Below are positions 1-64,000 of a stretch of 64,000 bases of DNA, piece by piece. The stretch's first letter is position 1, and every line of letters begins with the position of its first letter. The notes beneath the pieces were generated by a model. The model was not told the DNA's origin and did no database searches. It worked only from the letters and a program-made list of their open reading frames with translations. The DNA lies in the NCBI GenBank assembly GCA_004565275.1, contig SDOX01000019.1:120340-184339 (forward strand), in the 5' to 3' direction. The stretch comes from Nannochloropsis salina CCMP1776 (taxonomy: Eukaryota > Sar > Eustigmatophyceae > Eustigmatales > Monodopsidaceae). Position numbers and translations under genes: made by a program.

Positions 1-150
1 TCCCTCCCTCCCTCCCTCCCTCCCTGACCCTCATTATCTCGTCCGGTTTCACCGTCTCCCCGTCTCCACCATGTCTGCAAGCTTTCGTCCTGACCCCTCC
101 CTCCCTCCCTCCCTTTCTCTCCCTCCCTCCCTCCCTCCCTCCCTCCCTCC
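1..150 (+). repeat. (CCCT)n tracts in a GLDC intron
   Basis: Bases 1-25 and about 95-150 are nearly pure CCCT repeats; the second ends in the CAG acceptor of the exon at 153. The stretch is the 3' part of an intron whose donor lies outside the window. Confidence 0.8.
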
Positions 151-152
151 AG

Positions 153-636
153 GCCTCCTTCAGACCCGTGGGAAACCTCTGGGCATCGAGGTCGTGGTTG
201 GAGACCACAGGACTGTCGATTTCACCTCCAAAGAGTACTGTGGGGCCCTCATCCAGTACCCCAACACCTATGGAAAGGTAAGCGCAGAGGGAGGGAGGGA
301 GGGAGGGAGGGAGGGAGAGAAAGGACAGGAAGGAGGGAGAATGATCTAATCGTCCACCCCTCATCCCTCCCTCTCCCCCGTCCTCCATCCCCTCCACGGC
401 CCTAGGTGGATGCCTACGACGAGTTTGTGCAGCGGGCGCACGCGGCCGACGTCTTGGTCGTGGCAGCGACGGACCTGATGGCTTTGACCACCATCCGCAG
501 CCCTGGTCCGTGCGCCCTCCCTCCCTCCCTCCTTCCCACCCTCCCTCCCTCCCTCAGACAAGTCTACATGGACGGCGCGAACATGAACGCGCAAGTCGCC
601 CTCACGTCGCCTGCCCGTATCGGGGCCGACGTCTGT

Positions 637-674
<38 letters not shown>

Positions 675-2424
675 GGGGGGGGGACCGAGGCGTTGGCACC
701 ATTGGTAAGTGACCTCCCCCGCTTTCTGCTGTTTCTCATCCACGCTCTACNCTTCCTCTCTCTCGTCCTCTCTCTTCGTCGCTGTCGTGCTCGCAACCCT
801 TCCCGTCCTCCCTCCCTCCCTCCCTCCCTCCCTCCCTCCCTCCCTCTTCGCCAGGCGTCGCCCGCCACCTCGCCCCCTTCCTCCCCGGGCACCCTGTGCA
901 GGCAGTGGGAGGGGAAGGGCTGGACGTGCAAGAGAAAGAGATCCTGCCCGTCTCAGCGGCCCCGTACGGAAGCGCTGCCATCCTGCCTATCTCCTGGATG
1001 TACATCAAAATGATGGGCGAGCCGGGCCTCAAAAGGGTGCGTGGGGCCTCTCCGCCCGCCCTCCCTCCCGCCCTCCTTCCCGCCCTCCCCCCTGCCTTCC
1101 TCCCCGCCCTCCTTCCCTCCTTCCCTCCTTCCCTTCCTTCTCCTTTGCTTTTTCTCCACTGTAGCACTGGCTTTGCTCGTCTCTGGTTGCTTTTCATGGT
1201 CCTTCGCCATTTCCCGCCTGGCTCCTGGGGACCCTGCTCTCACCCTCTCTCCCTCCCTCCCTCCCTCCCTCCCTCCCTCCCTCCCTCCCTTTCTCAGGCC
1301 ACGCAGGTCGCCATTCTGAACGCAAACTACATGTCGAAGCGGTTGGAGCCCTACTTCCCCATTCTTTTCAGGGGCAGCAACGGTCAGTGCGCCCACGAAT
1401 TCATCATTGACCTCCGTCCTTTCAAGAAGCTGGGGGTCACGGAGGAGGTACGGAGGGAGGACGGGAGGGAGGAAGGGTACGGAGGGAGGGCGGGAGGGAG
1501 GAAGGGCAAAGACCCCTGGAGCCCATTTCATGGGTCACTGCCCTGGTAAAGAGGAGGCTACGAAGGAGCTCCCCTGCTCCTTCACCGGCCCCGCCTTGCC
1601 CCCGCCCACCGTCCTTCCCTCCCTCCCTCCCTCCCTCCCTCCCTCCCTCCCTCAGGACGTGGCGAAGCGCCTCCAGGACTACGGCTTCCACTCGCCCACG
1701 ATGAGTTGGCCAGTGTCTGGGACTCTGATGGTGGAGCCCACGGAGAGCGAGGACAAGGGGGAGCTGGACCGCCTCTGTGACGCCTTGAGTTGCCGAGTCC
1801 GGGTGGAGGGGGCGGGGGAGGGAGGGAGGGAGGGAGGGAGGGAGGGGAGGGACGAGGACGAGGAAGGGAAGAAGGGAGGGAAAAAAGAAGGGAGGGAAGA
1901 AAGAAAGGAGGGAATAAAGAATGGGGGGAAAAAGAATGGGGGAAAAAAAGACGGGAGGGAAAGATGGTGGAGCGCCGGAGAGACGAGGAGAGTAAGGGTA
2001 GGGAGACGAACAGAGCAAGGGTAGGGAGACGAGAGAGCGAGCACAAGATGAGACGGTGCCCCGTATCACTGCAAGAGGGTGTTCAACCCTCCCCTCCCTC
2101 CCTCCCTCCCTCTTTCTTTCCCTCCCTCCCTCCCTCCCTCCCTCCAGGGGCGAAATCGAGGACATCGCCACGGGGAAACTGGCCGTGGAGGAGTCGCCCC
2201 TCCGGCATGCCCCCCACACGATCGACACCATTCTCCAGGCGGACTGGACCAAGCCCTACTCGCGAGAAACCGCCTGCTACCCTGCGCCCTGGGTGAAGGC
2301 CAACAAATTCTGGCCGTCGGTGGGGCGGTTGGATAATGTGTACGGTGATCGGAACCTGATCTGCTCCTGCCCGCCCTTGGAGACCTACTTGGACGAGGAG
2401 GACGGGAGGGAGGGCGTGGCATGA
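153..2424 (+). CDS. GLDC: Glycine dehydrogenase (decarboxylating), P-protein; left end off window, middle missing
   Basis: PLP-dependent P-protein of the mitochondrial glycine cleavage system: it decarboxylates glycine and loads the aminomethyl group onto H-protein lipoate. Readable exons are 153-277, 406 to about 507, 556-704, 855-1036, 1298-1447, 1656 to about 1800, and 2148-2424, with GT/AG borders and matching phases where resolved. The PLP-lysine motif [17 protein letters not shown] lies in the third of these. [28 protein letters not shown] and [15 protein letters not shown] follow in family order. Two oddities. The text jumps from the N-terminal half ([14 protein letters not shown]) straight to [13 protein letters not shown], so roughly 400 conserved residues are absent between exons only about 50 bp apart. 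After the glycine loop the expected G-x-G-x-I-G reads in the next frame, beside an 11-G run. The junction near 1800/2148 also lacks a few expected codons. Identity is sure; the gene model is incomplete. Confidence 0.92.
507..555 (+). repeat. (CCCT)n tract at the suspected collapse point in GLDC
   Basis: A short pyrimidine tract lies between a donor-like GTCCGT after the TTIRSPG exon and a CTCAG acceptor before QVYMDG. About 400 codons of P-protein should lie between these exons. The tract therefore probably fuses the start of one intron to the end of a later one. Confidence 0.6.
1241..1297 (+). repeat. (CCCT)n tract before a GLDC splice acceptor
   Basis: About 50 bases of CCCT units lead into TTTCTCAG at 1290-1297. 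It acts as the polypyrimidine tract of the exon starting at 1298. Tracts of the same kind sit before the exons at 855, 1656 and 2148. Confidence 0.75.
1448..1655 (+). repeat. GLDC intron with GGGA units at its start and CCCT units at its end
   Basis: The intron opens GTACGG, runs through GGGA-rich units to about 1503, and closes with about 40 bases of CCCT ending CTCAG. The two ends are complementary in sense, so the intron RNA could fold end to end. The next intron (about 1800-2147) has the same arrangement. Confidence 0.6.
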
Positions 2425-3250
2425 AGAGAGGGAGGGAAGATGGGAGGGGGGGAGGGGGGGCATGCGGTGTACGTAGATGGGGGTTCCAGCCGTGGGAGAG
2501 TCTTGGGAGGGTGTGCGGGGGGGATTTACGGGTAGAGGGAGGGGAAGGCGCACGTCGACAGGCTGGGAAAGGAGGCGGGGCGTCTAGCCTCATCCTCCCT
2601 TCTCCCGTCGCGCGTTAAAGCAGGGCGTGGCTTGAAATGGGGGTGTCCGAGGTAAAGCATGGCCGGGAGGGGGATGCAAGGGAGAAGGGTGGGTACTATC
2701 GTAGTCAATCGACGGCAGACGTGAGGGGAAGAAGAGGAAGAGAGAGGAAGAAGCGCGGAGGGGGGCTATGACGAGGGAGGGAGGGAGAATTGGAGGGAGG
2801 TATGAAGATAGTGAAATGGAAGGCAAAGAAGGAAAATATTCTCGGAGCGCCCCGAGGAACCGGCGTGGCGGGTATGGTTGGCGCGTCGAGGACCTGCCTT
2901 TCGTCAATCAAATGTTTATCTTCCTAGAAAAGGCATGTCATGCCTGTTTCCTCCAACTTGTCGCTGGAATTACATCGTTACATGTATTACAAGCAAGCGT
3001 TGCGCGGTGACGTCATTACCTTCAAATATGCAGTTCGAGAGAGAGCCATCACGCGAGACCGACCTTCCTCCCCCTCCTCCTTCCTCCTCATACCCCCTCC
3101 GCGACACGGCCCGCAGCGGCCACGCGTTTAGAAACGTCTAGAAGCTTCCCCCACCAGCGACGTGCATGAAAACATCTAGAAACATCTAGAAGCTTCCCTT
3201 CTCGCCTCCCCAGGCGGCGACTGCGCACCGTCCCTGTCCTGTCTTCCCCT
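2425..3250. other. Convergent intergenic stretch after GLDC
   Basis: Purine-rich 3' flank of GLDC (2425-2860), then a GC-poorer part. No open frame here has a credible start or codon pattern. The only structured item is the duplicated element at 3129-3198. Confidence 0.5.
3129..3198. promoter_or_regulatory. Duplicated 22-base element resembling heat-shock elements
   Basis: Two copies of tagaaacRtctagaagcttc+cc (3129-3150 and 3177-3198) differ at one base. Each contains aGAAgcTTCc, the nGAAnnTTCn dimer of a heat-shock element, with a further GAA unit upstream. It lies between the 3' ends of two convergent genes rather than at an obvious promoter, so the function is open. Confidence 0.35.
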
Positions 3251-5235
3251 TTACGAGACCACACAGCACCGGACTTGGACATCCCAGACCGCCTTCTCCA
3301 CCTCCACCTCCCCCATCCCTCTCGTCCCAACCCTCGCGCTTCCCCCCGCTCCCTCCCACCGACCCGCCCTCCTCCTCTTCTCCCCGTCCTCCTCCCCCTT
3401 TCCTCCCTCCCCCCACGGCGCCAGTTCCACCTTACTTCCTTTGCTGGCCGTCCCTCGGACCAACCGAGCGCCCACCGTACGGGGAGGGGTGGGGGGGGAG
3501 GGAGGCAGGGGGATCCGGCTCCGTTTCGCCTCCGTGTACCTTCGGTATTTTTCGGCCCCGCGGCCCCCCGCAAGATCCTCCTCCAACTCCACCGCCTTCC
3601 CCGCCTGCGCCTTCCGCTGGGCCTGTTCTCTCTCCTCTTCGGCCCGCCTCCGGAGCCGTCGGCGACGCCGGGCCGCCGCCATTTGCCGCCGTTTAAATGC
3701 CGAGAGCTCGCTTGGCCACAGGGTCCACCAGCCCTCCTGCTCCCCCTCCTGCTCCTCCTCCCCGTCCTCCTCCCCCATCCACTCCACGTTCCACTCTTCC
3801 TCCTCCTCTGTCACTTCTTCCCACCCCCCCTCCCTCCCTCTCTCCTCCCACCGCTGAGGGACGGCCGTTGGGCTGTATTGCAACCGTTGCGAGTAACGGA
3901 CCGCCGCCAGGGCCTGCCCCATCGCATCCGCAAAACGGATGCCCTTCTTGCCGTTGCTGGACGGAGAGCATGAGAGGCCGGGGGAGGGAGGGAGGAAGGC
4001 GCTTTGCTTCCGTAGGATGGAGGAGGAGGAGGAGGAGGAGAGGGAGGAGGAGGGCGTGCTCCGAGCCGTGCTCTCAGGGAGCCACAGGGGGGAGGCCTGG
4101 TCGTCCAGGTCCAAACGGGCAACGGCTTGGAGGGTTTTCCTCTCTCTGCTCGCTTTCTCTTCCCCTTCTCTCCCTTCCTTCCCTCCCTCCCGGCTGGGGG
4201 GGAGGCGACACTCCACCTCCGTCGAGACCTGAATCGACCCCTCCTCGTCCCCCTTATCTGCAGCCCCATCCGCCTGCACCAACGGCCGCGGAGCGTCTCC
4301 TTGTCTTCCCTCCTTTTCCTCCTCCTCTTCTCTCTGGCCGTGCTGCCTCTGCCTTGGCGATGGCCTCTGCCCTTCCCGCGCCTCGCCTGCACCCCTTCGC
4401 CCTTCCTCCTCCTCGTTCCCCCCTTCCTCTCCCTGCTGCCGGAGAGGCGGCTGCTGGCTCGGCAGTAGACATGCGGCCCCGGTTATGGACGTCTCCGTTG
4501 TATCCTGGCTCGTCGCACGGCTGCAGCCTCCCTTGTCTTCTTTGCCATGCCTGTCAGACGGAGTTTGAGGGCCGTCCCCCTGCTCGCCTGTCACTGAGAG
4601 CCTGCGCCCCACGGGCATCTCCTCATGGGACGCCACGTGCGGGCTCTTCCTGCCCCCACCTCCCTGTTTCCACGGGCTTTTACCCACCTCCCGCACCACC
4701 CCCGACGCCGTGGCGGCACCAGGAGCACGGCTCGGGCTTTTCTCAGAGGCGGGGTCGAAGCCAGGACTCCTGCTGTGACTGCTCCGATGAACGCCAAAAC
4801 AGAGGTGGTCGTATGCAGGAAAGCTAGCGTCCACAACTTCTGCACACCCGTCGTTTCCGTAGCCTTTGTACGCGACAGGCGGTGGATCCAGCCCGTCTGG
4901 GATCGGTAGGTCATCCAAGATCTGTGTGCAAGGAGATGGGGGACTCGTCACGTCAAAGGCCGTGTCTGCCACGCGGCGCAGGGTAATGACAGAACAGAGA
5001 ATGCCCCACCTCCCCGAGGAAATCAAGCACGCATAAAAACACCCAGGCTGATCCAAGGAGTGTGGTACTTCTTAAAAATTTCCCAAAACAGATGCCGTCC
5101 CGGCGCTGCGCTCCAAACTCTCATATCAATGCTTACCGTGGCAGGGCTCGTGGTCGCAGCCCGATCTATTACTGGAGCCCCTTGCTCGAACCTTTCAAGC
5201 TCTAGAGACTGCCTTATGCAAGATATGGACGCCAT
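3251..5235 (-). CDS. Disordered protein with a PP1-docking-like motif, two exons
   Basis: Unrecognised 589-residue protein. Exon 1 (5235-5137) starts ATG, MASISCIRQSLELERFEQG, and ends at a GTAAGC donor. Exon 2 (4921-3251) begins after a pyrimidine-rich CACAG acceptor with ILDDLPIPDGLDPPP, and the phases match. I prefer this start because the long exon-2 frame has no ATG until far inside. Most of the chain is low complexity: Glu/Gly/Arg/Pro-rich, a serine run encoded by a GGA microsatellite (about 4017-4054), an acidic Glu block, then an Arg/Lys/Glu helical stretch. Around residue 360 is KKGIRFADAMGQALAAVR, which resembles the RVxF-FAD segment of protein phosphatase 1 targeting subunits. A PP1-binding role is inference only. 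A 376-residue frame on the other strand (3697-4827) is proline-rich shadow. Confidence 0.6.
4017..4054 (+). repeat. (GGA)n microsatellite inside a coding region
   Basis: About 38 bases of GGA units. On the minus strand they encode the serine run of the disordered protein at 3251-5235. Confidence 0.8.
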
Positions 5236-6256
5236 GACCTCACGGAAAGCGCCCACTCGCTCCCCTGTTTCGATGGTCGAAAACTAATGCGTATTGAAAT
5301 TACGCACGAAACATATACTGGGCCCGAACTATTCCGTGCAACAAAAAAAGCCTCTGCAGCAGTCAGATACAGCCCTGTCATACGTCAATGCCCGTGCGTG
5401 GTGCCACAGGTATAATTGCTTGCATTTCACCAGTGCCCACGTGGACCAAATATTGGCTTCCCTGTTTCGAATGCCCGGCGTTCGGACAAATAAAACCGAG
5501 GGCCCATGCGTTTAGTTCAAGTGAAAGCCAAGGCAGTTGAAGGGACCGAGAGAATGCACAGATGAGAGGGTGCTACGCACGGGGAGGGCATGGTCAGCGT
5601 GTCGTGCTGCACGTCTCCGGGGTTTGACGTCTACTTCGCGCAGGGTCACGTGGGAGGACGTCGAGGTCGCACTTAAAGCGAATAAGGACGAGCATTCCGT
5701 GGGGTGGTGACTCAAGCGACGCTTATGAGGTGGCAAGCCAAGGCCAGAAGCAAAGCCCAAGTCCCTTCTCTCTCAGGTACCCGACCACCTCCTCTCTTGA
5801 CACGAGTCCACCACGCGTCCATGTGTAAAGGTCCTCAAGTGCATGCTAGTGTGTTCGACACGATCGACACCTCGGTACCCGAGCTTTCAACGCAAGGTAA
5901 AAATTGCGCGAAAATTTGGTTTTTTTTTTTCCTTTTTCCGGCGAAAAAGAAATTGTCGTCTTTCCCCTCACTCGTTACGACCTCATGACCGGACAAGTCT
6001 CGATCATGCAGATGGCTCCTCCCTTCCACACGGATCTTCATGCCACAAAATTGAAGTATACAAACTGGATGTATTACGCTCTTCATCGCTTCGGAAAGCA
6101 TGACATGGTGTGTGTTTGTGAGCGCATTTGCCGAGTATCATCAGTTAAAATCTTGAAGTCAGAAACAAGCCTTGCTGGCATCACAAACATGAGGACATAC
6201 TTACCTTACACTTGCTATGAATGGACAGACAGAGTCAACGCAAAGTCGAGGGCTGA
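5236..6256. other. Divergent intergenic region
   Basis: Lies between the starts of the minus-strand disordered protein and the plus-strand secreted peptide. It is less GC-rich than the genes and has a T10 run near 5921. A frame from ATG 5986 (MTGQVSIMQMAPPF...) is open for about 100 codons but matches nothing and has no clear splice partner. I annotate no gene. Confidence 0.45.
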
Positions 6257-6762
6257 ATGCTTCGGGCGTTGCCTTTCATCAGTTTTATCATCCTGGTGGC
6301 TCTCGTCAAAGCAAACACTTTTCACGAAGATGTATGGTACTCCACCCACCGCGCTCTTCTGGACAACATGACCATTCCGAACATCGGCCTGAAGCCCCAC
6401 CTGCGAGGTGTAAGTATTCATTCATGCTGGTGATGGCTTGTCTCAAAGCTTCCACAAAGCTTTGGAACTCCTTGTCCACCTGATTAATTTGATCAATTAC
6501 CGCCGCGGCCGTACGCTCCTCACGATGAGGCACTCCCCGCAACTTTTCTCACCATCCATGCCCATCCCTCGTCACCCTCCCCTTTGTGTAGCGAAACCTC
6601 ATCAACGTCGACGACGTTCAAGGCGGGGATGGACCCTTCCCAGACCCCCCCCCTCTCCTGGGAGAACCTTCCTTGCCGGCCGTGGACGAGGAGGAGGACC
6701 TTAATGGGGTGCCCCTCGGGAACCCGCGCAGGCCCGGGAGTGGAGGGTCGCATCAGGGCTAG
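6257..6762 (+). CDS. Small secreted acidic, proline-rich peptide, two exons
   Basis: Predicted 107-residue protein of unknown function. Exon 1 (6257-6409) encodes MLRALPFISFIILVALVKA, a typical signal peptide (short basic start, hydrophobic core, small residue at the probable cut). It is followed by NTFHEDVWYSTHRALLDNM and ends at a perfect GTAAGT donor. Exon 2 (6592-6762) follows CCCCTTTGTGTAG, joins in phase 0, and encodes RNLINVDDVQGGDG and a Pro/Asp/Glu/Gly-rich tail to TAG. The mature part is about 87 residues with no cysteine, so it is not a typical defensin-like peptide. A propeptide, cell-wall or signalling role would be guesswork. An open frame on the opposite strand (7149-6520) overlaps, but I judge it a shadow because it lacks an equally coherent start. 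Confidence 0.55.
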
Positions 6763-7647
6763 GTTGTAGCGGAGAGGAGCGATACGTCTGGCAGTGAGCA
6801 GGGACGGGCGACAGTCGGAGTCTGTCGTGGGGGAGGCCCCCGTCGCCTCGAACTCAGGTGTCCTATTGCTTTTACATGTGTCTCGTACCATGCAGGCGGC
6901 TCCTCGCTCGTCCTTTCCAAAGGTGGGATGTACCACGGCCGACAGCTCGCTTACAGGCGGCCGAAACCGCTCGCTGGGTCTGGCAGTAAGGGGGAGCTCC
7001 CTCGAAGAAGACCCTCCCGGAGGACTCTCGCGGACCTGAGACTTGTCGATACACGAAAATTTGACGAATACCACTGAATTGCATGTAAATAGAGTGATGT
7101 GAGCGCACGTGTATACAGCAGTGGCGAACGTATCTCTCCCCGGGACCATCCGGATGGAAGAGGGAAGCTCGCAGGAGGAAAGGTTATCTGACGCGGCGTG
7201 CCAAAGGTGTTGTGGGAGACGGCGTGTTCGATCACAAAGAATTTAGACAGGGCGGTGCATCTCTTTCGATCACGAACGTCAGAATTGCATTGGGTTTTCA
7301 TTTTCATAAATTTGACGTCCACCTGAGCGTCCAGACAGCCTCTGCTTGCGTATTCATCCACCTAGACCCTTTGCACGGCTCTCGCGTTACACTATTGGTA
7401 CAATACAATCGATTCACTTCCCGCGCTCGCACGAATCTCGGCCACCACAACGGCGAACTCCACGCGGTCACGCGCCTCTGCCATTGCCTCAAGTCCTTTC
7501 TACATCCTCCCCTTTCCCCCCCTCTTTCCTCCCTCCCTCCCTCCTTCCCTCCCCTTCTCCCTCGAGATGACAGAGCTGCCGAAAGAACCCCCCCCTCCCA
7601 CCCTTCCACCCTCCCTCCCTCCCTCCCTCCCTCCCTCCCTCCCTCCC
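6763..7647. other. Intergenic stretch ending in CCCT repeats
   Basis: No supported gene. From about 7500 the plus strand turns C/T-rich and ends in a pure CCCT tract (about 7598-7649) that directly abuts the TGA of the SLC25 gene on the minus strand. Confidence 0.5.
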
Positions 7648-7649
7648 TC
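7598..7649 (+). repeat. (CCCT)n tract adjoining the SLC25 stop codon
   Basis: About 50 bases of CCCT on the plus strand. On the carrier's strand this is GGGA repeat starting at its TGA. Confidence 0.75.
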
Positions 7650-9038
7650 AGAGCCAGTCTTTGACCACGTCGAAAGTCGCGAGCGTCGCTGCCGACCCAG
7701 GCACTGCCCTCCCAAATGCTCCTTGCCACCCCCGGAAGAGACGCCGGAGCCCTCCCTCTCGAACCAAGCGCTCTATCACCTGGCCCATGCCCTCTCTCCT
7801 TCCCTCCCTCCCTACCCCCGCCACCTGCATCACGCTCTTGACCGTGTCAAACGGCAAAGCCACCGTCCAGAAGGCCACCCCTGCCCCCGATCCCGCCAAA
7901 AGGAGCCCCCCCACTCCGAGCTTCTCCTCTCCCGACTCCCTTCCCCCTCCCCTCAGGCCCTTGGCCGATTTCTTCCACGCCAGCAAGCCGTCCTTCCCCG
8001 CCGCGAAGGCCAAAAACCACGCCCCCACGCCGGGCCCATCCCTGCAGAGGGTGGGGAGCAAGCCGATCCACAGCCCCCGAAACCCCCCTTGTCTCCATGC
8101 CTGCCCCACACAATCCCGAGGGCCTGAATACGCCCCCTGGGACACAACCAGACGGTTGCGAACCAGTTCCACCGGAGTCACGACCAGGGCGTTCACTCCC
8201 CCCGAAAGGGCGCCGCACAGAAAGATCTCCGGGTAGCTTAGGCAAGGCGGCGAGAGGTTGGAGGAGGGAGGGCGGGGGCGTTTCTTAGTGCGGGCAAGGA
8301 GAAGCTGTTGAGCCGTGGAGTTGGTTCCGAAAATGATGCTGCCAGGGGGGAAGATGGGAAGTACAGGGGAAATAGGATGGTGCGAGAGAGGAGTGAGTCC
8401 GTCTTGAATTTTTTCCCTCGGTCACATCGTGGCACCGTGCGAGAGTCTCAATCTCTGCGTGAGTTGGTTTTTCTCGAGATGGGTTTGAAGCGGAGATGTG
8501 TGGTACAAAAAGGTCGAACGAGTGGACGATCTCAGCATGTGCCTTGTGGGAAAAGAAAAAATGAAAAAGGCTGGTGCCTAAATCACATAATGGGGGACAC
8601 AAACACTGGTCCATGGAGAAATTCATATAGACATACGCGATCGCTCAAAGAGGGCGGGGAGGTTACACCCTGTCTCGGAATAAGTATCGTTTCTACTCAC
8701 GCTTTGTAGACAGCCTGTGCTGCCAGCGGGGCACTCAAACCTTTATAGAAGCCCTGCATTCCTTCTGCCCGCCAAATACGGCGGAGGCATGCGCGGGCCG
8801 TGAGAGTCTCTTGCGTGGTCTGCAGCTCTGTCCTCAGGACATCGATGGGATGGCAAACTAGCGTTGAAACAAATGCAGCAATCGAGCCCGCAAGCACCTG
8901 CTTCCGGGCATTGATAGTACGGGTTTCTCTCTCGACATGATGTGGAGAAAGTTGACCGAGCTCAGGAGGAGGTCTTTTCGTGACTGTCGACTTCGTAAGA
9001 GGAGCGGGAGACGAGGGCGCTGATCGATAATTGTCCAT
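7648..9038 (-). CDS. Mitochondrial carrier family (SLC25) protein, two exons
   Basis: Solute carrier of the mitochondrial inner membrane, 308 residues, the usual size of the family. Exon 1 is 9038-8701 (ATG, MDNYRSAPSSPAPLTK) with a GTGAGT donor. Exon 2 is 8236-7648 and joins inside an alanine codon to give VYKAYPEIFLCG. All three carrier signatures are visible in order: CHPIDVLRTELQ, VTPVELVRNRL and LPFDTVKSVMQ, each opening one of the three roughly 100-residue repeats. Glycine-rich helix segments such as GALSGGVNAL and GSGAGVAFW sit between them. The substrate cannot be read from sequence; the contact-site residues look closest to the amino acid/acylcarnitine side of the family, but that is weak. 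The gene shares a 0.5 kb upstream region with the divergent flavoprotein gene. Confidence 0.9.
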
Positions 9039-9512
9039 CGAGTTGCGGCACACACCACGCCGACAAGAAACAACGAATTAACCGTGAAGGGTGACGATGG
9101 CTTTCTTTCCTTCTCATCTAGGCTTCCTGGATGGGGTGCACATCATGCAAGGAAGGTAAGTGTATTTTTGGGTCGTGCGTGAGAACGGACGGTCGAGGAG
9201 ATTGAAGCTGACTGGCGATACGAGCAGCATCGCTGTACCCCGCTGAAAAACAACAAAAGAGTGCACAAGCCCCCCAAATACCACGTCAAATACCGAGTTT
9301 GAGACATCATCTACTACGTAGAGGGAGATCTGATGAATGAGAAACATTTCAGAGATGAGGCAAGGTTGAAAAAGATGTACGTGTCGACAATTTGGTCGTC
9401 ATCGACCTTCCACGTCGCCTTGAACACGTCAAGCACGGTGCATTTTGACCCATGCCGTTCATTGACTGACAGCGCATTGATACCACAGGGATTGTTTCGA
9501 AAATTGCCGCTG
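9039..9512. other. Divergent promoter region, SLC25 / flavoprotein
   Basis: Shared upstream DNA of two head-to-head genes, AT-richer than both. The flavoprotein frame is open from ATG 9333, so part of this could be coding if the upstream start is used. No clear TATA or other element stands out. Confidence 0.45.
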
Positions 9513-11732
9513 ATGGTGGCTACTGCAGCAGCCTCATATATGGGAGGCAACAGAAGTAGCCACCGTCTACTGCTATTATTCCCGCCGTGTTCTCAAGCAG
9601 GGAATCAGCTGATACGGTTGCGCTGGGTTAGATTTGTCGTATTATTGTCGTTCACTGCTTCTCAATGTCCTTCTTTGGCATGTAATGCGGTATCTAGCGG
9701 GACACCAGCAATGACACAGCGTCCCTTGGCGTTCGGTGTACCCTCCCGCCACCCGTCATTACCATTCCCGTCGGGCTCGGTAAACCCACAGCGTCGTCTT
9801 CTGCGGTTTGCAACCAAGCTAGAAGATGGTTCGAAAGAGAAGATAGACACCTTGCCACATAGGCCACGGATCATCGTTGTGGGCGGTGGTCCTGCAGGAT
9901 TCATGGCTGCCATCGAGGCCGGGGAGTGCCTCATGCGACATCAACACCAACGGCCGCAAACTCCTCAAACCCCCTCTCCCACATGCCAAGTCCTCCTTTT
10001 GGAAGGCTCCCATCAACTCCTCCACAAGGTGCGGATCAGTGGGGGCGGTCGCTGCAACGTCATGCACGACGCGTCGAAAGCCGTTGTCGAACTGGTGGCA
10101 GCCTACCCCCGGGGGGAACGCGAGCTTCTGGGCCCCTTGACCTCTGTGTTCGGGCCTGCCCAGGCATTGACCTGGTTCGAATCACGGGGCGTGAGGTTGA
10201 AAACGGAGGCGGACGGCCGCATGTTCCCCACGACGGATTCTTCCGAGGCGATCGTCGCCTGCCTGAGAGACGGAGCTAGAGCAGCCCGGGTGGAGGTGAG
10301 GGTCGATTGGAAAGTCGTGGATATCCAGGTCCAGCCTGTCGAGGGGACGTGGGCAGTGGGAGACAGGGACGAGATCCAGAGCAATGGTAAGGGGGGGCGT
10401 AGCGTGCTGGTGGTGACTGCGGTGGGGACGCGGGGGCCCACGCGGACATTGACCTGCGACGCCTTGCTCCTAGCTACGGGCTCGAGCAGGCACGGCCACG
10501 CCCTCGCTCGCAGCATGGGCCACAGCATCGTGGAGCCCGTCCCTTCCTTGTTCACGCTGGAGCTGGCGGACCGACGGACGCGAACCCCGTCGCCGCTCCA
10601 GGGCCTGGAAGGGATCAGTCTCCCCTGTGTGGAAGTTACCTTAACTGGGGGGGCACCCGGGCCGGGGGCCAGGAATGAAGACCCGAAAGGCAAGGACCGG
10701 CAGTGGAAAGCGTGGTTGAAGCAAGCGGGTATCAGGGGGATGGGGAAGGGAGCTGTCATGGAGAGCAGCAGCAGCAATGTCCTATCATCCACTCCAACCA
10801 CCCTCAGCCCCCTCGCCCAACGCGGCCCTTTGGTCATCACGCACACCGGCCTTTCCGGTCCTGCCATCCTCCGCCTCTCCGCCTTCGCTGCCCGTCTCCT
10901 TGCTCTCCTCGACTACCAGGCCTCCTTTCGCATCGACTGGCTCCCCGAATTCGCATACCCGGACGTTCTCCAACGCCTGCAGCGGGCGCAGACGGCGAAT
11001 GCTCGGAAGCACGTGGGCACCTATTGTCCTCTACTGACGACAACGGCAGCGGGTGAGACGATTGGAGAGCCGCGCTTGCCACGTCGGCTCTGGGCTCGGC
11101 TCGTGGGGGATGCGCTGGAGGTGGGGAAGGAGGGAGGGAGGGAGGGAGGGAAGGAGGGAGGGAAAGAAAGGGGGCCAACGTGGGGCTCTTTGTCGCCCAA
11201 GTCGCTGGCGGCCTTGGCGGACACGTTGAAAGGAAGCGTGTACGTGTCGAGGGGAAAGAGTATCAACAAGGAAGAGTTCACAACGGCCGGGGGGGTCGCC
11301 TTGAAAGAGGTGGATTTCAAAACCTTCGGGAGCAAACGCGTGGAAGGGCTCTATTTCGCTGGTAAGATCGAGGGAGGGAGGGGGGGAGGGAGGGAGGGAG
11401 GGAATGGAACGACAGACGTCGAATCCACCTGCGTCCCCTGTACTGAGCCTCGAGCTTGTGCGTGTCCCAGAATCGACGGTCTCGTCTTCTAGCATGCCAC
11501 ACCTTTTCCCCGAAGCCTCCTCACGTTTGTCTCCCACTGTCTTGCCCATGCAGGAGAGATCCTGGACGTGGACGGCGTCACAGGAGGGTTTAATTTTATG
11601 AACTGCTGGAGCGGCGGTTACATTGCGGGAAGGAGCCTCGCTCAAAGAATAATTGCGAGCGATGAGGATGGGTACGAGGGCGGGAGGGAGGGACAGGAAG
11701 GCGACCGGGACACACGAGGATTAGGGTTATAA
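9513..11732 (+). CDS. BaiN/HI0933-family NAD(P)/FAD-dependent oxidoreductase, two exons
   Basis: FAD-binding oxidoreductase of the HI0933/BaiN (RdsA) family; its physiological substrate in algae is unknown to me. Exon 1 runs to 11361 (donor GTAAGA), exon 2 is 11554-11732, and the junction gives [17 protein letters not shown]. Near residue 118 is the Rossmann dinucleotide motif [14 protein letters not shown]. The family motif [16 protein letters not shown] follows, and the conserved C-terminal GYNFQ-like segment is seen as [20 protein letters not shown]. The N-terminal 110 residues are a targeting leader with a hydrophobic stretch ([11 protein letters not shown]). I use ATG 9513; ATGs at 9333 and 9540 are also in frame. 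Odd: nt 11122-11170 insert [18 protein letters not shown], the coding reading of the local GGGA repeat, into the enzyme. The intron also starts with GGGA units. Confidence 0.87.
11122..11170 (+). repeat. GGGA repeat within the flavoprotein coding sequence
   Basis: Purine repeat read in frame as E-G-G-R/K units in a conserved enzyme. It has the same composition as the intronic tracts. Confidence 0.75.
11367..11404 (+). repeat. GGGA repeat just inside the flavoprotein intron
   Basis: GGGA units start five bases after the GTAAG donor at 11362. The far end of this intron lacks a CCCT tract. Confidence 0.7.
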
Positions 11733-12020
11733 AGAGGGCGCCGGAGAAGCGCGAGGGGGCAGAAAGCTTCGACATTTTGAATAAGGAGGGGGCCAGCCTC
11801 ATGTACATGAAAAAGTCTCGAGTTGAGAACCTCCGAGCATGTCCTGCTCTGTGACAAGTCAGACATAAAGCCACAAGAAAGCACTCGGTAACCACCCGTT
11901 GAACAGAGCCGCCGCATAATTTACAGCTTTCCTTGTTTATTACCACCTGCCGTCGCTCCTGACGCTTTCTACAGCCTCTCCTACCGCCTTGCCCTCCCCC
12001 CCACAAGCTTTCCTCCCCCA

Positions 12021-12971
12021 TCACGGCCCTTGCAGCAACCTGTTCGCCGCAACTTCCACATTGTTATCCGCCCCCTGCAAGGCTCTTACAACCGCCCCCC
12101 GCTCGAAGCCCAACCCCATCAACATCTGTATTGCATCCTCCGACGCTGGTGGTGGTGGCGGAGGGGGTGCCAGCTGTCCTCCCTCCCGCCCTCCCCCTCC
12201 CCCTCGTCCTGGGGCCCGGTCGCCCCCCGGCAGGAGCTGTTCCCTCCCCGCCATGCCCGCTCTCCGTCGCCGCCTTTCCGCACCACCTCGAACCCGCGTT
12301 GTCGGGCGCCTTGCCTGGAGCAGGGGCTCCAAGACGGAAGCCACGCCGCGGCACAGAACCTGGGGAAGAAGGACGGATTGCATCCCAAAGACATTACGCC
12401 GGTAGAGGATGCCCGCAAACAAGCCACACAAGGCGGGAATGGCCGTTTTCCAGCCCCCACCAAGGAGAAGCTGTGCCCCCACTGCGTAGTACATGCTCTT
12501 GTCGGACAAGTCCGCCCCACAGACACGGAGCAGGCGCGGGTGGAGTTTGGGTACGGTAGTATAAAAGAGGACAAACAAGGCGTAGACGACCCCAAAGGGC
12601 CCGGGAGACAAGACCAACCCCTCTCCTATCCTCCCTTTGCCCCCCAACCAGCCAGCAATCGCCATTTCTGTTGACGTTGCCAGGAGCGTGGAGAGGACAA
12701 GAAAGGAGCCAAATTTTCGAGAACCCATTTGCCGTTCAAAGTGCCGGAAGGTATAGAGCAGGAATACGCCCAGCACCGTTTGCGGGTGTTCTTGGAAGGC
12801 GATTTGACTGGTGAAAAGACGCCAGAGCTCTCCTTTGCGGAGAATGCGGGTCGTGTCCAATCTTAAAGTGTGACTAGAATGGGTGTAGGACGAGAGGAGG
12901 GAGGCTCCTACCACCAGAAGGCAGTACCCTTTCGTGACGGGAGCATTCACAAAGCCCGCAAGCGCACCCAT
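12021..12971 (-). CDS. UBAC2: UBAC2-like rhomboid pseudoprotease with C-terminal UBA domain
   Basis: Single-exon 316-residue membrane protein matching UBAC2, an ER derlin/rhomboid-like pseudoprotease linked to ubiquitin-dependent degradation. The N-terminal two thirds hold several hydrophobic segments with the family signature QTVLGVFLLYTFRHFERQMG, and TRILRKGELWRLFTSQIAF before it. No rhomboid GxSG serine is seen, consistent with a pseudoprotease. An Arg/Gly/Pro linker (about residues 225-275, with a run of eight prolines) leads to a UBA domain at about 276-316: EDAIQMLMGLGFERGAVVRA, then NNVEVAANRLL. The start ATG at 12971 gives the short lumenal N-terminus typical of the family. The gene converges with the flavoprotein gene 288 bp away. 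Confidence 0.88.
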   Translation of the reverse strand: MGALAGFVNAPVTKGYCLLVVGASLLSSYTHSSHTLRLDTTRILRKGELWRLFTSQIAFQEHPQTVLGVFLLYTFRHFERQMGSRKFGSFLVLSTLLATSTEMAIAGWLGGKGRIGEGLVLSPGPFGVVYALFVLFYTTVPKLHPRLLRVCGADLSDKSMYYAVGAQLLLGGGWKTAIPALCGLFAGILYRRNVFGMQSVLLPQVLCRGVASVLEPLLQARRPTTRVRGGAERRRRRAGMAGREQLLPGGDRAPGRGGGGGREGGQLAPPPPPPPASEDAIQMLMGLGFERGAVVRALQGADNNVEVAANRLLQGP

Positions 12972-13674
12972 AGCTAGACGCGAGCGAGTAAATGGATGCT
13001 AATTTAAAAAGGCGTGGATCGATGGAAGGATTTGCGAATGCTACTGGGATGTACTGCTGTCACGGTTGCCTATCTACGAGCGAAGGGCAGGGCCTGGCGG
13101 CCGCACGGCATAGAGCCCCCGTTTGACAAAGAAAAACAAAAACCTGTTGTATGCGATAGGCAATGTTATATATGGACGTGAGCCGAATGTGACGAGAAAA
13201 TCGAAGGCTTCGTGCCATGATAACCTACGCACGATTACATACAAACGACTTCGCAATCATGCGTCCTTGATATATGACCGCCCGCTGTGGCTGTCACAAA
13301 CTGTAATTCGAAATCCATTCAAGCTGACCATGACATGTCCCCTCGACAATTCCAAACGTGACATCCTTACGATTTTCCAGTATCCTAAGCGAAGGAATAT
13401 ATACGTGTGCCGATGGCCACGGCGGAGCTCGCTCGAGTCTCCGCCACTGCGTATGAGCGACAGGAACCTAGACCTCCTACGGAATGGACTGCTGTAAGAG
13501 TATGACAACCAGAAGAAACCACAACACGAGCTCATGCACGACTGCTTACAGGTGTAATAGAATGATAATTCTGCCAGGATACATGCACCCGAAAATTGAA
13601 AGTTGATTCTGTCCATTTTTCTTCTATCCTCCCTCCATTGCTCTATTCGGTCACGCAAAAATACAGAAAAGCAC
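12972..13674. other. Divergent promoter region, UBAC2 / lipase
   Basis: About 0.7 kb of lower-GC DNA between two head-to-head starts. Scattered short open frames only; nothing recognisable. Confidence 0.5.
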
Positions 13675-15250
13675 ATGCCATTGGCAACAATAATGTTGCC
13701 CGCATGCCTTGCTTCCCTGCTCCTCATGTCAATGGTCTGCCTCTGTCGCCTTCCTTATTCGTTCGCGGTGGAACCTTATTCTGAAGACCTGGCTCGCCAA
13801 GCTGCTGTTTTCTCTTCCATCGCCTATGGAGATCCGTTTCTTGTCAGCCAAAACAAATTTTACAACAGCTCCTGCCAGCTTCCCGGCTTCACCGTTCTAC
13901 ATACATATCAATCCCAGCCGTTGGATCATGATGCCTTCGGTTACATCGGTGTAGACAAAGAGGAGAAGCTGGTGGTAGTCGCTTTCAAGGGGAGCAATGA
14001 CACGGAGGACTATATCACGGATCTAATCGGGTCGCTGCACTATCACTTCTCATGCGTTATCGAAGGCGTGGATTTAGGACACACGCATCTCGGATTTTGT
14101 GCGTTCTATACTTCGTTGGTGACGTTGGGGTTAGCGGAGGAGGTCGCCGCCTTGGCGGCGCGAATGGGAGAGGAGTACACTGTGCTCGTGACAGGCCACT
14201 CTTTGGGTAAGAAAGAGTAGTAGGGAACGGATGAGGACATGAGAGAGACAAATAAAACGAAGGACAACAGCAAGATGTGCGTGGGGAAGAGAGAGATGCC
14301 ATTTCAAGCCGTCCTACGGCCTCCCTGGCCCCTCATGCCCATCGCTTCCCCCCCGTCTCCCTCGGCCCCGTGCTCCCTTATATCCCTTTTCAGGTGGCGG
14401 GGTGGCATCCCTCTGCGCCGTGGACCTGGGCAAGCGCCTGAACGTATCCTCCCTGCTTTATACCTTCGGGGAACCCCGTGCCGGAGACGTTGGGTTCGCG
14501 ACGGCTGTCGCGGAATATTCCCGGGGTAGCTACCGCCTGGTCCACGCCTCGGACTGCGTCCCACATTTGCCGCCTTGTTGTGGTGGAATGGATGGGGGTA
14601 ATCAGGCGGGGGAGGGAGGAATGGAAAGAAAATGAGGGAGGAAGGGAGGGAGGGAGGAAGGGAAGGCGGGCGGGGGATGACCAGTTTTCCGTTCGAAGGA
14701 GTAGAGGCCGTGGGGGAGACTGACAAGGCGTCCTCTTGTTCGCTTTCCTCACACGGATGACACAGGGCATTGTGCGGAGGTGGCGGACTGCCCTTTCCAC
14801 CATGGGCAAGAAATTTGGTACGACGACGACATGAGCGTGGGGGCACAATACGTGGCATGTCCCGGGGATGAGGTAGGGAAGCGGGGCAAGGGGAAAGGGG
14901 GGCCGAGCATCCATGGAATTGGCAAGGTTTTGTTGCTGTTGCTGATCGAACAGATCGTTAGTTGGAAGGGGAGTGGCAAAACGGTGGTTTCTTCGCTGAT
15001 TGTCTCCTATTTTTTTTTTCAGGATGAGGATGTGTGTAGCAACGGCTCGATAAGCAGCGTGGAGGACCACCATTACTATTTCGGGGAGAGGCTCGGAACC
15101 TGGTGCTGCTTTCCACCGCCTCCGTCCGAGAGGTCTTCTGAGATGGAGAGAAAGCGTTCGATGATTGAGCAGAGAATCAAGACTTTGGAGAGCCATGGTC
15201 GAATGTCGAGGAGCGAGGCGGAGAGAACGGGAGTGACAGCTGTGGTATGA
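13675..15250 (+). CDS. Secreted class-3 (fungal-type) triacylglycerol lipase, four exons
   Basis: Lipase of the class-3 alpha/beta hydrolase family, 351 residues. Exons are 13675-14206, 14394-14582, 14766-14872 and 15023-15250; all are GT-AG and the phases close. The start MPLATIMLPACLASLLLMSM is a signal peptide; an in-frame ATG at 13603 would put a poor sequence before it. Catalytic residues are visible: serine 176 in the elbow TGHSLGGGVASL, aspartate 231 in HASDCVPHLPP, and probably histidine 292 in VEDHHYYFG. VVVAFKGSND supplies the oxyanion-loop region and GQEIWY is the usual strand before the histidine. Cysteines flanking the C-terminal part (CPFHHG, VACPGDE, VCSNG) suggest disulphides. 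The last about 50 residues are charged and helical. Likely acts in the secretory pathway or outside the cell; substrate specificity is not readable. Confidence 0.92.
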
Positions 15251-16882
15251 TATATCATATGGTTAAGATGTGTACGAAGAAACTGTGAAAAGAAGAGGGA
15301 GATCATCGTTTTCTAAAGAAAAAAGAAAAGCCAAGCCGTGTTCGCTACTCTTCTCAAAATCTTGCGACACTTGTTTTGATACTCGTCCTCCCAGAGATTC
15401 GTCTACGTGTACAAAAATTTGACTCCTTACTGACAAATTGGTATGAAAAATCGCCGCTTACTTACGTTGGGCGCTCATGATAATTGCACAGGCAACGATG
15501 CTTTAATCATACTATGATAATAAAATCTGTCCCACATGGTCCGAACGAGGACAAGCAACGGTACTGTCTTTGGCATAAATTTAGAACATGGTGCCGCTTA
15601 AAAGCTAATTTTTTTCAACCCGGGCTAGACTGCCCTGACCCTGTGGAAAGATCCTGGAAAGCGGCACCACACATTCGACGGAATACGATGATAATAACCG
15701 CGTTCAAGGATTTGTTACCAGCCCCATCGATTTTCACAAAATTTTCGTTGACTGGAAATCAACATGACGTACCTGTATTCTATAAGTTTGATGTATAGTT
15801 CGGAGTAGTTTGTGAAATATTTTGACGTTTTACGTAGTTCCAAGAGCCTTGCAAGGCGCCTACCTACGAGAGGAGAAGGCAGATTCCTACGCGCGAGAAA
15901 GCCACGAGAAAGAGGGGGTGTTTAGTCACGTGTGATGTTTTCGTGTGATATTCGAGGCCTTGTAAATTTTGTCAGATTAAAAGATCGGATGGACAGGGGT
16001 AAGACGATCCAGGTAATCTTCAATCCGTCAACAATTTTGTCTGTGATTAAAGTACACGCACACTTCTTTATTTGATCAGACTGTGAACGAAAAAGATGAC
16101 CGGACAAAATCGGTCCTCGACGATTGGCTCATCATCGGAATACCGTATTCAAGTTTGCAGACACATATGCAATGATGTTAGCGACCTAAATCCAACCTCT
16201 CGGCCCATCATACTCTGAGAGAGCCGTGCGGAACGCTGCGCTGACTCCGACATAACTTTTAGGTTAGAGCCTTGTGCTGTGATTGCCTTTTTATTAGGAA
16301 AGTTATAATCCGGCGCTTGTCATTTCCGTGGTGATGCTAATATAGAAACCAAACAATAAAGTGGTGAGGGGTGAGCGAAGGGTCAAATGAAGTTGAGTAT
16401 CTAATGCAAGGTCGGGTTCGGAAAATTCAAATCAAATTTAAATTTTGAAAAAGATAGGACATGTGGTCCGGGTCTCTGTCGACAAAGTCCACCTCATCCG
16501 TCTTTTAGCCTGCTTTCTTCTTCTCGACGGTCGATTGACCGTTCTTTGCACAGATTTTTAATTGGTCAATTTTTCATCACTCATGGCATCACTCTTCTGT
16601 GACACGCGTGAGCCAGCTTTCGTTCGGATAAATTATTTTTACTCTCCCGCGAAATACGGACCTGAAGGCGTCCAAAGAAGGCTGACGTACGAGCAGTTGT
16701 CAACAAACACCGTGTCAATCATAATAATAATCCCATTAGCACACTATCCATCTTTTATATTAAAATACACCGGTGACACGTCAATTTTCGTTCTTTCCTG
16801 CATGTGCCTACAGCGGGAACTTTCACAAATAGAGATTTTAGAGACGACAGGAATTCACAGCAGAGGAGGCTGAGAGCACAGA
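15251..16882. other. Long AT-richer spacer without a recognised gene
   Basis: 1.6 kb with clearly lower GC than the flanks. It has only short open frames (15484-15798 and 16562-16873), neither with a convincing start, splice signal or family match. It must hold the promoter of the downstream protease and perhaps an upstream exon carrying that protein's signal peptide. Confidence 0.5.
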
Positions 16883-19337
16883 ATGCTGACACATCTATTA
16901 TTTGGAAAAACTCCACATCGCCTTTTGGAGGGGATTCAGGCACAAGACGATTATGGCAGTGGCAGGGCCAACATTCAATCAAAAACGGCAGAAGACCTGG
17001 AGGGTGGGAAGGAGACAAAACGTTCAATCGAGCCCAAAGGCCATACAGAGGTGTTGGCGGAGTACAAGCCCCAGATGGAACAAATGAATGAAGGTAGCGT
17101 AGACGAGAGCAACCCACGTATGGCCCCCTTGCCCATATCCGAGGGCACTGCGGACGAAGGCAACCGCGAACCCCAGGGTCCAACGGACTTGACGGGCGGG
17201 ACCTTTTCAGGGCCTAATTCCCGTGATAGGATGGATCATTTATACCCACGGCCCCTGCCGGATTCTTGGAAAGCCGATTATGTGGAGAAGCAAGCCCACG
17301 AACACCATCTACACCCTCCGCCTTGCCCGACTTGGTGGTCATCGACGCCTGGACTTTCAAAGCCTGAGATGAGTGATCAAGAAAGAGCACAGCAGCTTCA
17401 CACCCCACCTTGGGAAGAGAAATGTGACGGAGAATGGGGCTATGAGGGTTTTGCACAAAAGGCAGGGCGACCGTCCGGTCCCGGACAGGGACAAGAGGGG
17501 TCGCATCAAGACAGAGGGGAGGACGATTTCTTAAAAAGATGTCACGCCTTCAGCGAGTCCGTCGCCTACGTCCATGCTTTCGGGAATACACATCCTACTG
17601 CAGCCTTTACATTAGGAGTGAACAATATGAGCGACTGGACCTCTGAGGAACGGCGGTATTTGGGGGGCTCCCGGGCCGTGCCTGTGGACACGGAAAAGAT
17701 GTTGGACTTGGACAATATAACACTAGTCGAGGCTTTGGTATCAGGGACCATCAGCTATGATGATGCCTTCAATGTTTCTGCCTTATCCGAAATTTCTGCA
17801 GACGATGTAGAACGCAAGCATCGACGTGTAGTGCACCACCGGCGGCTCCCCTTCTCCTCCTCTGCTTCTAACCTGTCCGACGTGGCCCTTCCTGCTTCTT
17901 TGGACTACCGCTATAGCGACGCGAATCCCTACGGCGTGGTGGCAGTCACGTCGGTCAAATACCAGGGCACCTGCGGGAGGTACGTAGACATAAAGGTTAA
18001 TTCTCCCTCTCCCGTCTCACAATATCCTCCTTTTCAACTTTGTCTTCTCCCTCAGACCTCTCTCTGCTCCAACATGCACCCACACAGTCGCGTTCCCCGC
18101 ATTCATTTCCCCACAGTTGTTGGGCATATGCTACCAGTGCCCTTGTCGAGGGTCAAATTGCTCTGCAGCATGCCGAAGATTTCGGGAACGGTAATCATGA
18201 TTTCACCACCACGGACGGCAGCACTCGCCACGGCCCCGACGCTTTGTTCACAAGAAGCCTCTCTTCCCAGCAACTCGTTGACTGCGCCGACCAGAACACG
18301 GGGTGTGAAGGCGGGACCATGAGCGACGCCTTCTCGTACGTACATGACCATGGCCTCCGAACCTTCTCCTCCTATCCGTCCACCCAAATGCAAGGTGTGT
18401 TGGGTAGGGAGGCGAGGTGTCTGCTGCATGCTTTCTCAAAAGTCAGCTTCCTTCACTCCCTTCGACCCTTCCTATCTTTGGCACAGGCGCATGTTTGGGT
18501 GATACACCTGCCTTTGCATTTGCCTATGGCCCTACATTCATCCCTCCCTGTGCTTCTGACAAGCTTCTTAAAAAGGCACTCTATTTCTTCGGACCCCTGG
18601 CCGTCCATGTCAAATCCAACTGTCCCGCCTTCCTCGCCTACGCCTCAGGGATCTTCACCCCTGACCAAGACTGTCTGTTGCCAGGCTCAGGAGGAGGAGG
18701 GGTGGAGAGGGAAGCAGGTGTGACGGACTGGGGAGGCCCGGGGCCCGACTTGGACACGTGCACGCGGGAGGTGGACCATGCCATGCTCTTGGTGGGCTAC
18801 GGAGAAGAGGAGCCGGAGGAAGGAGGGCGGGAGTTTTGGGTGTTAAAAAACACGTGGGGTACCACGTGGGGAGAAGCAGGATACATGAGGATGTTGAGAC
18901 GAGGGGGAGGGGAGGGTCAGGGCCGATGTGGGACGGCGTGCGTGGGTGCTTTTGGGGTGGCTGCCGTGCAAGGGTGGAGCCTGTTGCCGGTGGAGGAGTG
19001 GGCGGCATTGAATGACGATGCGGTCGGGGCACAAAGCACGGGAGAGGCGGACGGGGTGGAGGAAGACATGGTTGACAAGGCCCAGACCCTGGCGGAGGAA
19101 ACGGGGGACGTCTTGATCGAGGCAGGACACGCGATCAAGACCGCAGCTGTGCAGGCGGGTAAACAAGTGAAGGGATGGGAGCAGGCAGGGAGGGCCGTGG
19201 ATGAACGGGTTTGGACCCTTGCTGTGGCGGTGACGGTAGTCCTCATGCTTACGGTGGCTTACTGCCGCTGGCGACGGTCTAGACGGCTACGAATGGCCGC
19301 TTTACAAGTTGAACGGGAGCGAGCGCGCTGGGTATGA
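16883..19337 (+). CDS. Papain-like cysteine protease (C1A) with a C-terminal membrane anchor, three exons
   Basis: C1A protease, about 741 residues, twice the family's usual length. Exons are 16883-17979, 18117-18394 and 18487-19337; the first junction rebuilds QGTCGSCWAY. Residues 1-210 are disordered and acidic/proline-rich. About 212-265 resemble the I29 propeptide (FTLGVNNMSDWTSEE). Mature enzyme: oxyanion glutamine Q361, nucleophile C367, histidine H556 in EVDHAMLLVGYG, asparagine N580 in LKNTWGTTWGE, plus QQLVDCA and GCEGG. All catalytic residues are present. After the catalytic domain comes an Ala/Glu/Lys helical stalk, a transmembrane helix at about 700-718 (VWTLAVAVTVVLMLTVAYC) and a basic tail (RWRRSRRLR). 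That predicts a type I membrane protein with its active site in the lumen or outside. No signal peptide is seen at ATG 16883, so an upstream exon may be missing. Confidence 0.87.
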
Positions 19338-19739
19338 GGAAGGTTGAAAAGGGGGAAGGGAAAAGCGACGGAGGGAGGCAGAGATGGGTGCCCAGAGGGG
19401 TTTGAATGCCGAGCAGGGAGCTGTTCAGAGATGATGCAATATGAATGACGTACAAACATTAATCCTTAATTGGTCATGTTTCAGCCACAGCAAAGTACCA
19501 AGAAAGTTAACATAAAAGAACTATCAATATTCACGCGCATCAAGCCATGTTAAGAAAGCGCAGAGTTGATGACTAGGATCTCGAGGCGTGCAAAGGAGGT
19601 CCAACAGGATAGGCGAAAAATCCGCGAGCCCCAACATAAGAGCCGGAGGTTTATGCTCGGAACATTCTTGTCGAGAGACAATAGCTCATCATCCGCCGTA
19701 CGCTTGGTGGGGTCTCACTCCCCACCCTCCCGTTTTTGC
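19338..19739. other. Convergent intergenic stretch
   Basis: 3' flanks of the anchored protease and the CinA-C fusion gene. Nothing else seen. Confidence 0.5.
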
Positions 19740-21884
19740 TCAGACGTTTTTCATTCTTTCGCGCGCCCTGATCTCTGAGGAACTGAGGTCGATTCGAAAT
19801 TGCTTCTCACTCAGACCAAGAAACATCTCAAGCACTGACGGGGGGAGAGCCAGCGGCCGCGCTTCCTCTAACACCGCTTCCAACGTCAAGAAGTCTGCTT
19901 TCCCATCGCTCCCTTTCACTTTCCTGCCCCCCACGATGAAACGACAGCCCTGCATTCTTATTTCGTTCAAGGCCAGAAGGAGGGCATCCCGCCCTCCTTT
20001 CCCTCCTCCTTCCCTCTCTGCCGTTTCGTAGTATTTAGGCTGCAACAGCCGTTTGGCAGTGTCCGCCCCAATCAAGAAGCAAGAATGGGGGAAAAGTCGA
20101 GCTTTCTCGAGAAACAGTGGGGCACGGGTAAGGACAAGTAGGGCAGAAGAGAGAGAGGCAAATTGCGAGAAGCGAGGCATGAGGGCACTTCTTTCCGTCA
20201 TGCCCTTATCGGCATTGGAGGTGGAGATTTCAAAGAGAACAAGGGGGGAAGGAGAAGGAACAGAAGGAGAGGCGGAGGACGGGTGGGAGGCCAGAAGCAT
20301 TTGGGCGGCGCGGGCAAGTTGAATGTGGCCTTCGTGCAGAGGATTGAAGGAGCCAGGGTAGACGATGAGAGGGGAGAAAGCCGGGGTGGAGGGCGGGGTT
20401 GAGGCAGGGAAGACGGTAGTGGAGGACGGGTACACGCGAAAGCCTTTGGGCGCCTGGGGGCATGGAACAAAGACGACTCGATCCACCGTCTGGTGCACCA
20501 TCAGTGCATCCAAGGCGTCCCTTTCCTCCCGCCCTGCCTCGTCCTCTCCTTCGACAAGTCGATCCTCCCCTCCTTTTCCTCCCTCCCCGACACCGACGGG
20601 CAGGAATTTCCGCCACGAGAAAGACGGAGAGGAGGCATCGGGCCCTAGCGGATGGGTCGCCTCCATCAGTGCCGCCAGGGTGGCTTTACTGACGGCAATG
20701 TCCTCCTCCACGCGGCTCCGGGCCTGCTTGGTCAACGACAGGGAGTACCCCCGGGCGAGGACCCGACCTTCCACGTCCAGGCTGTACGTGGCAATGTGAG
20801 CACGATGCTCCCCCCTTTTTGCCTGGCTCGACACCACGGAGGCCGTGCACGCGGCCCCCACGAACGTCCCCTCCCGCAGCACGCGTACTTGGCCCTCCCT
20901 CCCGCCTTCCTCCCCGCCGTCTTTCCCTCCATCCGCCCCTCCCACCGCGAGCGCGACCGCCCGGTGGTACGCGGCTCGTGCCAGTTCAGACGCCGTCGAT
21001 GCCGAGCAGTAGGAGCCGTCGGAGGGAGGAAGCGAGGGCTCGCGCCTTCCATGCGCCAAGTACACGGCAATCGCCCCCTTCGCATAGGGGGACGCTAGCT
21101 CCAGGAGCACATTGCTCGCGCCCGCCGTGCCCAGCATCCATTGACCAAGGGCCCCACCGGCACCTGTGGTGCACACGCATATGTGTAGGCGGGAGGGCGG
21201 GGTTGGAGGACGGGAGGGTTGGCTCGCAGGTGGGGCTGTGTACAGGGTGCGGAGAGCGGCCTGGACGTCGGGGGGGATGGCGCAAATCATCGTGGAGACG
21301 GGGCTCGAGGACGAAGCGGAAGAAAGCGCACGCACGGACGTTCGACCCTTGACGTGAAAAAGGCGCGAAGGACCCCCGGGCACACCGTTGAAAGAGGTGA
21401 AGGAGGGTTCCTGCGCTTTACGCCCCCCCCCAAAAGAGAAGGCCGCGGTCGAGGTGATGGAGCGGGGAAGTGCAGGCGAAATCCACCCTAAACCAGACGC
21501 GTGGAGGGCTGCGCTTGCTTTACTCCAACCAAAAAACGGCCGACACGGAGAAGGTAAAGCGCCTCCGAGGGAGCCACGGAGGGGGTCGGAACGTGCGAGA
21601 CTCTGAGGACAGCCCAAGGAAGGGGTGAAGGAGGAGGCAGGGATGGGCCCGTGCGCGCTGCCTAAAGACCAAGTTATGCAACGAAGGACGACAAGCAGGA
21701 AAGAAGGACGCTGATTGATGCCGAGACCGCGTCTTAGAGAGGGACATATACAGAAAAGGGGAGAAACGTGACCAGGAAAAACACGAAGTGAGGAAGGAAA
21801 AGACGAAATGGGATGAATTAAACCGCAGAGTTGCCACCGTGCATAATTTTGTGAAATATGCACATACCGAGTACTCTTTATCAT
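19740..21884 (-). CDS. CinA-C / NMNAT-like nucleotidyltransferase fusion
   Basis: Single open frame of 714 codons joining two domains. About residues 199-440 resemble the CinA C-terminal domain (nicotinamide-nucleotide amidase type): ICVCTTGAGGALGQWMLG, SPYAKGAIAVYLAHG, STASELARAAYHRAVAL. About 500-714 form a cytidylyltransferase-like/NMNAT-type domain. It has the HxGH signature in YPGSFNPLHEGHIQLARAA, CFLIGADTAKRLLQPKYY, and a C-terminal RIDLSSSEIRARE matching the ISSTxIR loop. Together they suggest an enzyme of pyridine-nucleotide salvage or repair. This two-domain architecture is known in plants and fungi but is biochemically little defined. The start is uncertain: ATG 21884 gives a 198-residue leader with no clear domain, and ATG 21290 (MICAIPPDVQAAL) starts at the conserved region. 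A GGGA-derived insert, [13 protein letters not shown], interrupts the CinA part. Confidence 0.83.
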   Translation of the reverse strand: MIKSTRYVHISQNYARWQLCGLIHPISSFPSSLRVFPGHVSPLFCICPSLRRGLGINQRPSFLLVVLRCITWSLGSAHGPIPASSFTPSLGCPQSLARSDPLRGSLGGALPSPCRPFFGWSKASAALHASGLGWISPALPRSITSTAAFSFGGGRKAQEPSFTSFNGVPGGPSRLFHVKGRTSVRALSSASSSSPVSTMICAIPPDVQAALRTLYTAPPASQPSRPPTPPSRLHICVCTTGAGGALGQWMLGTAGASNVLLELASPYAKGAIAVYLAHGRREPSLPPSDGSYCSASTASELARAAYHRAVALAVGGADGGKDGGEEGGREGQVRVLREGTFVGAACTASVVSSQAKRGEHRAHIATYSLDVEGRVLARGYSLSLTKQARSRVEEDIAVSKATLAALMEATHPLGPDASSPSFSWRKFLPVGVGEGGKGGEDRLVEGEDEAGREERDALDALMVHQTVDRVVFVPCPQAPKGFRVYPSSTTVFPASTPPSTPAFSPLIVYPGSFNPLHEGHIQLARAAQMLLASHPSSASPSVPSPSPLVLFEISTSNADKGMTERSALMPRFSQFASLSSALLVLTRAPLFLEKARLFPHSCFLIGADTAKRLLQPKYYETAEREGGGKGGRDALLLALNEIRMQGCRFIVGGRKVKGSDGKADFLTLEAVLEEARPLALPPSVLEMFLGLSEKQFRIDLSSSEIRARERMKNV

Positions 21885-22446
21885 CCCCCGCGTCTAAGGG
21901 ATCCTCTATTCCCCAGCAAGCGGCCCGTTTGCTCCCTCTTCACACGTCACCAAGGCAGCGTTCTGGGATGTATTAAAAGCTGAACTCGGGCAAACCTGTT
22001 CCCCCCAAAAAAGCAGCGCATGAGTTTCTGCTTCAGTTTTAACCAACCATATCATTCCATGCGTTACCTCTCGTAAAATGCTTTCTTTGAAACCTTCCCA
22101 CGTCAACTACCTCCGGTTCTAGCGACAGCGACTCGGAGGGGCGTGGATACCATGACTAGTCGCAAGCACAATATTGTGGACAAGGCCAGCGTTGGCCCAC
22201 AACAGCAACAGTGGCTCACCATCATAGGCATATGTGGAATGTTTTGTGGTGATTGCAACGCACGGGTATGCCTTTGGCAAGTTGTTCACCTGCGGGAGAG
22301 ATAAGCTCTCTTTCAGCAAGCCACGCCCTTCCTCTCTCTCTCGGTTACCTGACCCGTGCTGCTTTGTCTCCCTCTCTCTGCCCAATCCTGCCCTCACGCC
22401 AAACAACCAACATCGTTGCGAACAGGTACACGGCTGGGCGGCTATC
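21885..22446. other. Divergent promoter region, CinA fusion / NDUFB9
   Basis: Upstream DNA of two head-to-head genes. A possible 5'UTR intron acceptor (GCGAACAG at about 22418-22425) precedes the NDUFB9 start. No other element stands out. Confidence 0.4.
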
Positions 22447-23342
22447 ATGGCCAATGCATCCATGCGAGCCGCTGCAGCGCAGTATATCAACCCGGCGCCC
22501 CAGCTCTCTCACAAGACGATAGTCGTTCGGCTCTATCGCAAGAGCCTGAAGACTTTAAATTCTTGGTAGGTGCTTCTAGGCATGGCTTAATGCCCAACCC
22601 CATCCTCTCACGCGTGCTCTGCGCATTGGTGTGATCGTCGTTTTGTGTATGCGAAGTTATGTCTTGAATGTTCCCTGTGCGAACCGCCAGGCGCGGCAAG
22701 GAAACCTGGAGCGTGACGGCCACCTTTGACTCCCTCCCGCATTACTTTCTTACATTAGTCGCCTTTCCGACCCGTCTCAAAAGATTTCCATGTCCTCGAT
22801 ATTTTCTTATCGTACCCTCATAGCCTATCTCCGCTTGATACACGCTAAAAGCGTTGTCTGCTCCTCCTTTCCCCGCTACCTGTTCAATGTTTGCCCCTCT
22901 TCTTTCCTTCGCCTCCCCATCTCTTGACCTCTTCTGTCATGCCACGTACTCGTCTTCTTCTTTCCTAATCATGTCTGCAATTTCTTTCCCCCGCAGGGCT
23001 ATTGACCGGGAAGTCTTCCTCTCCGAGGCTGGCAAACTCCGGGCCTCCTTCTCGGCCAATGCACACTTGGCACCCGAGTCAGGGAAGGTGAAGGCGTTGG
23101 TCCGAAAGGCCCACGAAGAGCTTTTGCGTTACTCCCACCCCGACAAATACATCCTTCCCTGGATGCCAGGCGGGACTCTCTTCATGCGGAACCCCCCCTT
23201 GCCCTTCGACGTGGTGTTTGCAGGTCACGTCCCTGAGGACGTGAAGGAGGAGCCGTTGAACATCGACATGACCCCCGTCGTGAAGGGAGAGAAGGGCGAC
23301 GGTCGGGTTCTGGTGGACAGCGCCAACAAGGCGTATTTCTAA
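22447..23342 (+). CDS. NDUFB9: NADH dehydrogenase (complex I) LYR subunit NDUFB9, two exons
   Basis: Accessory B22 subunit of mitochondrial complex I, a LYR-motif protein that recruits acyl carrier protein in the membrane arm. Exon 1 (22447-22565) encodes MANASMRAAAAQYINPAP and the LYR segment VVRLYRKSLKTLNSW. Exon 2 (22997-23342) joins within the tryptophan codon and encodes AIDREVFLSEAGKLRASF. It continues with HEELLRYSHPDKYILPWMPG, which aligns with the HPxPYIxPxxPGG block of NDUFB9. The protein is 154 residues, somewhat shorter than animal forms, which have a longer C-terminus. I rejected an alternative acceptor at 22690, because it gives frames without family similarity. As usual for this subunit there is no obvious cleavable presequence. 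Confidence 0.87.
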
Positions 23343-24174
23343 GAGGGAGGCGAGGGGGGAGGAAAGGGACATGTGTATCTAGGTAGGGCGGGGGAGCATG
23401 ATTTGAGTATCTGCAAAGGAGCGAGAATGGGAGAGCCGTGGAGGCAAGCGATGCCATTCCAAGGGAAAGAAATACCCATCAAATGGCAGAAAAGGAGGCA
23501 CGCTCGCTGGCACTTTTCAGGGGTCTTGAAAATAGTCTTTCTGGCAACGCCGACGGGGAAGGGAGTGGCGGTAGAGCCGAGAAAAGGGGGAAGAGGATCA
23601 TGTGTACAAGCGCACACGAGCCTTGTCGCCCAGCTTGTTCGTCTTGCCTTCGTTTTTTTCTGTTTTTTAGCGGGGCTCTTTGATGAAGGAGGAGGATGCA
23701 AGATGCCTCCCCTCCCGACCGCAACCTAAGCTTATCGTGTCCTACTCATTGATTCATTAACGCTAATTCACTGTTTTGATGCCATAGACCTCGCATTCCT
23801 ATTTATATTCATGCAACGTGCTGTCTATTTCATTGATTTTTGGAAAAAATGATTGGCGTCGTCCCATCCTTCTCAAGTCTACGCCCGCGGGGCACCGGGG
23901 ACCGACCAGACAATGCTGCGCACGGGCCAAGCCAGGAGCCCTGCTCCCCAGATCCTCACCTTCCCGCTCTCTCCTCCGTCCCTCGTCTGTAGCCTTGCTC
24001 CTTGCCCCCTGCCTCCCTCCCTTTCGTTGCCGCCCTACCGGGCACGTCACCCTGTGCCAAGCCTTAAAATAGCCCAGCACTGGCATCCTCCCTTCCCTTC
24101 TCTACTGCCTCGCATGTGCAACTGCTTCCTCGCTTGTCCTTCTACATGCAAAATCCACCCTCCTCCCTTTCTCC
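23343..24174. other. Convergent intergenic stretch
   Basis: 3' flanks of NDUFB9 and the NDR kinase. C/T-rich on the plus strand from about 23950. No supported gene. Confidence 0.5.
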
Positions 24175-26404
24175 TCAAGCTTCCTCCTCTCCCATCAATT
24201 CCTCCCTCGATCCTTCCCGCAAAGGGGGTCCGAACAGCCCTACCTCCATCGCCGACCGTACCACCAGTTTGGAGCCTCGCTTGTACGTGTACCCAATGAA
24301 TTCGTGTCCCTTCTCCTTGCGGCCCGCCGCCCCGCCCCCCCCCACGGCCCCCAATCCCCCCTCCGTCTCGGGAAAATCGTCAAAATTTGCCGTGATCTGC
24401 TCCAGCAACGGCCGGTATCGCACATCCTCCTTGGGCACCTGCCGCAAATCCTCCAGCATGGCTCGCAGTACTTCCCAGCCTTCCGGTTTGTATGGAGCCG
24501 GCGCCGTTTTCAATGCGTCCCAGTCCAAGCCCGACTCGGCAAACCAGGGGTGGGCCTTGATCTCCTCCCACCCATGCCGACCTAGCCGGCGTTCGGCCGG
24601 CGCCATCAGAGAGAACATGAAATCCAAACAGGCGGGTGACACGCGCGCGCGGACCTCCCCGGGTACTTCCAAATGCTGCTGCCAGCGTAAAATTTTACGG
24701 CAGGTCATCACTGGCTCTTCCGCGTAAAAGGGGGTGTAGCCAACCAGGCATTCGTACATTATCACACCCAGGCTCCACCAGTCGCATTCTTTCCCGTACC
24801 CTTTTTGCATCAACACCTCGGGAGCGATGTAGTCCGGCGTGCCAACCGTCGAATAGGCCAGCCGCCGGTCCCGGGCCGGGGAGGAGGGCGGGAGGGAGGA
24901 AGGGGAAGGCGGGGGTTGAGAGGGAGGAGGGTGGACGAGAGGAGGGTACTGGGGGTGGGGGTGGTGATGGGGAGGGGGAGCAAAGTGGGCCGAGGCCGGT
25001 GGCGTCGGGCAGGCCCCGGCTCCATGGGGAGAGGCATGGATGGAGAGGGAGGCATTGTCGGTGAGCAGGTGCGCCTCCCCCGTTTCCATTTTCTTGCACA
25101 GGCCCATGTCCGAGAGCTTGAGGTGTCCCTCCCAGTCCAAGAGGATGTTGTCAGGCTTGAGGTCGCGGTGGATGTAGCCCAATGCGTGCACGGAGGCGAC
25201 TGCCATGATCATCTCGGCCATGTACTGGCGGGTGGCCGCTTCGGGGAAGGTGTCTTCTCGGATCAGGAGGGTCATCAAATCTCCACCGGGGAGGAATTCC
25301 ATCACCATGTGGAGCATCTGCCGGAAAAAATGAAATAAAGTGGTCACACCAAGGCATTCTCAGCGAAACCCGAAATACGATTACCGGTTGCTGACACGTG
25401 TCGAAAAGGACAGCATCGCCCTCCCCCCCTTGCGTTACCAACCCCCCTTTTTTCCTCCCTCCCGGCTCACGTGGTCATCCTGGAAGGAGTAATGCAAGGT
25501 GACAATCCATGGGTTGTCCGCCACCGCCAACACGTCGCGCTCGGCCCGGACGTGGCCCACCTGGTTTTTCCTGACCATGGCCTCCTTGATCATGGATTTC
25601 ATCGCGTAGATTTCTCCGTCTGCCCTTTTTCGGACAAGACGGACCTGCCGGAGAGGGCACCGGGGGAGGTGAGGGCAGATGGAAAGGTGTTCCATACGTT
25701 CACTATTAAGAAAAATCCGAAGAAGACAGGCAACTTTCAACTTTTCTCCCTTGACTCCCCCCCGCCCCCCAAGCATTACAGCCACTGCTTCTATTCCATT
25801 CCACCCCTTCGCTTCCTCTTCCCCTTCCTTGGCCTGTCCCTCATCCCACAAGGCACGTACTTCTCCAAAGGCTCCGCGTCCAATGATGACCAAGGGATCA
25901 AAATCGTTGGTGGTTAGCCGTCTCTGTTGCTCAGTCCTGTACTCTGCCTCCATTCGCTCCAGCTCCTGCCGGTAGTGTTCCTTCTGCGCGTCGTCCAGAT
26001 TGAGCCGGGCCTGAACGAGGACATGTGTAGAAAAGGGTTCCTTTTTAAGGGGGGTTGAAATGAAGGAGGCAACGGCGAGCACTGGTGCGCCCGAGCAGGG
26101 ATGTAAATCGGATAATCGCAGACATGGGGGAAGCCAATTCACCACAAGGAAACGAGTCACACGGGGATCAATGACTCTACCACAGGCCAACACGTCTCCT
26201 CTCTTCGTCCCTCTTGATTACCATTGTCTCCTCGAGGCTCGCCCGTCGGTCTTGCTCCTCCTCTTTGTCCCGCTTTAAGCGTTCGTATTTCTCCTCCAGA
26301 TACGCCTGCATACGGTCAGCTTTATCTGTAGCCTCGGCATCGACGACGACTTTCTCCCCTCCTGGTCCATTTCCCTTTCCACCTCTCAGCCATGTCATTG
26401 CCAT
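24175..26404 (-). CDS. NDR/LATS-type AGC protein kinase, four exons
   Basis: Serine/threonine kinase of the NDR (STK38) group, controlled by MOB and STE20-type kinases, acting in mitotic exit, morphogenesis and cell growth. Exons are 26404-26192, 26010-25861, 25644-25471 and 25317-24175, all in phase; 559 residues. Residues 20-110 form the helical MOB-binding N-terminal region ([17 protein letters not shown]). Catalytic core: glycine loop [11 protein letters not shown], lysine 137 (YAMKSM), HRDLKPDN with D231, [20 protein letters not shown]. The regulatory serine is S335 in [11 protein letters not shown] and the hydrophobic-motif threonine is T523 in EFIGYTYKR. Two oddities: the DFG motif reads DMG (249-251), and a His/Pro-rich insert of about 60 residues (about 270-327) precedes the basic auto-inhibitory stub ARDRR. 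Everything needed for activity appears present. Confidence 0.93.
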
Positions 26405-27833
26405 GTTTGCAACTCCTTCTTCCAAAAATTGTAGAACCACGAATTAAGGGTCCGAACGCAGCGGGTAAAAGGACGTGACTGGTGACTTTGCACGAATCAC
26501 CGCCCCAGGGTATGGGACGCAAGGCCCACGTTAGCCTTTGGCCCTCCGTCCCCCTGCGGATGTCGATATGTGGGTAGATTTAGAAGGATCATGAGGGGAG
26601 GGACGCCATACGACCGATTTCGAGCTTTCCAAATGTTGTGACTGCAGTAACTTCGGATTGCTCGTCAGAATGCCAAAGGAGCCAGCATGTGAACACATGC
26701 GTGAAATTGCACATCTTTGTGTGTGTTTCTGAAGATTAATATGCGCACATAAAAAATTCAGAGGACACGTCAACCTTTTTATCTCGTTAAGTGGAGGTGG
26801 TGGTGGCGTAATGCCGTGCGTCCTTCCCATCCAGCCTCTATCGTGTCCTGCACTCGATTTCAAGTCCGACTCGCGGGTGTCAAGCAAAAAAAAGAGGCAA
26901 CCTTCATATAATAAATTCTTGTATATATGCACGCAATAAAAGCATAAGTGGGATATCCATATTTCCTGTGAATCCTTGCGTGTGATCGAAATATCTCTCC
27001 CACATCCCTCCGTCGAATTGGACGAAGTATCGGCACCGCCACCTTGTTGCTGGCGAGAACGTAAAGAAGGACCAGGACAAGCACGTGTTTTGGAAAGTAC
27101 ACAGCATGGATGATATAGAAACGATAAATATCTTCTACTCGCCTTTCAACCGAAAAAGTGAAAGCTGGAGTGCACGAAGCCTCCAAGGATGGTGAGAAAG
27201 AAAGGAGGCCTGGAAGCCGGGGAGGCGGGGACGTTTTCTTCTCCCAACGGTTTTCTAGCCGTTGAGAATTTGAAAAGGAGACCGTAACACAGAGAGGACT
27301 TTGGAAAAAAGTCAAAGCTAGTCACGGGAGATGGGCATTGAAATGTACAATTGTTCCTAAAAGACGTTATAAGGGACATGCAAGGAGGCTTGTCATCAAT
27401 GATAGGCATGGGCGGTGTTAAACTGGTACAAAAGACGAAAATATTACGGTAATATTGTGAATGGAAAATTTCGCTTTGAATAAGAAACTGTATGACCCGA
27501 TGATCAAGGAGCAAGAAGCCTCCAAATCTTATGATTGAAGCGTCATAGATAGATCTGGAATGAAAAGGTGTGCTCTTCTTTTGTATGAGCTGCTGCGAAG
27601 GACGCCTTCACCATGACTAGACTGTACTATACACTGTTGCACCTGTTTTTTTGCGCAGCACGAAATCAAAAATTCTTTCATAAAAAAGCTTTAAATATAT
27701 TGCTAACATAATGTGCGCATTTAAGGATCACGACGACCCAGTAGAAACTTCATGTTCTTGTTTTCCGTCCATATTTTATAAAGATTTCAATAGCGCGTCA
27801 ATCGAAAGCGCGCTCGACATTTCCATATATTGT
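26405..27833. other. Intergenic stretch between two minus-strand genes
   Basis: 1.4 kb, AT-richer to the right, holding the NDR promoter and the 3' flank of the lysozyme-like gene. Minus-strand open frames at 26860-27315 and 27146-27514 show no start context, domain or splice support. I call nothing here. Confidence 0.5.
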
Positions 27834-29777
27834 TTAACAGGTTTTGAAGAGCTGCCTGTAGGTACCCGTAGCATTTTTGCGGCACTGGAACTTAAAAGAC
27901 GAACTCTGCTTGCAGCCCAACAAGGAATCTTCCCGCTGCTCTTTTAAAGTGGTCCGGCAAAATTTGTAAGCTGTCTTGCAACCATGCATATTCAGCCGGT
28001 AGTTACTCTGAGCCGCCTTGCGACAAACACGGTCTTTGTTGCAAAGACTGAGCGCCAAGGCCTGTTCCATCTTGACAAGTGACTGGCATATGTTCCGTGA
28101 GACGTAGCGGACGTTGAGTACCGCCAAAGAACAAATGGTTACATTATTTAGACTAGCTTGCTGCGCGATAAAGGCCTCGATCTGACCGGCAAGAGGAGCT
28201 TCCGTCCATGCTATCGGAAAATCTGCAGTTGTATTCAGGGTGGGGGCTGATTGATCTGTGCAAAGTCCGCTATTGTACACAAAATTATCGAATACGAGGG
28301 TAGGAAGGCGCCGTTTGTGCTCTTCTTGCATTGTCCATCGGCTGAGGCTCTCACTGCTGCTTCCTCCTCCCCCCAGAAGCCGCCTTTCAGCAGGGGCCAG
28401 GATCGTAGCCGACACAGACACGATGCCGGACGGGACCGTCGGGATTGGGAAGCCAGTTACTGACGTCTGATAATCCAAACAGTTTTGTCCACCGCAAGTG
28501 TTCCCGTTGCTAGTCGGCTTCGCCCAGTAGGGAAGGGTGCTACAGTGGGTTGGATACCCCAAGGGGGGACAGGGATCCCCGCAATTGCAGGTCGTTTCGA
28601 CGAAACGGGGCATGCTCTGACACGCCACGTTGAAGTTGGTGTCTGTCGACCAGGTGGAAGGGGCTGTGGGCACGTAGCCCGCCTGAATGAGATCGACGGC
28701 GGCTAGATAGGTCCCAAATTGAGCTAAAAGACTCGTGGGCATCCCGTTACAACGCTGCGCCGTCTGATCCGTGCCTGTCAAGATGTTAAACATCGAGTCA
28801 ACTAAAGGCGCATTCCAAATGCCGTCTCCTTTACAAAGGGCGCCCGCCAAGCAGTCCGGTTCATTCTGGATCCAATCCGACCCCGTGCATGCCGGTTTAC
28901 CGGGCGTGCAAGGAGTGTTGGTGCCGGTGGTGCAGACCACGTTGTCAATCTTTTTCGTTGCCCAGAACATGGCTATTTTGGCCTGGAAGAAGGGGTTGTA
29001 AAGGATCGCCTTTTTGGCGTCGTCCATTGTGGTGCCCTTCCAGCCCGCCTTTTCAAAACAGGGAAGGACGCTTTGCGTGCTCACAAAGTTGGAGATCTGC
29101 CAAAAGCCTCCGTTGCTGCCGTCGTCATTGGCTGGGTTCACTGCAAAAACCGGATCTAAGGCCGTTATGGGTGAGTTAAATTGGGGCCTCCCGCCTGAGT
29201 CAAGCAGGTAAGTGGATGCTCCAGGATTTTGTCCACCGGACTCTTGCCCAGCCACGGCGATGGTGCCTGCGGCACTTGCGTAACCGCCTTGTGCGCTTGG
29301 AAGGTCGGCCGAGACTCCCTCAGCTCCATCAGTTGTAAGAATCCAGACCTTGGCCAGGTCTTTAGGCGTCAAGTAGACGATCGGTTGATCATCCCATCCT
29401 TTAATGTGGTTGCTGCTCACGGCAGGAATGGCCGAGTATTCGGTGTAGGTAATCCCGAACAAATTTTCAAAGATGGTCCCCGTCGTGTTTTCTGCGATGT
29501 CCGTTCGAATGTCCAAATACTTCCAGAGCTCGCGCCCGTGCTCTACCAGAAAATCGTCACCCTCCGGTGTCATATTTACCCCGACCATTGTAAAATCCGT
29601 ATTGGGCCGCACTGTGGTGTTGTAACCCAGGCACCAGTCCAAAGGGGTGCTAGGCACGCCGAGTTTCACCCCGGCAATTGTTACCGACCCCAGAGGGCAC
29701 GTGGAGGTGGCAGCGACCACCCAGAAGCATAGAAAGAGCAGCCAACCTCGTCGACTGCAAATGCAGGGTCTTTTCAT
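27834..29777 (-). CDS. Secreted lysozyme-like, cysteine-rich protein of unknown function
   Basis: Single-exon 647-residue protein, not assigned to a named family. ATG 29777 gives MKRPCICSRRGWLLFLCFWV, a signal peptide; the frame extends 7 codons upstream without an ATG. Residues about 165-300 carry a lysozyme/lytic-transglycosylase-like layout: TIAVAGQESGG (a candidate catalytic glutamate after a helix), then GGFWQISNF, then LYNPFFQAKIAMFWATKK. These resemble the ESxG, GxxQI and NPxxNA landmarks of that fold. The rest is rich in paired cysteines (CNCGDPCPPLG, CGGQNCLDY) and N-glycosylation sites (NTT, NNVT, NAT). There is no C-terminal membrane segment. The last about 110 residues are cysteine/basic-rich. 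A wall-degrading or defence role is inference; the fold call rests on motifs only. The gene lies head to head with RNR2, 1.2 kb away. Confidence 0.72.
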   Translation of the reverse strand: MKRPCICSRRGWLLFLCFWVVAATSTCPLGSVTIAGVKLGVPSTPLDWCLGYNTTVRPNTDFTMVGVNMTPEGDDFLVEHGRELWKYLDIRTDIAENTTGTIFENLFGITYTEYSAIPAVSSNHIKGWDDQPIVYLTPKDLAKVWILTTDGAEGVSADLPSAQGGYASAAGTIAVAGQESGGQNPGASTYLLDSGGRPQFNSPITALDPVFAVNPANDDGSNGGFWQISNFVSTQSVLPCFEKAGWKGTTMDDAKKAILYNPFFQAKIAMFWATKKIDNVVCTTGTNTPCTPGKPACTGSDWIQNEPDCLAGALCKGDGIWNAPLVDSMFNILTGTDQTAQRCNGMPTSLLAQFGTYLAAVDLIQAGYVPTAPSTWSTDTNFNVACQSMPRFVETTCNCGDPCPPLGYPTHCSTLPYWAKPTSNGNTCGGQNCLDYQTSVTGFPIPTVPSGIVSVSATILAPAERRLLGGGGSSSESLSRWTMQEEHKRRLPTLVFDNFVYNSGLCTDQSAPTLNTTADFPIAWTEAPLAGQIEAFIAQQASLNNVTICSLAVLNVRYVSRNICQSLVKMEQALALSLCNKDRVCRKAAQSNYRLNMHGCKTAYKFCRTTLKEQREDSLLGCKQSSSFKFQCRKNATGTYRQLFKTC

Positions 29778-31008
29778 GGTGTCACCAAACCTGTCCAAAC
29801 ACTGAATAGAGAAATGATCAAATACGTGAGTGCCCTACTCTTTCTCTCACTGAAGTCGAAGTCAGACCGGATGGCCCCGAAGCTGTGGGAGTATTCCCAC
29901 AAAAATGCCAGTCAAAGTCACAATCTTTAGAAAATGCAACAGCCACGCGAGGGAAGATCGGACGTAGAAGAAGACCTATGAGACGGGTGAGCCACCAGTG
30001 ATGTCTACTCGACACAGACCTCAAGCGAGAAGAGGCATTAACATACCTGTCATTTTTCTTCCTTTCTTTTCCGCTTTTGGAGTGCGAAATGAACACACTG
30101 TATCATGCCAAGAAAGTGTCCCAACTTAGATTTACTAGTTATATTTCGTTGCCCCTTCCGAAGGCCCATAAACAGGTAGCTACCGAATTTGAAGAGGATG
30201 GAACGACGCGGTCGCAATTAGGCGATAGCGCTTGTACATGATTTGCGCCAAAACTTCACAAATTGAAATCTGTCTTGTATGACGGCAATCGGTTAATGAA
30301 GTGCATGGGTTTCGGGGATCTTTCGAGAAGAGCCTACAATGCCACCTCGCGTCCCACTTTGTTGTAAGTAGCCCACAATACGTGAAGTATCACGCCTCGC
30401 GTCCTTCGAGAAGACGGGCGCGAGGCCACACTGGAGGTGAAGAGAGCAAAACTTTTCCCGCCATTTTTCCTCGTACGAACTCGCAACGGTCGGCCCAGAA
30501 ACGGCGGGAGACGCAGCTACTTCCCTTTTCCTTAGCCCGTGCCCCGGGCAAGGGCGGTAAGCAACCTGCTTTTCCGTGGCATCGTTTTATTGCCTTTACA
30601 CAGCTTTGTGCTTGCAGGAAGGCATGCATTTTCCTTACAGTTTAATGCCTTCAATAGGATGGATGGTCTGTATTTTTGCGCTTCGTGCCCTTAACGTTCA
30701 AGCGTACACTCCCGCTTCTTACTGCCCTGCAAATCCTTCTGACACTCTGATGCTTTTCCTCGCTTGACGAATGCAATAAGTCGATTTAACGTGCAAGAAG
30801 CTTGTATATCGCCGACAAGTACTCATGCAACCACTGTAGCCTCTCTCTGAGAGGATTGGAAATGATTGTTTGCATCGCTCTTCGCGCTTGTGTTGGTTGT
30901 CCATCAAATTCCTCGTCTACCGCAGACTGACTCATTCTGCGCCTGCACACGCCCACAAACCACATAGGACCTGCTTCACCGCCAGCTTTCGGAATTTCAA
31001 CAGTGAAT
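29778..31008. other. Divergent intergenic region with E2F-like sites
   Basis: Shared upstream region of the lysozyme-like gene and the RNR small subunit. No supported gene. E2F-like motifs lie about 0.5 kb before the RNR start. Confidence 0.5.
30453..30462 (+). promoter_or_regulatory. E2F-like site upstream of ribonucleotide reductase small subunit
   Basis: TTTTCCCGCC matches the E2F consensus (TTTSSCGC). It lies 547 bp before the RNR2 ATG. A second, reverse-type GGCGGGAG follows at 30503-30510. RNR genes are classic E2F targets; binding here is untested. Confidence 0.4.
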
Positions 31009-33292
31009 ATGCCTCTTACGGAGCATTCTAACACTGCGAACAGTCCTGAAGACTTGGCTGCATCGGTTGAGAAAAAGCTGTCTCTTGGCAGCACTGCCGC
31101 CCAACCGGAGGAGGATGTCGAATTGCAACCCTCTGACATGAAGCTTCGGGAGTTGGCCGGTGATATGGACAATGAGCTCCTCCTGAAGGACAATCCAGGG
31201 CGTTATGTTATTTTCCCCATCCAACATCAAGACGTAAGTGAGAGTGGTGTACGCCACTCGCGGACAACCAGTTCCCTGTCTCCTATGCTCCCCTCCGTCG
31301 ATCTTGATGAGTCCCGCAGAAGGTTGTAAAGCATACCATGCATGTTCTTTAGTTGGTTGGGACGATGTACCGGGAATCTTGCCGCCCTTGGTAGGGTTTG
31401 GAGAGTATCACCCCTCTCTGTATTCTGAACTCAAGACTCGTAGCTCCCCGTGTTGGTGCTTGCATGAATGTAGATTCTGCATTTCATTGCACCGGTATCT
31501 TCCGGGTAGACAGGATCACACGGAGAGATCATTCTCCCTCATTCTTTGTCTCTCTCTTGCGCTTTCGTCTCATGTTCTCCTCGCTTTGCGCCTCATCCCG
31601 CGACAGATCTGGGATATGTACAAACAAGCCGAGGCCTCCTTCTGGACGGCCGAAGAGCTCGACCTCGCCCACGATAAGACGGACTGGGAAAAGTTAACGG
31701 ACAACGAACGTCACTTTGTCTCACACGTCCTCGCCTTCTTCGCCGCCTCGGACGGCATTGTGAACGAGAATTTGGCCTTGAATTTCTCAAACGAGATCCA
31801 GTTACCGGTGCGTGAGCCATGGCTGTCCCGCTTTTCTTTGCTGGCTGTCTGATTGTCTTTCCCTTAGTACGGTGCATCATTCCAAACGTGCGCTTTCTCC
31901 AACCGCGCCATGCTGATAGAGCGTCATCCTCATTCTGTTCCTCTCTGCCTCCACCAACCGCCCACCCCAACAGGAGGCTCGATGCTTCTACGGTTTCCAA
32001 ATCGCCATCGAAAATATTCACAGTGAGGTGTATTCCCTCCTTATTGACACTTACATCAAGAACCCATCCGAGAAACACAAGCTCTTAAACGCCATTGAGA
32101 CCGTCCCTTGCGTCCGACGCAAGGCGCGTTGGGCGCTCCGGTGGTGCGACCGCAAGTACGCGTCTTTTGCCGAGCGCTTGATCGCCTTTGCAGCCGTGGA
32201 GGGCATCTTTTTCTCCGGCTCCTTCTGCTCGATTTTCTGGTTGAAGAAGCGGGGCCTGATGCCGGTAGGAAGGGATTCAGTTCGGGAGGTGTGCCGGTGT
32301 TGAGGGGGGACAGGAGCCAATGCTAGGGCGGATCTGAACCTCAAATACCACAGCCTTATCATGGTAGCATGCTGGGTTTGCTCGTGTGAAGTACGTCAGA
32401 CCCTTCGCTGATCCTCTCATCTCCCCTACGTATGCCTGTCTTGCCTCCGCAGGGCCTTGCTTTCTCCAACGAGCTCATCTCCCGGGATGAAGGCCTGCAC
32501 TGCGACTTTGCCTGCCTCCTGTATACCAAATGCAAGATCAAATGCCCGGAGGAGCGGGTCAAGGCAATCATCCAAGACGCGGTGGCCATCGAGAAGCAAT
32601 TCATCACCGACGCCTTGCCGGTGGAGCTTATTGGAATGAACAGGTGGGTGGAGTGGCCGAACACTCTGTGCGATCGAGGACTCTCCTCCTTGATTCCACC
32701 TGTGCCAGCGATCTTGCCCTTTGGTTGGTGCCGTTGTAATGGAGTCAGGCCCCCATTTCTGAAGACGGACGTCCATCCATGGAACCAACTTGTGCAGACC
32801 ACCCTTTCCTTCCGATTTCCCCTCCCTTTAATCGGTTCGCGCCCTTTTGGATGCTCGCTGCCGTCGTTCACGCACGTTTTTCCTTTCCGTGTCTCACATT
32901 CCCCCCCGTGCGCTCTATTACTCTTAGTCGACTCATGTGTGAGTATATCGAGTTCTGCGCCGACCGCCTCCTCTTAGCCTTGGGCTGCGAGAAGGCGTAC
33001 AATTCTCGCAACCCCTTCGATTGGATGGACCTGATTTCCTTGCAGGTAGGATGGGGCGTTAAACGGTCAAAAGCGGTGTCGTCATGAGTGGAAATGGGGT
33101 TTCTCGCCTTACAAAATAGGTCTGACTTGCGCCCATCCTTTCGTCCTGGTTCTGTCCTTTCTTTTTTGTTTCCACACTCTCCAATTCCAGGGAAAGACGA
33201 ATTTTTTCGAAAAGCGAGTGGGCGAATATGCCAAGAGCGGCGTAGGTGGGAACATCGAGGATCAAGTCTTCTCATTAGAGGTCGACTTCTAA
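31009..33292 (+). CDS. RRM2: Ribonucleoside-diphosphate reductase small subunit (R2), six exons
   Basis: Class Ia R2 subunit that makes the diiron-tyrosyl radical for deoxyribonucleotide synthesis. Exons are 31009-31233, 31607-31807, 31974-32264, 32453-32643, 32928-33045 and 33191-33292; all GT-AG, phases close, 375 residues. Metal ligands are D124 ([10 protein letters not shown]), E155 and H158 (IENIHSEVY), E218 ([10 protein letters not shown]), E252 and H255 ([10 protein letters not shown]). The radical tyrosine is Y162, and these spacings equal those of the mouse enzyme. The C-terminus FSLEVDF is the tail that docks into the large subunit. The N-terminal 60 residues are disordered, as usual for eukaryotic R2. 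E2F-like sites upstream fit S-phase control. Confidence 0.97.
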
Positions 33293-34006
33293 ATCAAGCC
33301 AACCCCCCAATTTCTTCCCTCCCGCGCGCCGGACGGATCACTTGCATGTCAACTTCTCATATGCGGAATGGGTGCGCTCCCTGAGAGTTCTTTGTTAGGT
33401 GTATATGGGCTCCAATGGACGTGGGAAGTGTATCAAACAAGAGGGTGATGTAGAGGGGATGAACGCGAGGACCGCGTCCTTAGTTAGGTATTAGCAAAGC
33501 ATATACCTATCATCATCCCGAAAGAAAAATAAAACACAAGGGAGAAAAATACACTTGGAGAATCATCATTTTCTTGCCTTACCAACAGTTTCAAAACGTT
33601 CGTCCTTTGCCTTCAATCACATAGCTGTTACGACGAAGCTCTTGTCGGCCCTTTTCTTCTTCTCGACCATCATTGAAAGGGCGAAGGAACGACAGCTATG
33701 CGGAACTCAAAGCAATTTTCAGCAAGAAAGCATACAAATGCCACTTCCCAGGTCGAGTATTCGCCATACAAAGGGAGGGTCACTCAATACCGGAGTAGAC
33801 GATATCAAGACCCAATCGCAGGAGGGTGTCAAACGTGGACGAAAACATCCGCAACGAAGGGATTTTAGATACGTAAAGTAGACAGAAGAATGTGCGTACG
33901 AACAAAGCAGTGCCTGGTACTCATGGGACGCATGTCATTCATCAAGGCTGTTTACATGTTTCTTTCGCCCTACTTTCTGCCATATAGAAGCACTGTCGAC
34001 TTTAAA
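33293..34006. other. Convergent intergenic stretch
   Basis: 3' flanks of RNR2 and HYPK. A plus-strand frame at 33555-33881 has no supporting evidence. Nothing else seen. Confidence 0.5.
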
Positions 34007-34616
34007 TCAGGGTAGAAGTCGTTGTAACGCTTTTACCACATCTCCTCCGCTTTCTTTGAGCGCCTGTTCTGCCGCTTCACTGGTTACTTCCAACTCGTCT
34101 ACGATAAACTTGACGTCCTTGGGATTCACCTTGACCGCAGCCCACTCGCTACTTGAAGAATACAGAAAAAAGGGAGTTCAGAAAAGAGAAAAGATGAACG
34201 ACTAGAAAATCTCTTCAGAAAAGATGATATCTGGCTCCCCCGTTTTATAGGAAATGACTTAAGATACAGGACGTGGAGAGTACCATTATCAAGTCTTGGC
34301 TGGTGAATAAACAACTGGCGACTCCATGAGAGGTAAATTGTGTGGATCGCTGTCTCATTTAAAAGGTCAAATAGTACGCCGACTTGTAATATGCTGTTCT
34401 GAGCGTTTCCATGATTTGTTTCCACTCGTTACCAAATTTTGCAAAAAATGAAGTCACGCCGTACCTCGCTAGTTTAGCGGCTGCTGCCCGTGCACCGCTC
34501 TTGTCACTCTCCAGAGAAGACATGGCTTTTGCCATACGGTCCGCATCCAGCACGCTCTCTTCAACATAGTCTGTGACTTTTTCAAGATTTTCTTTTTGTT
34601 GCGCCTTGGTCGCCAT
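34007..34616 (-). CDS. HYPK: HYPK-like NAC/UBA protein, two exons
   Basis: Small ribosome-associated chaperone and regulator of the NatA N-terminal acetyltransferase. Exon 1 (34616-34465) encodes MATKAQQKENLEKVTDYVEE and a helical, Ala/Lys-rich stretch ending AAAKLA. Exon 2 (34151-34007) joins within a serine codon (donor GTACGG, acceptor TTCTTCAAG) and encodes the UBA-like domain VNPKDVKFIVDELEVTSEAA, then ALKESGGDVVKALQRLL to TGA. Total 98 residues, close to the family's usual size. Reading straight through the donor gives a longer frame that loses the conserved domain, so I reject it. Confidence 0.9.
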
Positions 34617-35142
34617 CGTCTTTCCTGTGATGTATGAACCCGCGTGTAAAGAAAATAAAAATTAAGACCGTAGACCCCTCTAAAATACGATGATGTATCA
34701 AGATTATTGATGGCAAATAGTTTACCGTGTTATCACTCTCTAGTGTGTAGTATTTGAATGAATAGAAATGTGCGCAAAAGTTGTGTTCCACCGGGGCTGG
34801 ACCCTGCGAATGTGGGGAGGAGGTTGCTGTACCTCACCAGCCCCTTCTAGAGAATTTTTCTTCCCAAACGCAATCCGAATGTGTAGCACAAGAAATGAAA
34901 TATTAAATCTTTTTGTCAACATAAAGATGAATGGAGTCAGTCCCCACTTTATGGCCTAGGACGGCACTCGATGTCTCCCGTGCGCCTGGGTCGTGCCAGG
35001 GCTACCGGCAGCTTCTTGCCTCCAAGTTCTAGCACGTCGTCCTATATAATTAATCCTTCGAAAGAAAATTAAAGCAGCAAAACAACTTATTTAAGATCCT
35101 GTACGTGTTTTAGTATCAGATTTAACTTCCTTTTACAGGCCC
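34617..35142. other. Intergenic stretch, HYPK promoter side
   Basis: AT-rich upstream region of HYPK and 3' flank of the TMEM70-like gene. A GC-rich island at about 34960-35045 contains short inverted segments but matches no RNA gene I know. Confidence 0.45.
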
Positions 35143-36218
35143 TTAATTTGGTTGTTCACTGCGTTCGAGCTCACTTTTTTTAAGAGGACGTCCAAGCAAA
35201 CTGTGTAAAAGGTGTTTGTCAGGGAATGTTTCCCCGTGTACGAAATATAAGCGGTCTCGTGCACTGAAACTGACAAAGGGACGGGTGGAATTGGGGAGAG
35301 GTTTCACATCAGACAAGTTGAAAGAGGTGGTGATGCGACGAGAGAGAAAGTCGATTGTGTCTGCCGAAAAATGCATGTCGGGAGTTGTATTTCTCCTCAC
35401 AGCTCTGTCACTCTTATCACCGCTGTCAAAAATCTCCGAAACATTGTCGGCGGTAACAAATGGAGCGACGCGCAGAGCAAAAATGTAAGGTTTGGTGAAG
35501 GCATGAAGGAGAATTGTGGGCCCGCACGTAGCCAGAAGGACAATGCCAGTTAGCGCGACGTTAGCAGCCTAGGGGGCGTGACAGTGAGGATAGTTTTGGA
35601 AGAGGAGAGCATGGAAACGTAGAGTATGAGGAGAAATCCAGCCCATACAAACTTTACACTCGTGCATGCCCTTTTTCTGACAAAAGGTGTCACTAAAGTC
35701 ATATTCAATTTTAAAATCCGCGCGAGTAAGGATAAGGTTCCGCCCACTCATGTGTTGGAGTCACCCCGCGCAAAATAGATTCCCATTTTCTGATAAGTAC
35801 CTACCATAGGTACGGATTCCGATCCCAAGGTGAGAAAAAAAGGCGTTGAAAAAAGACCAATGATACAGGTGGTCAGTGAGACGCGTTTGAGCGTGCGAAT
35901 GACGCCTGCATGCGCACCAGTGTAAATCAACACTTCCTTTTCGTCGCCTGCCGTGGAAGAGAAGAGGCGAGGAGATTGGTTGCCTCGTCCAGGAAGGCTT
36001 CGAAGGCGGCAGGCGGAAGATGTTGGTAGTGATGCATACTGTAGATGGCAGGAAAGGCGGGCTGTGCAAGATTCTTGTAGGCCCAATTTTTTTACGTGAA
36101 GCAGATAAGTCGCATTCCTTAATGTTACCTGCATTCTTTTAGATCGAATATTGAGATCCAAAACTATAGAAGACATGCGCCGCTTCGGGAGCAGTGAGAA
36201 CTTTGCGGTGCTGAGCAT
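35143..36218 (-). CDS. TMEM70: TMEM70-like mitochondrial inner-membrane assembly factor, two exons
   Basis: Matches the TMEM70 family, which assists assembly of ATP synthase and complex I in the mitochondrial inner membrane. Exon 1 (36218-35805) carries an N-terminal presequence rich in Arg/Ser/Leu, then the family block VLIYTGAHAGVIRTLKRVSL and a first hydrophobic segment ending SESVPM. Exon 2 (35568-35143) starts after CCCCCTAG in phase 0 with AANVALTGIVLLATCGPTI, the second membrane helix, then HAFTKPYIFALRV and a matrix domain (PFVSFSARDRLYFV). The protein is 279 residues by this model. The first 75 residues may contain an unrecognised intron, since a GTAACA follows RSKRMQ. The hairpin of two helices after a GAHAG-like loop is diagnostic. 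Confidence 0.84.
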
Positions 36219-37185
36219 GATTCCTGTCTTACTGTATCAGGGTTCGAGAAAGCGCATGAAATGAGACGAAGTGCAAGATCAATGCCGTCACCAGTTTATT
36301 ACGCTCTGCACGCGGATATTCCATGCTAAAAGGGATTCAATCAAAATATAGCAGTCTAAGTACAGTGTATGCTTGATGATGAGGGTAAGAATGACAGGAA
36401 TATCATGGATAATCGCCGGGCTGAGACTCGAAACCACCAAAAAGGTGACTCGACAATTGAATGATAAAAAATACTCGGCTTGAAATGTATAGTGTATGCC
36501 TCCGGAAGGAGGGTAGTCGTGTAAGTGGGCAGCTCCATGAATAGGTTGGGTCGAATTTCGCGCAAAAAAGCGAGAAGCTCAAAATCCGAATTTAATTTTG
36601 AATTATTGGAGCCCAATAGTAAACGAGCCGAAGATTTCTTAATCCCTCGTGCTGGTCAATGTCAAAACAGCCGCCCGGAAAGCCACTGCTGTGGGTGGGT
36701 GTATGGGTAAAGGATTGTGAAACATTGAACGGCTGCTTGAGTAGAAGCGAGTACCATCTTAATGCTAGAAGGTACTGGCAAAAATTCGAATGGCAAGGTG
36801 TCATACACCTCGCGCCTGAGCCTGCAGTGTCTGGTTGGGGGAGGGAGGCCCCCAAATTAACGCTATCGAACTGGATTCGACTACGAAGTGGGGGATAGTG
36901 GACAGATTGTGGTACGTATGACGGTCCTCGACTATGAAAGAGCCGCTCTGCTTTTTAAATCATGTGATGTGCACATTTTGGTGTAGAGTCACATGTTGCT
37001 AGTCGAAAAAGTGCTCTCTTTTCCTAAGCTTTGCACCTATGGTCTCCATCTTCAAGCTAAATGGATTTATCATCCAGATCGTTTTAGGGTAATCCTAGTA
37101 TATTCACTGCGCTAATTTACCGCTTCAAATCCTTTCACACTAACAGCGACGACCACGACGCAATTTAGGTGTTTTCACGAGAAGT
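36219..37185. other. Divergent intergenic region
   Basis: Between TMEM70-like (-) and the first TPR-like gene (+). A minus-strand frame at 36616-36356 starts only at a TTG and is not supported. No regulatory element is evident. Confidence 0.45.
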
Positions 37186-38533
37186 ATGTGCAGTAGTAAT
37201 ACTTTCCACCATCATGTGCACGACGACGAGCGAGTTGACCGTGCAAGGGGCTTGCTCTGCGAAGGGGCCTCATTGCTCGTGCAGACTCAAGAGAGCGCCG
37301 ATATCATTGACTCCAGCCGACACCTTCAGCAATGTCTAGACAAATTTGACTGTGCATTACGCCTCGCTCCACATCTGCGGGCTCATGCGGTAAGGGGTTG
37401 GGATGTGTGGGCGCTTGAGGTATGAAGGTCGTGATGCTTTGGTATCTAGCAATGTGCACTAAAACCCGGCTATCTGTGCACGATGAAAGCTCGTAGAGGG
37501 TGGTTCTCCGTCCTAGTGGGTAGTCTGACGAAACTCTGATGTATTGTGCTATTAAAATACTACTTGACACTTTCTTCCTTAGAAGAAGTAAGCTGCACTC
37601 ATTAGATTTGCTCATGGCTTTCTCCTCTCCTTTCCATCCCCTTTCCTCCAGTGGGAAAGAGGTTTCGTCCTCCTATATTTGAATCGCATTAAAGAAGCAG
37701 CTGATCAGTTCGCCTATTGCACTTCCTTGGATCCGGATGACTGCGAGCCCTTTCTCTGGCGCTCATTGGTGCGTTGTCAACGGAGGGCATTCGTATAGGT
37801 GAAAGTCATCGAGACACGTACGCCATAGGAAAACCTCCAGGGTATTTCAGGGCATGAGATGCTTATGCCTGTAATATATTGCCCAATTTTTTTTCCTTAC
37901 ACATTACCTGCGAGAGGTAACTAACCCGCCCCCATAAATCTGCATGCTCTCTCTTTCATTCTTCAGTGCGTCGCCAAGCTTCAAGGATGGAACGCCGGCC
38001 TCGCAGTCCTGGATCAGTTCCACGGGTACGACAACAGACTCTGCATGATGGAGGTGCTTGCTCTGTATAAGGGAAAGACAAATTTGGAGAGCGTCTTCGA
38101 CTGTGCCTGCGGGGACCCACACTCCGCCGCACGGGCTTCGTTTGCGTGCGCGCTCTTCTTCGAGGCGCATGGGACGAGGGAAGCAGAAAAAATGTCTCTA
38201 CCCTTACTGCACGCGGTGGCCACAGTCCACTGTGGGGGCGACACCTACTTGCAGTCCCTTGCCCGCATCCACATGCGTCACGTCCAGGATAGCCTCCACT
38301 CTATCCATGCTCATGCCCAAGACGGGCGCCGTACCCCTCTCTCCTGTGGCTTCCCCTCTTCTCCTACCGCGTCGACCGTCTCCTCTCCAGCAGCGTTGGC
38401 TTCGCCCACGGCTCTCGGCACAGAGATTGCCGACGAGAAAGGGCGCAAGTACGATACTCCCTCCGTGCCGCTCTGTAGCCGTGCTGCCAAGGCAGCCGTT
38501 CTTAGAAGAGCCCTTGTAAAAAATAGTTGTTGA
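37186..38533 (+). CDS. TPR-like protein, stand-alone paralogue, three exons
   Basis: Unnamed 295-residue helical-repeat protein. Exons are 37186-37389, 37652-37768 and 37967-38533, phase 0 throughout, GTAAGG/GTGCGT donors. The helix pairs CLDKFDCALRLAPHLRAHA, WERGFVLLYLNRIKEAADQF and ASFACALFFEAHGTREAEKM resemble tetratricopeptide units (W..G..L.....Y..A...F). The middle unit contains SLDPDDCEPFLWRSL. The C-terminal about 80 residues are Ser/Pro/Ala-rich and disordered. It aligns end to end with the N-terminal part of the next gene (40268-44989), including WERGF, DPDDxEPxLWR and the position of the first intron. The two are therefore a tandem duplication; this copy lacks the enzyme domains. 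No targeting signal is clear. Confidence 0.75.
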
Positions 38534-40267
38534 GGCATGGGACTGTCTGGGCTTTTGGCTCAGCGTGTTTTGAGGTGTCTTTCGGGGGATTGTGCGGGAG
38601 GTTGTAGGGGAGACATAAAAAATAGAGGGCGGAACATGCGTCCTGGACCCAAAAAATATGACAGGGTGACAGGTAGCTCTCCATTGAGCCGTGGACAAAT
38701 TATGAAATATTGAATTCAAACTACGAGGGAAGCTCATAGACAGGGAGGAGTATGAAGAGAGGAAAATGAGGATAAATGCAGAGTCAAAAAGAGTAAGACT
38801 GCAGGTCCGTGCCTCTAGGCACTCAGCCTGACGTCGTAATGGAAAGGCATTTCCATTCGTCATGGGAAACAAATCTTCATTGGAAGATGATAGTTAGAAA
38901 TATGATATTGAAAAGAGTTACAGGCATTCTGCCTGTCTCAACATTGAACCGGTGTGGTCGATAGAAGCGCGATAATTGCTTGGTTGCAGTGACTTGGAGC
39001 ACCTCGATGCGGCGCGGTGTCGCATTTTCCACTCGGCCGTGGAGGCATTCACGTGTTTTTGAAAGGGTAGACTTTTTTGCGTGAGCACCGGCACGTGCTC
39101 CGGGGGGGTAAAACTTGATGCTTAAGCGCCGTCGTGGACCCCCCCAGATAACGATAAACCTGGTAGCCCAGGTGTACATGTGGATGTATGCCGGGGCATA
39201 TCAGGGTGTACATGCATTGAAAAACGAATAGAAGATGATTTGTCCGTCGAACAGCGAAGAAGACAAAAACTAACGAAACGCAGAGCACTTTTTGATCGAT
39301 ATAAAAGTTTTTTTCCCCAAACGCATGGGTGACGCTTTCCTACACATATTTTCATTTTCCCATTTTCTACCATGCACATCCTTTATTGCAGTCCTCTATC
39401 CGTCATCGGAATGGAAGACATGCACGATCATAGCCTGTCACGGCATAAATGACATCAAAAGGCAGGGGAGCTGTACCGCTGTCGTCTACAGCCTGTATCA
39501 GAAGTATTTCGTCTCTCCGGCTCCCATATCTGACTGTATCTTACGAGAGATGTATAGGTTTGTGCAACGTTGGATTATAAATCTCAACCATGGTGCAGCT
39601 AGCACATTGTGTACTCTATCGAAAGACTGTCCTCGTGTGCAGTGGGTCTTGGAGCTCTGCCACGCTGCCGCCACCTCTTGTAAACCCTGCTCAGAGTGTA
39701 TGAACTGGCCCAAAGTTATGTTTTCTTGTGACAAAGAGGGAATCGAAAGACGTCTACATCGTGTGGAAGTGCCACCCATTCCATGCAACAAGGTATGTCC
39801 TCAGAACGAGGCTAGGGGGGTTATATCGTACATCCGCGCGTCGACTCGCCTTTATGAATGATATACAATACTTAAAAGCCACAAATTTGCGTATAATCAA
39901 AGCATGTATGCCATTTATTCGTGCTCATGACTCGCTTCCACCAGTGTTTTGCCATGTACTCATTTTCTTGCGCGACCTCAAATAACCTCCCGGCTTCCGG
40001 CCTACCCTCCGACCTTCAACACGAAAAGACCGACGACGCACTCCGTACACTGCGTGCCTGCAACGCTCCTGACTGGTCGCACTTTAGCCGGAAATTCAGG
40101 TTCACTCTGGACACCATGTCTGTTTTTTGGTACATTTCTTTCTGTTACCCCTGTTGACGCGTGTTTACACATGAATGTAAAACTAAAATGGGTTGTAAAG
40201 GGCTCGGCAGATTATCCACCGCTTTATCCCCGCCAACCCGAAATTTCCTGAACAGGACCACGAGGAG
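38534..40267. other. Long spacer between the tandem TPR genes, possible upstream exon
   Basis: 1.7 kb without a secure gene. A plus-strand frame open at 39325-39792 (MGDAFLHIFSFSHFLPCTS...) ends at a perfect GTATGT donor. An acceptor at 40210 (CTCGGCAG) would join it in phase 0 to IIHRFIPANPKFPEQ and the next gene. That would add about 175 residues to the next gene. The frame has no family match, so I leave it unassigned. Confidence 0.4.
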
Positions 40268-43200
40268 ATGGATGAAGAATTACGGCTGGAGACGGCTCGA
40301 GAACTTTTAGCCCGGGGTTGTGCAGAACTTGTTCGCCGCGACGCTCCTCTGGAGCCAGCTTTGCAGCTTATAGAAGCGGCGCTATTCATTTCGCCGACGC
40401 TACGGAGCTGTGCGGTAAAGCGGAGGGAGGCAGATAGAGAGAGAGGAGGGATTGGTAAATAAAGGAGGGAATGAAAAAGAAAGGAAGCTTATAAGCTCAA
40501 TTAGAGAAATGTGCGTGATTGTCGTGAGGCGTATTGTGAGATCTCTTCGTTATCGATGATACCGCCCCATGGCTTTAGCCTCCCCACCGGGCGTTGGAGA
40601 GATGCCTCTACCGCGTTAGGACAGCAAGTGCAAGATATGTACCTCAGACGATTGAGAAAGCATTCATACACAAGAGTTATATAATAGTGTTTGATTCTGA
40701 TGCCGCCCGAGCCGGGCAAACGTACCTGTGCCACAGCCACTCCCATGAACCACCAAATTGACATCTTTTCGATTTCTCCTTTCATTCTCAGTGGGAACGA
40801 GGGTTTGCTCTCTACTATAAAGGAGCTTGGGCCGCTGCTGCCGATCAGTTCAGTGCTTGCTGTCAAGTCGATCCAGACGACCTGGAGCCTTACCTGTGGA
40901 GATGCCTCGCCGATGCCAAAGGGGAGGGCGGCTGGGAGGGGGCGAGGGCGGGCTTGCACGACGGATTCAAGGGGCACGACAGGCGGGTGGGCATGATGAA
41001 CATCTTGTCGCTCTTTTTGGAAGAAGAGGAAGAACATGGAGTGCGAGGCAGCGACGAAGAACGGAAGGAAAAAAGGCTGAGAGCCGTCCAGGCGGTGCTG
41101 GAGTTTGGAGAGGGAGACTGCCATGCTTCCCAGCGCATTTCTTTCGCCTGCGCGTTGTATTTGGAGGCGCGTGGGATGGAAGAAGAGGCCCTGGCTGTGT
41201 TGGAAGAGGTGACATCACGGAAGGAGGACGGGGATGTCTACATGCGGGAGATGGCGCGAAACCATCTCAGGGTCTTGGGCCGGCGGCTGGCGTCCCAAGT
41301 CCTGCCTTGCGCGAGTGCGGGGAAAGCGACAAGAAGTCAGGAAAGGAAGAGGGTTTTTGAAACTCCACGGGTGATCAAAGGGGGCTGGCAGCTATCGGCG
41401 GGCCACACCATGGTTTCAGTGCATGCTGGAGGAGGAGGGAGCGATGGAGGGGAGGGAGGGGCCTCTGGCAGGGAAGAGGGCCGCCCGGCCCCCTGTAAGG
41501 CTTTGGAGCGCGCAGCCGCCGCAGCTCGTGTCTTTGCCGCCCCACGCTCGCTGGCAGCACCCGAAGAGGAACCGTCGGAAGAGGCTGCCAGGACGGAGAT
41601 AGCGGCTTTGGTGGACCTGGAAGGGCACGCCCAGGCCGGCATCACGGCCTTCGACGCGGGGGATATTTACACCGGAGTGGAACGCCTGCTGGGGCGGTTT
41701 TGGCGCGAACACCATCCCACCTACACAGCCCCCCGGCCCATCCAGATCCATACCAAGTGCGTCCCGGACCGGCACCTGCTCCCGACCCTGGACCGAAGTA
41801 CCCTGCGTGCCTCTGTGCTTCGGAGTCTGAACCGGCTGGAGTGTGCCTCTATTTACCTCTTGCAGTTCCACTGGTGGGATTTTCAAGTCCCGGGGTACCT
41901 GGAAGCTGCCCGTTGCTTGGAGGAATTGCGCGAAGAGGGCTTGATCACGCATGTGGGTCTGACGAACTTCGACGTGCGCCGCACCAGGGAGCTGTTGGAC
42001 GCCGGCGTGGAAATCGCCAGCACCCAGGTCCAACTCTCTTTGATCGACGACCGGGCGGTGCGTACGGGCCTGTTGGAGCAAGCCCAGGAGGAAGGGATCG
42101 CGGTACTGGCCTACGGGGTCTTGGCCGGCGGCTTCCTGACTGACGCGTGGCTGGGCCGCCCGGAGCCCCGGAGGAAGGAGGGGGAGGGCGGGGGAAATCC
42201 GGGGGAAGGTGGGATGTCGAATAGGTCACTGGTCAAATACTTGCTCGTCATCGAGGACTGGGGTGGGTGGGCCCGACTCCAGTCCCTCCTCCAGCTGTGC
42301 CGGGCCATCGCCGACCGACATTCGTCCTTCTCGTCCTCCTCTTGGTCCCCGCTGGATCCCTCCTTCCCTAGTTGTCCTTGGGAGGGGGACGAAGGCACCC
42401 ACGCCTCCACCCCTTCCTCCTTCCCTTCCTCCTTGTCTCCTTCCGCCCCGCCCTCTCCTCCCGTCACTATCGCCATGGTGGCCATTCGATACGTCCTGGA
42501 CCTTCCCGGCGTCTCTGCCGTCATCCTCGGTTCCCGCTCTCCCTCCCATATCCATCAAGCCGTGCGAGCCGCTGAGGGAGGTTCGGAGAGAGGGCGGGAA
42601 AGAGGCAGAATACACCGGCCATTCATGCTCACAGAGCAGGACAAGGCGGAACTGGAAGCATTCTTGAGAGGCAATGGGCAGGCGGGGTCGGTGCGGGGGG
42701 AGGTGTACGAGCTGGAGCGAGAAAAGGCCGGGCCCCATGCGGCTATCATGCGTTACAATTTGAACGAGGGTCTGCGGGGCGGGGCTCATTGTGCCGAGAT
42801 CCTCGACCGTTTCTTGGACGGCTTTGCCTTCCACTTTCCCCACCACGCTCCCTCCCATCGACGTTGCCTCCCCCGCTTCCCTCCCGTCGACCCATCCTCC
42901 CGCCGTGCCGTCACCTCCTGGGCGACCCGGCTGCAACTTGAACTTTCCTTACTCCAAGATCGCGATCTTTCTCCCTCCCAGCGCGTCGACCGAAGGTTGC
43001 TCCGTGCCTCCTTGCGCTTGCTGGTGTTGCAACAGCAAGCCCGTTCCAGGGGAGTGGCAGCGGTAGAGGTGCTGGAACATTTGTGGGCGGCTATCGAGGG
43101 GCTGGTGGAGGGCGGGGCGGAGGGCGGGGGGGGGGGCGGGCGGGCATGGGGGGACGAGAACGTGTGGGCCGGCAGCCCTCCTTCCGGCTCCTTTCCTCCC

Positions 43201-43629
43201 TCCTCTTCTTCCTCTCCTTCCACCTTCTCCCCCGCCTTCTCCTCCTTTGGGTCTCCCTCTTTCCCCTCCGTCTCGCACCGGCCCCAAGCGTTTCCCGCGG
43301 CCAACATGCGACGCTATGAGGCGCTTTCTTCCCTCCTGCTCCGCGTCCCCCAGGTCCTGCTCAAGGACGTCATCATGGAGTTGCGTGCGGCCGGCGCCTT
43401 GCCTTCTTTGTGGGCGCACGCTGCGCTCCGGATGTACCGTGGTTTGGTGCAGTACTTAAGAAAACGGGAAGGGGAGGGGTGGAGAGGGTTGAGGAGAGAG
43501 GAAGAGGAGATGGAGGGGGAAGGAAGGGCCAGGAGGGGGCAAGTGGCCTTCTACGCAGAGACAGCGGCATTGGCGGTTGAGATGTATGCCAAGACGCTTC
43601 GATGCGAGTGTGACGTGGAGGAGGAGGAG

Positions 43630-43660
<31 letters not shown>

Positions 43661-44989
43661 TGGAAAAAGAGGAGGAAATGGGGGAGGAGGATGAGAAAGA
43701 GGAAGTGATGGATTTGGAGGAGTTGCAGAGTTGGCAGGAAGAAAAAGAGGCAGAGAGGCAACGGCGCCGCCGGCTTTGGGCTTTGAGACGCGTGAGCAGT
43801 AACAGGGGGGAGGGAGGTGGAGGAGAAGGGGGAGAGACAAAGGAGGGAAGCCGAGTGCGGGCCCTCGGACTTGGCCGTAAGAATTTGGGAAAATTCGCTG
43901 TGTTACTGCACGGGCATGAGCCTCCCAGGGATGATGAGGAGAGAGGGAAAGCGGCCGAGGGGCCAGGGACTGAGGAAGGGGAGGGGAGGAAGGGGGAGGA
44001 GTTGCTCATTGAAATCGAGACGAGGGGAGAGGAAAGGTACGTGGAAATTTTGGCGGCACTGGAAAAGACGGCCGAGGCCCTCTCTGCGTGGGAGGGGGAG
44101 GTGGGGGCAGGGAGCCGATTAGGGGAAGGAGAGAGGGGCGGGGAGGCGTGGGGACAGGTGCGGGCAGAGGGCAGCGGGAGGAGTGAAAGGAGGGCTGGGG
44201 GGGCCCAGGTGGGGAGGAAGGACTGGAAAGAATGGTGGGAGGTGGTCCGAGGGACGTGGAAGACGCCCGCGACCCTGTGGCCCCCCTGTCCACCGGGCCC
44301 TACACCCCTCCGCGACCCCCCCTTGTCCTCGGGGCCTCACCGAAACGGGGGACGAACCCGCGACGCCCTCCCTCCCTCCCGCCCTCCCTCCCCCCATGTC
44401 TCCCCCCATGTCTCCCGTCCTGCCACGGCCATGGTACACCTGCCCCCGCTTCGCGGACGGCCTCAGCCTGCTGGGGGAGGAAGAACACCTCCTCTCCGTG
44501 GACCCCTCCTGGTCCCTCTGCCCCCCCCTCCCTGCTTACGCGGCGCGCCCCGGCCCACCTGCACTCAAGGTCGACGCCTCGCACGCCTTTGCCCGGCTCG
44601 TCTTCCTCCGCCGGCTTCTCCTCAGCGCTGCTCGGTGTTTCCTGGAGGTCCGCTTGCATGAAGGGGAGTGGACCGCGCGACAAGTCTGCAATTTCTTGGA
44701 ATCGGAGCTGGTTCTTTCCAAGGGCGAAGCCCGGCGGGAAGTGATGATGTACCTCAGGCATCCCTTGACGGCAAGCGCGGGTTTGATGGGCTGGGAAGAG
44801 TTGCGGGAATGGAGGAGGAGGGAGGTAGAGGACCAACGGCAAGGAAAGAGGGGCGAAGGGAGGGCGCTGAGGACGGAGAGGGACCACCAGGAATGGTGGG
44901 AGAAGGCGGCAAGCTTCGGGCGGATACCTCCGTGTTACGTGATGTATTTGGAAGAGAAGAGTCGGGAGGGAGCGAGAGGGGAGGCATGA
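40268..44989 (+). CDS. TPR - aldo/keto reductase - DUF885-like fusion protein
   Basis: Giant multidomain protein of about 1,400-1,450 residues. Exon 1 is 40268-40414; exon 2 opens at 40792 (TTCTCAG acceptor) with WERGFALYYKGAWAAAADQF. Residues about 1-200 are TPR-like and paralogous to the preceding gene. About 320-470 plus 560-640 form an aldo/keto reductase with the full tetrad: D337 and Y342 (FDAGDIY), K371 (IHTKCVPDR), H409 (LQFHWWDF), then EEGLITHVGLTNFD. From about 660 on, DLSPSQRVDRRLLRASLRLL, and at the end CPRFADGLSLLG and EVRLHEGEWTARQVCNFLES with YLRHPLTASAGL, match the layout of DUF885 proteins. Long Glu-rich low-complexity blocks intervene (43617-43740). The frame changes once between about 44190 and 44450. 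I cannot tell a cryptic intron from an indel there; a G7 run lies at about 44194. NADPH reduction is expected for the AKR part; the real substrate is unknown. Confidence 0.8.
43617..43690 (+). repeat. (GAG)n microsatellite encoding poly-glutamate
   Basis: GAG/GAA units encode an acidic run between the DUF885-like halves of the fusion protein. Confidence 0.8.
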
Positions 44990-45653
44990 GAAGGGGCGAT
45001 AGGACGGGTGAGGGAGGGAGGAGGGAGGGGAGGAGGGAGGGAGGGAGGGGAGGAGGGAGGGAGGGAGGACGAGAAGAAAGTCTAGGAGGGTGGAGGTATG
45101 CCTGTGTACATAAACACAAACATGTACATTCTATCTCGCAAGGAAGCTGGCCACGAGGCGCCAGCTTGGAAAACCCCTCGAGCGCGAAAGAGAAGTCGGC
45201 CGAAAAGGACCGGCAGGGAGGAACGGGAAGAGTAAGCAGCGGCTGGCAGGCGGGCACGGAGAGAGAAGACGTGCCACAGGCGGCAGCGTGGAGCAAGTGT
45301 ACGGGTTACATGTGGGAAAAGGGTAGTTTTTGTCGAAGAGGTGGAAGCGGTCAGGTGCCAGGAGAAGCCAGAGAGCCCCATGGAGGAGGCTGCCCAGAGG
45401 CGAGCCTTGCCCTACCTAAAATGAAGCCACGGTCGCACGAATAGAGAGAACCGATGCCACATGCGTGTGGAAACCGTTTTGAGGGGAAGCAATGACGGCC
45501 AAGCTTGAGAAAAAAGGCGCGAAAGCAACGCAAGCTTTCCTGAAGTTTTGCCTTGAGCTGTGGTCATTTAGTTGGGATTTCCCCCCGCCATTGTTTGCCC
45601 TTTACCTGTGAGCTACTCCTTCCCCCCCCCCCCCGTTGTGACCCTCTCCCGCC
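44990..45653. other. Convergent intergenic stretch with GGGA repeats
   Basis: Starts with a GGGA-rich tract (about 45006-45070) shortly after the fusion gene's TGA. The rest has no supported gene. A C11 run lies at about 45624-45634 before the OTC 3' end. Confidence 0.55.
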
Positions 45654-46748
45654 TCACACCCTCTTCCCCTCCCCCCCCACCAACGAAAGCATGACGGCCA
45701 TGACCGTCCACATCCGGTTCTCCGCCTCTGGGAACACCAAACTCCGTGCGGGGTCGTAAAAGACCTCGTCCGTCACCTCCTCGGGATGGCGGGGCAGGCA
45801 GTGCAAGAACACGCAGGCCGGCCGCCCGGCATTGGACCCCTTGGCCCCTTGCTCCATCATACGTCTCGTCACCTGGAAGCCCTCGAAATCCCGCATCCGC
45901 CTCTCGTACTCCTCCTCTTGGCCCATGCTCACCCAGGTGTCCGTCACGATCACGTGCGCGCCCGCGGCGGCCGTCATCGGATCTCTTTCCATCACATACG
46001 ACCCCCCCGACCGCTGGGCGTGCCACTCCACCCGGTGCATAATTTCGCCGTTGGGCTCGTAGCCCACGGGACAGGCCACCCGCACGTGCATACCCAGACG
46101 AGCTGCGCCCATGGCCAGATCGTGCAGGACGTTGTTCCCGTCACCTACCCATGTCAGAACTTTCCCCTGCAAACTCCCCTTCCCAAAATGCTCCTCCAGG
46201 GTCAGGAGATCGGCCAGGGCCTGCAAAGGGTGGTAAAGATCGGACAAGGCATTGATCACGGGGACGCTGGAATGTTTCGCGAGGAGCTGGACGTCCGTGT
46301 GGGCGAACACACGGGCGAGGAGGAGGGAATTGAAGCGGGAAAGCACATTCGCCGTGTCCCGCATACTCTCGTTTACGCCCAACTGTACATCTTGTGGACC
46401 CAGAAACAAGGCGTGGCCACCCAGAAGAGCCATGCCTGTCTCGGTCGATACGCGTGTACGTGTACTGCGTTTTTGGAAAATCATACTGACGCTCTTTCCC
46501 TCGCACGGCCGAGGAAGGACGGGAGGACTGGGCGAGGAATAGGCTTTCTTCAATTGAGCAGAAAGGGAAAGGAGGTCCCGGAGCTCGACGTCGGTGAGTT
46601 CGTCGATATTCATAAAGTTTTTCCCTTGCAGACTGGCCACGCCTTGAAAAGAGCGCATGCCTGGACGCGGTTGTAAATTCAAAAATGAGTTGGAATGGAG
46701 TCGTGAGGAGCTAGGAGGTATACGCAACACATGAACAATCCAACGCAT
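45654..46748 (-). CDS. OTC: Ornithine carbamoyltransferase, single exon
   Basis: Catalyses carbamoyl phosphate + ornithine to citrulline in arginine biosynthesis/urea cycle, normally in the mitochondrial matrix or plastid. 364 residues. The first about 40 (MRWIVHVLRIPPSSSRLHSN) are a basic, serine-rich organelle presequence. Carbamoyl-phosphate site: QKRSTRTRVSTETGMALLGG. Further conserved blocks are SDLYHPLQALADLLTL, WVGDGNNVLHDLAMGAA, VTDTWVSMGQEEEYERR (ornithine loop, DxWxSMG) and VFLHCLPRHPEEV (the catalytic cysteine motif HCLP). All key residues are present. An internal ATG (MRSFQGVASLQGKNF) preceded by CCGCGTCCAG could be the start of an alternative exon, but the uninterrupted frame is simplest. 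Confidence 0.97.
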   Translation of the reverse strand: MRWIVHVLRIPPSSSRLHSNSFLNLQPRPGMRSFQGVASLQGKNFMNIDELTDVELRDLLSLSAQLKKAYSSPSPPVLPRPCEGKSVSMIFQKRSTRTRVSTETGMALLGGHALFLGPQDVQLGVNESMRDTANVLSRFNSLLLARVFAHTDVQLLAKHSSVPVINALSDLYHPLQALADLLTLEEHFGKGSLQGKVLTWVGDGNNVLHDLAMGAARLGMHVRVACPVGYEPNGEIMHRVEWHAQRSGGSYVMERDPMTAAAGAHVIVTDTWVSMGQEEEYERRMRDFEGFQVTRRMMEQGAKGSNAGRPACVFLHCLPRHPEEVTDEVFYDPARSLVFPEAENRMWTVMAVMLSLVGGEGKRV

Positions 46749-49434
46749 AAATTGAATTAAAGAAATCCTAACTAAGGGTGTAGACGATGCATACTTTCAA
46801 CCGGTAGCCATGAACAGAAGGAAGGAGGATTTAAGTACAACGGTGAAGAGAGATGTAAGGGCTCGGAGGCAAGACTTTCAACCTATAACCAAGAACGAAC
46901 CTCCCTCCCGCGCCCAGAGCCCGTATCCGTTTGCAAACAATTTTGGCTTTAGATGTCGCGTGTGACACTCCATGACAGGACGGGACAGCTTAAGTGCCCA
47001 CATGGTGGAGTGACTGGGGGGGAAGGAGCCTACGAGAGTATCCTGTTTTAGGAAGCGAAAGAAGTATAGTTAGCATTTGCAGGCAGATCCATCAGACTGC
47101 AGACATTCAGTCATCAAATCTAAGGAGATTGGTAACCTTTCATCGAAGCCGCAGATTTACCGCAGAAGTGTATGTAAAGATCGATCAGAGGAAAACCTCC
47201 CCACCCCATAACTATGTGACACCTTGTTTGCACCCCCCCTTCTCCTTATTTTCCCCCCAAGTTTCTTGTTAACCACGATTGTGACCTGGTCGTATGAAAA
47301 TTTCTACGCTACACAGCACAGGAAATTAGTTTTGTCCTCACTTTTACCTCAAATAAGTCTAGAGGGATAGTTGACTTTCCAAAGCCGTGAGAAAACCTCC
47401 CCAGGGACGAGGGAGAAAAAAAGGCCGCAAAAACAAGTCTTGAAAAATACACCGATGGGACAGCAACTTGAATGGCAAAGGACATTCATAGTAAAGACAA
47501 GCTGTGGATATGTTGCAGCAACACATATAGAGGGATGCGCTGGCGTGCTATGAAGTTGCCGGAGTGGACATGAAGAGGTAACAACTTCACCGCACAATCT
47601 GGTTCAGAGTCTTTACAATGAGAACGATAGAGAAAATAAATAAGCGTGTCGACCACAAGGCCGACAGTGTTTCGCGCTTGAGCTATTCGTAGGATTGAAG
47701 TTGCGCCCTTGTCCGCGTAATTTCTAAAATGTAGTAGCGATATAACAGAGCTTAAAGCTCTTATGAGGGAGTTGTACATGTCAAACAAAGAACTCGAGGG
47801 ATGAAAGATGCTCGCGCCCATCCTCAATCTTTAGTATTTAAAATGAAAAGACATGGAACGTGGTTTTTTCAATCGTCGAACAGAAATGCAAAGAACAAGA
47901 GAGGATGAATGCACTCCTGCAAGGCAGTAGTCATTCAGAGACGGCACGTTATCTATGCCTTGAATTCTTCGCCACACACTTTACAACGACAAAATGAAGC
48001 CAATGCCGCATCCGCTACCTCAGCTTTGTCTCGGTGAAAAGCACGTGCTTTCGGACAACTGGGTCGTACTGACGGGCAACATTCGGGAAGGAAAGCAGTA
48101 GAAGACGAGGGAAAAGGACGATGATTTCAGATAAATGCGTAAAAATTCACTCAACCTTATCTCGCAAACTTTAACACAGCTAGGCCTTCACGCACCCACC
48201 TCACGCTATATGAATCCCCAACCACCCTTCTCGTGTCAGGCTCCAGACATGCCATCAATATCTCATGTTGCCTACCTTCCTTAGCGCGAGTTTCCTTGTC
48301 ACATTTTTAGGATTTTTGCGCGTGACATAGAAGAAGCTGTGAAGATGTGACATGCGATGGGAAGGTAGTTGATAAACCAAGTGTGCGTGCTCGTCGCTCT
48401 TCCTGTCGATCTGAACGCTTTCTTGCTGCGTGACTTACCCGGTGCCGGCCGCAGACATGAGCTTTATGAACAGATTTTTTGGCTAGTATGTTAGCCGGGG
48501 AAAGGGATAAGTTAGATTTAAATGGCACAACGTGCGTAGACAAGGACGGGAAGACCAAGCTTGCGGAACATAACTACGGGGTTGAGTATGATGGAGGAGG
48601 CGATGCCTTACCTTTGCCATGCAGCAACGATAGGTCGGAAGTCAACCAAACACAAAACCCACGGCCTTCCGTCACGACCTTGCACCGGGGCCCCTATCGT
48701 GCGTGTATGTCCAGGTCAGGCATCGACGAATAAGGATCGGGGATTGATGGGACAAAAGTGCGGACGACCGCCTGAATATTTCAACGAAATCGCGTCAGGA
48801 TGGCTGCTAGGGGCGAAAACGCGACGGCAGCGGGTCCTTGCCCGGGACACTAATTAATGTCTTCAAGCACGTCACTTCCCACCGAGGCGCCCCGGGATAT
48901 GATGAGCTGGGCATCACGTTTTGCTTTGTTAGGATGTCCGTGGTGGGGGGGTGTCGGGGGTCGGTCTGCATGGTTTTTACTGGTGGTGGCAAGGTGGTGG
49001 CGTCTCGGCGTTCGAAGAGTACAAGATCGAGAAAACAATTTCAGGCTGCCCGCCTCCCGCCGTATTGGCCCTGGCAACCACGGTAATGAGAGCCTTGGGT
49101 GCACTTTTCTTCACGTATACCGTGCACGGAGCCCTAGTCTCGTGTGCAGCGTGCTATGTGTGGTTGCGCGTGCCGGGAGTTTCAAGAGTTCGGGCGAGCG
49201 TCACTTTCCTAAGTATGCACGTTGCTTCATCCGAAGGGCAAAGTGACACAGCGAGTCCGCCTGAACTTGGCCATGGTCTGTCCCCCGCGTGCACTCAGTT
49301 CAGCCCGACATCAATTCCTCATTACATGTACAGACACGTCTGAGCTCTGACTTGTGAGCGGGGTTACACTGTTTCGGTGGATTTAGGAGCAACGCACGGG
49401 GACCCAAATAACTGCAGCCGCAATCGGACATGCT
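46749..49434. other. Longest gene-poor stretch of the window
   Basis: 2.7 kb of lower-GC DNA upstream of OTC and of the Q/P-rich gene. Best orphan frames are a minus-strand one at 47827-47486 (about 110 codons) and a plus-strand one from ATG 48488 (MLAGERDKLDLNGTTCVDKD, about 80 codons). A third runs from 48857 (MSSSTSLPTEAPRDMMSWAS). None has a domain, and splice pairs could not be settled. They may include 5' exons of the downstream gene. Confidence 0.4.
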
Positions 49435-52400
49435 ATGACTTCTAACACTGCTATATCTTACCCCGGCACGAAGGAGGGGTGTGGGAAAGCGGAGCTATCG
49501 AACGGGAGCATACCATCGTGGCTTCCCTCACCGGTTAGTGCGTGGGTTTGCGGGCATATGATAGCGTATGAGGAGAAATACGTTCTCGGGGGGAAAACGA
49601 TATCAGGGTCTCTTTCTAGGGTCGCTCTTCGGTGTGTTCAGCAGATAGGAAGGGTTCTACGTCTAAATTTGTTATGTTTATTTTTTCCCAGTGCCCAACA
49701 TGGCTGTGTTGCGGCCCTCGTTGTGGTTTCCTTACCATGTGTTTCGACTTTTTCTGCTTCCCTTCCAACAGAATTTGGCAGCTGCCTTCGGATTGAACGA
49801 CTCGCCGAGCATGAACATGCCTTTTGCCTCCTCTCCGTACTTGGGCCTCGGCCTGGGTCATGCAAATAACTGGAAACCGGGTGACTCGAGTGGTCCCGTC
49901 CCACAGCAGCTACCGCAGCCCCCCCCCAAGACGCAGGGTGCGCTCCAGCAGCAGCACCACGTCTCCGGCCATCCGGTCCAATACCTGCACCCCGCCCACA
50001 ACGGCAGCAACAAGGAGGTGCCCAAGCCGTTTCTCGGCATGTTCCACAGCCCGTCTGCTTTTCTGCAGAGCACGGTGCCACTCGAGGCCGGGACGGAGGG
50101 AGAGAGCGTGGGGCAGGCACTGGGCCACGCCGGACGGACACGGCAGTCGCAGCCGCAGCATCCGCACTGCCGTCAGGAACAACAGCAGCAACAAATACAG
50201 CAACCACCCCCACCCCCCTTGCCTCCACCAAACGAGCAAAGGATGCTTTCCCGCTCCACACCTGCACCCCTGCCACTGCATGGCAGCACATCGTTGCCCC
50301 CCCCCTTCAACACCCTGCTCATGGCGGAGTGCCCCCCGCCGCGCCCAGATCAGCAAAGCCTCGGCGCGGCTTATGCCTCGATGCCTCCCCCCGTAACAGT
50401 CTTAAAGCCAGCGACACCGGCAGTGGAAGGCGCGGGGACGACCGGGACCGGGGGCGAGCTCCCCGCGGTCTCTGACCAGAGCCCGGAGGAGGTGCTCTTG
50501 AACCTCCGATATTCCGCCCTACCCGCCCCCAAAACGGACGTCGGACCGGAAGGAGAGGGCGGGAAAGGCGGCCAAGCGGGGCTAGTGGAAGAAGAGGACA
50601 ATGCTCGAGCCATGGACGAGGTGGAGGAAACGGCGCCGACAAAGGCCGGCAACGGCCACGTTAACGGCCACGGCAACGGCCACGGCAGCGGCAAAACCAC
50701 CAAGGGTGCCCCCGGAAGCGGAAACACGAGCAGCGGAGACTACTCTTCGTCACCCGAGGAATGCCTTCTATACCTTGCGCAATCCCCTGCCCCCGCCCCA
50801 AACGCGTCGTCGCAGATGCCTCCCCCTCCAGCTAAGGAGCCCACCTCCCGCTTTCCTCCCGCCGGACCTCCGGTCTCCGGCACTCTGCGTCCTCCTGTGT
50901 CGCTCAAGAAGGCTTCGGCCTCCATACCCAAGGCGCGACAAACGCACAGTGCCCTCCTGCGCCTGATCCGTGCGGAAAAACCCATGCACGAGATGAGGCA
51001 GGGGGAGACAGACACGGGGTCGGGATATCGCGAGCCTACGGAAACCAGCCCGTGCTCAGGGAGCCAGGTGCTGATGCCGTCGAATAACAGCAATAATGGC
51101 ACTTTTGGAAGCAAAGAGGGGGCTCTCACGGGCTCAGGCGGGGGACTTCCGGGCTATTCCCAGGTTGGGACGGGGGAGGGTGGGGTCGGCGCGCCGTCGG
51201 CCTCTCCCTACCTCCCGAGCCCGGGGTCTAGTCCGTTTTGGCCGCATGCCGCTCACCTCTCCAACCAGTCTCCCTCCTTCTCTGGGGCCCACGCCCTCTC
51301 GAGCCACCCTTCTCATCCCTTCCCGCCGGCGCGGCGGCCGCAGCTTCCAGGCCAGCCGACGGGCCCGCCTGCCCCAGGCTTCCCCTCTGTGTATGCCCCA
51401 GCCCTGTCCCACCCACAACAGTCTCAGCAACTCGAGGACTATCGTCTTCAGCATTTGCAGCAGCAGCAACAGCAACAGCGGAATTACTTACAACAGCAAC
51501 AGCCCCCGCTCCCGCCTAATCCGCCGGCGCAGGACCCGCGTGCGCCCTACTACTCCGGGGCCCATGATAACTCCCAGCCTTCCTTTTCCCCCTTCCTCCT
51601 CCCGGCCTTCTCGCCCTCCCCTCCCTTCCCCGGTGCGGCCGTAGGAAGCGTCCCTTCGAGCCCCTTCGACATGATGACGTGGTCCCCCTCCCCAGCCCTC
51701 TCTTGCCGCCAGCTGCCCCCTCCACATTCGGCGGCCGCGGCTGTCACCTCGCAGGGCCTTCCCCCCCTCCCGTCCACAGCGCATATTCAGGTGCAATACT
51801 ACGACAACGGCCAGCCCGGGCCCACGGTCAGGGTAGAGAACGGAGGGAGCGGGGAAATGCAGGGGACGAACAGCAGCCACGGGTGGAGTCAGGGAGGGGC
51901 GAAAATGAAAATGTCCGGTGCCAACCCCTATGCCCTGTCGTCCTCCTCCTCCTCCCCTTCTTTCTCCTCCCCGCCTTCCTCATCCTCATCCCCTTCCTCC
52001 CTCCGTCCCAGCTTGGATACAAATCGGGCTCGGGGCTATGTGAGGATGCCGGCACGTCGGGGGGGGCGCCGTGGGGTGAGAGGCAGGGGTGGAGACCAAC
52101 GGTCGGGGAGGGACGGGAAGAGTAACATGCCCCACCGCCTGCGGGAATTGGAGGCGGAAGTGAGCAATGAGACGGGGTCCGTACGTCGGGAGCGTTTGGT
52201 CTGCGAGACTTTGGCCCAGCTTTTGCGCGCGAAGGAGACCAACGATGACGCAGAGGAAGGGGCCATGGTCCTGGAGTTGCAGAAGCAAAACGCGGCCATT
52301 CAGGCGTTGATATACAAAGTGCAAGCCATGAAGATTGGCTGCCGAGAAGCCGCGAAAAATGGGAGGGATCCCGCTGCGGTGTTGAAAATCACCGACGAAG

Positions 52401-52486
52401 TTTTGTCCACACTCAATTTGCCACCGCCTACCCTCCCCCCCAATGTGGTTCGTATCCCGTCGGTCGAGGGGAACAGGCGGGCTTGA
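49435..52486 (+). CDS. Q/P-rich RGG-box protein with helical C-terminus
   Basis: Unrecognised protein of about 938 residues. Preferred model: exon 1 49435-49533 (MTSNTAISYPGTKEGCGKAE, donor GTTAGT) and exon 2 49772-52486 after the strong acceptor CCCTTCCAACAG. The open frame also extends upstream of that acceptor to ATG 49691, which is the alternative start. The chain is mostly disordered: glutamine runs (around 50180 and 51450-51500), proline runs, Ser/Pro segments, and two similar QSPEEVLLNLRYSALPAP / SSPEECLLYLAQSPAPAP motifs. Near the C-terminus is an Arg/Gly box (RMPARRGGRRGVRGRGGDQR), then a charged helical domain of about 110 residues (HRLRELEAEVSNETGS, LVCETLAQLLRAKETNDD). The pattern fits an RNA-binding, granule-forming or transcription-related protein; that is inference. 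Confidence 0.65.
51447..51502 (+). repeat. CAG/CAA repeat encoding glutamine runs
   Basis: Encodes LQQQQQQQRNYLQQQQ in the Q/P-rich protein. Confidence 0.8.
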
Positions 52487-53321
52487 AAAGGAAACGGATG
52501 GCGGGGGAGGCACATGCCTCATACTGTAATGGCCCAAGAGGACTCTAGACGGGAGGATGGTATCTGCTCTGGCAGGGTGTCTATGATGTGGGATGTGAAG
52601 ACATGGCTGTGCGGAAGGCAAAGCTAAACAAATTTTGACCATGCGAGAGCTCGGATATCTCCGGCGGGTATCGCACCAAATGTGGCATGTATGATATGTG
52701 CCCGCATCCAATTTTTCTCGGAAGGGGAAGACTAGACACGCGTGTGGCCATTGAGGAAATTTGTATCATCTGATTGAAGAAGAAGTTCAATCAGAAATAT
52801 CAACAAGGATCTAATAAGCGTGAACTCATAAAGGTAATGGGGTCAAAGTATGGCTTCGATGGATGGTCAAAGGCATATCTGGTGCATTCGATTCTTTTAC
52901 CAACCCCCCCGTTTTTACCCTCCTTGCACGTATGATTTTTATTTTCTTTCTATCTCGAATTTCTCCTTTACGCACTCTTGTTTCCAATCACATGGCAATG
53001 TGCTTGACCCATTTGGCTCAACATGTTGGCTCCCTCAGATTTTCCATCGAAAGCGAATGTGCCCTAGGGCAGGCGTACAGGGGATTCGGTGCCGGGAAGG
53101 ATTCTAGGCGTTTGCTTTTCAACCGCTTCGCACGCTAGTCCCACCTTCCTCTCTCGCCTCGCACTCCATGGAGAGCCGATCGCCTCCAGTCGTGGTCGCC
53201 GGGACGATACCAACCCCTCGATTAACCGCTAATTTGGACACAAACATAGAATATCCTGTCCTCCTTTATACTAGCAGCGATCAATGCCTTCCCCTTATTC
53301 TCTTCCTCCTCCAAGGCTAAG
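52487..53321. other. Convergent intergenic stretch with one small open frame
   Basis: Between the Q/P-rich gene and the basic protein. Apart from the small frame at 52863-53138 nothing is seen. Confidence 0.45.
52863..53138 (+). CDS. Possible small ORF, 91 codons
   Basis: ATG-started frame, MVKGISGAFDSFTNPPVFTL, then a hydrophobic segment (LLARMIFIFFLSRISPL) and a mixed C-terminus ending RRLLFNRFAR. It could be a small membrane protein. No family match, no homologue known to me, and the region is convergent 3' flank, so chance is equally likely. Confidence 0.22.
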   Translation: MVKGISGAFDSFTNPPVFTLLARMIFIFFLSRISPLRTLVSNHMAMCLTHLAQHVGSLRFSIESECALGQAYRGFGAGKDSRRLLFNRFAR

Positions 53322-54881
53322 CTACCGCAAGCAATCTTCCACCGAGAGTCCCTTGGAAGTCCGCCGCCCCGCGGGGGGAAGATGGGCAATCCAATCGTTA
53401 TAGGCCTTGGGATCTTCCTTTAAGAGCGACACATTCTCTTCTTCCTCTCCGTCTTTCTCCGACTCTTCTTCGGAAGAAGATGGCACGTACGGTGCCACCT
53501 TAATCGTTTTCATCAGCTTAAAAATGGTCTTGCGCCGATTGGTTTTGTTTCCCCGTTCTCGAAAGACATGCTCTTCTTCATTTGGCTCTTCCTCCCTCTC
53601 CTTCGCTAGTGTGTTTGCACGCTCATGCTCCTGCGCCTTCGCACGCGTCAATTTTCCGTTTTTCTCAGGCACAAGCACTCTCGATACGGGGGAGGCCGCC
53701 TGTGTATCACGGCCTTGCTCCGCATCGTCCTTTCGGCGCTGCCGAAGTTGTCTCCCGTTGCCGGTTTTGCCAGTGCTGCCGCTATCCGCGTTTGGAGGAG
53801 TTCTCGTCTGGGCGTACGCCTGAGGTTGCGCCTTAACCAGGCCTTTCCTGGCCTTGAGGGCCGTCGAGCCCGTCCGCGTCCTGCCCGCCGGAGGAAGAGC
53901 GCTTGGGGTAGGGTGGGGGGGAGGTGTTCCTTTGGCTATGGACGGGGTCTTCACCGCGGTGGATGGAACGCTGGGCGACAGGACAGTCCCAACACAGGAC
54001 GATCGGCTCGTTGGCGGCGTCAGATCCTTTTCACGCCCTTTAGTCTTGCCGGCTGGCGTTGCTTGTGAAGAAGCAAGTGCCAGAGCGGTCAGGGGCCTGG
54101 GAGCCCCCGCGGCCGCACCCGCCTTGCCTGCCTCCTTTCTCGACGGCAGATTCTTGTTGCGGCCCTCTTTGATCTCAGGTGTAGGCGGACAGGGAAACAG
54201 GATCACGTTCTCCTTGGCGGCTGAGGGGGCCTCCACCTTTTTCCTTCCCGCTCTCCGGCGGGGTCTCCCGAAGGCCTTGGCCGTCCAGGGAGACTGACCG
54301 GGCCCGTTCGATTCGGAGGTACTCAATGAAGATGCGTTGGTGGCTTGGCGCGCCGCTTGACGCTGCAACTTACTTTCCAATAGGGCGTTTTGTGCAGCCG
54401 CAATGGAACCAAGGCTCTCCTTTTTGCATCCACTGCCCTGAGACTCTGTTTCTTTGGAAGATCCTGACGATTGAACGCGCGTCTGACGCGTTTCACGGGA
54501 AGGTACCACGGCGAGTTGGGTAATCGCTTCGTCGATTTCTTCCTCCTCTAATTCTTGAGGAGTCTGTCGGTGGGGGGGTCTCGGTGTACGCTGTTGGACG
54601 GGCGTCCGAGCCACGCTGGCCTTGGGGAGTGGGTGGTGACGAGAAACGGCGGGAGCACCAAGCTTCTTGGGCGTGGCTGCCGACGACGTGGACTTACTTG
54701 TCTGCGAATTTACTGTTTTACGCGCCTCTCTGGCATGGGTGGTGATACTTTGTGCGATGATTTCTTTGACGACCACTGGCGGCTCCTTAAAGTGGCGTTT
54801 TTGCGTCTTGACCGCGACATGGTGCATCCCAGCAGCGCCATCCATGTCTGTGGTTTTGCTCGGCATGCCTGTGCCTTTCAT
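53322..54881 (-). CDS. Basic disordered protein with a KEN motif
   Basis: Unrecognised 519-residue protein. ATG 54881 gives MKGTGMPSKTTDMDGAAGMH; the frame is open further upstream but without an ATG. Composition is Lys/Arg/Ser/Thr/Pro/Ala-rich and almost wholly disordered, with SP/TP sites. About residue 222 is AAKENVILFPCPPTPEIKE, where KEN followed by acidic/proline residues resembles an APC/C degron. Conserved-looking islands are EPPVVVKEIIAQSITTHARE near the start, TNRRKTIFKLMKTIKVAPYV, and the C-terminal DPKAYNDWIAHLPPAGRR. An acidic Ser/Glu patch (SSSEEESEKDGEEEE) precedes the last island. A nuclear, cell-cycle or chromatin role is suggested by composition only. Confidence 0.58.
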   Translation of the reverse strand: MKGTGMPSKTTDMDGAAGMHHVAVKTQKRHFKEPPVVVKEIIAQSITTHAREARKTVNSQTSKSTSSAATPKKLGAPAVSRHHPLPKASVARTPVQQRTPRPPHRQTPQELEEEEIDEAITQLAVVPSRETRQTRVQSSGSSKETESQGSGCKKESLGSIAAAQNALLESKLQRQAARQATNASSLSTSESNGPGQSPWTAKAFGRPRRRAGRKKVEAPSAAKENVILFPCPPTPEIKEGRNKNLPSRKEAGKAGAAAGAPRPLTALALASSQATPAGKTKGREKDLTPPTSRSSCVGTVLSPSVPSTAVKTPSIAKGTPPPHPTPSALPPAGRTRTGSTALKARKGLVKAQPQAYAQTRTPPNADSGSTGKTGNGRQLRQRRKDDAEQGRDTQAASPVSRVLVPEKNGKLTRAKAQEHERANTLAKEREEEPNEEEHVFRERGNKTNRRKTIFKLMKTIKVAPYVPSSSEEESEKDGEEEENVSLLKEDPKAYNDWIAHLPPAGRRTSKGLSVEDCLR

Positions 54882-55380
54882 TGTGTATCGTTGAGGAAAG
54901 AGTGTTGACAATTTGCATGGTGTTCGCGAAGGTGCACCGCCACAGCGGCGCGTAGGCCAAGTGTTGTGCAACGAACGAAGACTGGTTGCTCAGCCCGCAC
55001 GCGATATCGCAGGGAGACAAGTTGGACCTGACACATCGGAACATCTATCCTCAACGAACGGATACGGCGCCATCGACACCCTTGCCGCTTAACGACGTGT
55101 TCCGACTCATGATGAGCCACTTAGAGAAGCGTGGGTGTGGGGGGTGAATACTCACGGTTTCGGGTTTGAATTTTGAACGTCAGCAGACGCGGGAAAAGCC
55201 AAATTCCCGAGCATGCTCTGGCCCAGGAATTAGCTGCAGTCACATGCCCTGGCGTCATAGAATCCCACGCGGGTAGATTATTGTATGAAGTATGTTTCTG
55301 CGTGTAGCTCGTCCGCCAGTTTTTTCTAAAGCTCTTTTATGTCCACAGCAGGAGCTTGAACGACCCTTCCGAACAGCAAC
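54882..55380. other. Divergent intergenic region
   Basis: Between the KEN-motif protein (-) and the second C1A protease (+). A plus-strand frame at about 54960-55148 is open but has no start, donor or match. No gene called. Confidence 0.45.
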
Positions 55381-57735
55381 ATGATGCTTTCACGCCTCAA
55401 GGTGATGATCACCGTGCTCCTGTTCGTCACCATAACCGTGACCTTCTCCGTTGCTGAAAGCGACCCGGCTCCTGCTCATGATCAAGTACGAAAGCATAAG
55501 CGGCATCGCCGTGGGTGGGTGCTGCTGGGACATGAGACGGCTGCGGAGGAATGGAGCCGGTTTAAGCGGTAAGAAACCTGAGGGGTCCACGGAGAAATAT
55601 CCTTCTGCTTCTGCCCAAGCAGGCCTTAAAGTGCTAAAATGTCGGTCGTGCTCACTTGAATTGCTGCCAGACTGGGAAGGGATCATCCGCCTTTACGCTC
55701 GTCCCTCGTAGCTTTTCTACATCTCTTGATCGCAAAACACTCACTTGCAGGGATACTCATGACTGAAGAAGACGATTTACGCTTCTCATGCCCTCCCATT
55801 CGTACCAATTCGTTCCTGACAGATATTTCCGTAAAGTGTACCATTCGTCATCGGAAGAAGAGCACCGCTTCCAGGTATTCGCCTCCTCTTTAGCCGAGGC
55901 CCGGGTCCGCAACGCGCAAAACGTGGCGGCCGGCGGGGAGCATGTCTTCGGTGTGACGCGTTTTTCGGACGAGACCCCCGAAGAGTTCAACAGACGGTAC
56001 AAAGGGCGCAAAGGGCATGGCCGGGGAGTGGTGTCGGGGGCGGAGGTGCGGCGACCGCTCGCATACACGTCGGCACTGATGGGAAGGGAAGGACAGGAGG
56101 GGGGGAGCGTGGAGGTATCGCGACCCTCACAGGTGGATTGGGTGGCAGCGGGGGCAACGACCAGTATTGGAAACCAGGGTCAATGTGGGGTACGTGCTTC
56201 TGTTGGCAGTTGCCGCAGATTTGGCAAGTGGTGCCCTCATTTTTCTGCTGGTGGATTTCAGGCCAAATGCTTTCCCTTTTCCTCCCTCCCTTCCTCCCTC
56301 CCTCCCTCCCTCCCTCCCTCCCTCTGGCTTTTTTGGCCCTAACCAATTAATACTTTTCTTTTAAAATCCTCTGGACCCGGTCCTTGTTTTCGTGACATGC
56401 CCACCTTGCATGTGCGTTGCCGGCGTGCGCGGGAGAGACAGACTCCCCAGAGGGCGAAGTTAAACCGCACCCGTATCCCCCTGCTCTGCCATGCCCTCTC
56501 TTCCTTCCCTCCCTCCCTCCCTCATTTTTCTCCCTCCCTTGACCCCATCCTTCGCCACAGTCCTGCTGGGCCTTCTCCGCCACTTCCCAGATCGAATCCG
56601 CCTTCATCTTGGCCGGGCACGCCCCCTGGCGCCTGTCGGTGCAGCAAGTCACCTCGTGCACCTCGGGAGGCTTCGGCTGCGGGGGCGGCGACACCATTCA
56701 AGCCTATGAGCAGCTGTTGGGGATGGAGACCAAGACAGGCATGCCCATCCCCGGCGTGGTCGCGGCGGCCATGGCCCCCTACCAGCAGAGCATGTACGAG
56801 GAGTGCCTGTCCCCCCTCTGCACGGAACGGTGCCGGCTTAGGCAGATTGGTAACTTGAGCGTGGCCGCGGAGATGGAGGCATTGACTGGTGAGGGAGCAG
56901 GCGCCTTGGGCACGCAGGGTAGCGCAAGGACGCGGGGGAGAGAGTTTTTTTTTTAAAAAAAAAGTGGCGGGAAAGGGGCAACTGCCTGTGAAAGACGTCC
57001 ACACCCATCCTCCTTCCGTGGGGCTCACACTCCCCCTCCCTCCCTCCCTCTGTCCCTCCCTGCCTTCCTCCTCCCCTTCCCGCAGGCTACTACGTGACCC
57101 TGGCGGGCTGGTCCTACGCTACCCCTCCCTGCGACGACGCCTGTCAGGCCCAAGACTTGGAGCTTCTCAAGGCGAACGTGGCAGAGAAGGGACCGGCCTC
57201 CATCTGTGTGAATGCGGAGAGCTGGGGGCTTTATGTGGAGGTGGGGGGGAGGGGGAGGAGGAAAGAAGGAGGGGAGGGAGGCCTTCGAAAAGCGTGACCT
57301 CGTGGTCGGAAGCTTGTCTCACCTCCTGCTTTTCGGTCTCTCCCCCCCCCCCCTGTTTCCCCTCCCGCCTCCCGCCCTCCCGCCTTCCTCCGCCCTCCTC
57401 CCGCCCTTCCCTGCAGGGTGTGCTCATGACAGAGGCGTGTGGCAGCTTTGCTTACGACGCCCTCGACCATTGTGTGAACATCGTGGGCTACAACGACGAG
57501 GCACCCGAACCCTACTTTGTGGTGAGCACTCCCTGCCCCCGTCCCAACCATCCAATGTCCTACCGCTCCGGCCAAGGCTCCCTCCCTTCCCTCCCCCTTT
57601 CCCCTCCCTCCTCAGGTTCGGAACTCCTGGTCGACGTTGTGGGGAGAGGACGGGCACATCCTCCTCTCTTCGAAGAACAACACGTGCGGCCTTGCCAACG
57701 AGGCCACTTTCGTCACGATTGCCCCGGAGGATTAG
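55381..57735 (+). CDS. Papain-like cysteine protease (C1A), secreted, six exons
   Basis: C1A protease of 420 residues with a normal layout. Exons are 55381-55568, 55823-56189, 56561-56888, 57086-57240, 57417-57521 and 57616-57735; all GT-AG, phases close. Signal peptide: MMLSRLKVMITVLLFVTITV. The I29 propeptide follows: WSRFKRYFRKVYHSSSEEEH, then VFGVTRFSDETPEEF. Mature domain: Q181 and C187 in NQGQCGSCWAFSAT, SVQQVTSCTSG, GCGGG, H364 in LDHCVNIVGYND, N384 in VRNSWSTLWGEDGH. All catalytic residues are intact. Unlike the protease at 16883-19337 there is no membrane anchor, so it should be vacuolar or secreted. CCCT tracts precede several acceptors, and a GGGA tract starts right after the TAG stop. 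Confidence 0.94.
56277..56330 (+). repeat. (CCCT)n tract in the protease's second intron
   Basis: Pure CCCT units in the middle of the 56190-56560 intron. A second tract (about 56503-56545) sits nearer the acceptor. Confidence 0.75.
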
Positions 57736-57772
57736 GGGGGGAGGGAGGGAGGGAGGGAGGGAGGGGAGGAAG
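57736..57772 (+). repeat. GGGA tract directly after the protease stop codon
   Basis: GGGA units begin at the TAG and run about 35 bases into the 3'UTR. Confidence 0.75.
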
Positions 57773-58474
57773 GAAGTCTGGTGGAGGGGGTTAGGATTTA
57801 GGAGCGAGGACGTGATTGGGTAGGAGGGACGTGAGAGGGAGGGAGGTGTGAAAAGGCGACAAGTGGAAGGCGTGCTATGTCCCTCCCGAATCATCACACG
57901 CAAACGGGATGACGAGGGAAGGAGAAGGGCCGCCAGGGCGAGGAGAGTCAGGAATCGTAATGCAGTAGGAGGTCTGGGAGCGAGGATATTTTCTCCCTCA
58001 CATTCATTGTTTGTCATGCGTCCGCCCCGATGGCCGGAGGGAGTAAACCATTGTGTAGGGCAAGTAGGGTCCCGCCCGGCTATACGATACGATATTCCCA
58101 CCTTGTCTTGGGGATACGGAGAGCTTAAGACGCTTAGCCCCCGGGCTGGGCAGCTTACGGAGTGGATCGATGTATTTAAAGTTGAACTTAGGTGCTCGGC
58201 GGAGGGGGGAGAGAGGGAGGAAGGGAGGGTAAGGCAGGAGGAGGAATGCCAGAAGGTGGCCCGCGGCGAAGCGAGGAAAGAAGGACCGTCAAGCGTGTGC
58301 CTGGCGTTGGAGACGAAGCGAAGCGAAGTTTGGCAAGTGCGGCGCATGCTCTCACGAGAGCACTCGTTGCTTTCCTCTGCGCGCCAGCTCTCGTCTATAG
58401 ATTACCTCTGTCCCTCCTCCCCTCACCTGCTTGCCACTTTCATTTCTCCCTCTCTTTTTCCATCCCGCACAGAG
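57773..58474. other. Spacer between the protease and the GHR-like gene
   Basis: The GHR reading frame is open through most of this stretch (from 57848), but it crosses GGGA/GA-rich UTR-like sequence. No domain precedes the signal peptide at 58475. I treat it as noncoding: protease 3' end plus GHR promoter/5'UTR. Confidence 0.5.
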
Positions 58475-60261
58475 ATGCGCTCCTTCCCTCGGCTCCTCCC
58501 TTCATCCCTCCTCCTACTCCTCCTGCTCCCTTTCCCTCGTCCTACCACCTCTTTCACCCTGCCGTCCAGCCCTTTCCCACGTCGTCGCCCGCTCTCCCTC
58601 TCCCCCGCCCCTCCCCCCTCGCCTCCTCCTCCTCCTTCCTCCTACAAAGGCCTTCGCCTCCTGGAATGGACGAACGCCCTCATTTCCCAGAAGGCTCTGG
58701 TCAAGACGGCGCGGACCTCTTGGAACATGCTCTGGAAGGTGCACTTTGTCCCCTCGCTCCGCTCCATCTCTTTATATTTGTACATAAATTCATGTCCCAC
58801 CCTCTCCCTCCTTTCACCAGCTTCCCTCCCACCTGTACCTCGTCCTTCTCGTTTGATTAGAGGCTCTGTCCACCGCTTTCCCCTGGCCTCTCTTTTCCCT
58901 CTTTCCCTTCCTCCTCCCCTCCCTCTTTCCCTCCCGCGCCAGATCCTGATGACCGAGCTCGCCCCTCAAGGCAAAGACGGTGAATATGTCCGCCCGACGT
59001 ACTCCTTCACGGACTCGCTGGGCTCCCCCGCTTTTCCCCTGGAAGAAGGCCGCTACCATCTTTATGTGGGCAACGCCTGCCCCTGGTGCCACCGACTCAC
59101 CCTCGCCCACGCCCTGCGCGGCCTCTCCCAATCCCAACTTTCCTACTCCTACGCGATCGACGACCCCGAGAGAGCCTCCCGGGGGGGCTGGGCCTTCGAC
59201 ACGATGGGAAAAGGCGGCGGAGGGGAGGCGGGAGCTCCATTCGCCGACCCTGTCTTTGGTTGCCGCGACTTGAGGGAGGTATACGACCTCTGCGCCCCGG
59301 GCTACACCGGCCGGTGCACGGCGCCCGTCCTGGTGGACGTCAAACGCCGCCGGATCGTCAACAACGAAAGCAGCGACCTCCTCCGCTTCCTCAACCTCTT
59401 CCCTCCCCCCCCGGGACAGACTCACCCTGACGTGGATCTCTTCCCGCCCTCCCTGCGGCCTCGCATCCTGGAGATCAACGCCTGGGTGTACCCGCTCATC
59501 AACAACGGTGTCTACCGCTGTGGCTTTGCCACCTCCCAAGCTGCCTACGATCGGAGCGTCCGAGACGTCTTCCGGGGCCTGGAGCGCGTGGAAGCGATCT
59601 TGACGGACCAGCGATTTTTGGCGGGAGATGTCCTCACGGAAGCCGATGTGAGGAGGGGGGAAGAGGGCAAGGGGGAGGGCGACGCGCGAAGAGGAGGATT
59701 TCAGATTGTCTGTCGCTCCAGCATCTCCGCACGTTTAATTCCAGCACTTCTATGAAAGGCATTACGGACGTGTCTTTCATCCATTCATTTGTCCTTCCTC
59801 CCCCTGCTTTCCCCTTCCCGGACCTCCGACTGTGCAGGTCCGCTTGTTCCCCACCGTGATCAGGTTTGACGCGGTGTATGCATCCCTATTCAAATGTGCC
59901 GGGAAGCGAATTGCGGACTACCCGAATTTGACGCAGTGGATGAGGGAGGTATATCAAATCCCAGGGGTGCGGACCACGGTGGATATACCAGCGCTGATAC
60001 GAAGCTATTTCGTCCAGGTAGGAGGCAAATTGATCCGGAGGGGAAGCTGAGGGAGTGTCCACAAGAAAAAATGAGAGGCCTGAGAGGTGGAGGGAGGAAG
60101 GGACATGGGTGTCTCCACCTGATTCTCACGTTGTCATCCTCTCCCCTCCCCCTTCCCTCGGAAGCTCTTCCCCCTAAATCCCTCAGGAATTTGCCCCCAA
60201 GGCCCCACAGAAGAAGACCTTAAACTTTTGGAAAGACACGATAGGGAGGAGCGCTTTGTGA
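58475..60261 (+). CDS. Glutathionyl-hydroquinone reductase-like (xi-class GST), four exons
   Basis: Omega/xi-type glutathione transferase that reduces S-glutathionyl-hydroquinones. Exons are 58475-58738, 58943-59647, 59838-60017 and 60187-60261; 407 residues. The N-terminus MRSFPRLLPSSLLLLLLLPF is a signal peptide. It is followed by TTSFTLPSSPFPRRR, which looks like the phenylalanine-containing motif of plastid-targeted proteins in algae with secondary plastids. Catalytic cysteine 134 lies in VGNACPWCHRLTLAHAL; the family usually has CPWAHR. Further GHR blocks are RCTAPVLVDVKRRRIVNNES (thioredoxin-fold cis-proline, NNES), EINAWVYPLINNGVYRCGFA and FPTVIRFDAVYASLFKC, then the usual YPNLTQWMREVYQIPGV. 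The last exon ends KKTLNFWKDTIGRSAL. Plastid location is inferred. Confidence 0.92.
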
Positions 60262-60705
60262 AAGCAGGGGGAGGAGGTAGCATTTTTGCTACCAAGGGAG
60301 AAGAAGACAGGGAGGGAGGAACCGAAGGTACTTAAAGAAGCATCCCATATAAAACCAAAAATGCATCGAAAAGATACCGACAACACAGTCGCGTCCTGCA
60401 GATATTTTGACACGTGATTTTCAGTTTAATTGAATTCTTCTGTATTGAAAAAATCCGGCGGATGAAAGCGCCTGGGTGTCGAAAATATCCTTCGTAACGG
60501 TCACTCAGTCGCTTTAAATATCCGTTACCTCGATTTGATAATCTCTTTCTCTCCATCAAACGAGCTTCTATGTAAACAATAGGGTTGTGTTTCCAATGGT
60601 GCTGTTTTACATTCTGCCGTCTTGTTTGTCCTTCGAGTGTATCTTACTTGTACTTCCGGGTCTCATTTCCGATCCAAAACTCCGCGTCTGACTTTCCCTC
60701 CTTTG
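60262..60705. other. Convergent intergenic stretch
   Basis: 3' flanks of the GHR-like and PIS genes, AT-rich in the middle. Nothing else seen. Confidence 0.5.
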
Positions 60706-61671
60706 TTATTTCTTAATCGCCTTCAGCTTCTTCTTTTGTGCATCTGCTTCCGCCAGTGCCACAGCTGCAGAGGCCAGCTGAGCGACGTTGACGAGCTGCT
60801 TGATGGTGGCAAAGACCAGGGTGATCGACGCGAGCCAGCCCTCCACTGTGGTGGGGAGAAGCTCTTCCACTTCCCTCGGCACCCACGTGGGCATGGCGAT
60901 CCCCCCGAACTTCCCTCCTTTTCTCTGGATGTAGTTGATCAGGTAAAAGGCCTCTTGACCCAGACAGCAGGCGAAGAAGAGAGGCTTGCACGCGTAGTAC
61001 CAGCGCAAGACTGCGTTCTTCCCGGCGGTCGCCTCCTCCGACTTGTGATGAGCACCCGCGGCAGCCACGCAATGGAACCAGTGCGAGCCAATATCCAGCA
61101 TACACAGGCATATCCATCCGAATTTCCGGAGCTCATCTCCCTCTACTACCAAGTTCAACATGACCAAACCAGCGGTAGCGGTTCGATCCGTGACCATGTC
61201 CAGCACACCCCCGAAACCACTTTCTTGGCCGCACATGCGCGCCACGTAGCCGTCCACTGCATCCAAAGCAAACGCGAGGAAGTACAGGCTCACCACAGAC
61301 CTCCAGTCGCTCTTACGCTGCACACCGAGGTAGAAGGCATAGAGGGTAACGGCCACACGGACATAGCCGATCACGTTCGGAGCGTAAAAAAGGACGGCCC
61401 ATTTGCTCACGCTTCCCTTGCTGCGACTTCCTCCCGCACTTTTACGCACGCTGCTTTGCTTTTTGTTGGTGCTTGGGCTCTCATACGTGGGAGTGGAGGA
61501 CGCAGGGCTTCTCTTGGTGACAGGCGAGGCAAGGGGGCCGGCAATGGTCGCACGCCGGCTGCTGGCACGAGGCTTGGTCGTCGAGGTGATGCTGCCGTCG
61601 CCGCTACTGACGTTGGCAGTGCTCTTGACGACGCGACCACCACGAGTACGGTATGGACTTGTCCGTGGCAT
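60706..61671 (-). CDS. PIS1: CDP-diacylglycerol--inositol 3-phosphatidyltransferase
   Basis: Phosphatidylinositol synthase, a CDP-alcohol phosphotransferase of the ER membrane, 321 residues in one exon. The signature D-x2-D-G-x2-A-R-x8-G-x3-D-x3-D is complete: DAVDGYVARM, then GGVLDMVTDR, with D137, D140, D158 and D162 as the metal-binding aspartates. Before it, YAPNVIGYVRVAVTLYAFYL is the PIS-type first membrane segment. RWYYACKPLFFACCLGQEAF and GWLASITLVFATIKQLVNVA match later helices. The N-terminal 85 residues are a Ser/Thr/Arg/Pro-rich disordered extension. ATG 61671 is the first ATG of the frame. The C-terminus ends in lysines (KKKLKAIKK), a possible ER-retention tail (dilysine). Confidence 0.93.
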   Translation of the reverse strand: MPRTSPYRTRGGRVVKSTANVSSGDGSITSTTKPRASSRRATIAGPLASPVTKRSPASSTPTYESPSTNKKQSSVRKSAGGSRSKGSVSKWAVLFYAPNVIGYVRVAVTLYAFYLGVQRKSDWRSVVSLYFLAFALDAVDGYVARMCGQESGFGGVLDMVTDRTATAGLVMLNLVVEGDELRKFGWICLCMLDIGSHWFHCVAAAGAHHKSEEATAGKNAVLRWYYACKPLFFACCLGQEAFYLINYIQRKGGKFGGIAMPTWVPREVEELLPTTVEGWLASITLVFATIKQLVNVAQLASAAVALAEADAQKKKLKAIKK

Positions 61672-62752
61672 GACAAAAGGGGGGGAAGGGGCCGGACTGG
61701 TCCTAAAAAGAAAAATGGAGGGAAAATCAGTGTGGCCCAAGGTAAGTATGACGCGCTCCCAGGTAGCATGTGGTCTAAAGTACTTGGCTTACACCCCTCA
61801 ATTTCTGTGAAAAAAATACGCGAGATAGTCGTCATTGCCATGTAAAACTTGGACTGTGGTTTTGGAGAAAAAAAAACGACTGCTGATTCTCAGGCCCACC
61901 CAGGTCAAGAAGATGAGGAGGCTGGTTGAGGGGATCCTATACCACCGATAAGCGCCACGTTTGCTACAACATGAAAAACAATCCAACCATAGACATACTT
62001 TCCTCATATTGATGTAGGAATGGGGTAAGGCTTTCCCATTTCGCGAGCGATTTTTGATTTTCAGAAACAGGAATACGTGCTAAGGTCGCTGTGCAAGCGA
62101 TCAGATCTCCCGACGCGGCACGAGAAGACCGATATGACACAGCTTGGAAAAAAAACATCAACGCCCTTCACTTTCCACAACCCTCGCGGTCGGCACATTT
62201 CTCCCCACTTTACCAACCTGCGAGGCATCTTTTGCCTTGCATCCACGCTTTTCCATGGAATTTTCTCCTAGAACCCCACGGGGGAGGGTCCCAGGGGTTG
62301 GCACGAAAATCGCGAGAAGCGAGAGACAAGCCTGAAGCCAACCTCAACAAGCACCCGCCTGGGCCATGCAAGGATGGTAATGGACCGAGACGGACACGCG
62401 TGCTTACACGTACGCTTCTAATCATGGACAGGGTTAAAGGATAGCGAGCATGGGCCCTGTTCCTGCAATCAATCTGATCGCGTGGACGTGATTAGCCAGA
62501 GAGGATCTCTCTGCGGAAGGCAGATTTTTAGGTAAGCTGAGGGAGGTGAAGTTGCGTCTGGCAGGGTTAGGCTCCGGAAGACCATGATAAATCATCCGAA
62601 CAGGCAACGGTGCATTTCTGCACGCACCAACAGTTTTTCCCTTCTCCTTCGGGGGGCAAATTACTTTTTACAAGGGCCGTGCGGAATTTTAGATCCCATC
62701 CTAGCGCAGATTCTCTTCGCATCTCAACCACAAATTTATCCACTCTAGGAGT
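61672..62752. other. Divergent promoter region, PIS1 / PP2C
   Basis: About 1.1 kb between head-to-head genes. Short overlapping frames on both strands around 62077-62444 lack support. No clear element recognised. Confidence 0.45.
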
Positions 62753-64000
62753 ATGGGGGCGCACCAGGGATCTCCCTCCCTCTCCGCGTCTACACCACCA
62801 GACGCGCCCTCACTTCCGTTCGGCTCGCACGTCTTGGGCTTGCTCCTATGCTCTGCCATTCTCTACGTCGCCTTACGCATCCTCTTCGCCCTGGTGCATT
62901 CCCTCTTCCTCCAATCCAATCCCGCCATGCCTGGCGCACCGACCGTTCCTCGCCTGAGCGGGGGCTGGCGAAGCTGGTACTTGGCGGGTGCATGCGGGGC
63001 AAAAGCCAGCCCGCTGTCCTCCACTGCCGGGCATCCGGCCCCGTATTCCTCAAGCCCGACGGATGTGGAAAGACAACCCAACCAAGTGCACCTCCCTTGC
63101 TCCCATTGGGCCGAAACCGGGGCCCGCCAGTACATGGAGGACCGGCTCAGCTTCCGAGGCCGCTTGGGCGGCAGGGAGGATGCGAGCTTGTACGCTTGTT
63201 TCGATGGCCACGGGGGGGCACTTGCCAGTGAATTCTGCGCCCAGGAATTACCGGGGTATCTGGTGGAAAGCGAAAAAAATTGGGAAATGGCGACGAAATC
63301 AGCCTTGAAAGATGCGTTCGCGCAAACCGATGCCGCTTTCGCGCAGGCTCTGGCAGGAACGGATCGATTGGATGGAACAACCGCGCTGGTCTCTGTCGTG
63401 GTAGGCGACAAGCTCTTTGTGGCCAACGCAGGAGACTCCCGGGCCATACTCGTCCAGCGCGGCGCACGGGTGGTGCCATTGTCCCGAGACCACAAGCCAT
63501 CCTTGCCGGACGAGCTGGAGCGGATTACCGGGCTGGGAGGGAAGGTGATCTTTTGGGGTCGATGGCGGGTGGAGGGAGTCTTGGCTGTCTCCAGGGCGAT
63601 AGGGGACGCGCATTTGAAGCCGTACGTGACGCCGGAGCCGGAGGTAACGGAGTGGGAGATCACTGAGAAGGACCACTTCCTGGTCGTGGCCAGCGATGGT
63701 GCGTGCTTTGGTGGGGTGAGGTGTGGGGCAGGGGAGAGGGGTTTGTGGCCGTGTCGTCGTGGGGGGGACGCTTTCCCTTAGTCATGCATGCGAGGGTCGA
63801 AGGTAAGCTGATGTGCAGGAAGGCCTGTGAAATACACATGCTTGTGAAGCGCGTCCGGAGAAAGCGGCGGCGTCATGCGCTTCAGAGATGCGGCTGAGAT
63901 AGACGCATTCCATCCTGAACAGGTTTATGGGATGTGCTCTCCAACGAGATGGCGGCGCAAATCGTCACCAACCACGGACAAAATCTCGAGCAGGCAGCGA
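62753..64000 (+). CDS. PP2C-type protein phosphatase with N-terminal membrane segment; cut by window end
   Basis: Metal-dependent serine/threonine phosphatase of the PPM/PP2C family. Exon 1 is 62753-63698 (donor GTGCGT); exon 2 starts 63923 after CATCCTGAACAG and runs off the window. The junction rebuilds VVASDGLWDVLSNEMA, the expected PP2C block. Other motifs in order: GARQYMEDRLSF, YACFDGHGGALAS, LDGTTALVSVVVGDKLFVAN, AGDSRAILVQRG, LSRDHKPSLPDE and VLAVSRAIGDAHLK. The metal-binding aspartates of the DGHGG, DG and GD motifs are present so far as visible. About residues 25-50 are hydrophobic (VLGLLLCSAILYVALRILFA), predicting a membrane-anchored enzyme. The remaining C-terminal part (final metal aspartate) lies beyond 64000. 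Confidence 0.93.

Follow-up and report, generated by a model that had tools for sequence, protein, structure and literature searches.

Aldo-keto reductases (AKRs) take a hydride from nicotinamide, while a tyrosine, assisted by lysine, aspartate and histidine residues, supplies the proton. NlpI of E. coli is described as a tetratricopeptide-repeat (TPR) lipoprotein and an adaptor of the protease Prc, binding both Prc and a Prc substrate (PMC5686067), and DUF885 has been assigned to the zinc-dependent Peptidase_MA clan (PMC12572635). A Dictyostelium DUF885 protein is listed under horizontal gene transfer (PMC3188802), so that a eukaryotic DUF885 as such is not new. The literature searched contained no report of DUF885 together with an aldo-keto reductase, of a Nannochloropsis aldo-keto reductase fusion protein, or of radial spoke protein 5 (RSP5) with an aldo-keto reductase.

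A locus in Nannochloropsis salina CCMP1776, lying in a 64,000-nucleotide stretch of contig SDOX01000019.1 that we analyzed as a whole (the window), joins an NlpI-type TPR module, an AKR and a DUF885 region, in that order (Table 1). Each of these modules is known; their order, combined with an apparently dead DUF885, was not found in the literature searched. Our preferred reading, which we consider reasonably probable, is one gene for a protein with three modules and a single enzyme: a TPR docking module, a competent AKR and a non-catalytic DUF885 scaffold. Because the parts are all known, and because multidomain fusions are common in eukaryotes, its impact would be moderate. Related algae may well carry this fusion too, the comparisons made here being with bacterial loci and the alga's own genome (a 26.5-Mb assembly in 103 contigs, whose 34 chlorophyll a/b-binding matches point to a photosynthetic eukaryote).

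Table 1. Features of the fusion gene and of the neighboring TPR copy (positions in the window).
Feature	Position	Strand	Basis or remark
Fusion gene	40268-44989	+	Coordinates agree with the earlier note
Exon 1 (start codon and first TPR helices)	40268-40414	+	Open frame, GT donor, intron site matching the tandem copy
Intron 1	40415-40791	+	GTAAAG...TTCTCAG
NlpI-type TPR module (about aa 1-213, both exons)	40268-41283	+	Match to NlpI (1xnf)
AKR domain (aa 242-707, with low-complexity inserts)	41368-42765	+	PF00248; alignment with 58 bacterial relatives; AF2 model
Catalytic D337	41653-41655	+	Asp in 58/58 aligned relatives
Catalytic Y342	41668-41670	+	Tyr in 58/58 aligned relatives
Catalytic K371	41755-41757	+	Lys in 58/58 aligned relatives
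Catalytic H409	41869-41871	+	His 35, Phe 13, Tyr 10 of 58 relatives
DUF885 N-terminal half (AKR frame, low-complexity inserts)	42787-44277	+	Profile tests with shuffles and real ORFs
Frame-change zone (+1)	about 44240-44466	+	ORFs, codon-usage score, intron candidates
DUF885 C-terminal half and stop codon (frame +1)	44444-44989	+	PF05960; alignment; model and structure match
Stand-alone tandem TPR copy	37186-38533	+	Exon 1 37186-37389, exon 2 from 37652, last exon to 38533

The order of the modules, proposed in an earlier note on this DNA, is borne out by profile searches, the NlpI match and the match of the DUF885 C-terminal half. The same note had treated the locus as one gene, and this holds in part: after intron 1, a stop-free ORF (40792-44661) carries the TPR module, the AKR and the N-terminal half of DUF885 in one continuous frame, but the C-terminal DUF885 match lies in a separate ORF (44183-44989), +1 relative to the AKR frame. 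A score of codon usage, derived from 3,486 codons of 12 other reductase matches in the genome and of the neighboring carbamoyltransferase, is positive in the AKR frame over the greater part of 40800-44100; weak or negative values occur at 41220-41550 (which takes in the TPR-AKR junction and one insert), 43380-43590, 43740-43950 and 44040-44310, and at 43140-43290 the third frame outscores the AKR frame. At about 44340-44790 the score turns positive in the next frame, that of the C-terminal half, which is open there, and this switch places the frame change at about 44240-44466. Since the two halves of DUF885 lie in different frames, an intron or a sequence error is needed in this zone, and both are possible. 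Splice candidates were plentiful, with 112 GT/GC-AG introns keeping the frame open and none decisive; in view of this number and the lack of a standout, the choice of a single intron was dropped. The sequence holds no methionine from the last TPR helix (VYMREMARNH) to the start of the AKR, and none from IMRYNLN, the motif that closes the AKR, to where the DUF885-like residues begin, so neither the AKR nor the DUF885 region could initiate separately at its usual place. About 0.7 kb downstream, on the opposite strand, lies an aspartate/ornithine carbamoyltransferase-type gene (45654-46748, -).

These frame data bear on a division into two units, in which a TPR-AKR gene and, behind it, a decayed DUF885 gene would no longer be translated together. 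Decay would fit the frame change, the lost metal motif described below, the low-complexity inserts and the weak similarity of the N-terminal half. Against it, the AKR frame continues without a stop for about 500 codons into the N-terminal half, where its codon usage is positive for the most part. The frame of the C-terminal half is likewise open and positive over the interval given above; we regard two units as improbable.

When the first 219 residues were compared with the PDB (phmmer), the best match was NlpI (1xnf, E = 4.7e-6, aa 29-127). NlpI is also the best NCBIfam match, but at 15.4 bits against an equivalog cut-off of 250, and the single-repeat Pfam models TPR_2 (20.2 bits) and TPR_14 (20.6 bits) stay under their cut-offs. 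Whereas E. coli NlpI is a lipoprotein, the N-terminal sequence of the algal module (MDEELRLETARELL) has no lipobox or lipoprotein signal, and the module is fused to an enzyme. Upstream lies a stand-alone copy that, with its exons joined by hand for the comparison, is 35% identical to the TPR module of the fusion over 230 columns (E = 5e-39) and has its first intron at the same place; it is the sole further relative of the module found in the alga's own genome. This arrangement suggests that the TPR module was duplicated in tandem before or during the fusion. Within the fusion protein, the module would serve as a docking site for a partner or client protein.

The AKR domain is recognized by PF00248 with 154.3 bits (E = 4.7e-45; cut-off 24 bits). 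The catalytic tetrad of D337, Y342, K371 and H409, pointed out earlier, keeps the same residue numbers in the spliced model and agrees with the alignment of relatives; the residue counts in Table 1 refer to 58 of 80 loci, the other 22 having been left out because the start or end motif did not lie within one ORF. Four inserts of 59, 12, 46 and 15 residues interrupt the algal domain and occur in 0/58 of the aligned relatives. In an AF2 model built from an alignment of 33 sequences, most of the barrel outside the inserts has a pLDDT of 80-98 (about 50-80 in the TPR part), and the model matches the (beta/alpha)8 barrel of AKR structures with E down to 2.8e-10 (Foldseek), the matches listed bearing AKR-type titles, with radial spoke and potassium-channel entries among them. 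Judged by its residues and predicted fold, the domain is apparently a catalytically competent, NAD(P)H-dependent reductase. Its predicted reaction is the NAD(P)H-dependent reduction of a small carbonyl compound, the hydride coming from the nicotinamide and the proton from Y342, aided by K371, D337 and H409.

The closest relatives of the domain that we found are proteobacterial AKRs (loci L020-L099; tblastn E down to 9e-72 among candidate stretches). Of 536 confirmed stretches the 80 best were retained, and two of these come from Rokubacteria MAGs. The likeness spans the whole domain, from VI(K/R)GGWQL to IM(K/R)YNLN, with the catalytic D, Y and K invariant, at 32-40% identity by tblastn and 40-49% in the alignment of 33. 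Unlike the algal domain, the 58 aligned AKRs lack the inserts. No TPR or DUF885 relative turned up nearby: blastp found neither in the 80 loci, and a profile search found no DUF885-like ORF among their 5810 ORFs. Viral contigs yielded no AKR relatives.

These bacterial sequences also bear on a radial-spoke interpretation, by which the protein would be an RSP5-like axonemal component whose AKR fold has a structural role in a flagellum. In the PDB, the AKR sequence is indeed matched best by Chlamydomonas RSP5 (7jtk_I, E = 2.6e-11), whose AKR domain (7jtk, 7jrj) has the GGWARLQ segment in common with the algal one. RSP5 is nevertheless further from the algal AKR than the proteobacterial enzymes, which match it much more closely and have the C-terminal IMKYNLN motif together with the tetrad; RSP5 may be no more than the closest member whose structure has been solved. 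We consider an axonemal role hardly credible.

The alga has a related reductase on a separate contig (C47:208051-208752, locus L008), 32% identical to the AKR of the window and nearer, at 44-46% identity, to a second AKR of the bacterial loci; it thus has one AKR of each kind. An ORF of this second kind lies near the window-type reductase in 79/80 bacterial loci, a biased set, since the scan pattern LLQFHWW also occurs in the second AKR type. In another sample, of 190 genomes, 11 contained the window-type reductase, and in 5/11 a further, less similar match (37-43% identity) lay no more than 6 kb away, one of these five genomes (G013) having come in via the biased scan. On account of the bias and of the 5/11, a fixed pairing of the two reductases was rejected. 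Two long open frames elsewhere in the genome (C41:10106-11599 and C41:17693-19183) each contain two tandem AKR matches.

The match of the C-terminal part to DUF885 has statistical support: PF05960 aligns to 44591-44821 with E = 1.1e-7 (profile positions 422-499 of 532), which speaks against a chance match, although the score of 32.3 bits falls just below the cut-off of 32.4 (32.6 bits when neighbors in frame are counted). A predicted model of the C-terminal half, which may have the DUF885 fold, puts the three solved DUF885 structures at the head of its matches. The N-terminal half is weakly recognizable. With the untrimmed AKR frame, a profile of 28 DUF885 sequences gave nothing significant; after removal of low complexity by hand, the N-terminal half scored 11.4 bits, a value reached by 0/5000 shuffles and 0/1500 real ORFs, which served as null sets. 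The two landmarks on which DUF885 had been proposed, LHxGW..EQ and PxxAxxG, are present but read LHEGEW..RQ and PLTASAGLMG; because they lie outside the metal site, we rejected them as a sign of activity. By profile search the alga's own genome has no other DUF885 match, and tblastn of the C-terminal half against plasmids found none.

The metal site itself is missing. Bacterial DUF885 proteins have HExxxGH in 28/31 cases and HHGSIGHH in the other three (L100, L132 and L133), with EGW downstream of the metal motif in 31/31; both motifs also occur in 27/27 additional loci (L134-L160), which are partly the same genes as the earlier 31. The HHGSIGHH subgroup is rare, found at high score in 3/385 alphaproteobacterial genomes. 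By contrast, neither HExxxGH nor HHxxxGHH occurs at the aligned place in any forward frame across 42740-44990; the only hits of a motif scan over these three frames were HHAPSH at 42841, close to the domain start, and EGW at 43474 and 44190, both off the aligned place. The position of EGW, the third ligand, is occupied by DGL at 44456. In addition, the algal sequence is shortened exactly at the active-site stretch of its bacterial relatives: from the last N-terminal segment (44277) to DGL there are about 60 residues when read straight through, compared with 122 in L100, where the metal motif lies 40 residues ahead of EGW. Thus, the algal copy differs from the family in its motifs, in the length between its halves and in its place behind an AKR. 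Given the missing HExxxGH, the DGL in place of EGW and the shortened stretch, the module is, to judge from its sequence, most likely not a peptidase.

Should the catalytic stretch be intact in life and missing only from the assembly, the protein would be a bifunctional peptidase-reductase. The stretch that is missing (about 60 residues fewer than in L100) coincides with the frame change, in C-rich, repetitive DNA, and a loss in assembly would also account for the frame change. Set against this are the DGL, which lies within the readable C-terminal half, the absence of any N run or assembly gap from the stretch, and the lack of another DUF885 match in the genome. An assembly loss therefore seems doubtful to us, about as improbable as a division into two units.

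The earlier note had gone further, suggesting two active enzymes in one chain, of which one would supply its product to the other. The domain order is compatible with such a coupled pathway, which the missing metal motif leaves unsupported; nor do the two families appear as neighbors in the bacterial loci and genomes examined. DUF885 exceeded the cut-off in just one of 19 genomes with the window-type reductase (derived from 20 loci) and reached E <= 0.001 in two, and blastp found no AKR-like ORF in 64 DUF885 loci (L100-L163; flanks about 1.5 kb except in L161-L163, of which the gene list was examined for L161). We consider two coupled active enzymes very unlikely. A bacterial AKR-DUF885 operon as the ancestor of the fusion was likewise dropped, none having been found in the AKR loci, the DUF885 loci or the 19 genomes. 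In the one genome over the cut-off, DUF885 lies beside transporter genes that by eye resemble oligopeptide ABC transporters.

In the single-enzyme protein that we favor, the C-terminal module, derived from a DUF885 peptidase, would have no catalysis of its own and would serve as a helical scaffold or a surface for binding. If expressed as read, the gene would retain a bacterial-type peptidase fold without its catalytic center, attached to a reductase whose active site is intact and which follows a TPR module of protease-adaptor type, and the flanking modules could be used as bait for partners of a little-known reductase clade. A more specific and rather speculative possibility is that the dead DUF885 was recruited as a peptide- or client-sensing module and forms, with the NlpI-type TPR module, a docking platform that positions or switches the AKR; it would then be a regulatory DUF885 pseudoenzyme. 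The Pfam label alone would lead to misannotation as a bifunctional peptidase-reductase, which motif analysis corrects. Elsewhere in the window, an ORF at 12021-12971 (-) encodes a Rhomboid domain followed by a UBA domain.
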